Shown here: one piece after another, positions 1 to 64,000 of the stretch
Layout of the letters: each line of letters begins with the position of its first letter
Numbering within the stretch: the first letter of the stretch is position 1
Assembly: GCF_013911755.1 (NCBI RefSeq)
Contig: NZ_JACESP010000006.1
Location: 93,195 to 157,194, forward strand
Source: Sphingosinicella sp.
GTDB taxonomy: Bacteria > Pseudomonadota > Alphaproteobacteria > Sphingomonadales > Sphingomonadaceae
Direction of reading: 5' to 3'
Length of the DNA: 64,000 nucleotides
Made by a program: the position numbers and the translations under genes
Notes under the pieces: model-generated
What the model saw: only the letters and a program-made list of their open reading frames with translations
Told to the model about the DNA's origin: nothing
Database searches by the model: none

Positions 1-2216
1 AGACGGAACGCGCGCTTGTCGGGATCGGCATCGTTGACGGTCACGTCCTCGAAAAACGCGTCGATCGGCGCACGCAGCAAGGCGAGCGCCGCCATCGCGC
101 CTTCGAAATCTTCGGCGGCGACGGCAGCCTCGGCCTTCGGCGCGGCAACGCCGAGCGCCGCGATCAGCGCAGCTTCGGCGGGTTCGGGCGTGTAAGTGGG
201 CGCGTCGGGCGCTGAAGGAAGCTCACCCTTCTTCGCCTCGGCCTTCAAGATGTTCGCCGCACGCTTGTAGCCTGCGAGCAGATTGGCGCCGTCGTCCGTG
301 CCGATGAAGGCCTGAAGCGCCTTCACACGCGCAAGCAGGCGGACGAGATCGTCCTCCCCGCCGAGCGCGAACACGGCATCGATCAGGTCGTGGCGGACAC
401 CGGCCTCACGCTGCTGGACTTTGAGACGGTCAGCAAAGAATTCAACAGCGTTTTCCGGAAAGACCACTGGCTGCGGCAAGAAAAAGGCAATTTTTCCTAC
501 CAAATCACTCAGTGCAAATGAACAATCCCGAGGAACGGGTTCTCGCAGAGCCACGAACAACTCATTGTCGAAGCGCCCTTCGTAGTTTTCCGGGGATGAA
601 ATTGGCGACGTCTTATAGAAAATTCTATCTTGCTCTAAAGCGGAATGATCCAGCTCAAGCCTATACGCAAACAGGCCACGTTCATAAGTCACATCAATCC
701 AATGACGAATGTGCCGATCGAAAAGCCTCTTCAATGAGAACCGTAACCCGCGCTCAATATAACGGATAGAGCCAAGTGCGCTCCGCCTAAGCGCGAAAGG
801 ATCCTTTGAACCGGTTGGCTCTTCTAGAATACCAAAGAACGCTCCGACACTGTCCAGCTTATCCGCCAAACTCACCGCCACCGTCACTGGCGCGGTCGGC
901 ACGTCGTCGCCCTGCCCGACCGGCTTGTAGTGATCGCGGATCGCGTCGGCGACGGCATCCGGCAGTCCCTCTTCGCGGGCGTAGTAGCCGCCCATCAGGC
1001 CTTGCAGTTCGGGGAACTCGCCGACCATGCCGGTGGTGAGGTCGGCCTTGCACAGACGCGCCGCCTGTTCGGCGAGGTCAGCATCCGCGCCTTTGACGAT
1101 GCCTTCCTCGACCAGCCAGCGCGCGAGCTTCGCCACGCGCTCCACCTTGTCCGCGACCGTGCCAAGCTTTTCGTGGAACACGATCTCGGAGAGCTTCGCC
1201 GCATGGCTCTCCAGCGTCTTCTTCTTGTCCTGCTCCCAGAAGAAACGCGCATCCGAAAGCCGCGCGGCAAGCACCTTCTGATTGCCCGCGACGATCGACG
1301 CACCGCCGTCGCTCGCGACAATGTTCGCAGTGCAGACGAATGCCGGAGCGAGCTTGCCCGCCATGTCGCGGCACACGAAATACTTCTGGTTTTTCGCGGC
1401 GGTGAGCTGGATCACCTCCGGCGGCACATCGAGGAACGCCGGATCGAAGCGCCCGAGCAGCGGCACCGGCCATTCGGTGAGGCCCGCGTTCTCCTCGGCA
1501 AGCGCCGCATCCGCCACCAGCTGCAGCCCCGCGTCCGCCGCAAGCCGCTCGGCGGTGTCCGCGATGATCCCCGCGCGCTCTTCCGACGACACGATCACGT
1601 GTGCGGCGCGGAGCTTCGGCGCGTAATCGTCCGCGTCCGCAATCTCGATCGCGCCGGAGGACATGAAGCGGTGGCCGAGCGTCGTTCGGCCCGAAGCGAC
1701 GCCCGCGATCTCGAACGGCACCACCTCGCCGCCCAAGAGCGCAACGATGCCCTTCAGCGGCCGCACCCAGCGCAGCGATTCGGTGGAGAGGCTCGCCTCG
1801 CCCCAGCGCATCGATTTCGGCCACGGGAAGGCGCGCACCACGGCGGGCACGGCCTGCGCGAGCACGTCCGCCGTCTTGCGGCCGGGCTTGGCGATCACCG
1901 CGAAGTAGACCCCGTCCCGCTCTTCGAGCTGGTCCTGCGTCAGGCCGGTCTTGCGGAGGAAACCTTCGAGCGCCTGCGGCGGCGCGGAGGTGCGCGGGCC
2001 TTTCAGCTCTTCCGACACCGCCTCGGTCTCGGCGGGGAGCCCACGCGCGATGAGCGCGACGCGGCGCGGCGTCACGAAGGTTTCGATCGCTTGCGCCTTC
2101 AGCCCCGCGCCCGCGATCTCGGCGGCAAGCAGCCGCGCGAGGTCGGCGGCGGCCTGCCGCTGCATCCGCGCCGGGATTTCCTCGCTGAAAAGTTCGAGCA
2201 GGAAGTCGGCCATCAT
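1..2216 (-). CDS. glyS: Glycyl-tRNA synthetase beta subunit (C-terminus cut by window edge)
   Basis: Beta chain of the heterotetrameric class II glycyl-tRNA synthetase, which with GlyQ charges tRNA-Gly in the cytoplasm. The N-terminus [18 protein letters not shown] and the late segments [25 protein letters not shown] and [12 protein letters not shown] are typical of the family. The start is ATGATG at 2216/2213, overlapping the glyQ stop, so the pair is translationally coupled. About 738 residues lie in the window and the frame is still open at base 1, already longer than the roughly 690 residues of E. coli GlyS. The extra length sits between DPFALRR and FADRLKV (about residues 452-597), where the DNA becomes AT-rich and uses codons rare nearby (TTA, AGA, AGG, ATT), although the frame stays open. 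Identity is secure; the origin of the insert is unknown. Confidence 0.95.
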
Positions 2217-3079
2217 GCCGTCTCCAGCCAGTGGTTGACCTTCATCCAGCTTTCGCACGCCCCCTTGGCGAGGTCGCGCACGCGGCCGATGTAGGCCTGA
2301 CGCTCGGCGACCGAGATGACGCCGCGCGCATTCAGAAGATTGAAGATGTGGCTCGCCTTGATCGCCTGTTCGTAGGCAGGGAGCGGCAGATCATTATCCA
2401 GCAGCGTCCGGCACATGGCCTGCGCGTCCTTGAACTGGCGGAGCAGCGCCTCGGTGTCCGCGTGTTCGAAATTGTACGCGCTCTGCTGCTGTTCGTTTTG
2501 CAGGAACACGTCGCCGTAGGTCACGCCGCGCCCGTTGAAATCGAGGTCGTAGACGTTGTCGACGCCCTGAATATACATGGCGAGGCGCTCAAGCCCGTAG
2601 GTGATCTCGCCCGCAACCGGCTTGCAATCGTAGCCGCCGACCTGCTGGAAATAGGTGAACTGCGTCACCTCCATGCCGTCGCACCAGACCTCCCAGCCGA
2701 GGCCCCATGCGCCGAGTGTCGGGCTTTCCCAGTCGTCCTCCACGAAGCGGATGTCGTGCTTCGCGAGGTCAACGCCGATCTCGCGCAAACTATCGAGGTA
2801 CGCGTCCTGGATGTCCGCAGGGCTCGGCTTCAGGATCACCTGGAACTGGTAATAATGCTGCAAGCGGTTCGGGTTCTCGCCGTAGCGGCCGTCGGTCGGC
2901 CGGCGCGAGGGCTGCACATAGGCGGCGTTCCAAGGCTTTGGCCCGAGCGCGCGCAGCGTCGTTGCCGGATGGAACGTGCCCGCACCCATTTCCATGTCGT
3001 AGGGCTGCAGGATCACGCAGCCCCGGTCACCCCAAAAACGCTGGAGCGTAAGGATGATCTCCTGAAAACTGAGTGCCAC
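2213..3079 (-). CDS. glyQ: Glycyl-tRNA synthetase alpha subunit
   Basis: Catalytic alpha chain of glycyl-tRNA synthetase, 288 residues, the usual family length. The class II core is visible in [20 protein letters not shown] near the N-terminus, followed by [40 protein letters not shown] and a C-terminal [17 protein letters not shown]. It is first in a two-gene operon with glyS, whose ATG overlaps its TGA. The start follows a 79-base gap after the end of the autotransporter gene, which is transcribed in the same direction. The intergenic sequence shows no obvious T-box or terminator. Confidence 0.97.
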
Positions 3080-3158
3080 GCGCGTCCGCCCTTCGCAGGT
3101 GCAAAAAAGTCGGGACGGCTCTAACGGGCGCAGGCCCTTCCGGCAAGCATCACGGTCC

Positions 3159-6100
3159 TCAGAAGTGCATCGCCAGCGACATGGTGAGCGCGTCGTTGGC
3201 GTAGCCCGAGCCGCCCTCGCGGTCGTAGTTGACGCCGAGCGCCGTGCGTCCGCCGACGTAGTTCGCGCTCGCGCCCGCGCGCCACCCGCTGTCGAGCGAG
3301 GATTTCGATTCGAGGTAGAACGCCGCGCCCGTCGCCACGAACTGGCCCTTCGTGCCGATCACCTGATCGCCGGCGAGCCGGTAGATGTAGGCGCCGCGCA
3401 TCTCCAGCCACAGCTCGCCGTCGCCGAGCGGGATGCCGTAGCCGAGCGCAAGCTTCGAGGTGCCGCGCACGAGGTCGAACGAAACGCTTTCGATATCGAG
3501 GTTGAGCGCGTCGGCGCCGTCCTCGGTGTAGCCGTCCTGCTTCACCTTCAGCAAATTGATGTTGTTGCTGGGCGTAACGCGAAGCCGCTTGCCGAGCGGC
3601 ATCTCGTAGCCGACGGTGAGGTTGCCCGAAAGCTGCGAGCCCGAGAACTTCGCCTTAGCCTCGCGGTCCAGCCCGCCGAAGGTGATGACGCGGCGACTGC
3701 GATAGTCGTTCATCGCATAGCCGGCGGTCGCATCCACGAACAGGCGGCCGAAGCGGATCGTCGTGTAGATGTCGCCCTGCAGGTTCTTCACGACGAGCGG
3801 GCTGTCCGCAAGCCCGTCCGGATCGACCTCGCTCGAAATGTAGCTGAGACCGACGCCGACTGCGGCCTTTTCGCCCATGAGCAGGTCGCCGCCGACGGTG
3901 AGGCCGTAGGAGTTGCCATCGAAGGCCGGGTCGTTGTCCCGCTCCTTCTTGCTGAAGAAGTTGCCGGTCTGCTGGATCCACACGCCGAAGCGTGCGCGCT
4001 CCACCGCGTCGATGCCGCCACCGTGGAACGACTGGCGGATCGTCTGCATCCGGTGGCCGAGCACGCCGAAGCCGGCGTCCTGATTGGCGATGAGCACGCG
4101 TGCTGCCGCGCTGCCGAACGTCGTCGGCGTCATCTGGCGCACGGCGGCCTGCACAGCGGCTTCGTCGCGAAGCGCATTGACCGCGCTCGTCAGCGCCTGC
4201 TCCTCGGCGAGCGCCCCGATCGAGGCTTCGTAGACCTTGCTGTATTCGGTGCTGAGGCCAAGCTCGCCGCCACCCTTGCGCCGAAGGTCGATGCTGATCG
4301 AGTCGGCGTCCACGGTCACGTCGTCGACGGCGTAGATATAGGGCACGCTGTCGGCGGTAAGGATCGTGTCCGGATGGTCGGTCGTGAGGCCGCCGCCTGC
4401 GGTGACGACGTTGATCGTCCGCTCGCCCGCCAGCAGATCGGTGATGTTGAGCTCGATCGCGCTCGTGCCCGTGAAGCTCGCCGCGCCCGCGACATTGATG
4501 CCGGTGAAATCCGTGCCGACGTCGAGGACGATCTTCGAGGCGCCGGACGCGTTCAGGCTCTGCAGGCCGAGGCTGTCCTGCCCCGAAAGGTCAAGCGTGC
4601 CGCCGGTCATGCCGAGCGCGAGCGTGCCGCCGGTCGCGGAGAGCCCGCCGGAAACCGTGCCGCCGCTGATATTCAGCGCGTTGCTGCCGCCGCCGAAGCT
4701 GATCGCGCCGGTGATCGTCCCGCCTGAGACGTTCATCGTGTCGCTGCCCGCCCCAAGGCGCACCGCACCATCGATCGTGCCCGAATTGTTCAGCGTGACA
4801 GCGCCTGCGTTCGCCAAGGTGTCGATCGCGTAGGCGGCAACGTTGTCGCCGCTGAAGCCTGTCGCGTCGATCGTGCCGCTGTTGGTGATCGCGGAGACGT
4901 TTCCGGCCGAATAGATGCCGTAGGCGGTGCGGTTGTTGCCGTTCGCCGTAACCTCGATCGTGCCGCTGTTCGTCACCGAAGTCACCGCCGCGCCCGAATC
5001 GACGCGGATGCCGTAGGCGTTGCCGCCCACGCCGAAGCTGCCGTCGCTGTTCGCGGTGCGATTGCCGCGCACGGTGATGCGGCCGCCGTTCACGATATCG
5101 GGCGCGATGCCGCCGTCGCCAACGCGGATGCCGCTTGCCGCCGCATCGATCGCGGAGGCGGTGATGCTGGAGCCCGACTGGTTGTTGATGCCGCCGCCGA
5201 CGCTCGCCGTGAAGCCGTTGCCGCCCACCACGCGAATCGCATCCGTCTCGCGGCCCGATGTGCTGCCGCTCGCCGTGATCGTCGAGCGGTTGACGATGCC
5301 GTAGGCGTCTGCGCCCGTGCCGACATTGCCGACGACGGTGTTCGCCGTGCCGGTCGCGCCGGGCGACACGAGGATCGCCGGCGCGCCGCCGAGCGCCGCC
5401 ACGGTGCCCGCGACGAGCGTGTGCTTGGTGGTATCGACATCGGCCGGCGCGACGCGGTTGCCGTTCGCATCCACGTAGTAGCGGTCGTTGACGAAGCCGC
5501 CGCCGACCGTGCCGGAAATGAGCACGCTCGCCTTGCCTGAGACTGCGGGTACGATGTCGCCGTCCGACTCCGTCGTCTGCGCGACGCCGGTGCCGATGGT
5601 GCCCGCGTTCGCAATGCCCCCGCCGACCGCGCCGGTGATCGCGAGCCCGGTACCATCCGCGCCGGTCGCGGAGACGCCGCCCGTCACCTTCACGTTGCCG
5701 GTGACTTCACCCGACACGGAAACCGCAGTGGAGCGCGCGCCCGTCACCGAAACGCCGTTCACGCCGAGGTTGCCGTTGAGCCGCGAGGTCACGGAAACGC
5801 CGTAGGAGTCCGTGCCGCCCACCGTGATCGAACTGGCGCTGCCGCTCACCACGTTGCCGGTGAACGTGCCCGTGCCGCCGATCAGCAGGCCGACGTTGTT
5901 GGTGCCGACGGCGTCGCTCGCGCCTGTGCCCGTCACCTGGATCGTGCCGTTGTTGGTGATCGTGCCCGAAAGCCCGCCGCCCGGCGTCACCACCGCTACC
6001 CCGGTGCCGTTCGACTGCGTCGTCGTCTTTACCGTGCGCGAGGCGTTCACCGTCACGCTGTTGCTGGAATCGACCGTGATCGCCGTGCCGCTCGAAACGT

Positions 6101-6284
6101 CGACGGTGCCGTCGACGATGACGTTGCCTGGGCCGCTGTTCGCGTTCGATGTGGTGATCGCCGTGTTGCGCGTGCCCGTGACGGTCAGGTCCGCCGCGGT
6201 CGCCGGTCCGGCGGCAAGCGCGATCAGGGAGACGCCGGTGCAAATGTTGGCGATGAAAGACGAGGTGACGCGGGACGTGTTCAT
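3159..6284 (-). CDS. Autotransporter (type Va secretion) with repetitive adhesin-like passenger
   Basis: A 1041-residue outer-membrane autotransporter. Residues 1-30 form a Sec signal peptide ending ATAADL. Residues 31 to about 640 form a low-complexity passenger rich in Gly, Ser, Thr, Asn and Val with repeated NSGTI and GTITGA-like units, as expected for a beta-helix. A helical linker follows. From about residue 765 ([20 protein letters not shown] onward) a 12-stranded autotransporter barrel runs to the C-terminal MHF, whose terminal Phe is the usual BAM recognition residue. The ATG is preceded by a GAAAGG ribosome site. The family secretes its passenger to the cell surface. No protease triad is visible, so an adhesin or biofilm role is more likely than an enzymatic one, but the ligand cannot be inferred. 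Confidence 0.93.
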
Positions 6285-6520
6285 GGGGCCCTTTCAGATA
6301 CTGCCAGCAGCACCACGCATGACCAGTAGCCCACCCCACTCGGGCCACCGGAACGCCGCACGATACCGCCTCCCTGGCGCTTTGAAACGCTTAGTGGCGG
6401 ATAGGGCCAAGCCCTGTCGTCGTCAATGGTCCGGCCCCTGCCCGCCTACCTGACGAAGCCGTCAGCGTGTCTTTGTGCAACAGCTTTTGGTAGCGTTGCC
6501 GCGGGAGGAGCAGAACCACC

Positions 6521-8035
6521 ATGCATCCATATGTTTTTGCCGAAAAGACCCCGGACAAGACCGCGATCATCATCGCCGAAACCGGCGAAGCGCTCACTTA
6601 TCGGGCGCTCGAGGCGCTTTCGAACCGGGTCGCGCAGCTGATCCGCGCGCACGGTCTGAAGCGCGGCGACGTGATCGCGCTGATGATGGAAAACTGCCTG
6701 GAGTTCATTCCGATCTGCTGGGGCGCGCAGCGGTCGGGCATTATCTTTACAGCGATTTCGACCCGGCTCGGGTTCGACGAGGCGCAATACATCATCGCCG
6801 ATTCAGGGGCGAGAATGCTGTTCGCAAGCCCCGGCCTCGCCGACGTTGCCGCAAGGCTCGAGGTACCCGGTGCACGGTTCTCGGTGGGCGGCGCGATTTC
6901 CGGCTTCGAAGACTTCGGCGCTGCCGTCGCGGCGATGCCGGACACGCGCATCGCCGACGAATCGCAGGGCCGCGACATGCTCTATTCGTCCGGCACCACC
7001 GGCCGCCCGAAAGGCGTCATCGGGCCGCTCCCCGAAGGGCCTGTCGACGAGGTGAGCCCGCTCTTCATGCTGACGAAGATGATCTACAGTTTCGACGAGA
7101 ACATGATCTATCTGTCGCCCGCGCCGCTCTATCATGCAGCACCGCTGCGCTATTCAATGTCGGTGCACCGCGTGGGCGGTACGCTCGTCGTGATGAAGAA
7201 GTTCGATCCGGAGCGCTATCTCGCGCTCGTCGAACAGCACCGTGTCACGCACACACAGCTCGTGCCGACGATGTTCGTGCGGATGCTGAAGCTGCCTGAC
7301 GAAATCCGCGCGCGGTACGACCTCTCCAGCCTCCGGGTGGCGATCCACGCCGCGGCGCCATGCCCCGTGGAGGTCAAGCGCCGGATGATCGACTGGTGGG
7401 GGGAGACGATCTACGAATATTATGCATCCACCGAAGGCACCGGTTTTTGCGCGGTGAGCCCGCAGGAATGGCTGAAGAAGCCCGGCACGGTCGGCCGTTC
7501 GCTGCTCGGCGAGATTCGCATACTCGACGAGGAAGACAATGTGCTGCCGCCGGGACGCGAAGGCCGCATCTATTTCGCGGGCGGCGGCGAGTTCGCCTAT
7601 CATAACGATCCCGAGAAGACGAAAAGCGCCCAGCACGAGGAGCACGGCGCCACCTTCGGCGACATCGGCTACATCGACGAGGACGGCTACCTCTTCCTCA
7701 CCGACCGCGCCGCCTACATGATCATCACGGGCGGCGTGAACGTCTATCCGCAGGAAGCCGAGAACGTGCTCGTCATGCATCCCAAGGTGGCCGACGTTGC
7801 TGTGTTCGGCATCCCGCACGAGGAGATGGGCGAGGAAGTGAAGGCGGTGGTGCAGCCGCGCGATTGGGCCGATGCGGGGCCGGACCTTGAAGCCGAGCTC
7901 ATCGCCTTCGCCCGCGCCCACCTCAGCCATGTCAAATGCCCGCGCTCGGTCGATTTCGAACAGGAGCTGCCGCGGCACGATACGGGCAAGCTCTACAAGC
8001 GCCTGCTGAAGGACCGTTACAGTCAGGTCCAGTGA
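6521..8035 (+). CDS. AMP-forming acyl-CoA synthetase / fatty acid-CoA ligase
   Basis: ANL-superfamily adenylating enzyme, 504 residues, that activates a carboxylic acid to acyl-AMP and then acyl-CoA. The P-loop signature YSSGTTGRPKGV lies near residue 155, the adenine/acid motif YEYYASTEG near 298, the hinge region GDIGYIDEDGYLFLTDR near 380, and the catalytic Lys in the C-terminal TGKLYKR. A GGGAGGAG ribosome site stands about 10 bases before the ATG. No neighbouring beta-oxidation genes are present, so the substrate (medium or long chain, or aromatic) cannot be set. It converges on the PEP-CTERM gene and ends inside a strong bidirectional terminator. Confidence 0.92.
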   Translation: MHPYVFAEKTPDKTAIIIAETGEALTYRALEALSNRVAQLIRAHGLKRGDVIALMMENCLEFIPICWGAQRSGIIFTAISTRLGFDEAQYIIADSGARMLFASPGLADVAARLEVPGARFSVGGAISGFEDFGAAVAAMPDTRIADESQGRDMLYSSGTTGRPKGVIGPLPEGPVDEVSPLFMLTKMIYSFDENMIYLSPAPLYHAAPLRYSMSVHRVGGTLVVMKKFDPERYLALVEQHRVTHTQLVPTMFVRMLKLPDEIRARYDLSSLRVAIHAAAPCPVEVKRRMIDWWGETIYEYYASTEGTGFCAVSPQEWLKKPGTVGRSLLGEIRILDEEDNVLPPGREGRIYFAGGGEFAYHNDPEKTKSAQHEEHGATFGDIGYIDEDGYLFLTDRAAYMIITGGVNVYPQEAENVLVMHPKVADVAVFGIPHEEMGEEVKAVVQPRDWADAGPDLEAELIAFARAHLSHVKCPRSVDFEQELPRHDTGKLYKRLLKDRYSQVQ

Positions 8036-8070
8036 AAAAGGGGGGGCCGAAGGCGCGCCCCCTTTTTCAC
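8032..8070. terminator. Bidirectional intrinsic terminator between convergent genes
   Basis: A perfect 13-base inverted repeat (GTGAAAAAGGGGG at 8032-8044, CCCCCTTTTTCAC at 8058-8070). The A-tract and T-tract are part of the stem, so it can act on both strands. The stop codon of the acyl-CoA ligase lies inside the left arm, and the opposing PEP-CTERM gene stops at 8086, just beyond. Confidence 0.93.
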
Positions 8071-8085
8071 AACGACCGTCTGCGC

Positions 8086-8862
8086 CTATTTGCGGCGGCG
8101 TCGCAGCGCGCCTACCCCTGCGAATCCAAGGCCCAACAGGCCCAGAATCGCCGGTTCGGGCACGTCGACGGGCGGGTCGGGATCGGGGATCACGACGTCC
8201 TCGGTGAGACCGGCGTAAAGCACCTGACTCTGGCTATAGTTGTAGAAACCGAACGAGCCATTGCTGAACGCCCCAATGCCCGCATCGAGCACCGTTACGC
8301 TGATCTCGAGAATGTCGTTGACGTAAACCTCAATGAGGTTCGGAAGGAACACGAGGTCGAACGTATACTCGACATTATCGACCCAGCCCGTCGAGCCGAG
8401 ATTCGCGCCCCGCGCGATCTCCGAGACGACACCATCATGGTTCCAATAGTCATCGCTCGGCGTGCTCGCTCCGGCGCCGGTCACGCGGGAAAGCGCGAGG
8501 CCGTCGCTCGCGAGACCTTGATCGCCCTGCTTCCAGTCGATCAGGATAAAATCGGCCGATGCCGAGTTGATTTCGCCGTCGCTGTAGCCGAGCACGAAGC
8601 CGACGAAATCATTATCACCGTCGGCGCCCACCTTGATTGTTCCCGAAAGTGCCGTGCCTTGGGCGTTGGCGCCGTCCTTGAAGAAGATTGTCGGCTCACC
8701 GTTGATGGTCTGCAGCACGGCGTCATTGCCGGCCTGCACCACCCAGTTCGCCGAACTGCTGTTGTTCAGGGTGTCCCACTGCCAGTCTGACAGGTCCACC
8801 GGCGCAGCCAGCGCGGGCGTTGCCGCAAGTGTCACCACTCCGGCGAGAAGTACCAAACGCAT
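8086..8862 (-). CDS. PEP-CTERM sorted surface protein with thrombospondin C-terminal-like domain
   Basis: Exported 258-residue protein. Residues 1-19 are a signal peptide ending PALA. The C-terminus has the full PEP-CTERM tripartite signal: VPEP, a hydrophobic segment (ILGLLGLGFAGVGA) and RRRRK, the form recognised by exosortase. The body resembles the thrombospondin C-terminal lectin-like jelly roll: NDFVGFVLGYSDG, a later DWKQG, and a terminal block ending GSFGFYNYSQSQVLYAG (family: FVGFVFGYQ, WKQ, FSQ). The gene has its own sigma-54-type promoter. No exosortase or polysaccharide genes are in the window, so the sorting machinery must be elsewhere. Such proteins are usually cell-surface or EPS-matrix components; the ligand is unknown. 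Confidence 0.88.
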   Translation of the reverse strand: MRLVLLAGVVTLAATPALAAPVDLSDWQWDTLNNSSSANWVVQAGNDAVLQTINGEPTIFFKDGANAQGTALSGTIKVGADGDNDFVGFVLGYSDGEINSASADFILIDWKQGDQGLASDGLALSRVTGAGASTPSDDYWNHDGVVSEIARGANLGSTGWVDNVEYTFDLVFLPNLIEVYVNDILEISVTVLDAGIGAFSNGSFGFYNYSQSQVLYAGLTEDVVIPDPDPPVDVPEPAILGLLGLGFAGVGALRRRRK

Positions 8863-8916
8863 TTTCCGTCCCCTTCGTTACGGACGCGAACCTGTTTCAC
8901 GCCACCGGACGAGGGG

Positions 8917-8934
8917 ATGCAGGATTGGTGCCAA
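8917..8934 (-). promoter_or_regulatory. Sigma-54 (-24/-12) promoter for the PEP-CTERM gene
   Basis: Read on the minus strand the sequence is TTGGCACCAATCCTGCAT. GG (-24, at 8932-8931) and GC (-12, at 8920-8919) are separated by exactly 10 bases, matching TGGCAC-N5-TTGC-type RpoN promoters except C for T before the TGC. Transcription would start near 8907, leaving a leader of about 45 bases before the ATG at 8862. PEP-CTERM genes in other bacteria are known to be controlled by RpoN with the PrsK/PrsR two-component system, which fits. Confidence 0.8.
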
Positions 8935-8973
8935 GGATTAATTCTCACATATTTTCAAAGCGCAAATAATATT

Positions 8974-9022
8974 CCAGAAGGAAATTTATTTCCGTAATGT
9001 AAGAAATTTCGACACCTTCTGG
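8974..9022. promoter_or_regulatory. Dyad upstream of the sigma-54 promoter (enhancer-binding-protein site candidate)
   Basis: Outer arms CCAGAAGG (8974-8981) and CCTTCTGG (9015-9022) form an 8-base inverted repeat. They enclose two further palindromes, GGAAATTTATTTCC (8980-8993) and GAAATTTC (9003-9010), in an AT-rich spacer. The block begins about 42 bases upstream of the -24 element on the minus strand, an ordinary distance for an AtoC/PrsR-type activator. It also overlaps the region just upstream of the divergent TraB/GumN gene. Confidence 0.6.
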
Positions 9023-9054
9023 CGTAACGCAAAGCCTGCTCCTATGTTCGCACC

Positions 9055-9981
9055 ATGCTATCAAGACTTTGCGCGGCTCTCGGCGCCCTCATCCTGATCG
9101 CCTGCACGGGAGAAGCCCCCGGCAGTGCACGGAACGAAACGCCGGCAAGCACGCCGGGCACCGTCGTGGCGGCAGCGGGCCCCGCGCTCTGGGCGGTAAA
9201 GGATGCCGATACGACGATCTATCTGTTCGGCACGATCCATATGTTGCCCGAGGGCACCGACTGGATGCGGCCCGCCATCGCCAAAGCCTTTGACGCCTCC
9301 GACACGCTCGTACTCGAAGTGCTTGGCACCAACGACGCGAAGGCGACGACCCCCGTTATTCTGAAGATGGGCTACACGCCCGGACTGCCCCCGCTCGCCG
9401 AGCGCGTGCCAGCGGGCGAGCGGGACGAGCTTGCCGCAGCGATCACGCACGCCGGTGTCCCTGTCGCCGCGCTCGACGCAATGGAAACCTGGCTCGCCAC
9501 CATGTCGCTCTCAACCGCGCGCATCCAGAAGCTCGGCTACGGCATCGAAGGCGGCGTCGAATACCAGCTTTCCACGCGCGCCGCTGCGCAGAGGAAGCGC
9601 ATCGAGGGGCTGGAAACGATGGCCGAGCAACTCGGCTTCTTCGATACGCTGCCCGAGGCGGAGCAGCGCACATTGCTCGTCAACTCGCTTGACGACATCG
9701 ACGATATCGATGCCGTGATCAAAAACGCCGTGAACAGCTGGGTCGTGGGCGACATCGACGCCGTCGCCGATTTGCTCGAAGACGACACGCGCGATTCGCC
9801 CGGCCTCGCCAAGCGCCTCCTCACCGACCGCAACCTCAGCTGGGCGAACTGGATCGAAAAGCGCCTCGAATCCACTCCAGGCACGGTGTTCGTCGCCGTC
9901 GGCAGCGGGCACCTCGCGGGCAAGGACAGCGTACAATCGATGCTGGAAGCGAAGGGCCTGAAGGTCGAGCGGCTGAACTAG
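9055..9981 (+). CDS. TraB/GumN family lipoprotein
   Basis: Lipoprotein of 308 residues. The N-terminus MLSRLCAALGALILIACTG carries a lipobox (LIAC, Cys near residue 17). The family signature follows: ALWAVKDADTTIYLFGTIHMLP, with the GTIH motif that supplies putative metal ligands in the TraB/Tiki/EreA fold, and a C-terminal FVAVGSGHLAGKDS segment with the second conserved GxxH. Members are proposed metalloproteases or hydrolases, but the bacterial GumN-type function is not established. No ribosome site precedes the ATG. A TATGTT element at 9043-9048 would place transcription close to the ATG, suggesting a leaderless message (inference). Confidence 0.88.
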   Translation: MLSRLCAALGALILIACTGEAPGSARNETPASTPGTVVAAAGPALWAVKDADTTIYLFGTIHMLPEGTDWMRPAIAKAFDASDTLVLEVLGTNDAKATTPVILKMGYTPGLPPLAERVPAGERDELAAAITHAGVPVAALDAMETWLATMSLSTARIQKLGYGIEGGVEYQLSTRAAAQRKRIEGLETMAEQLGFFDTLPEAEQRTLLVNSLDDIDDIDAVIKNAVNSWVVGDIDAVADLLEDDTRDSPGLAKRLLTDRNLSWANWIEKRLESTPGTVFVAVGSGHLAGKDSVQSMLEAKGLKVERLN

Positions 9982-10100
9982 CGCTGCGGTAGCCCCGAAT
10001 CCCTTGCGTTTCCGCGCTTCGGCGTGTACGGGCACCGCTTCCCGAGCGGCTGGTCATCCCTGGAGGCGGCCGCGGGGATTGAACGAATGGAGATATACAG

Positions 10101-10718
10101 ATGAGTGAAGCGCTGAAGCTCGCGGCTGAAGCGCGCGACCGGGCAGGCAAGGGAGCCTCCCGTGCAATCCGTCGCGAAGGCCGCGTACCCGCCGTGATTT
10201 ACGGCAACAAGAAGGAACCCGTGCAGGTCCACGTCGAGGCGAAGGCCCTCGTGAAGCTGCTCCAGACCGGACACTTCCTCAGCTCCGTGGTCGAGCTGGA
10301 AGTTGGCGGCAAGACGGAGCGCACGCTCCCCCGCGATGTCCAGTTTCACCCGGTCACGGACCGTCCGATCCACGTCGACTTCCTGCGCCTGTCCAAGGAT
10401 GCGCGCGTCACGGTCGCGGTTCCGGTGCGCTTTACCGACGACGAAGAATCGCCCGGCATCAAGCGCGGCGGCGTTCTCAACATCGTCCGCCACGAAGTCG
10501 AGCTGGTCTGCCCCGCCGACGCGATCCCGGACGAGATCGTAGCCTCGCTGAAGGGTCTCGATGTGGGCGAGTCGCTGCACATCTCCGCCTTCAATCTGTC
10601 GGCAAACCTGAAGCCGGTGATCGACGACCGCGACTTCACCGTCGCCACGATCGTTGCGCCGTCGGCGCTGCGTTCGAGCGAGGATGCGGAAGCCGCCACC
10701 GAGGGCGAAGCGGCCTGA
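10101..10718 (+). CDS. rplY: 50S ribosomal protein L25 / general stress protein Ctc
   Basis: Long L25 (TL5/Ctc) form, 205 residues, which binds 5S rRNA in the central protuberance of the 50S subunit. The N-terminal L25 domain (residues 1 to about 95) contains [16 protein letters not shown] and [15 protein letters not shown]. The C-terminal beta domain (about 95-185) contains [19 protein letters not shown] and LHISAFNLS. It ends in an acidic Glu/Ala-rich tail. The ATG follows an AACGAATGGAGATATACAG leader with GGAG as ribosome site. An intrinsic terminator follows the stop, separating it partly from pth. Confidence 0.96.
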
Positions 10719-10725
10719 CCTTAAG

Positions 10726-10754
10726 ACGCCCGGCCTTTGCGCCGGGCGTTTCTT
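10726..10754 (+). terminator. Intrinsic terminator after rplY
   Basis: Stem ACGCCCGGC (10726-10734) and GCCGGGCGT (10741-10749) with a CTTTGC loop, followed by TTCTT. It lies 7 bases after the rplY stop and ends only 6 bases before the pth ATG. It therefore removes room for an upstream pth extension and for a normal Shine-Dalgarno site. Confidence 0.88.
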
Positions 10755-10760
10755 AACGCG

Positions 10761-11342
10761 ATGCAGCTGTTCGTCGGCCTCGGCAATCCGGGGAGCGACT
10801 ATGCGCTCCACCGGCACAACGTCGGCTTCATGGCTGCCGATGCGATCGCCGACGCCCACCGCTTCGGCCCATGGACGAGGAAGTTCAAGGGCCTGATCGC
10901 GGATGGCCGCATCGGCACCGAGCGTGTCCTGCTGCTGAAGCCGCAAACCTTCATGAACGACAGCGGCCGCAGCGTCGGCGAGGCAATGCGCTTCTACAAG
11001 CTTGAGCCTGACGACGTGACGGTGTTCTACGACGAGCTCGATCTCGCGCCGATGAAGGTGAAGGTGAAAACGGGCGGCGGCGCGGCGGGCCACAACGGCA
11101 TCCGCTCTATCGCCGCGCACATCGGCGAGGATTTCCGCCGCGTGCGGATCGGCATCGGTCACCCGGGCGAGAAGGCGCGGGTGACGGGATACGTGCTCGG
11201 CAACTATGCGAAGACGGAAATGGAACCGCTTGCGGACCTGCTCGGCGCCATCGCGCGCGAGGCGAAGTGGCTGGCGGCCGGCGACGATGCGCGCTTCATG
11301 AGCGACGTGGCGCTCGCCATGCAAACGAACGGAAAGGCCTGA
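10761..11342 (+). CDS. pth: Peptidyl-tRNA hydrolase
   Basis: Recycles peptidyl-tRNA released from stalled ribosomes; 193 residues, standard length. Family landmarks are [11 protein letters not shown] at the N-terminus, the catalytic His region [15 protein letters not shown] (about residues 19-33), [12 protein letters not shown] with the substrate-binding Asn, and [12 protein letters not shown]. The start at 10761 is chosen because the family begins [11 protein letters not shown] and because the upstream in-frame codons are part of the rplY terminator. No Shine-Dalgarno is visible, so translation may depend on read-through from rplY or on a leaderless message. Four bases separate it from ychF. 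Confidence 0.96.
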
Positions 11343-11346
11343 TCTG

Positions 11347-12447
11347 ATGGGTTTCAAGTGCGGTATTGTGGGTCTGCCCAACGTCGGCAAGTCGACGCTG
11401 TTCAATGCGCTCACCGAAACGGCCGCCGCCGCCGCCGCGAACTTCCCGTTCTGCACGATCGAGCCCAACGTCGGGCAGGTGCCCGTCCCGGACCCCCGCC
11501 TCTACAAGCTCGCCGAGATCGCCGGATCGCAGAAGATCATCGAAACGCAGCTGGCGTTCGTCGACATCGCGGGCCTCGTGCGCGGCGCCTCGAAGGGCGA
11601 AGGGCTCGGCAACCAGTTTCTCGGCAACATCCGCGAGGTGGACGCGATCGTCCACGTGCTGCGCTGTTTCGAAAACGGCGACATCACACACGTCGACGGC
11701 CGCGTCGACCCCATTGCAGACGCAGAAACCGTCGAGACCGAGTTGATGCTCTCCGACATCGAGAGCCTTGAACGGCGCGTCCCCGCCCTCGTCAAGAAGG
11801 GGCAGGGCGGCGACAAGGAAGCGAAAATCGCCGGCGCCGTGCTCGGCCGCGCGCTCGAAGTGCTGCAGGAAGGCAGGCCCGCCCGCATGGTGGAGCCGAA
11901 GGACGAGGAGGAGGCTCGCGTTCTCGCGCAGGCGCAGCTTCTGACGGCGAAGCCCGTGCTTTACGTCTGCAATGTCGGCGAGGACGAAGCCGCGACCGGC
12001 AACGCGCTTTCGCAGGAGGTTGCCGCCAAGGCAAAGGCCGAGGGCGCTGCAAGCGTCGTCATCTCCGCGGCCATCGAAGCCGAGATCAGCCAGATGGATC
12101 CGGCCGACCGCCCCGATTTCCTCGCCGACCTCGGGCTCACCGAAACCGGTCTCGCGCGCGTGATCCGCGCCGGCTACGACCTGCTTCATCTTATCACCTT
12201 CTTCACCGTCGGCCCCAAGGAAGCCCGCGCCTGGACCGTCGAAAAGGGCGCCACCGCCCCCAACGCGGCCGGCGTCATCCACACCGATTTCGAAAAAGGC
12301 TTCATCCGCGCGGAAACCATCGCCTACGATGACTTCGTAAACTTGGGCGGCGAACAAGGCGCGAAGGAAGCGGGCAAGCTCCGCCTCGAAGGCAAGGAGT
12401 ATCTGGTGAAGGACGGCGACGTCCTCCACTTCCGCTTCAACGTCTAG
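11347..12447 (+). CDS. ychF: Redox-regulated ATPase/GTPase YchF (Obg family)
   Basis: Obg-family P-loop NTPase that binds ribosomes and prefers ATP; 366 residues. The G1 motif is GLPNVGKST (residues 7-15), and G3 is [20 protein letters not shown]. The specificity motif is NVGE rather than NKxD, which is the mark of YchF and explains its ATP preference. A C-terminal TGS domain includes [20 protein letters not shown] and ends LHFRFNV. It starts four bases after the pth stop; the pth-ychF pairing is common across bacteria. Confidence 0.97.
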
Positions 12448-12481
12448 TCATCGGCCGGTCACGGGAACAAAGGAGATGCAC

Positions 12482-13729
12482 ATGATGCAAAATCACCTCC
12501 GCACCCTGTTCGCCGCGCTCTCCGTCCTCATCCTCTCCGCCTGCGCGGGCACGCAGCCTCCCGCCACGACGATTGCCGCAGAAGCGCGCGCGCCCGTCAC
12601 GATCCTCATCTCCATCGACGGGCTGCGGCCCGACTATCTGGATCGCGGCGTCTCCCCCAACATCAACGCGCTCGCGGCTTCCGGCGTGAAGGCGTTGATG
12701 CGCCCGTCGTTCCCCTCGCTCACCTTTCCGAACCACCACAGCGTCGTCACCGGGCTGCGTCCGGACCGGCACGGCATCGTCGACAACACGATGGTCGATC
12801 CGCGCCGTCCCGAGGTGCGCTTCACGCTTGGCGACGCGCGACAATCGCTCGACCCATTCTGGTGGGATGAGGCCGAGCCGATCTGGGTGACCGCCGAGAA
12901 AGCGGGTGTGCGCACCGGCACGATGTTCTGGCCGGGCTCGGAAGTCGCCATCCACGGCACGCGCCCGCAGGACTGGCTGCGCTACGACAAGGCGGTGAGC
13001 GGCACGCAGCGCATAAACACCGTGCTCGACTGGATGCGCCGCCCGCCGGCGATCCGCCCGCGCTTCGTCACGCTCTATTTCGACACGGTGGACACCGTGG
13101 GCCATGAGCTCGGACCCGACGCACCCGAAACCACCACCGCGCTCGCCGAGGTCGACCGGCTCATCGGCGATCTCGTCGCGGGGCTCAACGCGATCGGGCA
13201 ACCGGCAAACGTCGTGCTCGTCTCCGACCACGGCATGGGCGCCACTGCCGACGATCGCGTCATCCGCATCGACCGCATGATCGCGCCGGATGTCGGCACC
13301 GTCGTCACCGAAGGGCCGCTCTCCGGCGTCAATGCCCTGCCCGGCAAGGACAGCGACGTTGCCGCTGCGCTGCTCGCCCCGCACGACCATATGCAGTGCT
13401 GGCGCAAGGGTGCGTTCCCTGCGCGTTTCGCCTACGGCAAAAACCCGCGTGTTCCGGAATTCCTGTGTCTCGCGGCACGCGGCTGGGCAATCCAGGCGCG
13501 CGACCGCGAATCTATCCTGAAGGGTATGCACGGCTACGATCCGGCAGAGCCCGACATGGCGGCAGTGTTCATCGCGGCCGGCCCCGGGATCGCGAGCGGC
13601 GCCGCGCTCCCGGTCTTCGACAACGTCGACGTTTATCCGCTGCTCACCCGCCTTGTCGGCATCACGCCGGTATCCGCCATTGATGGCCGCGCCGAGACAC
13701 TGGCGCCCGTGCTGCGGCCAGCGAACTAA
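12482..13729 (+). CDS. Nucleotide pyrophosphatase/phosphodiesterase (NPP) family lipoprotein
   Basis: Alkaline-phosphatase-superfamily enzyme of about 415 residues, predicted to hydrolyse phosphodiester or pyrophosphate bonds in the periplasm. The N-terminus is a lipoprotein signal with lipobox LSAC. The metal and nucleophile regions are visible: ISIDGLRPDYLD, SFPSLTFPNHHSVVTGLRPDRHGI (Thr of LTF as nucleophile), YFDTVDTVGHELGPD, LVSDHGMGAT and MHGYDPAEPDMAAVFIAAGP. The AAAGGAG site sits directly against the first ATG (12476), so 12482 (spacing 6) or 12485 is preferred. It follows ychF by 34 bases and may be co-transcribed. Substrate is not inferable. Confidence 0.92.
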   Translation: MMQNHLRTLFAALSVLILSACAGTQPPATTIAAEARAPVTILISIDGLRPDYLDRGVSPNINALAASGVKALMRPSFPSLTFPNHHSVVTGLRPDRHGIVDNTMVDPRRPEVRFTLGDARQSLDPFWWDEAEPIWVTAEKAGVRTGTMFWPGSEVAIHGTRPQDWLRYDKAVSGTQRINTVLDWMRRPPAIRPRFVTLYFDTVDTVGHELGPDAPETTTALAEVDRLIGDLVAGLNAIGQPANVVLVSDHGMGATADDRVIRIDRMIAPDVGTVVTEGPLSGVNALPGKDSDVAAALLAPHDHMQCWRKGAFPARFAYGKNPRVPEFLCLAARGWAIQARDRESILKGMHGYDPAEPDMAAVFIAAGPGIASGAALPVFDNVDVYPLLTRLVGITPVSAIDGRAETLAPVLRPAN

Positions 13730-13770
13730 ACCCCTCCAAAGTGTGAATTTGCCGGAAGGACGTGCGCGTT

Positions 13771-14229
13771 ATGACGGATGCCGTGAAATATCTTGAAGAC
13801 ATGAACGTCGGCGATCGCGCCGCCTTTGGCAGCTATCCGGTGACGCGTGAGGCCGTGATCGACTTCGCCTCGAAGTTCGATCCGCAGCCTTTCCATCTCG
13901 ACGACGCTGCTGCCGCGAAAACACACTTCGGGCGTCTTTCCGCGAGCGGCTGGCATACGTGCGCGATGACGATGCGCATGATGGTGGAAAACCTCACCGT
14001 CGGCGGTCACGCCGGACTTGGCTCGCCGGGCGTTGACGAGATCCGCTGGCTGACACCCGTCTACCCGGGCGACACGCTGCGCGTCGAAACCATCGTCACC
14101 GAAGTGCGCCCCTCGCGCAGCAAGCCCGATATCGGATCGGTGCACAGCGACATCACCGTGTTCAACCAGAACGACAGGCCTGTAATGACGATGAAGTCGA
14201 TCGGGCTCGTGCGGCGGCGGCCCGCGTAA
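13771..14229 (+). CDS. MaoC-like hot-dog fold dehydratase
   Basis: A 152-residue MaoC-type protein. The hydratase-2 motif is present as the SKFDPQPFHLDDAAAAKTHFG block (residues about 31-51, with the Asp and His expected in the active site), followed by LSASGWHTCAMTMRMMV and SPGVDEIRWLTPVYPGDTLRV. Family members hydrate enoyl-CoA thioesters or act in beta-oxidation-like pathways. The GGAAGGA ribosome site at 13754-13760 is 10 bases before the ATG at 13771 and too close to the upstream GTG, which decides the start. There are no partner genes nearby. Confidence 0.88.
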   Translation: MTDAVKYLEDMNVGDRAAFGSYPVTREAVIDFASKFDPQPFHLDDAAAAKTHFGRLSASGWHTCAMTMRMMVENLTVGGHAGLGSPGVDEIRWLTPVYPGDTLRVETIVTEVRPSRSKPDIGSVHSDITVFNQNDRPVMTMKSIGLVRRRPA

Positions 14230-14233
14230 AGGC

Positions 14234-14773
14234 CTAATGCCCCGCGAACGCCATCAGCGTCACGGGCTCCACGCCGGCCGCACGTAGCCTGTCCGCGCCG
14301 CCGAGATCGGGTAGATCGATCGCGAATGCCGCCTGCGCAACGACGCCGCCTGCACGGCGGATGAGTTCAGCCCCCGCGATAGCGGTGCCGCCGGTCGCGA
14401 TCAGATCATCGACAAGCAGCACGCGTGCGCCCGGCGCGCACGCATCGGCGTGCATCTCCACCCGGTCCTCGCCGTACTCAAGCGCGTAATTGACGCCGAT
14501 CACCGTGCCCGGAAGTTTGTTGCGCTTGCGGATGAGCAGCACACCAGCGGCCAAACGCGGCGCGAGCGCGGCCGCGAACACGAACCCGCGCGCCTCGATG
14601 CCGGCGATGAGATCGAAGGGTCCCGCCACCGCCTCCGCCATCCGATCGATCGTTGCCGCAAAGCCCGCTGGGTCGAGCAGCAGCGTGGTGATGTCGCGGA
14701 ACAGGATGCCGGGCTTCGGATGATCGGGAATCGTACGGACGAGCGCACGAAGGTCTGCGTTCCGCTCGCTCAC
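14234..14773 (-). CDS. apt: Adenine phosphoribosyltransferase
   Basis: Converts adenine and PRPP to AMP; 179 residues, standard length. The start begins VRTIPDHPKPGILFRDITTL after a short leader, and the PRPP-binding signature VLLVDDLIATGGTA is clear. The GTG at 14773 overlaps the mtaP TGA (GTGA), giving translational coupling. An open frame extends farther upstream to 14902, but that stretch is mtaP read out of frame. Coupling to MTA phosphorylase makes sense: MtaP releases adenine, which Apt salvages directly. Confidence 0.95.
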   Translation of the reverse strand: MSERNADLRALVRTIPDHPKPGILFRDITTLLLDPAGFAATIDRMAEAVAGPFDLIAGIEARGFVFAAALAPRLAAGVLLIRKRNKLPGTVIGVNYALEYGEDRVEMHADACAPGARVLLVDDLIATGGTAIAGAELIRRAGGVVAQAAFAIDLPDLGGADRLRAAGVEPVTLMAFAGH

Positions 14774-15636
14774 TTCAGCACGCGTCCCGCCACGCCGCGT
14801 AGCTTTTCCACCACTGGCGCCGGCCAGAGCGCCGGATCGGTGATGATGGCATGATCCAGCGCACGGTCGCAGCCCTGCGAACACGCAGCAGACGGCGCCC
14901 ACGCCGCTGCGACTGCCGCGACGAGCGCGCGAGCGTTGGCGCTGTTGCCGTGCATCACTTCAAGAATGTCGGCAACATTCGCGCCTTCCTCGGCCGGGCG
15001 CCAGCTGTCGTAATCCGTCACCATCGCGACGCTCGCGTAGCAAAGCTCCGCCTCGCGCGCGAGCGCGGCCTCCGGCATGTTCGTCATGCCGATCACGTCG
15101 AAGCCCGCCGCCACGTAGGCGCGCGATTCGGCGCGCGTGGAGAACTGCGGGCCTTCCATCGCAAGGTAGGTGCCGCCCGAAACGAACGGGATGCCGAGCG
15201 CCTTCGCTGCTTCCGCGACCCGCGCGCCGAGCGGATTGCAGACGGGATCGGCAAGGCTGACATGCGCGACGATGCCATCGCCGAAGAAGGACTTCACCCG
15301 CCCGCGCGTCCGGTCGACGAACTGGTCGACGAGCACGAACGTGCCGGGGCTGAGCGCTTCCTTGAACGAGCCGCAGGCCGATAGCGACAGCACATGCGTG
15401 CAGCCCGCCGCCTTCAGCGCGGCTATGTTGGCGCGGTAGGGAACCTCCGACGGCGTCAGCCGGTGGCCGCGGCCGTGGCGGGGCAGGAAGACGAGGTCCG
15501 CCCGCCCGAGGCGCCCGAACAGCAGTTCATCGGACGGCGCACCGAAGGGCGTATCGACGGCGCGCCATGCGACATCAGTGAGCGCACCCAGGGCATAGAG
15601 CCCGCTGCCGCCGATGATGCCGAGCTTGCCCCCCAT
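14770..15636 (-). CDS. mtaP: S-methyl-5'-thioadenosine phosphorylase
   Basis: Phosphorolyses methylthioadenosine, a by-product of polyamine synthesis and other SAM-consuming reactions, to adenine and 5-methylthioribose-1-phosphate. Its 288 residues show the trimeric PNP/MTAP fold landmarks: IIGGSGLY, the phosphate-binding PRHGRGHRLTPSEVPYRAN, FVDRTRGR, YLAMEGPQFSTRAESR, GMTNMPEAALAREAELCYAS and TDYDSW. It lies 15 bases after petC on the same strand and overlaps apt, so the bc1 operon probably reads into this salvage pair. An MTI-type specificity cannot be excluded from sequence alone, but apt coupling favours MTA. Confidence 0.93.
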   Translation of the reverse strand: MGGKLGIIGGSGLYALGALTDVAWRAVDTPFGAPSDELLFGRLGRADLVFLPRHGRGHRLTPSEVPYRANIAALKAAGCTHVLSLSACGSFKEALSPGTFVLVDQFVDRTRGRVKSFFGDGIVAHVSLADPVCNPLGARVAEAAKALGIPFVSGGTYLAMEGPQFSTRAESRAYVAAGFDVIGMTNMPEAALAREAELCYASVAMVTDYDSWRPAEEGANVADILEVMHGNSANARALVAAVAAAWAPSAACSQGCDRALDHAIITDPALWPAPVVEKLRGVAGRVLK

Positions 15637-15651
15637 CGCCCGGTGCCGGGC

Positions 15652-16485
15652 CTAGTGCTTGATGCCCGCCCAGACCCTGCGATAGCTGAGATAGGCCAGC
15701 GTCGTCAGGATCAGCAGGAAGGCGAGCACGCCCAGACCGGCGCGCTTGCGCGATTCCATCTTGGGCTCAGCCGCCCAGGTGAGGAATGCCGCGACGTCCT
15801 GCGCCATCTGGTCGACGGTCGGTTCGGGCTGGCCTTCGGCATACGTCACCTGGCCCGCACTGAGCGGCGGCGCCATCGCGATCGCGAGGCTGTGGAAATA
15901 CGGGTTGTAGTGAAGCGGCGCTTCGGGGCGGCGGTCCGCCGGGAAGTTCGCCGGAACGTCCGCATAACCGCTGATGAGCGAGTAGACGTAGTTCGAACCG
16001 TCGTGGCGCGCCTTAGTGATGAGCGAAAGATCGGGCGGCAGCGCGTTGTTGTTCGCGGCGCGCGCGGCGATCTCGTTCGCATAGACGAGCGGAATCCTGT
16101 CCGACGCGATGGCGGGGCGCGTCGCCGCTTCACCCGTCTCGGAATTGATCGTCGGAACCTCGACCGCCCAGTTCTTGGCGATCGCCTTCACCTCGGGTTC
16201 GGAGAAACCGATCTCAGTGAGATTGCGGAAGGCGATGCGGTTCAGGCTGTGGCAGGAGGAGCAGACCTCCTTGTAGACCTGAAAGCCGCGCTGCAGCTGC
16301 ACGCGGTCGTAGCCGCCGAACACGCCGAGCCCGATCGGGCCGTCCCACGACCAGTGCACCTGCTTGGGGTGCTCGTGGAAGGCGAGCGTCGGATCGACCT
16401 CCGTGGCTTCACGGGGTGCGAGCGCCGCGAACAGCAGGACCACGCAGAAAACGGCGCCGATGGCGATTCCGAAAAGACGAACCAT
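15652..16485 (-). CDS. petC: Cytochrome c1, bc1 complex
   Basis: Membrane-anchored c-type cytochrome of complex III, 277 residues. There is an N-terminal hydrophobic segment (3-23), the haem motif CSSCH at residues 75-79, the axial Met in AMAPPL near residue 204, and a C-terminal membrane anchor (AGLGVLAFLLILTTLAYL) that fixes it in the inner membrane with the haem in the periplasm. It passes electrons from the Rieske protein to cytochrome c or the terminal oxidase. Third gene of petABC, 13 bases after petB. Confidence 0.96.
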   Translation of the reverse strand: MVRLFGIAIGAVFCVVLLFAALAPREATEVDPTLAFHEHPKQVHWSWDGPIGLGVFGGYDRVQLQRGFQVYKEVCSSCHSLNRIAFRNLTEIGFSEPEVKAIAKNWAVEVPTINSETGEAATRPAIASDRIPLVYANEIAARAANNNALPPDLSLITKARHDGSNYVYSLISGYADVPANFPADRRPEAPLHYNPYFHSLAIAMAPPLSAGQVTYAEGQPEPTVDQMAQDVAAFLTWAAEPKMESRKRAGLGVLAFLLILTTLAYLSYRRVWAGIKH

Positions 16486-16498
16486 GACGTCGTGTCCC

Positions 16499-17788
16499 TT
16501 ATTCGGCCGGCTGCGCCGCCGCCGTGGCGGGCGCGGGTTCAGACTTGCCGAGTACGGCTTCGGCGATCGAGTTGGGCAGCGGGAGCGGCCGCTCGATGCG
16601 CGAGACGATCGGCAGGATGATGAGGAAGTGCGCGAAGTAATACATCGACGCGATCTGGCTGATCCGCACCCACGGCTCTTCGGCCGGCTTGCCGCCGCAG
16701 ATGCCGAGGATCAGCAGGTCGAGCATCAGCACCCAGAACAGCTGCTTCGAGACCGGCTTGAAGCGGTTCGACTTGACGTTTGAACCATCGAGCCATGGCA
16801 GGAAGAACAGCAGCAGGATCGCCGCGAACATCGCGAGCACGCCCCAGAGCTTCGCCGGCAGGATGAAGTCGATCGTGAAGGCGCGCAGGATCGCGTAGAA
16901 CGGCCAGAAGTACCATTCGGGAACGATGTGCGCCGGGGTCGAGATCGGGTTCGCCGGAATGTAGTTGTCCGGGTGGCCGAGATAGTTCGGCAGGAAGAAC
17001 ACGAACACCGAGAAGATGATCAGGTAGACGCACGCGCCGAACAGATCCTTCGCGGTGAAATACGGGTGGAACGGCAGCGTATCGGCCGGGCCTTTCACGT
17101 CGATGCCGGTCGGGTTGTTCGAACCCGGAATGTGCAGCGACCAGATCTTCAGGATGACGACGCCCGCGATCACGAACGGCAGCAGGTAGTGCAGGCTGAA
17201 GAAGCGGTTGAGCGTGGCGTTATCGACCGCGAAACCGCCGAGCAGCAGCGTCACGATGCTGTCCCCAACCACCGGAATGGCCGAGAACAGGTTGGTGATG
17301 ACGGTCGCGCCCCAGAAGCTCATCTGACCCCACGGGAGCACGTAGCCCATGAAACCCGTGGCCATCATGAGCAGCAGGATAACAACGCCGAGCATCCACA
17401 CGAGCTCGCGCGGCGCCTTGTAGCTGCCGTAGTAGAGCCCGCGGAAGATGTGGATGTAGACCACGATGAAGAAGAAGCTCGCGCCGTTGGCGTGCGCGTA
17501 GCGCAGCAGCCAGCCGTAGTTCACGTCGCGCATGATGTGCTCGACCGAATCAAAAGCGACGAGCGTGTTCGCGCCGAAGTGCATGGCGAGCACGATGCCA
17601 GTGACGATCTGGATCAGCAGCGCGAGGCCGGACAGGACGCCGAAGTTCCACAAGTAGTTGATGTTGCGCGGCACCGGATAGCCTGCGCCCACGCTGTTGT
17701 AGACGAGACGTGGCAGCGGCAGGCGCGAATCCAGCCACTGCATGAACGGGTTCTTCGGCTGATAGTGGTTTGCCCAGGGAAAGCTCAT
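16499..17788 (-). CDS. petB: Cytochrome b, bc1 complex
   Basis: Polytopic subunit of complex III (429 residues, eight transmembrane helices expected) that holds haems bL and bH and the Qo and Qi sites. Visible landmarks are [16 protein letters not shown] and [12 protein letters not shown] with haem-ligand histidines, a second His pair around FSLHYLLPF and [12 protein letters not shown], and the Qo-site [13 protein letters not shown] motif. Gene order petA-petB-petC with gaps of 6 and 13 bases is a standard alphaproteobacterial fbc operon. Confidence 0.98.
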
Positions 17789-17794
17789 CGCCGT

Positions 17795-18358
17795 TTATCC
17801 AATCTGAACGCGCGTGTCGGACGTGAAGGCGTACTCAGGCACTTCGAGGTTCTTCGGTGCCGGGCCTTTGCGGATACGCGCCGCGGTGTCGTAGTGCGAA
17901 CCGTGGCAAGGGCAGAAGTAGCCGCCGTAGTCGCCGCGATTCTCGCCTTCCGCGGCGCCGAGCGGCACGCAGCCGAGGTGGGTGCAGACGCCGAGCGTGA
18001 TCAGCCAGTTCGCCTTGCCTTCCTTGGTGCGCTCCGCAAGCGTCTGCGGGTCGCGCAGGTCCGAAACCGGCACCTTGTTGGCTTCGGCGATCTCCGCGGG
18101 CGTCAGGTTGCGCACGAACACCGGCTTGCCGCGCCAGTTGACCTTGATGGCCTGCCCGACCGCGACCGGCGCGAGATCAACCTCGATCGAGGCGAGCGCC
18201 AGCACGTCGGCGGACGGGTTCATCTGGTCCACGAGCGGCCAGGCGGCCGCCGCAGCGCCAACGCCGACAAAAGCGCCCGTTGCCACATGGATGAAGTCGC
18301 GGCGGCGCACGCCTTCATCGGTGATCGGATGACCGGTGGTGTCTTCGACTGTCGTCAT
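17795..18358 (-). CDS. petA: Rieske iron-sulfur protein, bc1 complex
   Basis: The 2Fe-2S subunit of ubiquinol-cytochrome c reductase, 187 residues. The cluster ligands are in CTHLGC (residues 125-130) and CPCHGSH (149-155). A Tat-type segment VRRRDFIHVATGAFVGVGAAA near the N-terminus serves as export signal and membrane anchor. It is first in the operon petA-petB-petC-mtaP-apt. About 25 bases upstream of the ATG an inverted repeat (TTCGGGC/GCCCGAA, 18384-18404) lies in the divergent promoter region shared with trmL; its role is unknown. Confidence 0.97.
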   Translation of the reverse strand: MTTVEDTTGHPITDEGVRRRDFIHVATGAFVGVGAAAAAWPLVDQMNPSADVLALASIEVDLAPVAVGQAIKVNWRGKPVFVRNLTPAEIAEANKVPVSDLRDPQTLAERTKEGKANWLITLGVCTHLGCVPLGAAEGENRGDYGGYFCPCHGSHYDTAARIRKGPAPKNLEVPEYAFTSDTRVQIG

Positions 18359-18516
18359 TCACTAACCCCGCGAGCGGGAGATATTCGGGCAGGCTCCGCC
18401 CGAACGCCCCCTTAGGTTCGATGCTTGGGCGCCTGATAGCCGCCGACACCCCTTGGCCGCAATGGGCAAAATTGGCGCATTGCTGTGGAAGCATGGCTGG
18501 GCTAGCGCAATGCGCC

Positions 18517-18966
18517 ATGCGCATCGCCCTTTTCCAGCCCGATCTGCCGCCCAACGTCGGCACGCTGGTGCGGATGGGCGCGTGTCTCGGCCTTCCCGTG
18601 GATATCATACGTCCCTGCGGCTTTCCGCTGGGACGTGAGGCGCTTCGCCGCAGTGCGATGGACTATTTCGAGCACGCCGACATCCACATCCATGCCGATT
18701 GGGCCGCATTTCAGGACAGCGTGCCCGGCCGCCGCGTTCTGCTGACAACCAAGGCGTCTGTACCGTACACGGACGCGCGCTACGTCCCGGACGATGTGCT
18801 GGTGGTGGGGCAGGAATCGGTGGGCGCACCCGATTTCGTGCATGATGCCGCCGCGCTTCGTGTCCGTATCCCGATGAAGCCCGGCCTCCGCTCGCTGAAC
18901 GTGGCGCTCGCCGCCGCGATGGTGGCGGGAGAGGCCCTCAGACAGACAGGATTTTCTCCGCAATGA
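18517..18966 (+). CDS. trmL: tRNA (cytidine/uridine-34-2'-O)-methyltransferase TrmL
   Basis: SPOUT-class methyltransferase of 149 residues that 2'-O-methylates the wobble nucleotide of tRNA-Leu. The family start [20 protein letters not shown] is present, then [30 protein letters not shown] and [18 protein letters not shown], which contribute to the knotted SAM site. An upstream in-frame ATG at 18493 exists, but homologues begin at MRIAL. Its TGA overlaps the hemF ATG (ATGA at 18963), so the two genes are coupled. Confidence 0.9.
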
Positions 18967-19817
18967 CGAGTTTCGACGCCCGCCAGACCGCCGCCGCCGA
19001 CTGGTTCCGGACCCTTCGCGACCGTATCTGCGCCGCCTTCGAAGCACTTGAGGACGATCTCGGCGGCGACGCCGCGCCTGGCCGATTCGAACGCAAGAGC
19101 TGGGACCGCGCGGATCATTCAGGCGCGCCCGGAGGCGGAGGCACCATGTCGGTGATGAAGGGCCGCGTGTTCGAAAAGGTCGGGGTCAACATCTCCACCG
19201 TCCACGGCGCGTTCGATCCCGAGTTCGCCAAAACGATCCCCGGCGCGGCGGAAGACCCGCGCTTTTTTGCCACAGGCATCAGCCTCGTCGCGCACATGGT
19301 GAACCCGCATGTGCCCGCCGTTCACATGAACACGCGCTATCTCGTCACAACGAAAGCCTGGTTCGGCGGCGGGGCGGACCTCAACCCGCCGATTCCCGTG
19401 GAAGCGGACACCGCCGACTGGCACGCCGCCTTCAAGGCCTGCTGCGACCGGCACGACCCCGAATACTTCCCGCGCTTCAAGGCGTGGTGCGACGAGTATT
19501 TCTTCATCAAGCACCGGAACGTGGCGCGCGGGCAGGGTGGCATCTTCTACGACCAGCTGGCGAGCGGCGATTGGGACGCGGACTTCGCCTTCACGCGCGA
19601 CGTGGGCGAGACGTTCCTGAGCGCCTACCCAGCGCTTGTCCGCCGCCACATGCATGACAACTGGACGGCGGAAGACCGCGCGCGGCAGCTCGCCTACCGG
19701 GGGCTCTACACGGAGTTCAACCTCGTCTACGACCGCGGCACGCTGTTCGGCCTCAAGACCGGCGGCAACATCGACGCGATCCTGATGAGCCTGCCGCCGG
19801 TGGCTACCTGGAGCTAA
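18963..19817 (+). CDS. hemF: Oxygen-dependent coproporphyrinogen III oxidase
   Basis: Oxidatively decarboxylates coproporphyrinogen III to protoporphyrinogen IX using O2, in the cytoplasm; 284 residues. Typical family blocks are visible: [20 protein letters not shown] near residue 50, [44 protein letters not shown], and a C-terminal [21 protein letters not shown]. It is coupled to trmL and ends in a 4-base tail-to-tail overlap with the downstream membrane-protein gene. The aerobic enzyme fits a strictly respiring sphingomonad. Confidence 0.96.
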
Positions 19818-20533
19818 GCGGCGAGCTGACGGTAGATATTGGCGGAGAGCACCGAGACGAAGACGCTGAACACGGCGCCGACGATCGAGATCAGAAGCTC
19901 GGTGAGGAAGGACGGATCTTCCGGCGTGCCGCCCGTCGCGGCGATCCCGATGGCGCCGACAAGCCCGCTCAGAATCGCGAAGATCAGCACGAACACGGCG
20001 AAGATCGCGAAAATGCGCCCGACATTGCCGGCGGTCATCGCCCAGCTGCGCCGCAGCGCATCGATCGCGCGCGCATCTTCGCCGACGATGATCGCCGCCA
20101 GCAGCGACAGGCGCAGGGCGAAATAGACGGCGACACCCGTCAGCAGCAGCAGAAGCGTACTCGTCGCCACCGAGGCCTGCTGCGCGCTCGCGAGGTAAAG
20201 GACGCCAACCGGCATGAAGATGACGACGACCGCAAGGCTCGCAAGAACGATGCGGGGCGTAAGACCCACGGCGCGGCGAATCGCCGACCCGGCGTCGATA
20301 TTGGGAAACAGCACGAGCAGCACGATGGCGGCCTGTCCGATCACGCCGATGAGCCCGCCCACAGCCTGCGCGAGCTGCGCGTTCTGCTCGCCGAGCGCCT
20401 TTCCATCGGCGAAGCGCGCAATCAGCAGCGAGGGCATGAACACGAAGGCTGCCGCCGGCAGCGCGAACTCGCCAAAGCGGCGCTGCACGTCAGCGATCGT
20501 GTCGGTCCAGGCCTTGCCGATCGCTAGCGCCAC
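19814..20533 (-). CDS. Multi-pass inner-membrane protein of unknown function
   Basis: A 239-residue protein with about six hydrophobic segments (for example [92 protein letters not shown] and [18 protein letters not shown]). The segment [15 protein letters not shown] resembles the DALKRSWELTKGN block of YciC-like / glycerophosphodiester-phosphodiesterase membrane-domain proteins. I do not assign a function. The start is GTG with GGGGGA about 8 bases upstream. It converges on hemF with a 4-base overlap of the two stop codons. Confidence 0.8.
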
Positions 20534-20564
20534 GCAACATCCCCCTTTTACTGAAAACGCCGGT

Positions 20565-20894
20565 TCAGGCGGCGTGCGGAACGCCCTTTTCGGCGAGCAG
20601 CTCGTGCAGCTCGCCCGATTCGAACATTTCCATCATGATGTCGCTGCCGCCCACGAACTCGCCCTTCACATAAAGCTGCGGGATCGTCGGCCAGTCGCTG
20701 AACGCCTTGATGCCCTGGCGCAATTCGGCGTCCTGCAGCACGTCGGCGCTGTCGTATTCGACGCCGAGATGCTCAAGGATGGCGATGGCGCGGCTCGAAA
20801 AGCCGCACTGCGGAAACAGCGGCGTGCCCTTCATGAACAGCACGACGTCGCTGCCGTTCACCTTTTCGGCGATTCGGGTGTTGATGTCGGTCAT
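20565..20894 (-). CDS. grxD: Monothiol glutaredoxin, CGFS type
   Basis: Small CGFS glutaredoxin, 109 residues, that carries or delivers 2Fe-2S clusters with BolA. The active site is PQCGFSSRA with Cys30. The glutathione-binding WPTIPQLYVKGEFVGGSDIM motif follows. GAGGAG stands 9 bases before the ATG. It follows bolA on the same strand with 21 bases between them; the two proteins form a known heterocomplex. Confidence 0.96.
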   Translation of the reverse strand: MTDINTRIAEKVNGSDVVLFMKGTPLFPQCGFSSRAIAILEHLGVEYDSADVLQDAELRQGIKAFSDWPTIPQLYVKGEFVGGSDIMMEMFESGELHELLAEKGVPHAA

Positions 20895-20915
20895 GTGTGT
20901 TGCTCCTCGTCCGGT

Positions 20916-21149
20916 TCAGGCCGGAACCTCGGTTGTCAGCTGCAAGGCGTGCAGTTCGCCGCCCATGCGGCCGCCGAGCGCCGCATAGACCATCTGGTGC
21001 TGGCGAACGCGCGGCAGACCCCGGAACGCCTCCGAAACCACGCGCGCGGCATAGTGATCGCCGTCGCCGGCAAGGTCGGTGATCTCCACGACCGCGTCGG
21101 GCAGCGCGGCCCGGATCATGCCTTCGATCGCGCCTGCATCCATCGGCAT
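20916..21149 (-). CDS. BolA family protein
   Basis: Class II KH-like BolA protein, 77 residues, partner of the adjacent CGFS glutaredoxin in iron-sulfur trafficking. The core HYAARVVSEAFRGLPRVRQHQMVYAALGGRMGGELHALQL includes the invariant His used for cluster binding and the helix-turn-helix-like C-terminus. The ATG at 21149 has GAGGG seven bases upstream, and upstream codons overlap the preceding gene in another frame. It starts 10 bases after the DUF1476 stop. Confidence 0.93.
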   Translation of the reverse strand: MPMDAGAIEGMIRAALPDAVVEITDLAGDGDHYAARVVSEAFRGLPRVRQHQMVYAALGGRMGGELHALQLTTEVPA

Positions 21150-21159
21150 GGCGCGGCCC

Positions 21160-21483
21160 TCAAACTTCTTCGATGAACTGGCGGCGCGCCTCGACGAGCT
21201 TTTCCTCCATCGCGCGGCGCACCTCGTGCTCGGTGACTTCAACACCCTTGGCGGTGAGGTCGCCGTAGACCTTGCGGAACACGTCGTCGTCGCCCGCTTC
21301 CTCGAAGTCGGCGGCCACCACCTCGCGCGAATAGGCGTCGGCCTCGGCGGTGTTCAGCCCCAGCTTTTCCGCCGCCCAGTTACCGAGCAGGCGGTTGCGT
21401 CGCGCCGTGACCTTGAACTGCAGCTCGGCATCGCGCGCAAAGCGATTCTCGAAAGCCTTCTCGCGGTCGTTGAGATTGGTCAT
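21160..21483 (-). CDS. DUF1476 protein (F1-ATPase zeta-type inhibitor)
   Basis: Small helical protein of 107 residues, conserved in Alphaproteobacteria. In Paracoccus the homologue is the zeta subunit that blocks ATP hydrolysis by F1. The signature MTNLNDREKAFENRFARDAEL forms the inhibitory N-terminus, followed by RRNRLLGNWAAEKLGL and a charged C-terminal helix. The ATG at 21483 matches homologues; an upstream TTG is unlikely. It is first in a three-gene unit DUF1476-bolA-grxD. Confidence 0.92.
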   Translation of the reverse strand: MTNLNDREKAFENRFARDAELQFKVTARRNRLLGNWAAEKLGLNTAEADAYSREVVAADFEEAGDDDVFRKVYGDLTAKGVEVTEHEVRRAMEEKLVEARRQFIEEV

Positions 21484-21640
21484 GACGGGCGTGTGTCCTT
21501 CCTTGGCGGGCAAGCCGGGTTATCGGGGCCTAGATAGAGAGGCACCGCACCCGGTTCAACTGCAAGCAGCACGCTTGATCGTCGCAGCTTTTGCGTCGAA
21601 ACTTGCCGGGCGGACATTCAGGCAGGCGGGGCGGTACGTG

Positions 21641-22786
21641 ATGAGCGGCGAGATCGATGCGGCGGGCACGCTAGCGGCGGGCGGACTCGTGGCGGCGGAA
21701 CTGGATAAACAGGACGCCCGGGCGGGCGACGTGCAGACGGTCTGCCCGAACTGCGGTACCGCCGTCGTCGGCCATTATTGTCACGAATGCGGGCAAAGCA
21801 CACACCTGCCGCGCTCGATCGGGCACATCTTCCACGACATCGTGCACGGCGTGCTGCACTTCGACAGCAAGGGCTGGCGCACCCTGCCGATGCTGGTGAC
21901 GCGCCCCGGCACGCTGACCCGAGATTATGTGGAGGGTAAGCGCGCCCGCTACGTCGCCCCCTTCCCGATGTTCCTGTTCACCGTATTCCTGATGTATTTC
22001 ACCTTCGCCATGGTCGGCGGGCCCGACGTGAACCTCGCGGACGCAGTGCAGCTCGATCCCAAGAGCGTCGAGGCGGCGCAGCAGGAACTCGTCGCCGAAA
22101 CCGAAAGATTGAAAACACTCGAGGCGAAGCTCGCCGCGGCGAAGGCAAAGCCGGTGCCCGTGCCCGGCGAGGCCGCGGAGATCAAAGGGCAGATCACCGA
22201 ACTGCGCACCGAGATCGGCATCATGAAGGCGACGCTCGGAACGATGGGCGTGGTGCCGCGCGATCCCGAAAATCCCGACGCGCCGCAGCCGCCGGACTGG
22301 CGCGAGGCGCTTGCGAAGGCGGCCGACAAGAATTCGCTCGACGTGGATACCGGCAATCCGGGTCTCAATGCGAAGCTCAGCAAGGCGCTCAAGAACCCTG
22401 AACTGTTGTTCTACAAGATGCAGCAGTCCGCTTATAAGTTCTCGTTCCTGCTGGTGCCGCTGTCGCTGCCGTTCGTGTGGCTGCTGTTCCCCTTTCGGCG
22501 CAGCACGCACCTTTATGATCACGCGGTATTCACGCTCTATTCGCTGTCGTTCATGTCGCTTTTGTTTGTAGTTGCCGTTCTGCTCGCCCGCTTCGGCCTC
22601 ATCAGCTTCAGCAACGCCATGATGATCAGCATGTTCGTGCCGCCCATCCACATGTTCGCGCAGCTGAAGGGCGCCTACGGGCTCACCGTCGCCGGCGCGC
22701 TCGCGCGGACCTTCCTGCTCTCCATCTTCGCGGTCATCGTGCTCAGCCTGTTCACGGTCATCATCGTTGCGCTCGGCGCGGTGTGA
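21641..22786 (+). CDS. DUF3667 membrane protein with zinc ribbon
   Basis: A 381-residue integral membrane protein of unknown role. The N-terminal part has a four-Cys zinc-ribbon ([18 protein letters not shown], about residues 31-48). A conserved block [44 protein letters not shown] then precedes the first membrane helix ([21 protein letters not shown]). A cytoplasmic or periplasmic coiled-coil loop (roughly residues 145-230, Glu/Lys-rich) is followed by three or more C-terminal helices. The start is ATG at 21641; the frame runs open upstream but into DUF1476 sequence. It is divergent from the DUF1476 operon. Confidence 0.87.
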
Positions 22787-22821
22787 CCGCTTCCACCCGG
22801 CGCTTCCCCCGAGTGCTTGCA

Positions 22822-22850
22822 TTGTCAGCCCGTCAGGCTTCCGCTATGGC
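22822..22850 (+). promoter_or_regulatory. Candidate sigma-70 promoter upstream of purC
   Basis: TTGTCA (22822-22827), 17 bases, then TATGGC (22845-22850). The -35 and spacing are good; the -10 is weaker. Transcription would begin near 22857, before the intrinsic terminator at 22879-22916 and 88 bases before the purC ATG. Confidence 0.45.
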
Positions 22851-22878
22851 GGGTGGTGTGTTTCCCCGCCTCGGGCAC

Positions 22879-22916
22879 GCGCCAGTCCCCGGTGCGAACC
22901 GGGGCGGTGCTTTTTT
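22879..22916 (+). terminator. Intrinsic terminator between DUF3667 gene and purC
   Basis: Stem CCCCGGT (22887-22893), loop GCGA, stem ACCGGGG (22898-22904), extended by GCGCC/GGTGC pairing (22879-22883 with 22906-22910), then six T. It ends 28 bases before the purC ATG. It may end DUF3667 transcription, or act as an attenuator or the 3' end of a short RNA if the promoter at 22822-22850 is real. A smaller hairpin (GGCGGG 22848-22853 with CCCGCC 22865-22870) lies just before it. Confidence 0.88.
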
Positions 22917-22944
22917 AAGAACTCCGAATCGAGAAGGTCCGCCG

Positions 22945-23733
22945 ATGTCCCGCCGCCGCCAGATCTACGAAGGCAAGGCCAAGATCCTGTACGAAGGGCC
23001 CGAACCCGGCACCATCATCCAGTATTTCAAGGACGACGCGACCGCGTTCAATGCCCAGAAGAAGGGCACTATCAGCGGCAAGGGCGTGCTCAACAACCGG
23101 ATTTCCGAGCATATTTTCACGCTGCTCGGCCAGATCGGCATCCCCACGCACTTCATCCGCCGCCTAAACATGCGCGAGCAGCTGGTGCGGCAGGTGGAGA
23201 TCATCCCGGTCGAGGTCGTTGTGCGCAACGTCGCCGCCGGCTCGATCTCGAAGCGTCTCGGTATCGAGGAAGGCACGCCGCTGCCCCGCACGATCCTTGA
23301 GTATTATTACAAGGACGACGCACTTGGCGATCCGATGATCACCGACGAGCACATCGCCTGCTTCGGCTGGGCGACGCAGGAAGAGATGCACGACGTCGCC
23401 GACATGGCGATCCGCATCAACGACTTCATGTGCGGCCTGTTTGCGGGTGTCGGCATCCGCCTGATCGATTTCAAGCTGGAGTTCGGCCGCCTGTGGGACG
23501 GCGACTACAGCCGCATCATCCTTGCCGACGAGATCAGCCCAGACGGCTGCCGCCTGTGGGACAGCACCACGAACGAGAAGCTGGACAAGGACCGCTTCCG
23601 CCGCGATCTCGGCGGCGAGGTGGAAGCCTACCAGGAAGTCGCCCGCCGCTTCGGCCTGCTCCCCGAAGGCTCCGTCTCCACGGTCCTGGACCTCGACGAG
23701 CACCGCAAGGCCCGCGGCAAGAAAGACAGCTGA
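22945..23733 (+). CDS. purC: SAICAR synthase (phosphoribosylaminoimidazole-succinocarboxamide synthase)
   Basis: ATP-dependent ligation of CAIR and aspartate in purine synthesis; 262 residues. Landmarks are [39 protein letters not shown], the [18 protein letters not shown] block, [14 protein letters not shown] and [30 protein letters not shown] site precedes the ATG by 7 bases. It begins the purC...purS-purQ...purL series. A terminator structure lies immediately upstream, so expression may involve attenuation (inference). Confidence 0.97.
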
Positions 23734-23810
23734 CGGCGTACCCCTGAACGGGTCTGATTTTCGGTCAGGCCGTGGCGAAAATGGTGGATTTCGAGAACCG
23801 GCGCGGAAGC

Positions 23811-23824
23811 GTACCTAAAGGTAC
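23811..23824. repeat. 14-base palindrome in the purC/small-protein intergenic region
   Basis: GTACCTAAAGGTAC, a palindrome with 6-base arms, lies in the 156-base gap between the purC stop and the end of the first opposing small gene. No terminator-like T-tract follows. Nothing else was recognised in 23734-23889. Confidence 0.4.
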
Positions 23825-23889
23825 CTGAGCACTGGGGGGCGCAGAAAGCCGCCGTTTGCAGCCCGGTCTAAGCGAAAAACAGGGCCCGT

Positions 23890-24054
23890 TCAGCGGCGCT
23901 TGGCGCGCTTCTTTTTTACCTGATAGCCGCAGATGATGCCGAAAAGGAACGCGCAGAACAGCGCGATGTGCAGGTTCGAGCCGCGCATCTGGCCGAGGAT
24001 GTCCTCGTAATAGACGAACAGCGCCACGAACATGGAGGCGGCGATAAGCCCCAT
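23890..24054 (-). CDS. Small membrane protein B of a tandem pair (54 aa)
   Basis: A 54-residue protein with two hydrophobic helices: GLIAASMFVALFVYY (about residues 2-16) and HIALFCAFLFGIICGY (29-44), then a strongly basic tail QVKKKRAKRR. The ATG overlaps the stop of the preceding gene (TGATG), and AAAGGA lies 7 bases upstream inside that gene, a convincing ribosome site. It shares the AL-x(2)-[SA]FLFGII motif and exact length with its neighbour, so the two look like diverged duplicates. The pair is antisense to the purine genes, between purC and purS. I recognise no named family; the topology suggests both termini on the same side. Confidence 0.68.
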   Translation of the reverse strand: MGLIAASMFVALFVYYEDILGQMRGSNLHIALFCAFLFGIICGYQVKKKRAKRR

Positions 24055-24218
24055 CAGCCGTCCTTTCGCCAAGCGGAAATGATGCCGAACAGGAACGACG
24101 CGACAAGCGCGAGCTGTATTTCCTGATCGTGTGTCAGCCACGGAAAGATGTACCCGCCGACGAAATTCTCGGCGGTCGCGAACAGCACCACGAACAAGGC
24201 AATGGCAAGATAGTCCAC
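24054..24218 (-). CDS. Small membrane protein A of a tandem pair (54 aa)
   Basis: A 54-residue protein starting GTG at 24218, with helices DYLAIALFVVLFATAENFVG (2-21) and EIQLALVASFLFGIISAW (33-50), ending RKDG. The central loop has FPWLTHDQE. It shares ALVASFLFGII with ALFCAFLFGII of the downstream gene. The start is less certain because no strong ribosome site precedes the GTG (only a GGGG run 3 bases away). Identity is unknown; support comes from the coherent two-helix topology, the overlapping downstream gene with a clear ribosome site, and the paralogy. Confidence 0.6.
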   Translation of the reverse strand: MDYLAIALFVVLFATAENFVGGYIFPWLTHDQEIQLALVASFLFGIISAWRKDG

Positions 24219-24351
24219 GTGCCCCAGACCCCGAACTGAGAATGACCCGGCATAACCATAGGCGCGCAGGCTTAACAAAACCCTCACATGCGCCCGGGCG
24301 TGCGCCATTTGGGCGTTGCGGCGCGGCGCAGGGAACGCCATAAGGCGCGCC

Positions 24352-24582
24352 ATGAAAGCCAAAGTCTATGTCACGCTGAAAAACGGCGTCCTCGATCCGC
24401 AGGGCAGGGCGATCTGCCACGCGCTCGAATCCCTCGGGTTCGGCGAAGCGCAGGACGTGCGGCAGGGCAAGTTCATCGAGCTTGAACTCGCCGACGGCAC
24501 CAGCGAGGCGCGCATCGAGGAGATGTGCCGCAAACTGCTCGCCAACACCGTGATCGAAAACTACCGGATCGAGATCGCCTGA
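24352..24582 (+). CDS. purS: Phosphoribosylformylglycinamidine synthase subunit PurS
   Basis: Small dimeric subunit (76 residues) that docks PurQ on PurL in the multi-chain FGAM synthase. Family markers are [40 protein letters not shown] and a C-terminal [10 protein letters not shown]. The ATG at 24352 matches the usual family start. purQ begins one base after its stop, so the two are coupled. Confidence 0.96.
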
Positions 24583-24583
24583 G

Positions 24584-25252
24584 ATGAAGAGCGCGGTCAT
24601 CGTCTTCCCCGGCAGCAACTGCGACCGCGACATGGCGGTTGCGCTCCGCGAGGTAACGGGCCGCGCACCCGCGATGGTCTGGCACCGCGAAACCGCGCTG
24701 CCCGACGTCGACGTCATCGCGCTTCCGGGCGGCTTTTCCTACGGCGACTATCTGCGCACCGGCGCGATTTCGGCGCAGTCGCCGATCATGGCGGCGGTGA
24801 AGCGTGCCGCCGAGCAGGGCCGCTTTGTCCTCGGCGTCTGCAACGGCTTCCAGGTTCTCACCGAAACCGGGCTGCTGCCGGGCGCGCTGATGCGCAACGC
24901 CGGGCTCGATTTCGTGTGCCGCGACGTGCCGCTGACGGTCGAGAACACGCAGACCGCGTTCACGTCGGCCTACACGGCGGGCGAGACGATCCGCATTCCG
25001 GTCGCGCACCACGACGGCAACTACTTCGCCGATGCCACCACGCTCGACCGGATCGAGGGCGAGGGCCGCGTCGTCTTCCGCTACGCCGAGGACGTGAATG
25101 GCGCGCAGCGCCGCATCGCGGGCATCGTCAACGAAACCGGCAACGTACTCGGCATGATGCCGCACCCGGAGCGCGCCATCGAGGCGGCGCAGGGCGGCAC
25201 CGACGGTCGCCGCCTGTTCGAAGGGCTCGTGCAGGCTTTCATCGACGCGTGA
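24584..25252 (+). CDS. purQ: Phosphoribosylformylglycinamidine synthase subunit PurQ (glutaminase)
   Basis: Class I glutamine amidotransferase subunit (222 residues) supplying ammonia to PurL. The nucleophile Cys is in [12 protein letters not shown] (near residue 85). The catalytic His/Glu are in [10 protein letters not shown] near the C-terminus. The N-terminus [19 protein letters not shown] is typical. In most alphaproteobacteria purL follows directly; here it lies 3.7 kb away beyond four unrelated genes. Confidence 0.97.
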
Positions 25253-25286
25253 ACGCGGCGGGTTCCGGCGTCGGCAAGCTGTTCGG

Positions 25287-26330
25287 CTACTGACCGCCGC
25301 TCGGGCGCCCCTGCCATCCGGCAATCAGCTGTTCCAGTCCCGCGCATAGTTCTGCGTCCGGACCCGTGAGCAAACGCTTCGCACGCGTGCGAATCTCGGT
25401 GCGGTGCGCCGCGTCCGTCAGATACGGCGCGGGTGACTTGCCGTCGATGCGCGCCAGCAGTAGCGCTCCCGTGAGCGCCCCTGCGCGCCGCATCAGCGCA
25501 TTGGCATCCTCCCAGACGACGCCCGCGCGATAGGCCTCCGCCATGCGCGTGGCGGACGCCGTCAGCGCGGCGGCGTGCGGCCTCAGCCACACCGCCTTCA
25601 GCAGAAGATGCGTGGTGCAGAACGCAAGGTCGAATGCCGGATCGCCGTACACCGCGCATTCGGCGTCCAGGAACACGGGGCCGCCGGGACCGACGAGGAT
25701 GTTCTTCGGGCTGACATCGCCGTGGACGAGCGCGACATGCCGCGCTTCAAGATCGGCCGCGAGCGCCCTGAGGCGCGGCGCGACCTCCGCATCGTGCTGT
25801 GCGACATGGAGCAAGAACGGTTCCACGCGGAGCGCATGAAACATCGCGCCCGTATCGAAATCGCGCGCGATGGCTGGGTCGTTTGCCGTCGCGGCGTGAA
25901 TGCCGACGAGCGCTTTGCCGACCTTCGCGGCGAAGCCCGGATCGACACGCCCGGCGATGAGTTCGTCCTTCCAGACCGGGTGCTGCGCCGGCTCCAGAAA
26001 GCGCATTGCGAAGAGGTGCTCTTCGGGCACTTCGGCGACGATCGTGGGGACGATTCCGGGCGCGAACGCGCCGACGCGCCGCAGCCAGCGCACCTCGCTC
26101 TCGGCGCGCTCGACGGGCGCGAACCATTCCGCCTGCACGCGCAGCTTGGGAAGCGCGCGCTTCACGGCAATCGGCCCGCCCGCCGTATCGACGCGCCACA
26201 CATCACACGACACGCCGCCCGACAGCGGCGTCATTTTTGGCGTCTCTCCGGGTGCGACAAGTCCGCAGGCGCGCAGGTGTTCGATAACGGCTTCGTCTTG
26301 CACGGCGCCCAGGCGTCCTTTCACGGGCAC
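25287..26330 (-). CDS. Aminoglycoside phosphotransferase-like (APH/choline kinase) family kinase
   Basis: APH-fold small-molecule kinase, up to 347 residues. The catalytic loop is LVHGDVSPKNILVGPGG and the metal-binding FLDAECAVYGDPAFDLAF plays the DFG role. The nucleotide-binding N-lobe has LSGGVSCDVWRVDT and AVKRALPKL. The substrate is unknown: the family covers aminoglycosides, choline, homoserine and others. The first possible codon is a GTG (26330) overlapping the MarR stop by one base; a later GTG at 26303 (VQDEAVIEHL), preceded by AAAGGA, is also plausible. It is co-directional with and likely co-transcribed with the marR gene. Confidence 0.82.
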   Translation of the reverse strand: MPVKGRLGAVQDEAVIEHLRACGLVAPGETPKMTPLSGGVSCDVWRVDTAGGPIAVKRALPKLRVQAEWFAPVERAESEVRWLRRVGAFAPGIVPTIVAEVPEEHLFAMRFLEPAQHPVWKDELIAGRVDPGFAAKVGKALVGIHAATANDPAIARDFDTGAMFHALRVEPFLLHVAQHDAEVAPRLRALAADLEARHVALVHGDVSPKNILVGPGGPVFLDAECAVYGDPAFDLAFCTTHLLLKAVWLRPHAAALTASATRMAEAYRAGVVWEDANALMRRAGALTGALLLARIDGKSPAPYLTDAAHRTEIRTRAKRLLTGPDAELCAGLEQLIAGWQGRPSGGQ

Positions 26331-26833
26331 TAAGCTCTAACGTCGCTCAACGTCGGCGCGTCCTTCGCTTCCTCGGCCAGATTGGCGATCACGCGGCGCA
26401 GCAGCGATTGCAGTGCGTCCACCTCCGCGTCGGACAGTCCCGCCGTCGCGAGATCATGCACCTCCGCATTCATCGGCACGAGAACGTCTTCGAGCGCCTT
26501 CGCATGATCCGTGAGGTGAATATAGATCTTGCGGCGATCGATCTTGCTCTTTTCGCGCCGCACCAGACCCGCCGCCTCTAGGCTTTTCAGCGCAACCACC
26601 GTGGTCGGCTCGCGCATCCCCACGCGCGCGCTGAGTTCGCGCTGCGTGATGCCGTCCTCCCGCCAGAGCTGCCGCAGGAAGCGCCACTGCCCCGCCGAAA
26701 CGCCGTGCTCCAGCGTGCGCCGCTCAAGCGCGCGCGAAAAAGAGCGAAACATCACCCGGGAAAGATAGCCGATGCTGTTCTCCGGCAGCCTGTAATACGC
26801 TGCGGGCTGACGCGTGGCTTTGGATTTCGACAC
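26330..26833 (-). CDS. MarR family transcriptional regulator
   Basis: A 167-residue winged-helix regulator. The DNA-binding region is visible as QWRFLRQLWREDGITQRELSARVGMREPTTVVALKSLEAAGLVRREKS, followed by the wing KIDRRKIYIHLTDHAKALE. The start is GTG at 26833 with GGGAGAG seven bases before. Its stop overlaps the start region of the APH-like kinase, which makes that kinase the likeliest target, but no operator was identified. Confidence 0.92.
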   Translation of the reverse strand: MSKSKATRQPAAYYRLPENSIGYLSRVMFRSFSRALERRTLEHGVSAGQWRFLRQLWREDGITQRELSARVGMREPTTVVALKSLEAAGLVRREKSKIDRRKIYIHLTDHAKALEDVLVPMNAEVHDLATAGLSDAEVDALQSLLRRVIANLAEEAKDAPTLSDVRA

Positions 26834-26857
26834 CGTAAAACTCTCCCTGTGCCGGCT

Positions 26858-27601
26858 CTACACGCTCGCCTTGAACGGCGTGAAATCGGTCTTGCGGTCG
26901 TAGACGTCGAGGCCTTCGCGACGCTTCAGGAAGCCGACCACCGCATAGGTCACCGGCGTGAGGATCGCCTCCCAGCTCACCTTCAGCACCCACTGCGTGA
27001 TCAGCACCTTCAGCACAAGATCGTTCGTCCAGCCCGCCGCGCCAAGAAACGCCAGCGGGTAGAAGATCAGACTGTCTACACCCTGCCCCGCCACCGTGCT
27101 GCCGATCGTGCGCGTCCAGAGGTGCTTGCCCCCCGTCCACACCTTCATCTTCGCCATCACGTAGGAGTTGGTGAATTCGCCTGCCCAGAAGGCGACGATG
27201 CTGGCGAAGACGATGCGCGGCACCTGCCCGAACACCGCCTCGTAGCTCGCCTGCCCGGTCCAGTCGGCGGCGGGCGGCAACGCAACCACCACCCACGCCA
27301 TGAACGCCATGAAAACGAGCGCGGCGAACCCCGCCCAGATGCAGCGCCGCGCCCGCGCATATCCGTAAACCTCGGTCAGCACGTCGCCGAGCACATATCC
27401 GACGGGGAAGAACAATATGCCTGCGCCGAACGGCCAGTCGCCTATGCCGGGCAGGTCCACCACCGCCACCTTGCCCGCACCGAGCACGTTCGAGAGCAGC
27501 AGGATGGTGACGAATGCCGCCATCACGAAATCGAAGTAGCGCAGCGGCCGGCCGTGCAGCGACTCCGCCTCCACGGCGCGGGGTGTGTGCGCGTTGTTCA
27601 C
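26858..27601 (-). CDS. Queuosine precursor transporter (YhhQ/VUT family)
   Basis: A 247-residue integral membrane protein of the VUT/YhhQ family, which imports preQ0/preQ1 or queuine for tRNA modification. Family features are RYFDFVMAAFVTILLLSNVLGAGK, the acidic DVLTEVYGYARARRCIW motif, FWAGEFTNSYVMAKMKV and GQGVDSLIFYPLAF, spread over six or so helices. The start is GTG at 27601 with GGAG eight bases upstream. It is divergent from the Y-family polymerase gene with a gap of only 30 bases. Confidence 0.92.
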   Translation of the reverse strand: MNNAHTPRAVEAESLHGRPLRYFDFVMAAFVTILLLSNVLGAGKVAVVDLPGIGDWPFGAGILFFPVGYVLGDVLTEVYGYARARRCIWAGFAALVFMAFMAWVVVALPPAADWTGQASYEAVFGQVPRIVFASIVAFWAGEFTNSYVMAKMKVWTGGKHLWTRTIGSTVAGQGVDSLIFYPLAFLGAAGWTNDLVLKVLITQWVLKVSWEAILTPVTYAVVGFLKRREGLDVYDRKTDFTPFKASV

Positions 27602-27631
27602 AATTTGTTCTCCATGCGCTACACTCCCCCC

Positions 27632-28894
27632 ATGCGCTCCGATTCGCCGCTCCGCTGGCTGTTTCTCGATCTGAACAGCTATTTCGCCAGTGTCGAGCAG
27701 CAGTTGCAGCCGGCGCTGCGCGGGAAGCCCGTCGTCGTCTCGCCCGTGGACACGGACACAACGAGCGCGATTGCCGCGAGCTACGAGGCGAAGGCCTTCG
27801 GGATCCGCACGGGCACGCCCATTTGGGAGGCAAAGCGCCTCTGCCGCGACCTCATCGTCACCCCCGCGCGCCACGGCGCCTATGTGGACTACCACAACCG
27901 CATCGTCGCGGAGGTGGACCGGCATATCCCCGTCACGAAGGTCTGCTCGATCGACGAGGTCGCCTGCCGCCTGATGGACAATGAAAACGACCCAGCGTTC
28001 GTCCGCGACCTCGCGCGGCGCATCAAGGCGGGGATCGCCGCGAACGTCGGCGAATATCTGAAATGCTCGATCGGCGTCGCGCCGACGCGCCTCGTCGCCA
28101 AGATCGCCTGCGACATGCAGAAGCCCGACGGCCTCACCGTCATCGAGGCGCACGAGCTGCCGGAGCGGCTCTACGTGCTGAAGCTCACCGACATCCCCGG
28201 CATCGGCCGTAAGATGGAGCGCCGCCTCGCCATAAAGGGCGTGCTCACGATCCGCGACCTCATCGCGCGCGGCCCCAAGCGTGCGGGCGAGGCATGGGGC
28301 GCGGTGAACGGAGACCGGCTGTGGTGGTCGCTAACGGGCCACGAGGTACCGGACGTGGAAACGCAGCACCGCTCAATCGGCCACAGCCAGGTGCTCTCGC
28401 CTTCGAAGCGCGATCCCGCCGCCGCGCTCGCCACCGCGCGGCGCCTGTGCCTGAAGGCCGCGAGTCGCCTGCGCCGCGAAGGCTATGCCGCGCGCAGCCT
28501 GCTGCTCCACGCCCGGCTGGAGGACGGCGGCAAATTCGCCGCGCACCAGCGCCTGCCGCTGACGCAGGACAGTTTCAGCTTCCTGCGCGAACTCGATGCG
28601 CTCTGGCCCCGCCTCGCGGCACAGAAACAGCGCATCCGCATGGTCGGCGTCACGCTCGCCGAGATTGCGCCCGCCGGGCACGAACAGGGCGCCCTCTTCG
28701 ACCGCGACGACATCGACCACGCGCTCGCTCGCGAGGCGCGCGGCCTCCGCCTCAGCGAGGCGATGGACAAGGCAAACGCAAAGTTCGGCCGCAACGCCGT
28801 CACGCTCGGGCCGCTGATCGGCGGCCGCATCGACCAGGTGGGCGCGAAGATCGCCTTCCACCGCATCCCCGACATGGCGGAGTTCCACGAATAG
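27632..28894 (+). CDS. Y-family (DinB-like) translesion DNA polymerase
   Basis: A 420-residue Y-family polymerase. The palm active site is visible as [15 protein letters not shown] (metal-binding Asp13) and [11 protein letters not shown] (SIDE motif). It has the steric region [19 protein letters not shown], the helix-hairpin-helix [16 protein letters not shown], and a little-finger domain. It lacks an obvious C-terminal clamp-binding motif. It differs from canonical DinB in having [13 protein letters not shown] after the first motif and represents a divergent subfamily. No LexA-type box was found in the 30-base gap to yhhQ. An in-frame ATG at 27614 is an alternative start. Confidence 0.9.
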
Positions 28895-28922
28895 GCGCTG
28901 GAACCGCGCGCGCCGCCTCGCT

Positions 28923-31097
<2,175 letters not shown>

Positions 31098-31207
31098 AGG
31101 TTTCCGTTCGCCAATCTTTGACGAAGAGTCACGGTATCCTGATAAGCGGGTTTTCATCACTCGCGTTTGTCAGTCGCCCTCACCCCGTGAGGCGCATAGT
31201 CATCCAG
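31098..31207. other. Intergenic region after purL with a short inverted repeat
   Basis: 110 bases between the convergent purL and DUF5677 genes. It contains CCTCAC/GTGAGG around 31178-31192, a possible weak terminator without a T-tract on either side. No repeats marking an integration end were seen. Confidence 0.4.
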
Positions 31208-32482
31208 CTATCGCCGAATCGGTCGCGGCTTCACATAGCCGAATGTACGCCCTGGGCGCCGCATCGCGCGCTCAATTGAACGCTGCTCGTCCTTCTCAAT
31301 GCGTCGCGCGATCCGATCGACGTCGTCGATCAGGTCATCCCGGAGCCGCGCCAAAGTCAGTACCCATGCGATCCGATCGAGATTCCAAGGCTCACGAAAC
31401 AACAGTAATGTAATCTGGACAATGCTTTGCGCTGTGTCGCCTATTGGCGCCTCAAAACCCGCCGAAAACATGCCGGAGATATGCGTCGTCGGGTCCCAGC
31501 CGTGAATTGGCTGACGCAGTGCTTGCGGACTGGCATGGGTGTCGAAGCAGGCAAGGCGAAACCGAAGCTTTTCACCAAGCTTACCGGCTACTTCCTGCAA
31601 ATTGTGAAATTGCGGCGCATCCGGAAGACCCAACATCCCACCAGCCCAGCCATACGGACTTTGGAAATGGCGGCCGTACCTGCGAACAGCCGCATCACAT
31701 TCACGTTCAATCGTGTCTGCTTCTTTGCCCGAAACTTTGGCAACGCCGAGGGTGGCCGCCGCACGGCGATAATCATTCAGCGCTTTCTTACGCTCGATCG
31801 CCTCATGTGCGAAATAACGCTCGGCTATCGCATCCCCTCCTGCCGCGATCAGCGTTGCGGTCACTGCCACCTCATGCAACGTGCGCCATCGGCCTTGCGC
31901 TCCTTCGGTATGGCCGTTCGAGACGAGCAGGATAATCTCTTCAGCTATCCGGCAGGCTCGAATATGCAAGCGGGCGAGTGCCACATTGCGCGCAGCATCG
32001 CGCTTCAGATTCGATTTCATCTGCGCGAAGTTGAAGGTCTCACCCTCCTCACAGCAAAGTGCGACAACTAGGCGCAAAGCATCGAGTGCGCCGCCCCACG
32101 TTTTGGCAATCCGCGTTTGGATTTTGGCGGCCTCATCGACGGAAGGCTGGCTATCCTTCCATTGACTCCGATATTCTTCAACCAGCTGTTGGGCAGCCAT
32201 TTCGGCGACTTTGTCTACAAAGTCGGGGAGCTCGTCCATGAAGCCCGACATGGCCTTCTCAAACTGCTTCATGTCTTCCTCGGTGAAGTCGAGGCTTCTG
32301 CCGACCGGAGATTTGATAGTTATTATTTTCCCTTCATTTGCCATAAGCGCCTCGGCGATTTGGCGCACAAGTACGGGATCATCGACGTTAACCGCCGCGA
32401 GCTTTTCGGCGATGATGTTCTCGATTACTAATAGAGGAAATTTTTCTAAGCTGTCTTCGAATGACTGATGTAGCGCGCCCAT
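31208..32482 (-). CDS. DUF5677-type protein, accessory
   Basis: A 424-residue soluble protein. The central part RLHIRACRIAEEIILLVSNG followed by GAQGRWRTLHEVAVTATLIA matches my recollection of DUF5677 proteins (a long helical domain of unknown function, often in genomic islands). The N-terminal 150 residues are helical and charged; the C-terminus ends in basic RRPGRTFGYVKPRPIRR. The DNA is visibly poorer in GC than its neighbours, suggesting transfer. The ATG at 32482 has GAGAGGG about 8 bases upstream; an earlier ATG at 32497 lacks one. No toxin, nuclease or NTPase motif was seen. Confidence 0.72.
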   Translation of the reverse strand: MGALHQSFEDSLEKFPLLVIENIIAEKLAAVNVDDPVLVRQIAEALMANEGKIITIKSPVGRSLDFTEEDMKQFEKAMSGFMDELPDFVDKVAEMAAQQLVEEYRSQWKDSQPSVDEAAKIQTRIAKTWGGALDALRLVVALCCEEGETFNFAQMKSNLKRDAARNVALARLHIRACRIAEEIILLVSNGHTEGAQGRWRTLHEVAVTATLIAAGGDAIAERYFAHEAIERKKALNDYRRAAATLGVAKVSGKEADTIERECDAAVRRYGRHFQSPYGWAGGMLGLPDAPQFHNLQEVAGKLGEKLRFRLACFDTHASPQALRQPIHGWDPTTHISGMFSAGFEAPIGDTAQSIVQITLLLFREPWNLDRIAWVLTLARLRDDLIDDVDRIARRIEKDEQRSIERAMRRPGRTFGYVKPRPIRR

Positions 32483-32532
32483 GTTTCGCCCTCTCATTTT
32501 GAGCCCGCACTAAATTCTGATTCTGCGTCATC

Positions 32533-33735
32533 TCACTTCGCCGCAACCAACCGCCCATACTTCTTCAAGATCGCCCGCAGCTCCGCGTGCGGCAGGCGCT
32601 GGATGGTGTAGCCGTTGACGCCGGTCAGCGTGTCGGCCGCAACCAGCACGTTGGTGATGGCCTCTTCGGTCGCCTGCGTCGCCGCTTCGAAGATCACCGT
32701 CAGCTTGTCGTTGGGCATCGTTTCGACGCTGATCACAGTGCCGCCCACGCTTTGCACATTCGCGTTCGCGGTCGAGAAGGCGACGAAGATGTCGCCCGAG
32801 CCGTTGCTGCCCGCATCGCCCGTGCGGCCCATGCCCGCCGCCGCGCGCTTGGCGAGGCGTTTCAGCTGGTGTGGCAGCATCGGTGCATCCGTCGCCATCA
32901 CCACGATGATCGAGCCGTCGCCCGGCGCGACGCCGGTGTTCGTCGCCGCCGTTTGCGTCCCGCGTGTTTCGGGCAGATATTTGCCTGCGAGTTCCTCGCC
33001 CACGGGCGCGCCCGCCACGCGCAACCACGGCCTCATGCCGAAGTTGCACTGCACGAGCACGCCGACTGTGTAGCTCTTCCCATCCATCTCGATAACGCGC
33101 GAGGCCGTGCCCGTGCCGCCCTTGAAGCCGAAGCACTGCATCCCGACACCGCCGCCGACATTGCCTTCGGCCACCGGGCCGCTTGCGGCGGTCTGGATCG
33201 CGCGCATCGCGTGCTCGGGCTTCACGTGGAAGCCGTTGATGTCGTTCAGCATCCCGTCGTAGGTTTCGGCCACCACCGGCGTGAACCACGCCCCCGGCCA
33301 TTTCACGTCCGCAAGCCACCCCACCACCGCGTCGCGCACCACGCCGACGCTGTGCGTGTTGGTGATCATCACCGGCCCATCGAAATAGCCGCGCTCCTCC
33401 AGCCACACCGTGCCGGTCATCTCCCCGGCGGCATTGCTGGTTTCCCAGCCCGCGTAAACCGGCGTGCGCGAATCCTTGCCGCGCGGCAGCACGGCGGTGA
33501 CGCCTGTGCGCACCGGCCCCTTGCCCCGCTCGAGCTTGCCTTCGCCCGAAATCAGGCTGACGTATCCGACCTCGACGCCCGCGACGTCCGTGATCGCGTT
33601 GTTCGCCCCCGGTTTCCCCGCGAACGGCACGCCGAGGTCGCGCGCGCGCACGGTGTCCGCGCTCGCCGCAGCGCTCGGTGCACCTGCCAGAGCCAAGCCC
33701 GCCGCGATGATCGCCGCAAATCGCCGATAGTGCAT
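32533..33735 (-). CDS. P1 family (DmpA/S58) autoprocessing aminopeptidase, exported
   Basis: A 400-residue member of the DmpA family of N-terminal-nucleophile peptidases (L-aminopeptidase D-esterase or beta-peptidyl aminopeptidase). The signal peptide is residues 1-26. The self-cleavage site is GDGSIIVVMATDAPML, with Ser275 as the predicted nucleophile after cleavage of Gly274-Ser275. Other family blocks are NNAITDVAGVEVGYVSL, NTHSVGVVRDAVVGW and NGFHVKPEHAMRAIQTA. GGGGGAAG lies 6 bases before the ATG. It lies 50 bases beyond the DUF5677 gene on the same strand, but the two have different base composition. Confidence 0.92.
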   Translation of the reverse strand: MHYRRFAAIIAAGLALAGAPSAAASADTVRARDLGVPFAGKPGANNAITDVAGVEVGYVSLISGEGKLERGKGPVRTGVTAVLPRGKDSRTPVYAGWETSNAAGEMTGTVWLEERGYFDGPVMITNTHSVGVVRDAVVGWLADVKWPGAWFTPVVAETYDGMLNDINGFHVKPEHAMRAIQTAASGPVAEGNVGGGVGMQCFGFKGGTGTASRVIEMDGKSYTVGVLVQCNFGMRPWLRVAGAPVGEELAGKYLPETRGTQTAATNTGVAPGDGSIIVVMATDAPMLPHQLKRLAKRAAAGMGRTGDAGSNGSGDIFVAFSTANANVQSVGGTVISVETMPNDKLTVIFEAATQATEEAITNVLVAADTLTGVNGYTIQRLPHAELRAILKKYGRLVAAK

Positions 33736-33821
33736 GTCGCTTCCCCCGCCCTCGATACGGGCAGAGCATAACGCCTTGATCGCGGAAGGAAACCGGATCG
33801 CTGCCCTCTGGTGTGCGGCGG

Positions 33822-34490
33822 CTAGCTGCCGTTGATACACGCCCGCCGCACCTTCTCGTGCTGCGCACGCGTGGCGCTCTCGCGGCGGGAGAATTCGGTG
33901 CGCAGCGCGTCGGCGCGTCCGGGGGGCTGACATTGGCGGGCGTAGTTCAGCGCCGCATCCATGAAGGAAGGCAGCACGGCGTTCAGCGCATCGAAATTCG
34001 CCAGCATCTCCGTGCAGGCGGTTTGCTTGTCGGGATAGGCCTTGCGCGTGTCGAAATTGGAGACCGCCACCGTGCGCTGCTGCGCCGCGACCGCCGCTTC
34101 ACGCAGGGTCTTGCAGGCAATCGTCTCACCGCCGCCTTCGGGGGGCTTGCCGATCACGCTCGCATCGCTGGTGCCGAATTCGCGCGCCGCGACGCCGCGC
34201 AGGTCTTTCACGATGCCGCACTGTTTCAGCACGGCCGTGCCTCCCGGCGCGCCAAGGTCGATCTTCGCCTCGCCGTCGGTCACCATCGTGGAGCGCGGCG
34301 CGCCGTCCAGCGTCCAGTCCACCACCGCGCACTGCTCGGTCGCGGCGCGGATGGTGAGCGTACTGCCCTCGGTCAGCAGTTCAGCCCGGCAGCCGCGCAC
34401 GCGGATGCTCGTGTCGCACAAAGGCCCTTCGGCCATCGCAGGCGCGGCCACGAGCAAAAGCGCTGCGCAAAGCAGCGACGACCGGATCAT
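33822..34490 (-). CDS. Exported protein of unknown function
   Basis: A 222-residue protein with a clear signal peptide (MIRSSLLCAALLLVAAPAMA). After cleavage it contains several Cys (CDTSIRVRGCRAELL, ATEQCAVVDW, QCGIVKDL, ETIACKTL, TACTEML, RQCQPPG and RRACINGS), enough for disulfides in the periplasm. The C-terminal third is helical and charged. I recognise no family. The start at 34490 gives the best signal peptide; an ATG five codons upstream (34505) is possible. Confidence 0.72.
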   Translation of the reverse strand: MIRSSLLCAALLLVAAPAMAEGPLCDTSIRVRGCRAELLTEGSTLTIRAATEQCAVVDWTLDGAPRSTMVTDGEAKIDLGAPGGTAVLKQCGIVKDLRGVAAREFGTSDASVIGKPPEGGGETIACKTLREAAVAAQQRTVAVSNFDTRKAYPDKQTACTEMLANFDALNAVLPSFMDAALNYARQCQPPGRADALRTEFSRRESATRAQHEKVRRACINGS

Positions 34491-34545
34491 GCCCCGTTTC
34501 CCCATCGCTTGCAGATTAGCACGCGCAGAGTCGTGCGTCTCGCGG

Positions 34546-34989
34546 TCAGATGCGCCCGAAGCTCTGGTTGCCCGCAGCGGTGCGCACCTCGCCGCGGCGC
34601 TGCACGAGCGGATTCGTCTCACGCTCCAGCACCTCCATCGTGCGGCGGAACAGCGGCTTCAGCCGCGCAACGAGCACGAGCAGTTCATCGGGCGCCTCCT
34701 GATGCTCCACGCAGCGGCGCGCGCCCATCTCGATGCGTTCGGTCAGCTCGCCAAGCGTCATCGCGCCGAACTGGCGGGCTTCGGATTTCATCGTGTGCGC
34801 GGGCATCACCATGCGCGCGGCATTGCCTTCGCGCTGCGCGGCCTCGATCTCGGCGACGGCCTTGCCACCGTCTTCGCCGAAATAGGTGATGATCTTGATG
34901 AATCCGGCACCCATCGTGGCCCGCGTCTTCTCGAAGACCTCGATGTCGACGACCGGCAAACCGGGGTCGGTGATGTCCAGCTTTTCCAC
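34546..34989 (-). CDS. Hpt domain protein (histidine phosphotransfer)
   Basis: About 147 residues forming a single phosphotransfer domain. The phosphoacceptor is in MPAHTMKSEARQFGA (His in the canonical HxxKS-x-A context), flanked by the helices TYFGEDGGKAVAEIEAAQRE and LGELTERIEMGARR. Such proteins relay phosphate between a hybrid kinase and a response regulator; neither is in the window. The start is uncertain: GTG at 34989 has a TAAGGA-like site about 9 bases before it, while ATG at 35025 would add 12 residues. Confidence 0.84.
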   Translation of the reverse strand: MEKLDITDPGLPVVDIEVFEKTRATMGAGFIKIITYFGEDGGKAVAEIEAAQREGNAARMVMPAHTMKSEARQFGAMTLGELTERIEMGARRCVEHQEAPDELLVLVARLKPLFRRTMEVLERETNPLVQRRGEVRTAAGNQSFGRI

Positions 34990-35081
34990 GCGCGCGATCC
35001 TTACCTTACTCTGCGCGAGGATCATCAGCCACGCGGGTAAAGTTTTGGTTTCCGCCAATGCTTGCCGAGGGGTTACGATGG

Positions 35082-37010
35082 CTATGGAAGCGCGAGGCCG
35101 AAGCTCGCCGGCGGGGGCTCGAAAAGGCCGGTAAAGCGCTGCAATTGCGCGGCGTCGCCGTCGATCCTGAGCACGCCCTTCTGAACGGCCTCCGCCGCCT
35201 TCACCTGTCCGCCGACCAGACCGAGGAACACGCGGCGCGGGCTGGTGAGCGTCACCGCCGGGGCCGCGCCTTCCATCCACGGCTGATGCACGAGCACACG
35301 GTTTTGCACGCTCACGAGGCGGCGCTCGCCGCTGTCGGCAAGGACGATGCCGATGGAAAGCTCCGCGCCCGCCGCCTTTTCGGGCGACAGGCGCACCGCC
35401 ATCAGGTCGAGCAGGTCGGCAAGCGGTGTCGACATCGCGATTTCGGATGTGTTCGCGCCGCCCCCGCTCGTGGCGAGCCCGCGCAGCTCGCGGGCGCCGG
35501 ACAGGTAGATGTTGCGCCACGGCGCGGTTTCCGTCTGCCATGCCATCTGCTCGAAGCTGGCGGCGAGCAGCTCACGCGCCCGCGCGTTCTCGGGCTCCGC
35601 CATCACGAGGTGGGAGAGGAGTTCCGCCGCCCAGCGCTCGTCGCCCGCTTTGCGCGCTTTCGCGGCCTCGGCGAGCACCTTTTTGGCGCCGCCCATCGCC
35701 GCCACGAGGCGCTTGCCGCGTTCGATGTCGGGCAGTGGATCGAGGTGCGCGGGGTTGCCGTCGTAATGGCCCATGTAGCGCTGGTAGACGGCGCGAGCGT
35801 TGAATTTGAGCGATCCGTAATGGGGCCGGTTGAACCACGCCTGCCCAAGCTCGGGCGGAAGCTGGATCGCCTCGGCGATCTCATTTCCGGTCAGCCCGGC
35901 GTTCATCATGCGCACGCTCTGGTCGTGCAGGTATTTGTAGGCGTCGCGGTGGAGCGCCATATAGCGCCGCAGCGTCTCGCCGCCCCAGCGCGGCCAGAAG
36001 TGCGAGGTGAACACCACATCGCTGTTCGGTCCGAACCGCGTGAGCGCCTCCGTCAGATAGTCCGCCCACACCTTCGCGTCGCGCACCAGCGCCCCGCGCG
36101 GCGTCAGCACGTTGTGCATCGCCCCGTTCGCGTTCTCGGCAAGGCAGAGCGCGCGCAGGTGCGGTAGGTAGAAGTTCATCTCGGCAGGCGCCTCGGTGCC
36201 GGGCGTCAGCTGGAATTCGAAGGCGAGCCCGTCGATCCGCACGGCCTCGCCGCCAGCGTGGATCACGTCCGTCGGCGCGATCAGGCTATACGTCCCCCCC
36301 GCCACCACCGGGCCGATCCCGGCAGAGACGATCCCTTCGGGACCGCGTTCCAGCATGCTGCCGAACATGAACGCCGCCCGCCGGCTCATCGCAGCGCCCG
36401 CGATCACGTTCTCGGAGGTGGCATGTTCCATGAACCCGTCCGGCGCATAGATCCGCACTTTCCCGGCCTTCACGTCCGCCTCGTCCACGATGCCGCGCAC
36501 CCCGCCGAAGTGGTCGATATGGCTGTGCGTGTAGATCACCGCCGTCACCGGCAGGTCGCCGATCTGTTTGCGCGCCAGCGCCATCGCCGCGCGCGCGGTT
36601 TCCACGGTCGTCAGCGGATCGACGACGATGAGCCCGGCCTTGCCGCGGATCAGCGTCATGTTCGCAAGGTCGAAGCCGCGCACTTGCCAGATGCCGGGCA
36701 CCACTTCGAACAGCCCCGCCTCGCTCACGAGCTGCGCATTCCGCCACAGGCCGGGGTTCACCGTATCGGGCGCAGGGCCAGCGACCTTCGCATCGTCGGC
36801 GAACGATCGGATCGCGCGGCCATCAGGCCCCATCACGTCGCCATCCGGCCGTGCAAGGAGGCCCCGCCGCGCAAACGCGAAATCCTCGGTATCGCCGAAC
36901 GGCAAGGCCGCCGCCGCCGCGCTGTTCGCGGCCTTTGTCGGTGCACTCGGTGCTTCCGCCGCCGCAGGGTGCGCTACCGCGAGCGCCGCCAGAATCCAAA
37001 GGCGCATCAT
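35082..37010 (-). CDS. Alkyl sulfatase-like metallo-beta-lactamase-fold hydrolase, exported
   Basis: A 642-residue protein of the SdsA/BDS1 alkyl-sulfatase type, which cleave alkyl sulfates such as SDS using two zinc ions. The signal peptide is residues 1-18. The zinc motif THSHIDHFGG is at residues 161-170. Later blocks match the family: EFQLTPGTEAPAEMNFYLP, the ENANGAMHNVLTPRGA metal/substrate segment, RRYMALHRDAYKYLHDQSVRMMN, and a C-terminal SCP2-like domain (about 520-640). The family pattern and full length suggest activity, but substrate range is inferred. GGAGGA precedes the tandem ATGs. Confidence 0.92.
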   Translation of the reverse strand: MMRLWILAALAVAHPAAAEAPSAPTKAANSAAAAALPFGDTEDFAFARRGLLARPDGDVMGPDGRAIRSFADDAKVAGPAPDTVNPGLWRNAQLVSEAGLFEVVPGIWQVRGFDLANMTLIRGKAGLIVVDPLTTVETARAAMALARKQIGDLPVTAVIYTHSHIDHFGGVRGIVDEADVKAGKVRIYAPDGFMEHATSENVIAGAAMSRRAAFMFGSMLERGPEGIVSAGIGPVVAGGTYSLIAPTDVIHAGGEAVRIDGLAFEFQLTPGTEAPAEMNFYLPHLRALCLAENANGAMHNVLTPRGALVRDAKVWADYLTEALTRFGPNSDVVFTSHFWPRWGGETLRRYMALHRDAYKYLHDQSVRMMNAGLTGNEIAEAIQLPPELGQAWFNRPHYGSLKFNARAVYQRYMGHYDGNPAHLDPLPDIERGKRLVAAMGGAKKVLAEAAKARKAGDERWAAELLSHLVMAEPENARARELLAASFEQMAWQTETAPWRNIYLSGARELRGLATSGGGANTSEIAMSTPLADLLDLMAVRLSPEKAAGAELSIGIVLADSGERRLVSVQNRVLVHQPWMEGAAPAVTLTSPRRVFLGLVGGQVKAAEAVQKGVLRIDGDAAQLQRFTGLFEPPPASFGLALP

Positions 37011-37060
37011 CCATTCCTCCCCGTTTTGCGTTATGCTGCACGAATCGGGAGGCGGCGCAA

Positions 37061-37438
37061 ATGGCGAAGGTGACAGGGATCGGCGGTGTGTTCTTCAAGG
37101 CGACGGACGTCGCCGCGACGCAGGCCTGGTATCGCGACAAGCTCGGCCTCGACATGGGCGATTTCGGCGGCGTGCTTCGCTACGCCGATGCCGGCGACGA
37201 GGCCTTCGCGATCGTCAGTGCGTTCAAGGCGGACACGGCCTACCTCGACCCCTCCCCACACGGCATCATGATCAACCTGCGCGTCGATGATCTCGACGGG
37301 CTGCAGGCACATCTGGAAGCGGGCGGCGTCGCTGTCGAACGCAAGGACGAGGACTACGGCAAGTTCGCGTGGGTGATCGACCCCAACGGCATCAAGATCG
37401 AGCTTTGGGAACAGATTGGCCCGGCACCGCCCGCCTGA
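37061..37438 (+). CDS. VOC / glyoxalase-family protein
   Basis: A 125-residue vicinal-oxygen-chelate protein: GIGGVFFKATDVAATQAWYRDKLGL at the N-terminus, and the second half ends FAWVIDPNGIKIELWEQ, with the Glu typical of the metal-binding strand. Family members include glyoxalases, dioxygenases and resistance proteins; the specific role is unknown. GGGAGG stands 7 bases before the ATG. Its 3' end overlaps the opposing TusA-like gene by 47 bases. Confidence 0.9.
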   Translation: MAKVTGIGGVFFKATDVAATQAWYRDKLGLDMGDFGGVLRYADAGDEAFAIVSAFKADTAYLDPSPHGIMINLRVDDLDGLQAHLEAGGVAVERKDEDYGKFAWVIDPNGIKIELWEQIGPAPPA

Positions 37439-37646
37439 TCCGCCATTCGAGCGGGCCCGTTTCCTCGGCCACGACGCCCTGCTCGCCCGCAAAGGCCGGC
37501 ACGTCGCGCGCCGCAGCGGGATCGTCGGCGAAAAGCTCGAAATCGGCTGCCTCGGGATGCTCGCGGAGCGCCCGCGCGAGCCTGAGCACGGGCAGTGGGC
37601 AGCGCATCCCGCGCGCATCCACCCGCACGACCGCCGCGTCGGTCAC
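37392..37646 (-). CDS. TusA-family sulfurtransferase
   Basis: An 84-residue TusA-like protein: VRVDARGMRCPLPVLRLARAL carries the CPxP motif with the reactive Cys16, followed by FELFADDPAAARDVPAFAGEQG. TusA relays persulfide sulfur, for example for tRNA 2-thiouridine or cofactor synthesis. The GTG at 37646 begins three bases after the stop of the upstream gene on the same strand. The C-terminal 16 residues are encoded within the opposing VOC gene, and homologues may end earlier. Confidence 0.85.
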   Translation of the reverse strand: MTDAAVVRVDARGMRCPLPVLRLARALREHPEAADFELFADDPAAARDVPAFAGEQGVVAEETGPLEWRIRRAVPGQSVPKARS

Positions 37647-37648
37647 GC

Positions 37649-38542
37649 TCAGCGGATCTCGAACAGCTTGATGCTCCGGCTCGCGTAGAGATAGGCGAGG
37701 ACGAGCGAGGAAAAGAGACGACGCTTGCCGCGCCGTCCACGCGCGATGAACACGCCCTCGGGATGCCTGTAGAGGTTGGGATAGACCTCTTCGGATTCTT
37801 CGACGAGCTGGTCCTTCGCGGCACTGTCGAGCCCGCGCCAGCGCGAGTAGATGCGGCGCTGCCGACGCCGCTCGCGCACCACCAGCCAGAGCAGCCCGCC
37901 GCCTGCCGCAAGGCCGACACCCATCGCAAGGCCCGCGAGCCACTGACGGCCCTCGTGCGTTTCCACCTCGCGCGGCGCGGCGACCGGCTCGTCGGGCAGC
38001 GCCTCTTCCTCGTCCTCGGGGTTTTGCGCTCCGCGCGCTTCGGCCTGTTCGTGCGCCAGATACTCCTCGACGCGAAGCCCCATCACCGGCTTGATCGGGC
38101 CGTCCGCGAGGCGCATCTGATCGATCGTGCCGTCGCCGCCCGATACGAAGCCCTCGCCCGACGCGCCCACCGTGATCGCATAGAGCGGCCGCTCGGTGCA
38201 TTTCACCTTGAGCGTCCGCGCGCGCGCCGACGAGCGGAACACCTGATACTCGCGAACACGCGGGCAGTTCACGTCGAGTTCGATAACCGTCGCCGAAACA
38301 AGCTTTTCGAGTTCCTCGTCCGCGGCTCCGCCTTTCAGCGCATGGAAAAGCCGCGTCGTTGCAGGCTGCAGCGCAAGGAGGCTGGGGTCCGGCTGGGTTT
38401 CCGCGGCGGGCCCGGCAGGCTGCGCGGGTTCCAGCGTCTCCGGGTCACCATCCAGCACGGCTTCGGGAACGACCGGAGGCTCGCCCGTCGCCACAGTCGG
38501 CGCGAGCATCAGCGCAATCGTCAAGAGAACCGCAGATGGCAT
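37649..38542 (-). CDS. Exported single-span membrane protein of unknown function
   Basis: A 297-residue protein with a signal peptide (MPSAVLLTIALMLAPTVATG), a Pro/Glu-rich linker, a periplasmic segment with two Cys (DVNCPRVREYQVF and KVKCTERP), one membrane helix (WLAGLAMGVGLAAGGGLLWLVV, about 202-223) and a basic cytoplasmic domain ending AYLYASRSIKLFEIR. I recognise no family. It is upstream of and probably co-transcribed with the TusA-like gene. Confidence 0.72.
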   Translation of the reverse strand: MPSAVLLTIALMLAPTVATGEPPVVPEAVLDGDPETLEPAQPAGPAAETQPDPSLLALQPATTRLFHALKGGAADEELEKLVSATVIELDVNCPRVREYQVFRSSARARTLKVKCTERPLYAITVGASGEGFVSGGDGTIDQMRLADGPIKPVMGLRVEEYLAHEQAEARGAQNPEDEEEALPDEPVAAPREVETHEGRQWLAGLAMGVGLAAGGGLLWLVVRERRRQRRIYSRWRGLDSAAKDQLVEESEEVYPNLYRHPEGVFIARGRRGKRRLFSSLVLAYLYASRSIKLFEIR

Positions 38543-38615
38543 GGCGCTGATAGATACCGATGCCGCAGCCCTCTGTCAGCACGGAACAGCAACGATACGC
38601 GAGAGTAAGCCGCGC

Positions 38616-38966
38616 CTAGGCTGCTTTCGCCCGCAGCACGTTGCAGAGCGCCCGGTCCAGAATTGACGTGGTGATGTGTCCATGCCGCGCAAGCCCGACG
38701 AGCCGCGCCTCGGTCGCGGGGCCGAGAAGGGGGCGCAGGCCCGTGCGCAGCATATCGACGAGGGCGGGCGCCCGTTCGGTAAGGACGCGCAGTTGATCTT
38801 CCGAGAGCTGCCCCTCGGAAATCGCCTTCACGATGGCATTGAACGCGTCAGGGTCGGTGACGTGCGCCTGCGAGGTCGCCTGCAGGATCACATCCGCGCG
38901 CCTTGTGAGAAGCGTTCCGGCCAGCACCATGGCGTTGATCTGATCGGCAAATGCTTCGGAACTCAT
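38616..38966 (-). CDS. Small helical protein of unknown function
   Basis: A 116-residue, all-helical-looking protein with no signal peptide or membrane segment. It begins MSSEAFADQINAMVLAGTLL and ends ILDRALCNVLRAKAA. No known motif was recognised. The start at 38966 is chosen over a codon four triplets earlier because it gives a typical MSSE beginning; neither has a good ribosome site. Confidence 0.6.
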   Translation of the reverse strand: MSSEAFADQINAMVLAGTLLTRRADVILQATSQAHVTDPDAFNAIVKAISEGQLSEDQLRVLTERAPALVDMLRTGLRPLLGPATEARLVGLARHGHITTSILDRALCNVLRAKAA

Positions 38967-38978
38967 ACGCGCCCCCAA

Positions 38979-39385
38979 TGGATACTTCGGTCAGATAAGG
39001 CTACCGCCGCACGCGGATAAGCCCCCCCTCCGATCTCCCGGGCGACAAACACGACGGGCCGTTCGCATGGGATGGCTCTCGTATCGCATTGCTGTCTCAA
39101 GCGCGATCTTTCTTGTCGATCGCAAAGCATATGGCGATGGTTTTCGAGTAAGTGCAGCAGATACAGCCTCCCGAGAGCGCGAACGGCTATGGCGCTGCCT
39201 TGTCGACGAGCATATGATCGACAGGCATGGCGTTTCGCGACTTTGCAAACGTCGCTTCGGGCGGTCGCCGGCGTGTCGGCAACATAAACGACATGACAAA
39301 TGGAAGCTGTTATAACGGAAACGGCAGCTGACAAGATCGTCGACCATATTGGTCCCAATCCGTTCGAACAGGACAATTCATCTCA
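38979..39385. other. 407-base region without a convincing gene
   Basis: Open frames of 60-118 codons exist on both strands here, but none has a recognisable motif, ribosome site or coherent composition. The sequence contains AGCTG/CAGCT and GACCA-TAT-TGGTC palindromes close to the TetR start (39338-39355 region), which could be regulatory. Base composition is lower in GC than in the surrounding genes. It may be a decayed gene or simply a long promoter region. Confidence 0.4.
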
Positions 39386-40045
39386 GTGAACGACCGCACC
39401 AACGAGTCTCAAACGATCGTACTCACCCCTGAACCGCGTCGGTATACGCAGGCGCGGGGTCGTGCGCGGCGCGAGGCGTTGCTTCAGGCAGCGCGCGAGT
39501 TACTTCAAGAGCGCGGGATCGACGATATCACCCTGCCGATGGTGTCGGAAACGGCCGGCATTCCGTCGAGCTCGACCTATCATTTCTTTCCAGACCTGCG
39601 GGAGCTCTTCAAGGAACTGGCGCGGACGATCTCCAATGAGATGGTAAGCAGAGAGCCCGTCATCGACGCCGACGCCTCATGGCAGGCGATCATCGGCACC
39701 TTCCTCTCCGCCTCGGCTGACTATTTCAACGCCGACGCCTCGGCCCGGCAACTTATCCTGGGCCCACGCACGACACCCGACATCCGGCAAGCCGGGTGCC
39801 ATGATGATTTCCGCTTTGGCGTGCAGCTCCACGCGGCGCTAAGCGAGCGTTTCCACCTGCCCTCACTGGCCGAGCCGGTCGCCATCTTCTACCGCGCGAT
39901 CGTCATCGCCGACGCTTTCTTCGCCTTGTCGGTGCTGGAGGACGGCGTAATCACGCGCCACATGCTGGATGAAGCGGTTCGCGGCGCCACCGCCTATCTC
40001 GGCAATTACCTGCCGCCTGTCCTGCAGTCCAAGCGCAGCCGCTGA
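39386..40045 (+). CDS. TetR/AcrR family transcriptional regulator
   Basis: A 219-residue TetR-type repressor. The N-terminal helix-turn-helix is ARREALLQAARELLQERGIDDITLPMVSETAGIPSSSTYHFFPDLRELFKELA (about residues 29-81). The C-terminal ligand domain is not diagnostic. The GTG at 39386 is the first usable codon and has only a distant GGA. It converges on the flavoprotein gene. Perfect and imperfect palindromes in the flavoprotein/NTF2-like intergenic region are candidate operators, so it likely controls those genes. Confidence 0.9.
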   Translation: MNDRTNESQTIVLTPEPRRYTQARGRARREALLQAARELLQERGIDDITLPMVSETAGIPSSSTYHFFPDLRELFKELARTISNEMVSREPVIDADASWQAIIGTFLSASADYFNADASARQLILGPRTTPDIRQAGCHDDFRFGVQLHAALSERFHLPSLAEPVAIFYRAIVIADAFFALSVLEDGVITRHMLDEAVRGATAYLGNYLPPVLQSKRSR

Positions 40046-40131
40046 TCATTGATCTCCGAAAGCGTGGCACCGGCGCCCTCGATCGGTGATCGGGGAGAAG
40101 GGGGTCCAATGATCCCTATCGCCGAACGGAT

Positions 40132-42087
40132 TCAAAGCTTCATGGCCAGGATCTGCTTCGCCGCGCGCTCCCCCTCCATCACGGCGGTCTCCCACATCTG
40201 CGCGCCCGACAGTTCGGAATGGCTGAAGGCGATGCGATGGTAAGGATCGCGCAGGACGTCCTTGCCCGCCTTCCTGCCTTCGCGGCCGAAATGGAAACCG
40301 GGCGGGGCGACCATGTAGGCGTGGCCCTGTCGGTTGGTAATGATGCCGGCGATGTCTTTGTCGGCGTCGAAACCATAAGGGCCGAACATCTTGGTGAACT
40401 GATCGCGGACCTGCGCCTCGATATCGGCATAGGACATGGAGAAGAGCATCATCCGCGCCTGCGTGCATTGGTCGGGCCATGCGACGCCCGGCAGCAGGAA
40501 GGGGATATATTGGGTGAGCACCACCGGCTTGTTCGGATCGAGCGGCTGTGGATCATGGCCGTCGACGACGAGGTTGCGGCGGAGACTCGTCCACCAGCCG
40601 AGCCCTTCGAACCAGCGGACGCCCGCCACGCCCAGCTTGTCCAGGAACTTCCAGTTCCTGAGCGCCACGTTGATGACCAGCATGGGCGCATGGTGGAACT
40701 CCTGCATCGCCGTGCGATAGGTGGCGTCGACATCGTGGCAGATGCGGCGATTGGCATGCTGCTGCCCCGCGCAGATCACGGCCTTGCCGCGTACGCTCAC
40801 CAACCGCCCGTCCTTGTCATAGGTGACGCGCACCGCCTTCGCCTTCGCGGGCTTGCCCTCATGGACCACAGAGAGGACCGTGCTCGACAGGCGTAGCCGC
40901 ACCTTCTGGCCCGGCAGGTCGAGCTGGTCCCAACGGACATTGCTTTCCATCAGTCCGTAAAGGCTTTCATCGCCGTCGAGCGCCTCCGGCTTGGCGAGCT
41001 TCAGGAAACGCTTCGCGGCGACCGTGTTGCCGCCGGGGAAAGTCGCCAGATAGATGGTGTCGGTCGGGTCAGCGCCGCCATGCTGGTAGCGATAATAGCC
41101 GATCACGCCCGGCATCAGATAATTATAGGCAGAGTAAGCCGAAATAACATCGCCGCCCTGGCCGCAGCCCATGCTGGCCATCACCGGGCTGAGCACGTCG
41201 AGCACGCTGTCGATGCAGTCGGCCGGCACTTCGCAGACGTTGAGCAGGAATTCCTTGTAGGTCATTGTGTCGAGCCATTCGGCCCAGTCGTCGCGGACCG
41301 GTGGGGTGCGATAGAGCTCGAGGTCTACCAGCGCCTTCTTGACCTTTTCCGGAATGGGGGCGTCGCGGAAGCCGTCTCGCCACGGATTCTTCACCATGCC
41401 CTTGCCCTCATAATAGAAGGCAGTATCGGCCATCTCCCAAGATATGTGCATGGGGCCCCAGGCATCGCGCGGCACCAGGATCGGCTGGGACAGGTTCTTC
41501 GGCTCCTGATAGACAAACTCCTCAGGATAGCCGAGTTCCTTCAGGAAAGGGCTGCCGAACCCGAACTTCTCGGCCGGGGCGAAGGGAACGACGATGCCGG
41601 TCGATCCCTGAGGCGCTGTGAGGCGATAGCCATCGACTTCGAACTCGTTCTGCTTGGCCTCTCCGCCGAAGATGGCATGCTGGTCGAGAATCAGGATTTT
41701 CGCGGAGGGATTGTCACGGGCGGTGACGAAGGCGGAGGTAAGACCGGAAATACCTGCACCGACGATGATCACGTCATAGAGATCGTCGACCAGCGGGGCG
41801 TTGGCAACGCGCTTGTCGAGGTCGCCGTTGCGGATATGGCCATGCGACGCGTTAACGACCTCGTGGGTGTTGCCGTTCTTGCCGGCATAGTCCCCCACCC
41901 CGCCGGGGCCGGTCCAGTCGGGACCAAGATCCGTGAGCGGGCTGGGAACCGTCTGCGCCCCGGCGCTCGACGTCATGCTTGGGGCGGCCATGGTCAGCAA
42001 CGCCGCGCCCGAACCGATCATCGTCCCGCCTACGAAGTCGCGGCGTGTCACTGATGGTACGGCTTTGTCGTCCCCATTCTCGTTCAT
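40132..42087 (-). CDS. Tat-exported FAD-dependent amine oxidoreductase (spermidine dehydrogenase-like)
   Basis: A 651-residue flavoprotein. The Tat motif SVTRRDFVGGTMIG precedes a hydrophobic stretch and AQA-like cleavage. The FAD-binding Rossmann motif YDVIIVGAGISGLTSAF is near residue 105, with ILILDQHAIFGGEAKQNEF as the second nucleotide-contact block. Overall architecture recalls the periplasmic spermidine dehydrogenase SpdH of Pseudomonas, but the substrate is not proven. AGGGAGGA lies 11 bases before the ATG. The gene lies downstream of a 19-base perfect palindrome likely bound by the adjacent TetR. Confidence 0.85.
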   Translation of the reverse strand: MNENGDDKAVPSVTRRDFVGGTMIGSGAALLTMAAPSMTSSAGAQTVPSPLTDLGPDWTGPGGVGDYAGKNGNTHEVVNASHGHIRNGDLDKRVANAPLVDDLYDVIIVGAGISGLTSAFVTARDNPSAKILILDQHAIFGGEAKQNEFEVDGYRLTAPQGSTGIVVPFAPAEKFGFGSPFLKELGYPEEFVYQEPKNLSQPILVPRDAWGPMHISWEMADTAFYYEGKGMVKNPWRDGFRDAPIPEKVKKALVDLELYRTPPVRDDWAEWLDTMTYKEFLLNVCEVPADCIDSVLDVLSPVMASMGCGQGGDVISAYSAYNYLMPGVIGYYRYQHGGADPTDTIYLATFPGGNTVAAKRFLKLAKPEALDGDESLYGLMESNVRWDQLDLPGQKVRLRLSSTVLSVVHEGKPAKAKAVRVTYDKDGRLVSVRGKAVICAGQQHANRRICHDVDATYRTAMQEFHHAPMLVINVALRNWKFLDKLGVAGVRWFEGLGWWTSLRRNLVVDGHDPQPLDPNKPVVLTQYIPFLLPGVAWPDQCTQARMMLFSMSYADIEAQVRDQFTKMFGPYGFDADKDIAGIITNRQGHAYMVAPPGFHFGREGRKAGKDVLRDPYHRIAFSHSELSGAQMWETAVMEGERAAKQILAMKL

Positions 42088-42158
42088 TTTCGGTCGTTCC
42101 TCCCTGCCCGGCTCGTCGCCGGTCACGCTGGCACAGTGCCAAAGCTTGGAGCCACTGG

Positions 42159-42177
42159 CAATCGAGATTCTCGATTG
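42159..42177. promoter_or_regulatory. Perfect 19-base palindrome, candidate TetR operator
   Basis: CAATCGAGATTCTCGATTG: 9-base arms around a single central T, exactly matched. It sits 72 bases upstream of the flavoprotein ATG, where a repressor would block transcription. The size and symmetry suit a TetR dimer, and a TetR gene lies at the other end of the flavoprotein gene. Confidence 0.65.
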
Positions 42178-42336
42178 AGATTGACTATCTAATTCACTCG
42201 GCTTTCTCGTGGTTTATACGGTTGGCGGCAACATTTACGGCAGTTTAACACGATGGCAGGCGAACCTCGTGGTGAATTAGCGCCGCCCCAGTATCGCCGC
42301 TCCGCATGATTGACACGGGGCAACGGGCGATAGATA

Positions 42337-42352
42337 CTCGATTCAATTCGAG
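42337..42352. promoter_or_regulatory. Second palindrome, candidate weaker operator
   Basis: CTCGATTCAATTCGAG, with 5-base perfect arms and sharing the CTCGATT core of the 42159 site. It lies about 70 bases upstream of the NTF2-like gene, next to a TAGATA element. Confidence 0.4.
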
Positions 42353-42421
42353 AAACGATCAGAGAAATCGGGTGGCGCCGATCTCTTTCTACAAATGGCC
42401 CCCCAAGGAGAGAGGAAGAAG

Positions 42422-42934
42422 ATGTCCAAAACCGTTGCTTTGCTGGCGTCCGTGATGCTGGGCTTTTCCGCCGTCGCGGCGTCGCCCGTGGTCGCGGCCG
42501 CGCCCGCTCCTGCGGTCGGCGACCTGCCCCAGGCCGAAGCCGCCGATCTTGCCGAGTTCCGCCGCCAGGTCGATGCGCTGTACCGGATGAAGGAGGAGGC
42601 CTTCGCGAAAGAAGATGCGGATACGATCGTCGACCGCTTCTACACGCGCGACGCGATCACGTTCGGGCCGGAAGGCAAGCCCGTCATCGGACGCGACGCT
42701 TTTCGCGAGGACTATCGCAACATCGTGAAGATCGCGACCGTGAAGGTGGAACCGGTCGCCACGCACGTGGGCAAGGATGCCGGCTGGGAATGGGTCAACT
42801 TTCGCGCTTTCCCGAAGGATAAAACCCAGAAACCCTTCACCTTCATCATGCTGTTCGTTTTCGCGAAAAAGGACGGCCAGTGGGTGTCGGGCGGCGATGC
42901 CTACACGGTGGGCGAGTTTAGCCCGAGCCGTTGA
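42422..42934 (+). CDS. Exported NTF2-like (SnoaL/DUF4440) protein
   Basis: A 170-residue protein with a signal peptide (MSKTVALLASVMLGFSAVAA...VVAAAPAP). The mature part is one NTF2-like cone fold: FRRQVDALYRMKEEAFAKEDADTIVDRFYTRDAITFGPEGKPVIGRDAFREDY and FTFIMLFVFAKKDGQWVSGGDAYTVGEF. The family includes ketosteroid-isomerase-like enzymes and binding proteins. GAGAGG is 6 bases before the ATG. Divergent from the flavoprotein and probably in the same regulon. Confidence 0.87.
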   Translation: MSKTVALLASVMLGFSAVAASPVVAAAPAPAVGDLPQAEAADLAEFRRQVDALYRMKEEAFAKEDADTIVDRFYTRDAITFGPEGKPVIGRDAFREDYRNIVKIATVKVEPVATHVGKDAGWEWVNFRAFPKDKTQKPFTFIMLFVFAKKDGQWVSGGDAYTVGEFSPSR

Positions 42935-42937
42935 TAT

Positions 42938-42977
42938 CGATGGCGAAGCGCGGAGATTTTCCCGCGCTTCGCCATCG
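42938..42977 (+). terminator. 16-base perfect inverted repeat after the NTF2-like gene
   Basis: CGATGGCGAAGCGCGG (42938-42953) and CCGCGCTTCGCCATCG (42962-42977) with an 8-base loop AGATTTTC, beginning three bases after the stop. It has no T-tract after the stem on the plus strand, so it may act as an mRNA-stabilising 3' hairpin or a Rho-dependent end rather than a classic terminator. Confidence 0.6.
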
Positions 42978-43096
42978 CACTTCGGATTTTGTGGCGCGCG
43001 GTTTCCGCTCGCCCTCCCCGAAAATGGCGCGGAAACGCAGGATTCTCACAGGCTCGGAGCGAAACCCGTTCTCAGGCCAGGGAGCCTAAGACTGAA

Positions 43097-43171
<75 letters not shown>

Positions 43172-43245
43172 CTGCCATTCATGCGGGCGGCGTCCTATGG
43201 GCGAGCACGCGGCGCCTTGTCAAGCAAGGTGCTTGGCGAAAGCGC

Positions 43246-43413
43246 ATGAAACCCGATAGAGATCGGCCGATGACCAGCACGCCCGCCGACGCCCGCAAGG
43301 CCCGCCTCGCCGCGGCGCTGCGGCAGAATCTACGTCGCCGGAAGGCAGCTGCCCGTGCTGAGGGGCAAGTACCGGACAAGCCCACGCCGGAACCCGAACC
43401 GGACCCAGCCTAG
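43246..43413 (+). CDS. Small basic helical protein (47-55 aa)
   Basis: A short reading frame encoding ADARKARLAAALRQNLRRRKAAARAEGQ followed by an acidic Pro-rich tail. A basic amphipathic helix with this KRxARLAxALRxNLRRRKAQ pattern occurs in small uncharacterised proteins of sphingomonads (from memory). ATG 43246 or 43270 (MTSTPAD) could be the start; ribosome sites are weak. Its stop overlaps the aminopeptidase P stop by 4 bases on the other strand. Function unknown. Confidence 0.62.
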   Translation: MKPDRDRPMTSTPADARKARLAAALRQNLRRRKAAARAEGQVPDKPTPEPEPDPA

Positions 43414-45197
43414 ATCGCGCGCGTCGCCTCGGCGAGCCAGCCGCGCACATCTTCGGGTACGATCGGCGTCAGCGTCTCGCGGACGCGGGCGTGGTAGGCG
43501 TTCAGCCAGGCCCGTTCCTCATCGCCAAGCAGCCCAATGTCGACGAGGCGGAGGTCGATCGGCGCCAGCGTCAGTGTTTCGAATCCGAGCAGCGATTGTT
43601 CCGCGCCCTCCACCTCGACCGGCACGACCAGCACGAGGTTTTCGATGCGGATGCCGTATTCGCCGGTCTTGTAATAGCCGGGCTCGTTCGAAACGATCAT
43701 ACCCGCCGCAAGAGGCTCGTCGCCGCCGCCGAAGGTGGCGATGCGCTGCGGGCCTTCGTGGACCGAGAGGAAGCTGCCGACGCCGTGGCCGGTGCCGTGC
43801 GCATAGTCGAGCCCCGCCTGCCAGAGGAACTGGCGTGCGAGCACATCGAGCTGGCTGCCGCGCGTGCCGGCCGGGAAGCGCGCCGTTGCAAGCGCGATAT
43901 GGCCCTTCAGCACGCGCGTGAAGCGGTCTTTCATCTCCGCGCTCGGCGTGCCGACGATCATCGTGCGCGTCACGTCGGTGGTGCCATCGAGATACTGGCC
44001 GCCCGAATCGAGCAGGAAGATGCTGTCCTGCTCCACCTTGCGGTTGGTTTCGGGCGAAACGCGGTAGTGGACGATCGCCCCGTTCGGCCCCGCGCCCGAG
44101 ATCGTATCGAACGACAGATCCTTCAGCAGGTTGGATTCGCGGCGGAAATCCTCGAGCTTTTCGGCGACAGTAATTTCGTCGAGCGTGTCTTTGGGCGCCT
44201 CGCCATCGAACCAGCCGAGGAACCTTGAAAGCGCCGCGCCGTCGCGCACGTGTGCGGCCTTCGTGCCCGCGATCTCGACCGGGTTCTTGATCGCCTTTGC
44301 AAGGATGCAGGGGTCACGGGCCTCGACAATGCGGGCGCCCCCGGCCTCCAACGCCTGGAAGATCGCCGCTACACACGTTGCCGGGTCGGCCGCCACGGTC
44401 TTGCCAGCCTTGCCGAGCGCCGTGAGCGCCTCCACGAACGCCTCCGGGGGCAGGATCGCCACATCCGGCCCCAGATGGGCGGCGACTTCGGGCGTGATCT
44501 TCGCAGGCGCGGTGAACAGCTGCGCCTTGCCGTCCGCCGAAACGATCGCGAAGGCGAGCGCGACGGGCGTGCGTGAAACGTCGCGCCCACGCACGTTGAA
44601 CAGCCATGCGATCGAATCGAGCGCGGCGATCACCACGCAGTCCGCCTTCTTCTCACCGAGCCATCGCGCAATTTCAGCGCGCTTTTCCGCAGAGGACCGC
44701 CCCGCCAGTTCCTCACCATGCACCTCGAAGCGCTCGGCGGAGGGAGCAGGGCGATCGGTCCAGACACGATCGACGGGGTTTTCCGGCACCGGAACGAGTT
44801 CGGCGCCCTTCGCCGCGAGCCGCTTTCCCGTCGCCTCCACCCAGCCGCGCGTGTGGAGCCACGGATCGAAGCCGATGCGTTGCCCCGGCCCGACCTTTTC
44901 CTCCAACCAGTCGGCGATCTGCACCTTGGGCACGCCGAGGTGCTGGTAAAGCGTCCCATCCACCTGATCGCGGACCTGCAGCGTGTAGCGCCCGTCGACA
45001 AATATGCCGGCCTCCCTGCTGAGCACCACCGCGGACCCCGCAGAACCCTCGAAACCCGTGAGCCACGCCAGCCGCTGCGCGTAGCTACCGACATATTCGC
45101 TCATATGCTCGTCGGTGAGCGGCACGACGAAGCCGTCGTATCGGTTTTCCGCCAGCGTGCGGCGCAGCGCAGCCAGCCGATCGCGGTAAGTCGACAT
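43410..45197 (-). CDS. Xaa-Pro aminopeptidase (M24B, aminopeptidase P)
   Basis: A 595-residue, three-domain aminopeptidase P of the long form. It removes N-terminal residues preceding proline. The creatinase-like domains span residues 1 to about 310; the pita-bread metal site is in the last third: FLLDSGGQYLDGTTDVTRT (two Asp), HGTGHGVGSFLSVHEGP (His), and ANEPG-type SNEPGYYKTGEYGIRIENL (Glu) near the end. No signal peptide, so cytoplasmic. GAGGAG stands 6 bases before the ATG. Confidence 0.95.
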   Translation of the reverse strand: MSTYRDRLAALRRTLAENRYDGFVVPLTDEHMSEYVGSYAQRLAWLTGFEGSAGSAVVLSREAGIFVDGRYTLQVRDQVDGTLYQHLGVPKVQIADWLEEKVGPGQRIGFDPWLHTRGWVEATGKRLAAKGAELVPVPENPVDRVWTDRPAPSAERFEVHGEELAGRSSAEKRAEIARWLGEKKADCVVIAALDSIAWLFNVRGRDVSRTPVALAFAIVSADGKAQLFTAPAKITPEVAAHLGPDVAILPPEAFVEALTALGKAGKTVAADPATCVAAIFQALEAGGARIVEARDPCILAKAIKNPVEIAGTKAAHVRDGAALSRFLGWFDGEAPKDTLDEITVAEKLEDFRRESNLLKDLSFDTISGAGPNGAIVHYRVSPETNRKVEQDSIFLLDSGGQYLDGTTDVTRTMIVGTPSAEMKDRFTRVLKGHIALATARFPAGTRGSQLDVLARQFLWQAGLDYAHGTGHGVGSFLSVHEGPQRIATFGGGDEPLAAGMIVSNEPGYYKTGEYGIRIENLVLVVPVEVEGAEQSLLGFETLTLAPIDLRLVDIGLLGDEERAWLNAYHARVRETLTPIVPEDVRGWLAEATRAI

Positions 45198-45307
45198 CGA
45201 AAACTCCTCAAAAGGCGGTCCTTGCGGCCGCTTCTGTGCCGCTGCGCCAAGGCTTTGTTAAATTTCGCGTGCCAATATGGCGCGTGATCGAGACTGGAAC
45301 AATCGCA

Positions 45308-47686
45308 ATGATGGACCGCATACTGGCACTGGGCGGCCAGTTCGACCCGAATTTCACGGCACTTGCCGTAATCATTTGCGTGATGTCGATGCTTACCGCC
45401 GTGCGGCTTTTCTCCCGTGGCTTCGTGGCGCGCGGCGAGGCGCGGCCCACGTGGCTGCTGCTTGCAGGCATCTCCGCCGGCTTCGGCGCGTGGGCGATGC
45501 ATTTCCTCGCCATGCTGGCCTATAACCCGGGCGTGCCGACCGGGCATGGCCCGGTCGGGCTGCTCACGTCGCTGATCCTCGTGCTGCCGATGGCGATCGC
45601 GGCCTTCTATGCCGCCGCGAACCTCGACGGCTGGGTGCGCCCGGGCTTCGGCGGCGTCATCCTAACCTTCGCGGTGACGGTAATGCACTTCTCCAGCCTC
45701 AAGGATTTCCGTGTCGACGGCGTGTTCAATGTCGACCGCGACCTCGTGGCCGTGGCCTTCATCGCCTGCGCGCTGCTTGCGGGAGCGGGCTTCGCGATTA
45801 CCGGTCCGGCGCGCACAGTGCCGCGACAGGCCATCGGCGGCATCGCCCTTGGTCTTGCGGTTTCGACCTTCCATTTCATTGCCATGGCCGCGCTCACCAT
45901 CGTTCCGGGCAAGGGCGAAACGGACAGCCTCATCATCTCGGAGTTCGCCATCGCGGGCGCCATCGCCGCCGTCACGCTGATCGTCATCGCAACCGGCCTC
46001 GGCGCCGCGCTGGTCGACGCCAAAGGCGCCGAGCGCGCGGTCGAGCGCCTGCGCCGGCTCGCGAACGGCGCCTTCGAGGGCATCGTGATCACCGCGCACG
46101 GCAAGATCGTCGACGCGAACACCAGCTTCCTCAACCTCGTCCGCGCCGACCATGACGATGTCGTCGGCCGCTCGGTCGACAAGAACCTCCTCGAGCGCGG
46201 CTACAGCCAGTCGGGCAACGAAGACGCGCTGCTCTCTCCGTTCGATCACGGCGAGGCGATCCCGGTCGAAGTCCGCACGCGCAGCCTGTCCGACGACAAG
46301 GCTGAGGCGGTTTACGCGATCCGCGACCTGCGCGCGCAGCGCAAGGCGGAGGAAGAAATCCGCTACCTCGCGCAGCACGACAGCGCTACGCGCCTTCTCA
46401 ATCGCAACGCCTTCATGGCGCGTCTCGACGCACTGCTGGAGCGCGCCGCGCAGGAGGGCGAGCCGGTCGCCTTGCTGTTCATCGATCTCGATCTCTTCAA
46501 GCACATCAACGACGTCCACGGCCACCGTGCCGGCGATCTCGTGATCGCCGAGGTCGCCAATCGCCTTCGCGGCATGGCCAAGGGATCGAGCCTTCTGGGG
46601 CGCATCGGCGGCGACGAGTTCGTCATCGCGCTCTACGGCGGCACGCAGCCGACCGAAGCTGCGCAATGCGCGCACAGCCTGCTTGAAAAGCTGCTCGAAC
46701 CCGTGCCTTACGAGGAGCACAAGGTCGAGATTTCCGGCAGTGTCGGCATCAGCCTTTATCCGGCGGACGCGGGCAACGCGTCCGACCTCGTCGCCTTTGC
46801 CGACATGGCGCTTTATCGGGCGAAGCGCGGCGGGCGCAACGCCGCCTGCTTCTTCAGCCGCGACATGGACGAAGCGATCCGCGACCGCCGCCGCCTCGCA
46901 CGCGATCTCAAGAAGGGCATCGATGCGGGCGAGCTTCGGCTCAGCTATCAACCGCTCGCCGCGATGGCGGACGGCCGCATCGTCGGCTTCGAGGCGCTGG
47001 TACGCTGGCAGCATCCGGTAAGGGGCCTGTTGCAGCCCGACGACTTCATCCTCGTCGCCGAGGAAAACGGCCTCATCATCGCGCTCGGCAACTGGGTGCT
47101 GAAGCAGGCGTGTTTCGAGGCTGCGAAATGGGAACGTCCGTTCCGCGTCGCCGTGAACCTTTCGGCGCTGCATCTGCAGGACAATTCGCTCGTCAGCCGC
47201 GTGCACGAAATCCTCGTCAACAGCGGGCTTTCGCCGGCGCGGCTTGAAATAGAGATCACCGAATCGGCGCTGTTCCTTGATCAGGCGCGCGCGCTTTCGA
47301 ACCTGCGCCGCCTCAAGGCACTCGGCGTGCGCATCGCGATGGACGACTTCGGTACCGGCTATTCGTCGCTCTCCACGCTGAACGCCTTCCCGTTCGACCG
47401 CATCAAGATCGATCGCAGCTTCGTCGATGAGATCAGCCGCTCGCCGCAGGCCGAAAAGATCGTTCGCGCCATCGTCAGCCTCGGCCACAGCCTTGGCGTG
47501 CCGATCACCGCCGAAGGCGTCGAGACCGAAACGCAGCTCGAATTCCTGCGCCGCGAAGGCTGCGATCAGGTGCAGGGCTTCCTGATCGGCCGCCCCGAGC
47601 ACATCGATATGCACGCCGGCCTCGTGACACCGTCGAACCCCGGCGTGCCGGGGCTTGAGGACGACCAGGTCGCGCAGGCCTCCTGA
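45308..47686 (+). CDS. MHYT-PAS-GGDEF-EAL cyclic-di-GMP signalling protein
   Basis: A 792-residue membrane protein. The N-terminal MHYT domain (seven helices, about 1-250) has MHF/HF motifs (AMHFLAML, TVMHFSSL, FHFIAMAAL) thought to bind copper and sense O2, CO or NO. A PAS-like segment follows (about 255-340). The GGDEF domain keeps an intact GGDEF signature (near residue 434), so diguanylate cyclase activity is possible. The EAL domain starts with GFEALVRWQHP and has MDDFGTGYSSLS and ITAEGVET, as in active phosphodiesterases. The net direction cannot be told from sequence. The start is ATGATG at 45308. Confidence 0.94.
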   Translation: MMDRILALGGQFDPNFTALAVIICVMSMLTAVRLFSRGFVARGEARPTWLLLAGISAGFGAWAMHFLAMLAYNPGVPTGHGPVGLLTSLILVLPMAIAAFYAAANLDGWVRPGFGGVILTFAVTVMHFSSLKDFRVDGVFNVDRDLVAVAFIACALLAGAGFAITGPARTVPRQAIGGIALGLAVSTFHFIAMAALTIVPGKGETDSLIISEFAIAGAIAAVTLIVIATGLGAALVDAKGAERAVERLRRLANGAFEGIVITAHGKIVDANTSFLNLVRADHDDVVGRSVDKNLLERGYSQSGNEDALLSPFDHGEAIPVEVRTRSLSDDKAEAVYAIRDLRAQRKAEEEIRYLAQHDSATRLLNRNAFMARLDALLERAAQEGEPVALLFIDLDLFKHINDVHGHRAGDLVIAEVANRLRGMAKGSSLLGRIGGDEFVIALYGGTQPTEAAQCAHSLLEKLLEPVPYEEHKVEISGSVGISLYPADAGNASDLVAFADMALYRAKRGGRNAACFFSRDMDEAIRDRRRLARDLKKGIDAGELRLSYQPLAAMADGRIVGFEALVRWQHPVRGLLQPDDFILVAEENGLIIALGNWVLKQACFEAAKWERPFRVAVNLSALHLQDNSLVSRVHEILVNSGLSPARLEIEITESALFLDQARALSNLRRLKALGVRIAMDDFGTGYSSLSTLNAFPFDRIKIDRSFVDEISRSPQAEKIVRAIVSLGHSLGVPITAEGVETETQLEFLRREGCDQVQGFLIGRPEHIDMHAGLVTPSNPGVPGLEDDQVAQAS

Positions 47687-47753
47687 ACGGTTGACCGCGG
47701 CGCTGCCGCTCGCGCAAACACACCGGACCTTCGCCCAGATCGACCGGAGTGCC

Positions 47754-49808
47754 ATGACCGAGATTCCGAAGCCGCCCGTTGCTGCCCTGAAGCCGCACAG
47801 TTTCACGCACCACGGTGTCACGATCGAAGACCCGTATGCGTGGCTTCGCGATCCCGGCTATCCGGAGGTGACGGACACCGACGTCCTCGCCTACCTCAAT
47901 GCTGAAAATGCCTATTTCGAGGCGGTGATGGCCCCGCAGAAGGGGCTCATTGAAACGATCTTCACCGAGATGAAGGGCCGCGTGAAGGACGACGATTCGA
48001 GCGTTCCGCAGCGCGACGGCGACTTCCTCTACTGGTACGCCTTCGATGCGGGTGCCGAATACCGCAAGTGGTATCGCCGGCCCGTTGCGGGCGGCGAGGA
48101 CAGCGTAATCGTCGATGAGCCGAAGCTCGCTGAAGGCCACGCTTATTTCCGGCTCGGCGGCCTTGCCGTCAGCCCGAACGGCCGCCTGCTCGCCTATGCC
48201 GTCGATACGAACGGCTCCGAGCGCTATGTGCTGCGCGTGCGCGACCTCGAAACCGGCGCGGAACTTCCCGACGTGATCGAAAACTGGCGCTATGGCCTCG
48301 TCTGGGCCGCCGATTCGCAGAGTTTCCTCTATACCGATGCCGACGAGAACTGGCGCTCCAAGGTAATCTGGCATCACAGGCTCGGCGACGCGCAGTCCGC
48401 CGATCGCGCCGTCTACACCGAGGAGGCCGAAGAATTCGGCGTCCAGCTCGGCCGCACGCAATCGCGCAAATACGCGGTGCTCCAAACCGGAGACCACGCG
48501 ACAAGCGAGGTGCGCCTGTTGCCGACGGACGATTTCGCTGCGGAGCCAATGCTGGTGTCGCCGCGCAAGGCCGACCGGCAATACGACGTCGATGAGCGCG
48601 AAGGCACGCTCTACATCCGCGTCAACGACACGCACCCGAATTTCCGCATCGTCACCGCGCCCGTTTCGGCGCCAGACGCGTGGAGCGAACTGGTTGCGGG
48701 CAGCGACCGGCACTACCTCCAGTCACTCACCAGCTTCGAAAACCTCCTCACCATTGAGGAGCGCGTCGAGGGTCTCTCGCAAATCCGGCTGCACCGCTAT
48801 GAAGATGGCAGCGAGCGCTACATCGCCTTCCCGGAAGCCAGCTTCGTCGTGAACCTCTCCACCAATCCGGAATACCACGTCGACCGCCTGCGCATCGACT
48901 ACCAGTCGATGGTCACGCCCAACACGGTGTACGACTACCACCTCGCAGACGACCGGCTGGAAACCCTAAAGGTGCGCGAGATTCCGAGCGGTTACGACCC
49001 CTCGCAGTACGCGACCGAGCGGCTGATGGCGCCCGCGCGCGACGGCACGCTGGTTCCCGTGTCCGTCGTCTACCGCCGGGATTTCGTGAAAGACGGGCGC
49101 GGGCCGCTCCACGTCTATGCCTACGGCGCCTATGGCTTCGCCTTCCCGCCGGGCTTCTCGGCGAATCGCCTCTCGCTGCTCGATCGCGGCTTCGCCTACG
49201 CCATCGCGCACATTCGCGGCGGCGACGATCTGGGCTACCAGTGGTATCTCGACGGCAAGCTGCAGAAGCGCGCCAACACCTTCAACGATTTCATAGATGT
49301 CACCCGCTTTCTGATCGATCAGGGCTTCGCGTCCCCTGGCCGAGTGACCGCGTCCGGCGGTTCGGCGGGCGGCGAGCTGATGGGTGCGATCGTCAACCAG
49401 GCGCCGGAGCTTTACGGCGCGGTCGCCGCGCACGTGCCGTTCGTCGACGTGCTGAACACGATGCTGGATGACACGCTGCCGCTCACCCCCGGCGAATGGC
49501 CCGAATGGGGCAATCCGATCGCGGACAAGGCCGCATTCGAGCTTATCCGCAGCTACAGCCCCTACGACAACGTGAAGGCTCAGGCCTATCCCGCCATGCT
49601 CATCACCGGCGGGCTCAATGATCCGCGCGTCACCTACTGGGAGCCTGCGAAGTGGGCGGCAAAGCTGCGCGCGGCGAAAACCGACGACAATGTCCTCCTC
49701 CTAAAGACCAACATGGGCGCGGGCCACGGCGGCAAGTCGGGGCGTTATGTCTCACTGGAGGAAGACGCCGAGGAATATGCGTTCCTGATCAGTCAGATCG
49801 GCCGATGA
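47754..49808 (+). CDS. ptrB: Oligopeptidase B (S9A prolyl-oligopeptidase family)
   Basis: A 684-residue cytoplasmic serine peptidase that cleaves short peptides after Arg/Lys. N-terminal DPYAWLRD begins the family pattern, then a seven-bladed propeller. The catalytic domain has YGAYGFAFPPGFSANRLSLLDRGFAYAIAHIRGGDDLGYQWY and the nucleophile GGSAGGELMGAIVNQAPELY (Ser in GGSAGG), with the Asp and His in GGLNDPRVTYWEPAKW and NMGAGHGGKSGRY. GGAG lies five bases before the ATG at 47754. Its stop overlaps the next gene by four bases. Confidence 0.94.
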   Translation: MTEIPKPPVAALKPHSFTHHGVTIEDPYAWLRDPGYPEVTDTDVLAYLNAENAYFEAVMAPQKGLIETIFTEMKGRVKDDDSSVPQRDGDFLYWYAFDAGAEYRKWYRRPVAGGEDSVIVDEPKLAEGHAYFRLGGLAVSPNGRLLAYAVDTNGSERYVLRVRDLETGAELPDVIENWRYGLVWAADSQSFLYTDADENWRSKVIWHHRLGDAQSADRAVYTEEAEEFGVQLGRTQSRKYAVLQTGDHATSEVRLLPTDDFAAEPMLVSPRKADRQYDVDEREGTLYIRVNDTHPNFRIVTAPVSAPDAWSELVAGSDRHYLQSLTSFENLLTIEERVEGLSQIRLHRYEDGSERYIAFPEASFVVNLSTNPEYHVDRLRIDYQSMVTPNTVYDYHLADDRLETLKVREIPSGYDPSQYATERLMAPARDGTLVPVSVVYRRDFVKDGRGPLHVYAYGAYGFAFPPGFSANRLSLLDRGFAYAIAHIRGGDDLGYQWYLDGKLQKRANTFNDFIDVTRFLIDQGFASPGRVTASGGSAGGELMGAIVNQAPELYGAVAAHVPFVDVLNTMLDDTLPLTPGEWPEWGNPIADKAAFELIRSYSPYDNVKAQAYPAMLITGGLNDPRVTYWEPAKWAAKLRAAKTDDNVLLLKTNMGAGHGGKSGRYVSLEEDAEEYAFLISQIGR

Positions 49809-50227
49809 TGGCGGAGGCGCAGATTTCCGTCTTCACGCAGCAGAAAGCCCCAGCGCCGGAGGACATCGACGAGCTGGGGCACGTCAACAACGCCGTGTAC
49901 GTCCGCTGGATTCAGGATATCGCGGTGGCGCACTGGTATTCTGTAGCGCCCGCCGATCTCGCAGCGAACGTCGTATGGGTCGTCGTCCGTCACGAGATCG
50001 ACTACCGCGCGCCGAGCCACCTCGGCGAAACGCTGACGCTGCGGACATGGGTCGGCGATGCGCCCAAGGGGGCGCGCTACGACCGCTTCGTCGAAGTGGT
50101 CGGCCCGGACGGCAAGGTGCGCGTGCGCGCGCTCACGACATGGGCGCTTCTCGACCGCGAAAGCCGCCGCCCGATGCGGGTCACGGCGGAATTCACCGCG
50201 CCTTTCGTTCCGAAAAAGTCGGTATAG
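49805..50227 (+). CDS. Acyl-CoA thioesterase, hot-dog fold (4HBT/FatA-like)
   Basis: A 140-residue thioesterase: DELGHVNNAVYVRWIQDIAVAHW carries the catalytic-loop pattern DxxGHVNNxxYxxW of YbgC/4HBT proteins. Later RHEIDYRAPSHLGETLTLRTWVG and TTWALLDRESRRPMRV complete the fold. ATGATG at 49805/49808 overlaps the ptrB stop, so translation is coupled. Substrate unknown. Confidence 0.92.
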   Translation: MMAEAQISVFTQQKAPAPEDIDELGHVNNAVYVRWIQDIAVAHWYSVAPADLAANVVWVVVRHEIDYRAPSHLGETLTLRTWVGDAPKGARYDRFVEVVGPDGKVRVRALTTWALLDRESRRPMRVTAEFTAPFVPKKSV

Positions 50228-50293
50228 TTAGGAGTTTGCTAAGCTTGCCGCGCTAGTTTCCCTCAGCGGCCGACGGTTTCGGCCGAGGGGATC

Positions 50294-51811
50294 ATGATGA
50301 GTGCATTCGGCAAAAAGGCTGGAATTGGGGCAGCACTGAGCGCGCCGCGTCGGGGCTTCGGCAACGCGGCGCCGATGCGCGGACCGCGCAGCGCCCCGGC
50401 CGTGGAGCCGCTTCCCGAAATTGAAGACGTACCGGAGAGCGCCGAGCCCGCGCTCGAACTCACGGGCGACCGCGTCCAGGATGCGATGCAGCGCCTCAGC
50501 GCGCGCGAGCGCGGCGCTGCCGGTTCGGTAAACTCCCAGCAGGAAGGCTTCGAAGCCTCGATCCACAAGATCAAGGAACAGGTGCTCCCGCGTCTTCTGG
50601 AACGTGTCGATCCGGAAGCCGCCGCGACGCTTTCCAAGGACGAGCTCAGCGAGGAATTCCGGCCGATCATCGGCGAGGTGCTCGCCGAGCTGAAACTGAC
50701 GCTCAACCGCCGCGAGCAGATCGCGCTCGAAAAGGTTCTCGTCGACGAGCTCCTCGGCCTCGGGCCGCTCGAAGTGCTGCTCGCCGATCCGGCCGTCTCC
50801 GACATCATGGTGAACGGCCCCAACCAGACCTTCATCGAACGCAAGGGCAAGCTCGAGCTCGCGAGCATCGTGTTCCGCGACGAGGAGCACCTGTTCCAGA
50901 TCGCGCAGCGCATCGTGAACCGTGTCGGTCGCCGCATCGACCAGACCACGCCGCTCGCTGACGCCCGCCTGCCCGACGGCAGCCGCGTCAACGTGATCGT
51001 GCCCCCGCTCAGCCTGCGCGGCACGGCCATCTCGATTCGTAAATTCTCCGCCAAGCCCATCACCATCGACATGATGCAAAAGGGCGAGTCGATGTCGGAG
51101 AAGATGGCGACGGTCCTGAAGATCGCCGGCGCCTGCCGCTTCAACGTCGTCATCTCGGGCGGTACGGGTTCGGGCAAGACGACGATGCTGAACGCCATGT
51201 CGAAGATGATCGACCCCGGCGAGCGCGTCATCACCATCGAGGACGCGGCCGAGCTTCAGCTCCAGCAACCGCACGTGCTGACGCTGGAAACCCGCCCCGC
51301 GAACCTTGAAGGCAAGGGCGCGATCACCATTCGCGACCTCGTCATCAACGCGCTGCGTATGCGCCCGGATCGCATCATCCTCGGCGAAATCCGCGGGCAG
51401 GAGTGTTTCGACCTGCTCGCCGCCATGAACACCGGCCACGACGGATCGATGGCGACGCTCCACTCGAACTCTCCGCGCGAATGCCTCGCGCGTATGGAGA
51501 ACATGGTGATGATGGGCGACATCAAGATCCCCAAGGAAGCCATCAGCCGTCAGATCGCCGATTCGGTCGACATGATCGTGCAGGTGAAGCGCCTGCGCGA
51601 CGGTTCGCGCCGCGTGACGAACATCACCGAGGTCGTCGGCATGGAAGGCCCGGTGATCGTGACGCAGGAACTGTTCAAGTTCGAGTATCTCGACGAGGCC
51701 GAAGACGGCCGCATCATCGGTGAATACCGTTCTATGGGCCTGCGCCCGCACACGTTCGAAAAAGCCAAGGCCTTCGGCTTCGACCAGGCCTTGCTGGAGG
51801 CCTGCCTGTGA
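50294..51811 (+). CDS. cpaF: CpaF-type secretion ATPase (Flp/Tad pilus)
   Basis: A 505-residue hexameric ATPase of the TadA/CpaF group powering Flp pilus assembly. A variable N-terminus (1-80) precedes the N-domain [20 protein letters not shown]. The Walker A is [16 protein letters not shown] (near residue 290), Asp box [16 protein letters not shown], Walker [13 protein letters not shown], and His box [17 protein letters not shown]. No other tad/cpa genes are in the window. GAGGGG precedes tandem ATGs; the second (50297) has better spacing. It is coupled to an 84-residue gene by a GTGA overlap. Confidence 0.95.
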
Positions 51812-52062
51812 CCGTGGAAGCTCTCATCCCTGTAACGCCGCCGCTGGTGAAATCGCGCCTGCGCACCAAGCGCAAGGCGGCGGTGGAGCTCGTTCTGGAG
51901 GACGGCACCAGCCTTGCCGGCCACATGTTCGTGGGGCCTGACGAGCGCGTGCTCGAATGCCTGAACGACGCGCGGCCGTTCCTCCCCTTCCTGCAGTCCG
52001 ACGGCACGATGCTGATCGTCGCCAAGCTCAAGATCGCCGCCTGCCGACCGCTCGAAGACTGA
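51808..52062 (+). CDS. Small protein coupled to cpaF (84 aa)
   Basis: An 84-residue protein whose GTG overlaps the cpaF stop (GTGA). The core VELVLEDGTSLAGHMFVGPDERVLECLNDARPFLPFLQSDGTMLIVAKLKIAACRP looks like a small beta-barrel and recalls DUF6812-type proteins with the FLND-RPFLPL pattern (from memory, not searched). No signal peptide or membrane segment. The tight coupling hints at a role with CpaF, but that is inference. Confidence 0.75.
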   Translation: MTVEALIPVTPPLVKSRLRTKRKAAVELVLEDGTSLAGHMFVGPDERVLECLNDARPFLPFLQSDGTMLIVAKLKIAACRPLED

Positions 52063-52066
52063 GCTC

Positions 52067-52297
52067 TTAAGCCGGCCAGACCGCCGGCAGGTGCGCCGCG
52101 CCTGCGATCAGCGCGAGCAGCGCCAGAAACATCACACCGTGCCACGGCACCCAGGGCAGCACCCCGGGCTTGCGTTTGCGCCGCACTTGCCAGAGGCTGA
52201 GGAGGCCGAACGCAAGTGCGACCAGCATCATCTTCAGCGTGATCTCGAATGTCATGCGGGGCAGATAGTGCGTCGCCTGCGTATAGAACAGGTCCAT
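52067..52297 (-). CDS. Small membrane protein (62-76 aa)
   Basis: A short frame with two hydrophobic helices, MLVALAFGLLSLWQV and GVMFLALLALIAGAAHLP, separated by a basic loop (RRKRKPGVLPWVPWH). ATG at 52297 gives 76 residues (MDLFYTQATHYLPR first); ATG at 52255 (MTFEITLK) gives 62. Neither has a Shine-Dalgarno site. Composition and topology support a real gene; no family is recognised. It lies between the cpaF operon (convergent) and the methyltransferase (divergent). Confidence 0.6.
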   Translation of the reverse strand: MDLFYTQATHYLPRMTFEITLKMMLVALAFGLLSLWQVRRKRKPGVLPWVPWHGVMFLALLALIAGAAHLPAVWPA

Positions 52298-52320
52298 GTG
52301 GGCCAACGAGGGAGAATCCA

Positions 52321-53148
52321 ATGATCCGCACCATTCTTGCCGCCGCTCTGGTATCGGCGATCGCGGTTCCCGCAATCGCACAAGACCACAGCCACCACGC
52401 CGCACATGCCGCGCCGAACTATGCCGCCGCGCTCGCAGGCGTGCACCGCAGCGAGGCGAACCGTGCGCGCGATCCGTATCGCCACCCGGCCGAAACGCTT
52501 GCCTTCTTCGGCCTCCAGCCGGGCATGACCGTGGTCGAGGTCGCGCCCGGCGGCGGCTGGTATACGGAGGTTCTCGCCCCGATCCTTTCAGGTCACGGCA
52601 AGCTCTACGCCGCGCACGGCATCCCCGAAGCGAGCGAATATGCCGCGAAGTCGCTCGCGGCATATCAGGCAAAGCTGGCGTCGGACCCGATCTACAAGGC
52701 TGTTGAAGTCACGAAGTTCGGCAAGGGCCACTACGACGGCCTCGCGCCCGCGGGCAGCGCCGACATGGTGCTCACCTTCCGCAATGTCCATAACTGGTAC
52801 ATGGGCGATTTCGCGGGCGATGCCTTCAAGGCGTTCTACAAGGCGCTGAAGCCCGGCGGCGTGCTCGGCGTCGTCGAGCATCGCCTGCCCGAAGATCGGC
52901 CCGACGAGGCGATGAAGTCCTCCGGCTACATGAAGCGCTCGACTATCGTCGCGCTTGCCGAAGCTGCGGGCTTCAAACTCGCCGGCGAATCCGACGTGAA
53001 TGCCAACCCGAAGGACAGCGCCGACTGGCCGAAGGGCGTGTGGACGCTGCCGCCCAATTTCCGCGAGGGCGACGAGACCCGCGCCAAATACACGGCGATC
53101 GGCGAATCCGACCGCATGACGCTCAAGTTCGTGAAGCCTGCGTCTTAA
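52321..53148 (+). CDS. Predicted exported SAM-dependent methyltransferase-fold protein
   Basis: A 275-residue protein that combines a signal peptide (MIRTILAAALVSAIAVPAIAQ) and a His-rich linker (DHSHHAAHAAP) with a class I methyltransferase fold: LQPGMTVVEVAPGGGWYTEVLAPIL is motif I, VLTFRNVHNWYMG lies at motif IV, and LKPGGVLGVVEHRL is motif VI. The family resembles the group predicted as COG4798. SAM is not known in the periplasm, so either the leader is a membrane anchor or the domain has lost methyl transfer. GGGAG is 7 bases before the ATG. It ends in a 4-base overlap with pepN. Confidence 0.87.
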   Translation: MIRTILAAALVSAIAVPAIAQDHSHHAAHAAPNYAAALAGVHRSEANRARDPYRHPAETLAFFGLQPGMTVVEVAPGGGWYTEVLAPILSGHGKLYAAHGIPEASEYAAKSLAAYQAKLASDPIYKAVEVTKFGKGHYDGLAPAGSADMVLTFRNVHNWYMGDFAGDAFKAFYKALKPGGVLGVVEHRLPEDRPDEAMKSSGYMKRSTIVALAEAAGFKLAGESDVNANPKDSADWPKGVWTLPPNFREGDETRAKYTAIGESDRMTLKFVKPAS

Positions 53149-55748
53149 GCGAGGCTCTTCGACGCCATCTCGAACGTATCGCGCGAGACGCCCGGCGCCG
53201 CGACGATGCGTTCGAGTTCGGCGCGCATCAGCGCGGCGCGCGCGTCTTCCATGCGCCGCCAGCGACCGAACGGCGCGATGAAGCGCGCCGCCGTCTGCGG
53301 ATTGATCGCATCCACCTCCAGCAGCTTGTCCGCCACGAAGCGATAGCCGGCGCCATCTTTCCGGTGGAACACGAACTGGTTCATCGCAAGCGCGCCGACG
53401 AGTGATCGGAAGCGGTTCGGGTTGCGGATCGTGAAGTCCGGATGCGCGGCAAGTGCGATAGTCTTTTCAAGTGCGCCGTCCCCCGTCGCCAACGCCTGCG
53501 CCGTGAACCACTTGTCGAGCACCAGCGCATCGCCCTTGAAGCGATCGTAGAAGTCCTGCAGCACGCGTTTCCGCGCCGGGGCATCCGTATAGACGAGCAG
53601 GCCGAGCGCGGCGATGCGATCCGTCATGTTCGTCGCTGCCTGATATTGCGCCTCCGCCGCCGCGACCGCGGCATCGTCCGCATCGGCGAACAAATAGCCG
53701 AGCGCGACGTTCTTCAGGCGACGCCGACCCTTGCCGTCGGCCGACAGGTCGTAGACGCCGTCCGAAAGGCTGGCGTGCAGTGCTGCCCACGTCTGGCGGC
53801 CAACGCCCTCCAGAAGCGCGCGGCGCAACCCCTCGCGCGCGATATGCACGGCATCGGGGTCAACATTCGCCGACAGCCGCTCCGCGACCATCGTCTCCGT
53901 CGGCAGCAGGATCGATTCGCCGATGAAGGCATGATCGAGCGCCTGGTTCCTGATCGTCCGGCTCACCGCTTCGACAAGCGGCGCGGCATCGGTGCGCCCG
54001 TTCCGCACGGCATCCACCAGCCGGTCCATCATCAGCTGCTGCATCGCCTCGTAGCGCGCGAACGGATCGTCGTCGTGCGCGGAGAGGAACGCGAAATCGG
54101 CGGCGCTCCGCTTCGTCTCGACCGTCACCGGCGCCGAAAAGCCCCGGTTGATCGAGAGCACCGGCGGCTCGGCAATATTCTCGAACGTCATCGTCGCGCT
54201 CGCCGAGCGGAGCTGGAAGAGCTGCTCAGGCCCGAGCAGCGACCCCGACTCCCGCCCGAACAGCGCGATCTTCAGCGGAATGTGCATCGGCGCCTTCTTC
54301 GATTGGCCGGGCGTATCGGGCACAGTCTGCGAAAGCGTCAGCGTCGCGGATTTCGCCGCCACATCATAGGCAAGGTCCGCCGTCACGGTCGGCGTCCCCG
54401 CCTGCGAATACCACAGGCGGAATTGTCCGAAATCGGTGCCGCCGCCATCTTCCAGCGCCTTCACCCAGTCCTCGACCGTCGCCGCCTCGCCGTCATGGCG
54501 CGCGAAATAAAGGTCGGTGCCTTTCCGATAATTCTCCGGCCCCAGCAGCGTCGCCGCCATGCGGATCACTTCGGCGCCCTTGTTGTAGACGGTCGCCGTG
54601 TAGAAGTTCGAAATCTCGATGTAGCTCTCAGGCCGCACCGGATGCGCAAGCGGCCCGGCGTCCTCCTGGAACTGCGCGGCGCGCAGCGCGCGCACGTCCT
54701 CGATGCGCTTCACCGCGGGGCTGCCCATGTCGGCGCTGAAGCTCTGGTCGCGGAAGACGGTGAGGCCTTCCTTGAGGCTCAGCTGGAACCAGTCACGGCA
54801 GGTGATGCGGTTGCCGGTCCAGTTGTGGAAATACTCGTGCGCCACCACCGCCGCGACGGCATCGAAATCCGCGTCGGTCGCGGTTTCGGCGTCGGCGAGG
54901 ATGTATTTCGAATTGAAGACGTTGAGGCCCTTGTTCTCCATCGCGCCGAAATTGAAATCGTCGACGGCAACGATGTTGAACACATCAAGATCATATTCGC
55001 GCCCGTAGTGAACCTCGTCCCAGCGCATCGAATCCTTCAGCGCCTGCATCGCGTGGCGGCACTTTTCCACATCGCCCGGGCGAACCCAGATGCCGAGCTT
55101 CACGTGACGGCCGGACATCGTCTCGAAACTGTCTTCAAGCGCGCTGAGATCGCCCGCGACGACCGCGAACAGATAGCAGGGCTTCGGAAACGGATCGTCC
55201 CACCGCGCGAAGTGGCGGCCGTCGGCAAGATCGCCCGCCGCGACCGGATTGCCGTTCGAAAGCAGCACCGGATAGCGCGCCTTGTCCGCCTTCAGTTCCA
55301 CCGAATAGCGGCTGAGCACGTCGGGCCGATCCGGGAAGAAGGTGATACGCCGGAAGCCTTCCGCCTCGCACTGCGTGCAGAGATTGCCGCCCGAGGCATA
55401 GAGACCCATCAGCTTGGTGTTCGCGGCAGGCGCGATTTCCACGAGCGTTTCCACAGTCGCGGTATCGCCCGAGATCGGAATCACGAGCTTGCCGTCCGCC
55501 AGCGTGTAATCGGCCACCCCGAGCACCCGCCCGTCCACGGCAACGGATTTCAGATCAAGGTCGTCGCCGTCGAGCACGAGCGGTCCGTCGCCCGCGCGCT
55601 CCACCTTCAACACCGCGCGAACGCGCGTGCGGTCCGCATCGAGATCGAAGGCAAGGCTGATGTCGGGGATGCGCCACGCGGGCGGTGCATAATCCTCGCG
55701 GCGGGTGATCGTGGGGGTTTCGCTTCGTGCTTCCATGGGAGCCGACAT
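53145..55748 (-). CDS. pepN: Aminopeptidase N (M1 family, E. coli PepN type)
   Basis: An 867-residue zinc aminopeptidase of the long bacterial form. The zinc site is HEYFHNWTGNR (first His near residue 304 counting from 55748) with the third ligand Glu in SLKEGLTVFRDQSF. The exopeptidase motif GAMEN is near residue 270. The C-terminal half is the helical ring domain (FARYEAMQQLMMDRL to the end). The ATG at 55748 (MSAPMEAR) or 55736 (MEARSETP) could start it; neither has a good ribosome site. Reading frame upstream is open but overlaps the repeat at 55791-55867. Confidence 0.96.
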   Translation of the reverse strand: MSAPMEARSETPTITRREDYAPPAWRIPDISLAFDLDADRTRVRAVLKVERAGDGPLVLDGDDLDLKSVAVDGRVLGVADYTLADGKLVIPISGDTATVETLVEIAPAANTKLMGLYASGGNLCTQCEAEGFRRITFFPDRPDVLSRYSVELKADKARYPVLLSNGNPVAAGDLADGRHFARWDDPFPKPCYLFAVVAGDLSALEDSFETMSGRHVKLGIWVRPGDVEKCRHAMQALKDSMRWDEVHYGREYDLDVFNIVAVDDFNFGAMENKGLNVFNSKYILADAETATDADFDAVAAVVAHEYFHNWTGNRITCRDWFQLSLKEGLTVFRDQSFSADMGSPAVKRIEDVRALRAAQFQEDAGPLAHPVRPESYIEISNFYTATVYNKGAEVIRMAATLLGPENYRKGTDLYFARHDGEAATVEDWVKALEDGGGTDFGQFRLWYSQAGTPTVTADLAYDVAAKSATLTLSQTVPDTPGQSKKAPMHIPLKIALFGRESGSLLGPEQLFQLRSASATMTFENIAEPPVLSINRGFSAPVTVETKRSAADFAFLSAHDDDPFARYEAMQQLMMDRLVDAVRNGRTDAAPLVEAVSRTIRNQALDHAFIGESILLPTETMVAERLSANVDPDAVHIAREGLRRALLEGVGRQTWAALHASLSDGVYDLSADGKGRRRLKNVALGYLFADADDAAVAAAEAQYQAATNMTDRIAALGLLVYTDAPARKRVLQDFYDRFKGDALVLDKWFTAQALATGDGALEKTIALAAHPDFTIRNPNRFRSLVGALAMNQFVFHRKDGAGYRFVADKLLEVDAINPQTAARFIAPFGRWRRMEDARAALMRAELERIVAAPGVSRDTFEMASKSLA

Positions 55749-55790
55749 AGTGAGCGGAAAGGCGAATCGCCAGCAGGTTCGCGTGTGTCG

Positions 55791-55867
55791 TGCGTCCCTC
55801 GACTCCGCTCTGGATGAAAACCCTTTTCGCGCGACGATCAGCATCCCGAGCGAAGTCGAGGGACGCA
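55791..55867. repeat. REP-like interspersed hairpin repeat
   Basis: Left arm 55791-55816 and right arm 55842-55867, 26 bases each, pair at 24 of 26 positions around a 25-base loop. The core TCGACTTCGCTCGGGATG type sequence resembles the short inverted repeats I recall in sphingomonad intergenic regions. It lies between the divergent pepN and SDR genes. No second copy was noticed in the window. Confidence 0.75.
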
Positions 55868-55910
55868 CAACCCGATGACAGCCGACATGATCCCCGCCAT
55901 GATACACGCG

Positions 55911-56704
55911 ATGCCTCACCTCCTGATCCTCGGCCAGGGTTACACCGGATCGCGCCTGCGCACGGCGCTTGAGCGCGAAGGCTGGACCGTGACCGGCACG
56001 GCGCGCACCGCACGGCCCGGCATTCTCGCGGCGGATGACGCGCGCGTGGCGGACGCCATCGCCACCGCAACGCACATCCTGTCCTCCGTGCCTCCCGAAG
56101 CCGATCACGACCCGGTGCTCGCGCGGCACGGCGCGGCGCTCGCCGCCTCCGGCGCGTGGCTCGGCTACCTCTCCTCCACCGGCGTCTACGGCGACACCGG
56201 CGGCGCGTGGGTGGATGAAACCGCGCCCGTCGGACATGGCCGCCGCAGCGCGCGCACCGCCGCCGATCTTGCGTGGCAGAAGATCGGCGCACGCGTGCTG
56301 CGCCTGCCCGGCATCTACGGCCCAGGCCGCTCGGCGCTGGGCCGCGTGCGTGAGGGCAAGGCACAGCGCATCGACGCGGGAGAACAGGTGTTCAGCCGCA
56401 TCCATGTCGACGACATCGTGGCCGGCGTCATCGCCGCGTTCGCTGCCCCGCCCGGCGTGTGGAACATCGCGGACGACGAACCCGCGCCCGGCCACGCCGT
56501 CACCGCGTTCGCCTGTGCGCTCGCGGGCGCGCCGCTACCGCCGCTCGTGCCGCTCGCCGGGGCCGCACTCTCGCCGCAGGCGCGCGCCTTCTATTCGGAA
56601 AGCCGTCGCGTCGCGAACGGCAAGATGAAGCGCGACCTCGGTCTCCGGCTTCGCTATCCTGATTATCGATCCGGCCTTCGCGCCTGTCTTCGGGAGGAGT
56701 GCCC

Positions 56705-56708
<4 letters not shown>
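55911..56708 (+). CDS. SDR/NAD-dependent epimerase-like protein
   Basis: A 265-residue short-chain dehydrogenase-type protein with an N-terminal Rossmann motif HLLILGQGYTGSRLRTAL (GxGxxG variant) and family blocks GYLSSTGVYGDTGGAWVDETAP, VLRLPGIYGPGRSALGR, FSRIHVDDIVAGV and GVWNIADDEPAP. The classical Tyr-Lys pair is replaced by the pattern seen in YeeZ-like atypical SDRs. Several start codons are possible (55875, 55911); 55911 (MPHLLILG) fits the fold best. Its stop overlaps the next gene by four bases. Confidence 0.88.
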
Positions 56709-58978
<2,270 letters not shown>

Positions 58979-59039
58979 TCACGCACTTAGACATTGTCGG
59001 CACATGCGTTAGGCGTCCATAGTGGTCGCGCCCAGCATC

Positions 59040-60704
59040 ATGCCTGACAATCTCGACGATCCAACCGCCGCGCGCCCGTTCGCCGTTCCGATCTATCGGA
59101 CGGTATGGATCGCGAGCATCGTGTCCAATTTCGGCGGCATGATCCAGTCGGTCGGCGCGTCGTGGATGATGACGACGCTCACCACCTCCCCCGCGCTGGT
59201 CGCGCTCGTGCAGTCGTCGGTAACGCTGCCGATCGTACTGCTGTCGCTCGCGGCAGGCGCGATCGCCGACAATCGCGACCGGCGGCTTGTGATGCTTGTT
59301 GCGCAGGGTTTCATGCTCGTCGTGTCCGTCGGCCTCGCCGTCTGCACATGGGCGGGCCTCATCACGCCGTGGCTGCTGCTCGGCTTCACCTTCCTCATCG
59401 GGTGCGGCACGGCGCTGAACGGCCCGGCATGGCAGGCTTCGGTCGGCGACATGGTGCCGCGCGCCGCGCTTCCCGGTGCGATCGCGCTCAATGCGATGAA
59501 CTTCAACATCGCACGCAGCCTCGGCCCCGCGATCGGCGGTGCGATCGTCGCGGCGGCAGGCGCAGCGGCCGCCTTCGCCGTGAACGCGCTCAGCTATATC
59601 GGCCTCATCACCGTGCTGGCCCGCTGGCGGCCGCAGCGTCCGCCACGAACGTTGCCGCGCGAAGGGCTGGTCGACGCGATGGCGGCGGGCATCCGCTACG
59701 TCGCCATGTCGCCCACGCTGCGCGCCGTGCTGCTGCGCGCAGCGGTGTTCGGGCTCGCGGCGAGCGCCATTCCCGCGCTGATGCCCGTCGTCGCGCGTCA
59801 CCTGATTTCGGGCGGCGCCTTCACCTACGGGCTTTTGCTTGGCGCCTTCGGCATCGGCGCGATCGGCGGCGGGCTTTCGACCGGGCGCCTGCGCCGCACG
59901 CATTCGAGCGAATGGATCGTCCGCATCGCCATCGCCGCGTTTGCGGCCGGAACGGCGATCACCGCATTCAGCCCGGCGATGCCGCTCACCATGGTGGGGC
60001 TGTTCCTCGCCGGCGGCGGATGGGTGCTCGCGCTGTCGACGTTCAACGTCACCGTGCAGATGTCGGCGCCGCGCTGGGTCGTGGCGCGCGCGCTCGCGCT
60101 TTATCAGATGTGGGCGTTCGGCGGCATGGCGATCGGGAGCTGGATGTTCGGCGAGCTCGCCGGAATGGCGGACGTGCGCACGTCGCTGATGGTTTCCGCG
60201 ATGCTCCTCCTTCTCGGCCTCCTCCTCGGCTGGGCACGCCCGCTTCCCGAGGTGAAAGACCTCGATCTCGATCCCATCGCGCGCTGGACGGAACCGGAAG
60301 TCGCGGTGCCGGTCGAGCCCCGCACCGGCCCGGTGGTGGTGACGATCGACTATCGCATTCCCGAGGCGAGCATCCCCGCATTCCTTACCGTGATGAACGA
60401 GCGGCGGCGCATCCGTATGCGCGACGGCGCCCGGCACTGGACGCTGCTGCGCGATCTCGCCGATCCTGAACTCTGGATCGAGCGCTATCACGTGCCGACA
60501 TGGCTCGATTACATCCGCCACAACCAGCGCCGCACGAATGCGGATGCTGACAATTTCCATCGCCTGCGCGCGCTGCACACGGGCGCGGAACCCCCGCGAG
60601 TGCGCCGCATGATCGAGCGCCAGACCGCCGTTCTGCCCGGTCTCCGCCTGCCGAGCGCACGCGAACTCGCCGGGCCGATCACGGACCCATCGCAGTCGGG
60701 CTAA
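59040..60704 (+). CDS. MFS_3-type exporter (EntS-like) with C-terminal cytoplasmic domain
   Basis: A 554-residue major facilitator. About twelve helices occupy residues 20-415, with the loop GAIADNRDRRLVMLVAQ as the MFS motif A equivalent. After the last helix (LLLLGLLLGWARPL) a C-terminal soluble domain of about 125 residues follows (VVVTIDYRIPEASIPAFLTVMNERRRI ... WTLLRDLADPELWIERYHVPTW), resembling an antibiotic-biosynthesis-monooxygenase/dimeric alpha-beta barrel. This architecture matches the MFS_3 'transmembrane secretion effector' group. The ATG at 59040 starts MPDNLDD; an upstream GTG at 59022 is possible. It ends in a 4-base overlap with the opposing DMT gene. Confidence 0.9.
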   Translation: MPDNLDDPTAARPFAVPIYRTVWIASIVSNFGGMIQSVGASWMMTTLTTSPALVALVQSSVTLPIVLLSLAAGAIADNRDRRLVMLVAQGFMLVVSVGLAVCTWAGLITPWLLLGFTFLIGCGTALNGPAWQASVGDMVPRAALPGAIALNAMNFNIARSLGPAIGGAIVAAAGAAAAFAVNALSYIGLITVLARWRPQRPPRTLPREGLVDAMAAGIRYVAMSPTLRAVLLRAAVFGLAASAIPALMPVVARHLISGGAFTYGLLLGAFGIGAIGGGLSTGRLRRTHSSEWIVRIAIAAFAAGTAITAFSPAMPLTMVGLFLAGGGWVLALSTFNVTVQMSAPRWVVARALALYQMWAFGGMAIGSWMFGELAGMADVRTSLMVSAMLLLLGLLLGWARPLPEVKDLDLDPIARWTEPEVAVPVEPRTGPVVVTIDYRIPEASIPAFLTVMNERRRIRMRDGARHWTLLRDLADPELWIERYHVPTWLDYIRHNQRRTNADADNFHRLRALHTGAEPPRVRRMIERQTAVLPGLRLPSARELAGPITDPSQSG

Positions 60705-61636
60705 CTACGCCCCGTCGTGCCGCCCGCCGCGGCGGTCCCTGCAGGCACGCTGCGTGCCCCAAGCGCGATGACAAGGCCGATGACGGTGAGCACTGCCCCC
60801 GCCCCGGCAACCGGCGTCCAGCTGTAGCCTTCCAGAAACGTCGAGATCGTCATTGCGATAAACGGGACGAGCACGTTCGTATAACCGGCCCACGCCGGCC
60901 CGATGATGCGGATGACGTTGAAATAGAGCACGAACGCAAGCGCCGAGGCGAAGGCCGCGAGGTAGAAGACGCCGCCGAGATAGACGGGCGTCCATTCCAC
61001 GACGGGCGGCCCGCTCGTCGCCCAGGCAGCGGCCGCATCGATGATCGTGCCATAGGCCATCGCAAACGCGAGCATTCCGAACATGTCATAGCTGCGTGCA
61101 CGCACGGTCCCCTGCATGACGTTCGAAATCGAAGCGACGATGACGGCGCAGCCGGTAAGCACGAGGCCGGTCGTGAATGCGCCGCTCCAGCCCGTTTCCG
61201 TCAGTTCCCGCTCGAACAGCAGCGCGACGCCAACGATGCCGAGCCCCGCGCCGATCATGAAACGGCCGCTGATCGGCTGTTTCAGGAACAGCCACGCGAA
61301 CAGCGTATTCGGCACCACCAGCAGCGCGAAGACGACCGCGATCAGCCCCGAGGTGATGCTGCGGCTTGCCTGGTAGACGAAGTTGAAATTGCCCGCGAAT
61401 TGAAGGAGGCCGAGCAGAAGGAAAAATCCGTGCGCGGACAGCGGGAAACGCAGCGTCCGCCGCATGACGAGGCAGGCCCCGAACATCAGCAGGCTGGCAA
61501 CGGCGAACCGGTAGGTGACGGACCATTGCGGCGGCACGACGCCAAGCTGCGTCTTGATCACATACCAGGTCGTCCCCCAGATCAGCGTGACCGCCGCGAA
61601 CGGCAGGACGACGCGGAAAACGCCGGCGCGCGTCAC
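60701..61636 (-). CDS. DMT-superfamily (EamA) transporter
   Basis: A 311-residue ten-helix drug/metabolite transporter with two EamA repeats: VVLPFAAVTLIWGTTWYVIKTQLG opens the first and MLAFAMAYGTIIDAAAAW the second. The start is GTG at 61636, overlapping the ltaE stop (GTGA), so the two are translationally coupled. Partnering with threonine aldolase suggests amino-acid efflux (glycine, threonine or homoserine) but that is inference. Confidence 0.92.
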   Translation of the reverse strand: MTRAGVFRVVLPFAAVTLIWGTTWYVIKTQLGVVPPQWSVTYRFAVASLLMFGACLVMRRTLRFPLSAHGFFLLLGLLQFAGNFNFVYQASRSITSGLIAVVFALLVVPNTLFAWLFLKQPISGRFMIGAGLGIVGVALLFERELTETGWSGAFTTGLVLTGCAVIVASISNVMQGTVRARSYDMFGMLAFAMAYGTIIDAAAAWATSGPPVVEWTPVYLGGVFYLAAFASALAFVLYFNVIRIIGPAWAGYTNVLVPFIAMTISTFLEGYSWTPVAGAGAVLTVIGLVIALGARSVPAGTAAAGGTTGRS

Positions 61637-62637
61637 AGCCCGGCGAGTGCGGCGGTGAGCGCCTGCACATGCGTCTCGGGCGTGTCCCACGCCGTCACCA
61701 GCCGGATCTCGCCCGGCGCCCAGTCGTAGAACTGGAAGCCTTTCTGGCGCAGCGCAGCGGAGTCCTCGGGCGAAGCGCGCACGAACACCTCGTTCGCCTC
61801 CACGGGATAGATGAGCCGGTCGCCCGCCGCTGCGCCGACACGCGATGCGGCAGCGTTCGCGGCGCGGGCGTTGCGCTCCCACGCGCCCGTCTCGATCATG
61901 GCGAGCAGCTGCGCGGCGGCATAGCGCCCCTTCGAAGGCATCTGCCCCGCGCGCTTCTTCCTGTGCGGCAGCGTTTCGGCGAGCGCGGGATCGAACACCA
62001 CGATCGCCTCCGTCGACATGCCGCCGTTCTTGATGAAGCCGAAGCTCAGCATATCGACACCCGCGCGCCATGTGATGTCGGCGGGCGCGCAGCCAAGATG
62101 CACGAGCGCATTGGCGAAGCGGGCGCCGTCCATCTGCAGGCGCCACCCCCGCCGCTTCGCTTCATCGCCAAGCGCCGCGACCTCGGCGGGCGTGTAAACG
62201 CAGCCGTATTCGGTCGCCTGCGTCATCGAAAGCGCGGAAGGGACGACCTGATGCACGTCGCCGCGCATCTCGGCCACCGCCGCGCGCACGCCCTCGACCG
62301 TCAGCTTGGCGGCGTCTCCCTCGGCGAGGATCAGCGCTGCGCCGCCGCTGAAGAAGGTGGGCGCCCCGGCCTCGTCGACCTGGATATGCGCCTCGCGGTG
62401 GCAGACGATCGCCCCCCACGGCGGCACCATCGCGGCAAGGCCGAGGCAGTTCGCCGCGGTTCCCGATCCCACGGCAAAGACGCGGCATTCACGTCCGAAG
62501 AAGTCGCCGAACACGCCGTCGAGGCGCTGCGTCAGCGTATCGTTGTCATATGTCCCCTCGATGCCGCTGTTGGCGGCGAGGACGGCTTCGATCACCTCGG
62601 GGCAGGCGGCAGCGGCGTTGTCGGAGACGAAATACAT
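61633..62637 (-). CDS. ltaE: Low-specificity threonine aldolase
   Basis: A 334-residue PLP fold-type I enzyme cleaving threonine/allo-threonine to glycine and acetaldehyde. Family blocks are MYFVSDNAAAACPEV, VFAVGSGTAANCLGLAAM, HIQVDEAGAPTFFSG, LQMDGARFANAL (PLP-pyridine Asp) and SFGFIKNGG with the Schiff-base Lys203. The ATG lies one base after GGAG and immediately after a hairpin that could mask it. It is coupled to the EamA transporter gene. Confidence 0.93.
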   Translation of the reverse strand: MYFVSDNAAAACPEVIEAVLAANSGIEGTYDNDTLTQRLDGVFGDFFGRECRVFAVGSGTAANCLGLAAMVPPWGAIVCHREAHIQVDEAGAPTFFSGGAALILAEGDAAKLTVEGVRAAVAEMRGDVHQVVPSALSMTQATEYGCVYTPAEVAALGDEAKRRGWRLQMDGARFANALVHLGCAPADITWRAGVDMLSFGFIKNGGMSTEAIVVFDPALAETLPHRKKRAGQMPSKGRYAAAQLLAMIETGAWERNARAANAAASRVGAAAGDRLIYPVEANEVFVRASPEDSAALRQKGFQFYDWAPGEIRLVTAWDTPETHVQALTAALAGL

Positions 62638-62640
62638 GCT

Positions 62641-62670
62641 CCGAGCGGCTAAGCCGCTCTTTGCGCTCGG
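62641..62670. promoter_or_regulatory. Mutually exclusive hairpins in the ltaE leader
   Basis: GAGCGGC-TAA-GCCGCTC (62643-62659) forms a 7-base perfect stem. CCGAGCG (62641-62647) can instead pair with CGCTCGG (62664-62670). Both share bases and lie right beside the ltaE ribosome site (62639-62642), so switching between them could affect translation. Confidence 0.4.
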
Positions 62671-62780
62671 TCAACACTGGCACTCCCCAGCCAGTCGATT
62701 ATGGTCGCGTTCGGCAACCAAAAATGAAATAGAATATGAATTCAAAATTGAAATCTGGCGCTGACCAGAAAAGGAAAGCC

Positions 62781-64000
62781 ATGCTGAAACCGATCCTCGC
62801 CGCCGCACTCCTCGCCGCCACGCCCGCCTACGCCGAAACCAACACGGCGCTCGCCCGCATCGATGCCGACCGCGCCGCCAACGAAGCCGCCGCGAAGGCG
62901 ATCTGGGGCTTTGCCGAGGTCGGCTATCAGGAAGCGCGCTCGTCCGCGCTGCTGCAAAAGCGGTTGAAAGACGCGGGCTTCGACGTGAAAGCCGGGGTCG
63001 CGAAAGCCCCCACCGCCTTCACGGCGACCTGGACGAACGGCGCGGGCCCGGTGATCGGCATCATGGGCGAATACGACGCGCTCCCCGGCCTCAGCCAGAC
63101 CGCCGACCCCGCCAAAACCATACGAACCGATGTCTCCGCCGGGCACGGCTGCGGGCACCATTTGTTCGGCGTCGCCTCCGCCTCCGCCGCGATCGCGGTT
63201 CGGGACTGGATGAAGGCGACAGGCACGAAGGGCACGATCCGCTTCTACGGCACGCCCGCCGAGGAAGGCGGCGCGGGCAAGGTCTACATGGTGCGGGACG
63301 GCCTCTTCAACGATGTCGACATCGCGCTGCACTGGCATCCGGCCGCCGAAAACAGCGCCGACATTGCGACCACGAACAGCAACAAGTCCGGCAAGTTCCG
63401 TTTCCACGGCATCTCCGCGCACGCCGCGGGCGCGCCCGAACGCGGCCGCTCGGCGCTCGACGGCGTCGAAGCGATGAACATGATGGCGAACATGATGCAC
63501 GAGCACATGCCCGAAAAGTCGCGGATGCATTATGTCATCACAGCGGGCGGCAATGCGCCGAACGTGGTGCCGGATTTCGCCGAATCCTTCTACTACGTGC
63601 GCAACCCGGACGCCGAAGTGGTGCGCGAAACCTTTGAGCGGCTGGTGAAGACAGCAGAAGGCGCCGCGCTCGGCACGGGCACCACGGTGGATTACGAAGT
63701 GATCCACGGCGCGCTGCCGCTGCTCCCGAACCGCACGCTGCAAACGCTCGTCCACGCGAAGCTGAGCCAGGTCGGCGGCGTGCTCTACACGACCGAGGAC
63801 ACTGCGTTCGCGCAGAAGATCATCCCGACGCTCGGCCAGACGAAGGCGAAGCTCTCCGACGCCGCCATCGTCGAACCGATGAAGGAAGACCACGGCGCGG
63901 GCTCCACTGATGTGGGCGACGTGTCATGGACGGTGCCCACCGCAGGCTTCTCCACCGCGACATGGGTGCCGGGCACCCCCGCGCACAGCTGGCAGGCGGT
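62781..64000 (+). CDS. Exported M20 amidohydrolase (AbgB-like), cut by window edge
   Basis: 406 residues are visible and the frame is open at the edge. The signal peptide is residues 1-18 (MLKPILAAALLAATPAYA). The metallopeptidase site shows GEYDALPGLSQ (96-106), GHGCGHHLFG (121-130), PAEEGGAGKVYM and HWHPAAENSAD; a dimerisation insert follows. The pattern matches p-aminobenzoyl-glutamate hydrolase subunit B / indole-3-acyl-amino acid hydrolases. AAAGGA precedes the ATG. An AT-rich stretch with TAGAAT lies upstream, a possible -10. Confidence 0.92.
   Translation, partial: MLKPILAAALLAATPAYAETNTALARIDADRAANEAAAKAIWGFAEVGYQEARSSALLQKRLKDAGFDVKAGVAKAPTAFTATWTNGAGPVIGIMGEYDALPGLSQTADPAKTIRTDVSAGHGCGHHLFGVASASAAIAVRDWMKATGTKGTIRFYGTPAEEGGAGKVYMVRDGLFNDVDIALHWHPAAENSADIATTNSNKSGKFRFHGISAHAAGAPERGRSALDGVEAMNMMANMMHEHMPEKSRMHYVITAGGNAPNVVPDFAESFYYVRNPDAEVVRETFERLVKTAEGAALGTGTTVDYEVIHGALPLLPNRTLQTLVHAKLSQVGGVLYTTEDTAFAQKIIPTLGQTKAKLSDAAIVEPMKEDHGAGSTDVGDVSWTVPTAGFSTATWVPGTPAHSWQA

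Follow-up and report, generated by a model that had tools for sequence, protein, structure and literature searches.

A tract of about 430 bp inside glyS, the gene for the beta subunit of glycyl-tRNA synthetase (GlyRS), had a history decoupled from that of the rest of the gene, with unrelated segments at the same site in most of the species compared. The pattern indicates repeated replacement of the tract, probably by recombination with foreign glyS alleles, followed by vertical inheritance. Judged from sequence, the GlyRS beta subunit has a polymorphic site in its HD domain, and the segment found here, in a stretch of 64,000 nucleotides from Sphingosinicella sp. (the window), is one of the alleles. 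Exchange behaviour of this kind is known from other proteins; GlyRS is new as a host protein.

The glyS locus and its AT-rich tract

Features of the locus are collected in Table 1. The last ~22 codons and the stop codon of glyS lie beyond the window edge and the complete gene (L002, 3129-5408) encodes 759 aa. GlyS matched the whole of the Pfam model PF02092 (positions 1-535 of 536; E = 3e-181), its predicted structure was matched by Foldseek to E. coli GlyRS (7yse_C, E = 1.3e-43, and 7eiv) and to other GlyRS structures, and the paired gene glyQ, 91-97% identical across the four congeners compared, supports the same identity. The order glyQ-glyS-ppdK was also seen in Sphingomonas parapaucimobilis (L215, NZ_CP155756.1), in a 197-kb record that is labelled a plasmid and also carries purB and a gene for ribosomal protein L25; the glyS segment there had a GC of 0.47 vs 0.68. 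No glyS match was obtained in one genome (G117) despite an assembly listed as 99% complete, where another GlyRS type or a missed match is possible.

Table 1. Coordinates of features at the glyS end of the window.
Feature	Position	Strand	Basis or remark
glyS, glycyl-tRNA synthetase beta subunit	3..2213	minus	PF02092 and Foldseek; ATG = 2213-2211
glyQ, alpha subunit	2213..3079	minus	Named by sequence and position; upstream of glyS
ppdK-like ORF	downstream of glyS		Named by analogy with the glyQ-glyS-ppdK order in L215
Putative exchange tract (recoded flank and hypervariable segment)	441..872	minus	G+C 0.484 vs 0.686 in the rest of glyS examined
Hypervariable core	447..761	minus	Mid-part mean pairwise identity 0.00-0.02; predicted helical, low confidence
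About 30 codons (SLADKLD... to end of DPFALRR block)	783..872	minus	Protein largely conserved, codons recoded; probably exchanged with the segment
Equivalent of E. coli Loop H18-19 (tRNA contact)	783..812	minus	Our alignment to E. coli GlyS and an excerpt of PMC9908026
Conserved right border	411..440	minus	Identity between relatives recovers here in most pairs

The initial annotation had described an AT-rich in-frame segment in glyS, which was borne out: positions 481-780 contained exactly 139 G+C in 300 bases and the reading frame was open throughout. Mean 300-bp G+C over the 64 kb was 65.5% (sd 4.0 points), and only three of 6,370 intervals taken in 10-bp steps were as low as 481-780 (starts 441, 471 and 481). 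The 150-bp GC minimum of glyS (0.43) was the lowest among 46 window ORFs that measured 150 aa or more from stop to stop and had a homologue in sequence taken from two congeners; the next was 0.51. The sole other stretch with a 300-bp GC of at most 50% was 32151-32580, mostly between the ORFs considered. The reported codon shift held, on small numbers: TTA, AGA and AGG occurred two, one and three times in the 144-codon tract vs 0 in the other 593 glyS codons examined, and ATT seven times vs two. The excess of residues over E. coli GlyS was likewise found, with 114 between DPFALRR and FFADRLKVQ vs ~44 (E. coli counted by eye). Since the codons of the conserved loop were foreign as well, the start of the anomalous tract was placed some 90 nt ahead of the point where DPFALRR ends (to about position 872).

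In the AlphaFold2 model the GlyRS core had pLDDT values mostly above 90 and the segment, placed between helices 474-485 and 584-602, had block means of 43-63 over residues 511-580; the prediction for one three-member segment family was uninformative (mean pLDDT 43). For E. coli GlyRS, an excerpt of PMC9908026 describes contacts of Loop H18-19 (G473, D474, D476) and R481/R482 with the acceptor stem and U73, and a rotation of the HD domain by about 30 degrees when tRNA binds. As positions 783-812 align with this tRNA-contact loop, the segment would follow directly on the tRNA-contact helix, and the ~430-bp tract would span mid-helix H18, Loop H18-19, helix H19 and the segment. The E. coli GlyRS beta HD domain (7EIV, 7YSE; excerpts of PMC8464048 and PMC9908026) is the same domain, with Loop H18-19 and helix H19 before the site; it differs in its linker, which is about 44 aa long and is kept in the Enterobacter and Klebsiella records that were compared.

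Diversity at the site among relatives

GlyS sequences were drawn from 80 genome contigs, a family search and 80 further stretches, the last hand-picked from the family-search matches listed, roughly by score with about a dozen skipped and so not random; each species is represented by one genome. A segment was called in 197 of 204 loci, giving 185 distinct GlyS with a measurable segment, of which about 28 belong, going by record title, to other alphaproteobacterial groups. Two of the seven loci without a call (L007, L071) lack usable sequence to the right border and in five (L108, L138, L169, L177, L197) the segment was visible but the right-anchor pattern did not catch it.

In the four congeners with a readable site the N-terminal part of GlyS was 91-94% identical and the site held 24, 65, 124 and 51 residues of other sequence; a fifth (G003) had only a C-terminal GlyS piece. 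The distance from DPFALRR to FFADRL ranged from 24 to 143 aa over the 185 distinct GlyS and was at most 30 aa in 32, a minimal form of 24-27 aa occurring in many genomes. Of the 153 segments that extend 20 aa or more past their first 15, 136 had a lower GC than their flanks (77 by at least 10 points) and 17 did not; segment GC was often near 0.45-0.5. In an alignment of 135 of the 185 whole GlyS, mean pairwise identity was 0.00-0.02 over residues 501-580 and mostly 0.5-0.8 in the flanks; the next weakest block, the linker before the C-terminal domain, had 0.23. When the 125 segments with a length of 30 aa or more were clustered by blastp (E<1e-4 at 60% coverage), they gave 108 groups, with 94 singletons, 11 doubletons and a largest group of three members, from which Chao1 estimates about 470 segment families in the sampled range. 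The window's own segment had no match in any other of 397 family genomes, and one three-member segment family sought in the same genomes had two carriers, both at their own glyS coordinates.

The compositional island of the initial annotation, offered as either a foreign in-frame insertion or a fast-diverging extension, was thus partly supported: the codon usage is foreign and the place is expanded relative to E. coli, but neither simple origin fits. What recurred in sphingomonads was the site and its lower GC, not the same insert. A simple fast-diverging extension does not fit because the synonymous sites of the flank were randomised while shared segments were conserved between species.

In type I restriction, the target-recognition domains of HsdS are unrelated central segments between conserved flanks and are exchanged by recombination across species. 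The site in GlyS has the same layout of unrelated segments between conserved flanks. HsdS differs in that it is accessory and the task of its variable domain is known, whereas GlyS is an essential housekeeping enzyme and its segment has no known task; aminoacyl-tRNA synthetases as a class are conserved housekeeping enzymes.

A second, less variable allele type, with a linker of 39-51 aa and a different following block (VRHDYIQASRDW...), was present in 10 of the 185 sequences (L006, L051, L058, L065, L068, L069, L166, L171, L178, L187), a few more being missed by the anchor. It occupied six tips of the tree and needed five changes.

Turnover was strong in the window's family. In a second family (6 of 36 loci missed by the pattern) the site was variable and short related segments were common to several genomes, which counts against replacement; one segment of this family was read as identical to that of L081, a record titled Rhodobiaceae. 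Four genomes of another family carried a similar short segment, with a GC of 0.40-0.56, and three Phenylobacterium records had one common segment. No turnover was seen in Sinorhizobium (two S. meliloti strains and one more) or in three genomes matching Tistrella, each with a single segment of host GC, nor in three records of E. coli, Enterobacter and Klebsiella (upstream identity 0.86-0.87, segment 0.87-0.88). A comparable variable site was absent from ValS, LeuS (over 725 columns) and MetS of the window's genus.

Repeat-like in-frame peptides, several of the PAEAGAHG..MDSGLRRND type, lay between conserved synthetase blocks in the genus, in ValS of G004 (L254) and in GlyS of G004 (L005), G001 (L004) and G002 (L006); they resemble translated intergenic repeats. 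IleS also varied, over 45-84 aa between TTTPWT and ARHPxHxLGG (L255-L258, L291-L319), but less extremely than GlyS: 22 of 25 segments grouped together, and the pattern missed 8 of 33 loci. The GC of this IleS stretch in congener G001 was 0.47 vs about 0.65 around it.

The recoded flank and inheritance of the tract

Between close relatives with different segments, DNA identity fell from ~0.9 to ~0.6-0.8 in the 90 nt that lead up to the segment, and in the same 90 nt the protein (ADKLD...DPFALRR) was largely conserved. In 20 such pairs, 10 of them within the window's genus, the collapse began from residue ~447; in four close pairs with the same segment the dip was absent, the close pairs being few and not independent. 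Where the residue agreed, codon agreement was 0.06-0.56 at residues 466-476 vs 0.40-1.00 at residues 426-446. Two close different-segment pairs of the second family (L224/L245, L218/L222) lacked a marked flank dip, which counts against the same process there.

The near flank (24 codons before the segment) of different-segment pairs had a mean identity of 0.62-0.64 in every relatedness class shown, from an upstream identity of 0.60 to over 0.90 (6,929 of 7,730 pairs, with 11 in the class from 0.90 up). Same-segment pairs exceeded 0.64 in 18 of 20 cases, reaching up to 0.89, and 10 of the 20 ranked above at least about 98.7% of the different-segment pairs comparable to them. In four of the 20 the near flank was no better than in different-segment pairs (share over 0.3), which speaks against exchange. 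This comparison was ungapped at a fixed distance from DPFALRR, so far identities are possibly too low (one pair 0.33); the second-family, Sinorhizobium and enterobacterial pairs were likewise compared ungapped from DPFALRR. Composition followed the same boundary: GC3 of the 28 flank codons was 0.64 vs 0.78 farther upstream (n = 125, Wilcoxon 5e-17) and tracked segment GC3 (r = 0.64; Spearman 0.58 for the deviations of flank and segment), and in segment-free genes it was 0.75 vs 0.77 farther upstream (n = 29). Because flank identity and GC3 go with the segment, the tract of about codons 447-590 (positions 441-872) has its own history. Its left edge was rather constant in sphingomonads and lay elsewhere in another family (L218/L222, flank 0.99 and segments different), and the right edge was sometimes ~30-45 codons further; such shifts between pairs fit homologous crossovers rather than a site-specific enzyme.

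The segment was shared in four of 26 pairs with an upstream identity of at least 0.84. In the N-terminal tree (FastTree; 44 of 132 inner branches well supported) the segment-free form occupied 23 of 135 tips and required 17 changes, compared with 17-23 (mean 21.3) in 200 shuffles. This lies at the low end of the shuffles and suggests that the segment-free state is inherited to some degree and lost or regained often; the shuffles thus agree in part with a segment history decoupled from the rest of the gene. The 14 shared segments had 40-86% protein identity across species. A dS below 1 was obtained for three of these 14 pairs, which had a dN/dS of 0.12-0.22; the others were near saturation or beyond, so that the evidence for constraint rests on few pairs. 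A segment shared within Microvirga had a dN of 0.089 and a dS of 0.66, with an upstream dS of 0.69. Where dS is unsaturated, shared segments look constrained, which fits replacement and then vertical inheritance under constraint. In most cross-genus same-segment pairs the segment was no more alike than the upstream part, which counts against exchange, and in L018/L023 and L200/L202 it was slightly more alike.

Origin of the segments and competing explanations

No related segment was found in the phage and viral collections. A tblastn search with the window's segment gave, among the phage matches listed, only matches of E = 5; 15 GlyS matches in the phage collection reached query residue 508 at most and were below 60% identical (10 of the 15 records being without annotation), and one pattern match in viral contigs gave no confirmed related segment. 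Searches of 109 segments against Pfam, PHROGs and PADLOC found no family common to them, only single-member matches (best E 0.0011, 0.0012 and 0.0035, respectively). Among 385 genomes of the class, the window's segment gave six weak matches (E 0.012-0.083), none in a GlyS ORF among the three longest ORFs of each locus (two for one locus), and these were taken as chance; two of the loci (L206, L208) presumably hold DnaB-like ORFs. A structured RNA was rejected (folding z = -0.87; no Rfam match in positions 1-4000). No donor of a foreign glyS tract was caught in these searches, which counts against exchange. A search of open-licence PMC articles, judged by title and the start of the abstract, returned no published account of a swappable GlyS segment.

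Recombinational replacement of the internal tract appears well supported by the comparisons of flank and segment. The tracts most probably arrive by homologous recombination with other glyS alleles, with crossovers in the conserved codons on either side and donors often of lower GC, and would then be inherited vertically under constraint. Less firmly, diversifying (rare-allele) selection might drive the turnover: a phage protein or a competitor's inhibitor could bind this face of GlyRS, the segment might act as a steric or decoy surface beside the acceptor-stem loop, and a swap of segments might escape recognition with catalysis kept. For this explanation as a whole, with recombined tracts, vertical inheritance and diversifying selection by a binder of the GlyRS face, we put the probability at about 0.6. 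Horizontal acquisition of foreign sequence by aminoacyl-tRNA synthetase genes is described in an excerpt of PMC8464048; glyS would differ in that only a ~430-bp internal tract is replaced, repeatedly and at one site.

Alternatively, the segments may tune GlyRS in a lineage-specific way, neutral or adaptive (stability, alpha-beta assembly or a moonlighting partner), with exchange frequent merely through the tolerance of the site, and the position beside the tRNA-contact loop, in a domain that rotates on tRNA binding (excerpt of PMC9908026), suits this, as does the apparent constraint on some shared segments. Such tuning leaves unexplained why most species, congeners included, differ rather than share a few successful segments, and we think it unlikely. 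We find it rather improbable that the site is an unconstrained surface loop, a tolerated spacer between helices subject to drift and indels in place and to an AT-biased mutational equilibrium. The wide range of lengths, the widespread minimal form, the poor AlphaFold2 prediction and the GC often near 0.45-0.5 are all expected of such a loop, but relaxed constraint does not saturate the synonymous sites of conserved upstream codons between ~90%-identical relatives, the near-flank comparison weakens the idea further, and neither the protein identity kept by the 14 shared segments nor the low dN/dS of three pairs agrees with it.

Mobile or mutagenic elements account for less. A selfish in-frame element (palindromic of the Rickettsia type, a mini-intein or a homing element) at a fixed site, co-converting the flank codons, would produce the conversion-like footprint and the patchy presence and absence. 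Rickettsia palindromic elements do add in-frame sequence to genes of Alphaproteobacteria, as copies of a repeat family; the GlyS tract differs in that it has neither a palindrome nor repeats, direct or inverted, and occurs only once in the window's genome. Pfam scans of the 109 segments (E 0.01) gave no splicing or nuclease family, which also led us to reject an intein. With 108 groups rather than one, a segment length that goes down to 30 aa, and no copy at another locus in the 397 family genomes for the window's segment and one other family, such an element is quite improbable. Local hypermutation, for example by a diversity-generating retroelement, could leave the rather sharp left edge; a template search of the window's genome at E up to 1 returned the tract itself only, lengths differ and shared segments are conserved, so that we give it very little credence. 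That the segment is unique to this genome among 397 would suit a single foreign insertion or an assembly artefact, a reading whose probability is next to nil given that the site varies in all four readable congeners and across the 185 distinct GlyS from many independent assemblies, including a single-contig genome (G004).

Recombination with other glyS alleles under pressure from a binder is the favoured reading, its two parts being of different strength. Loci under rare-allele selection include HsdS recognition domains and surface antigens. A binder of this GlyRS face is tentatively favoured as the driver, at less than even odds, because the GlyS site resembles such loci: sister species diverge there almost totally, alleles are rare and of lower GC, and each allele is constrained. 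Against a binder, no partner, donor or family match was found in our searches, and the structure predictions of the segments are of low confidence. It is possible, if somewhat doubtful, that GlyRS is an arms-race target in sphingomonads, with phage or competitor factors escaped by means of segments from a horizontally shared pool. An excerpt of PMC8711792 tabulates a glyS SNP with the number 4, which we took to be the count of phage-resistant E. coli mutants; this faint hint was given no weight.

For marker work, glyS is a poor choice in these bacteria, and signatures based on its insert mislead. The natural series of segments offers a means of asking what the HD domain does, and the segments could serve as bait, a handle for finding a GlyRS inhibitor or phage factor. 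A site whose turnover roughly keeps pace with speciation, and whose tRNA-contact loop is recoded along with it, would imply a selective agent acting on GlyRS in nature; if the arms-race reading is true, an essential translation enzyme would behave like a surface antigen.
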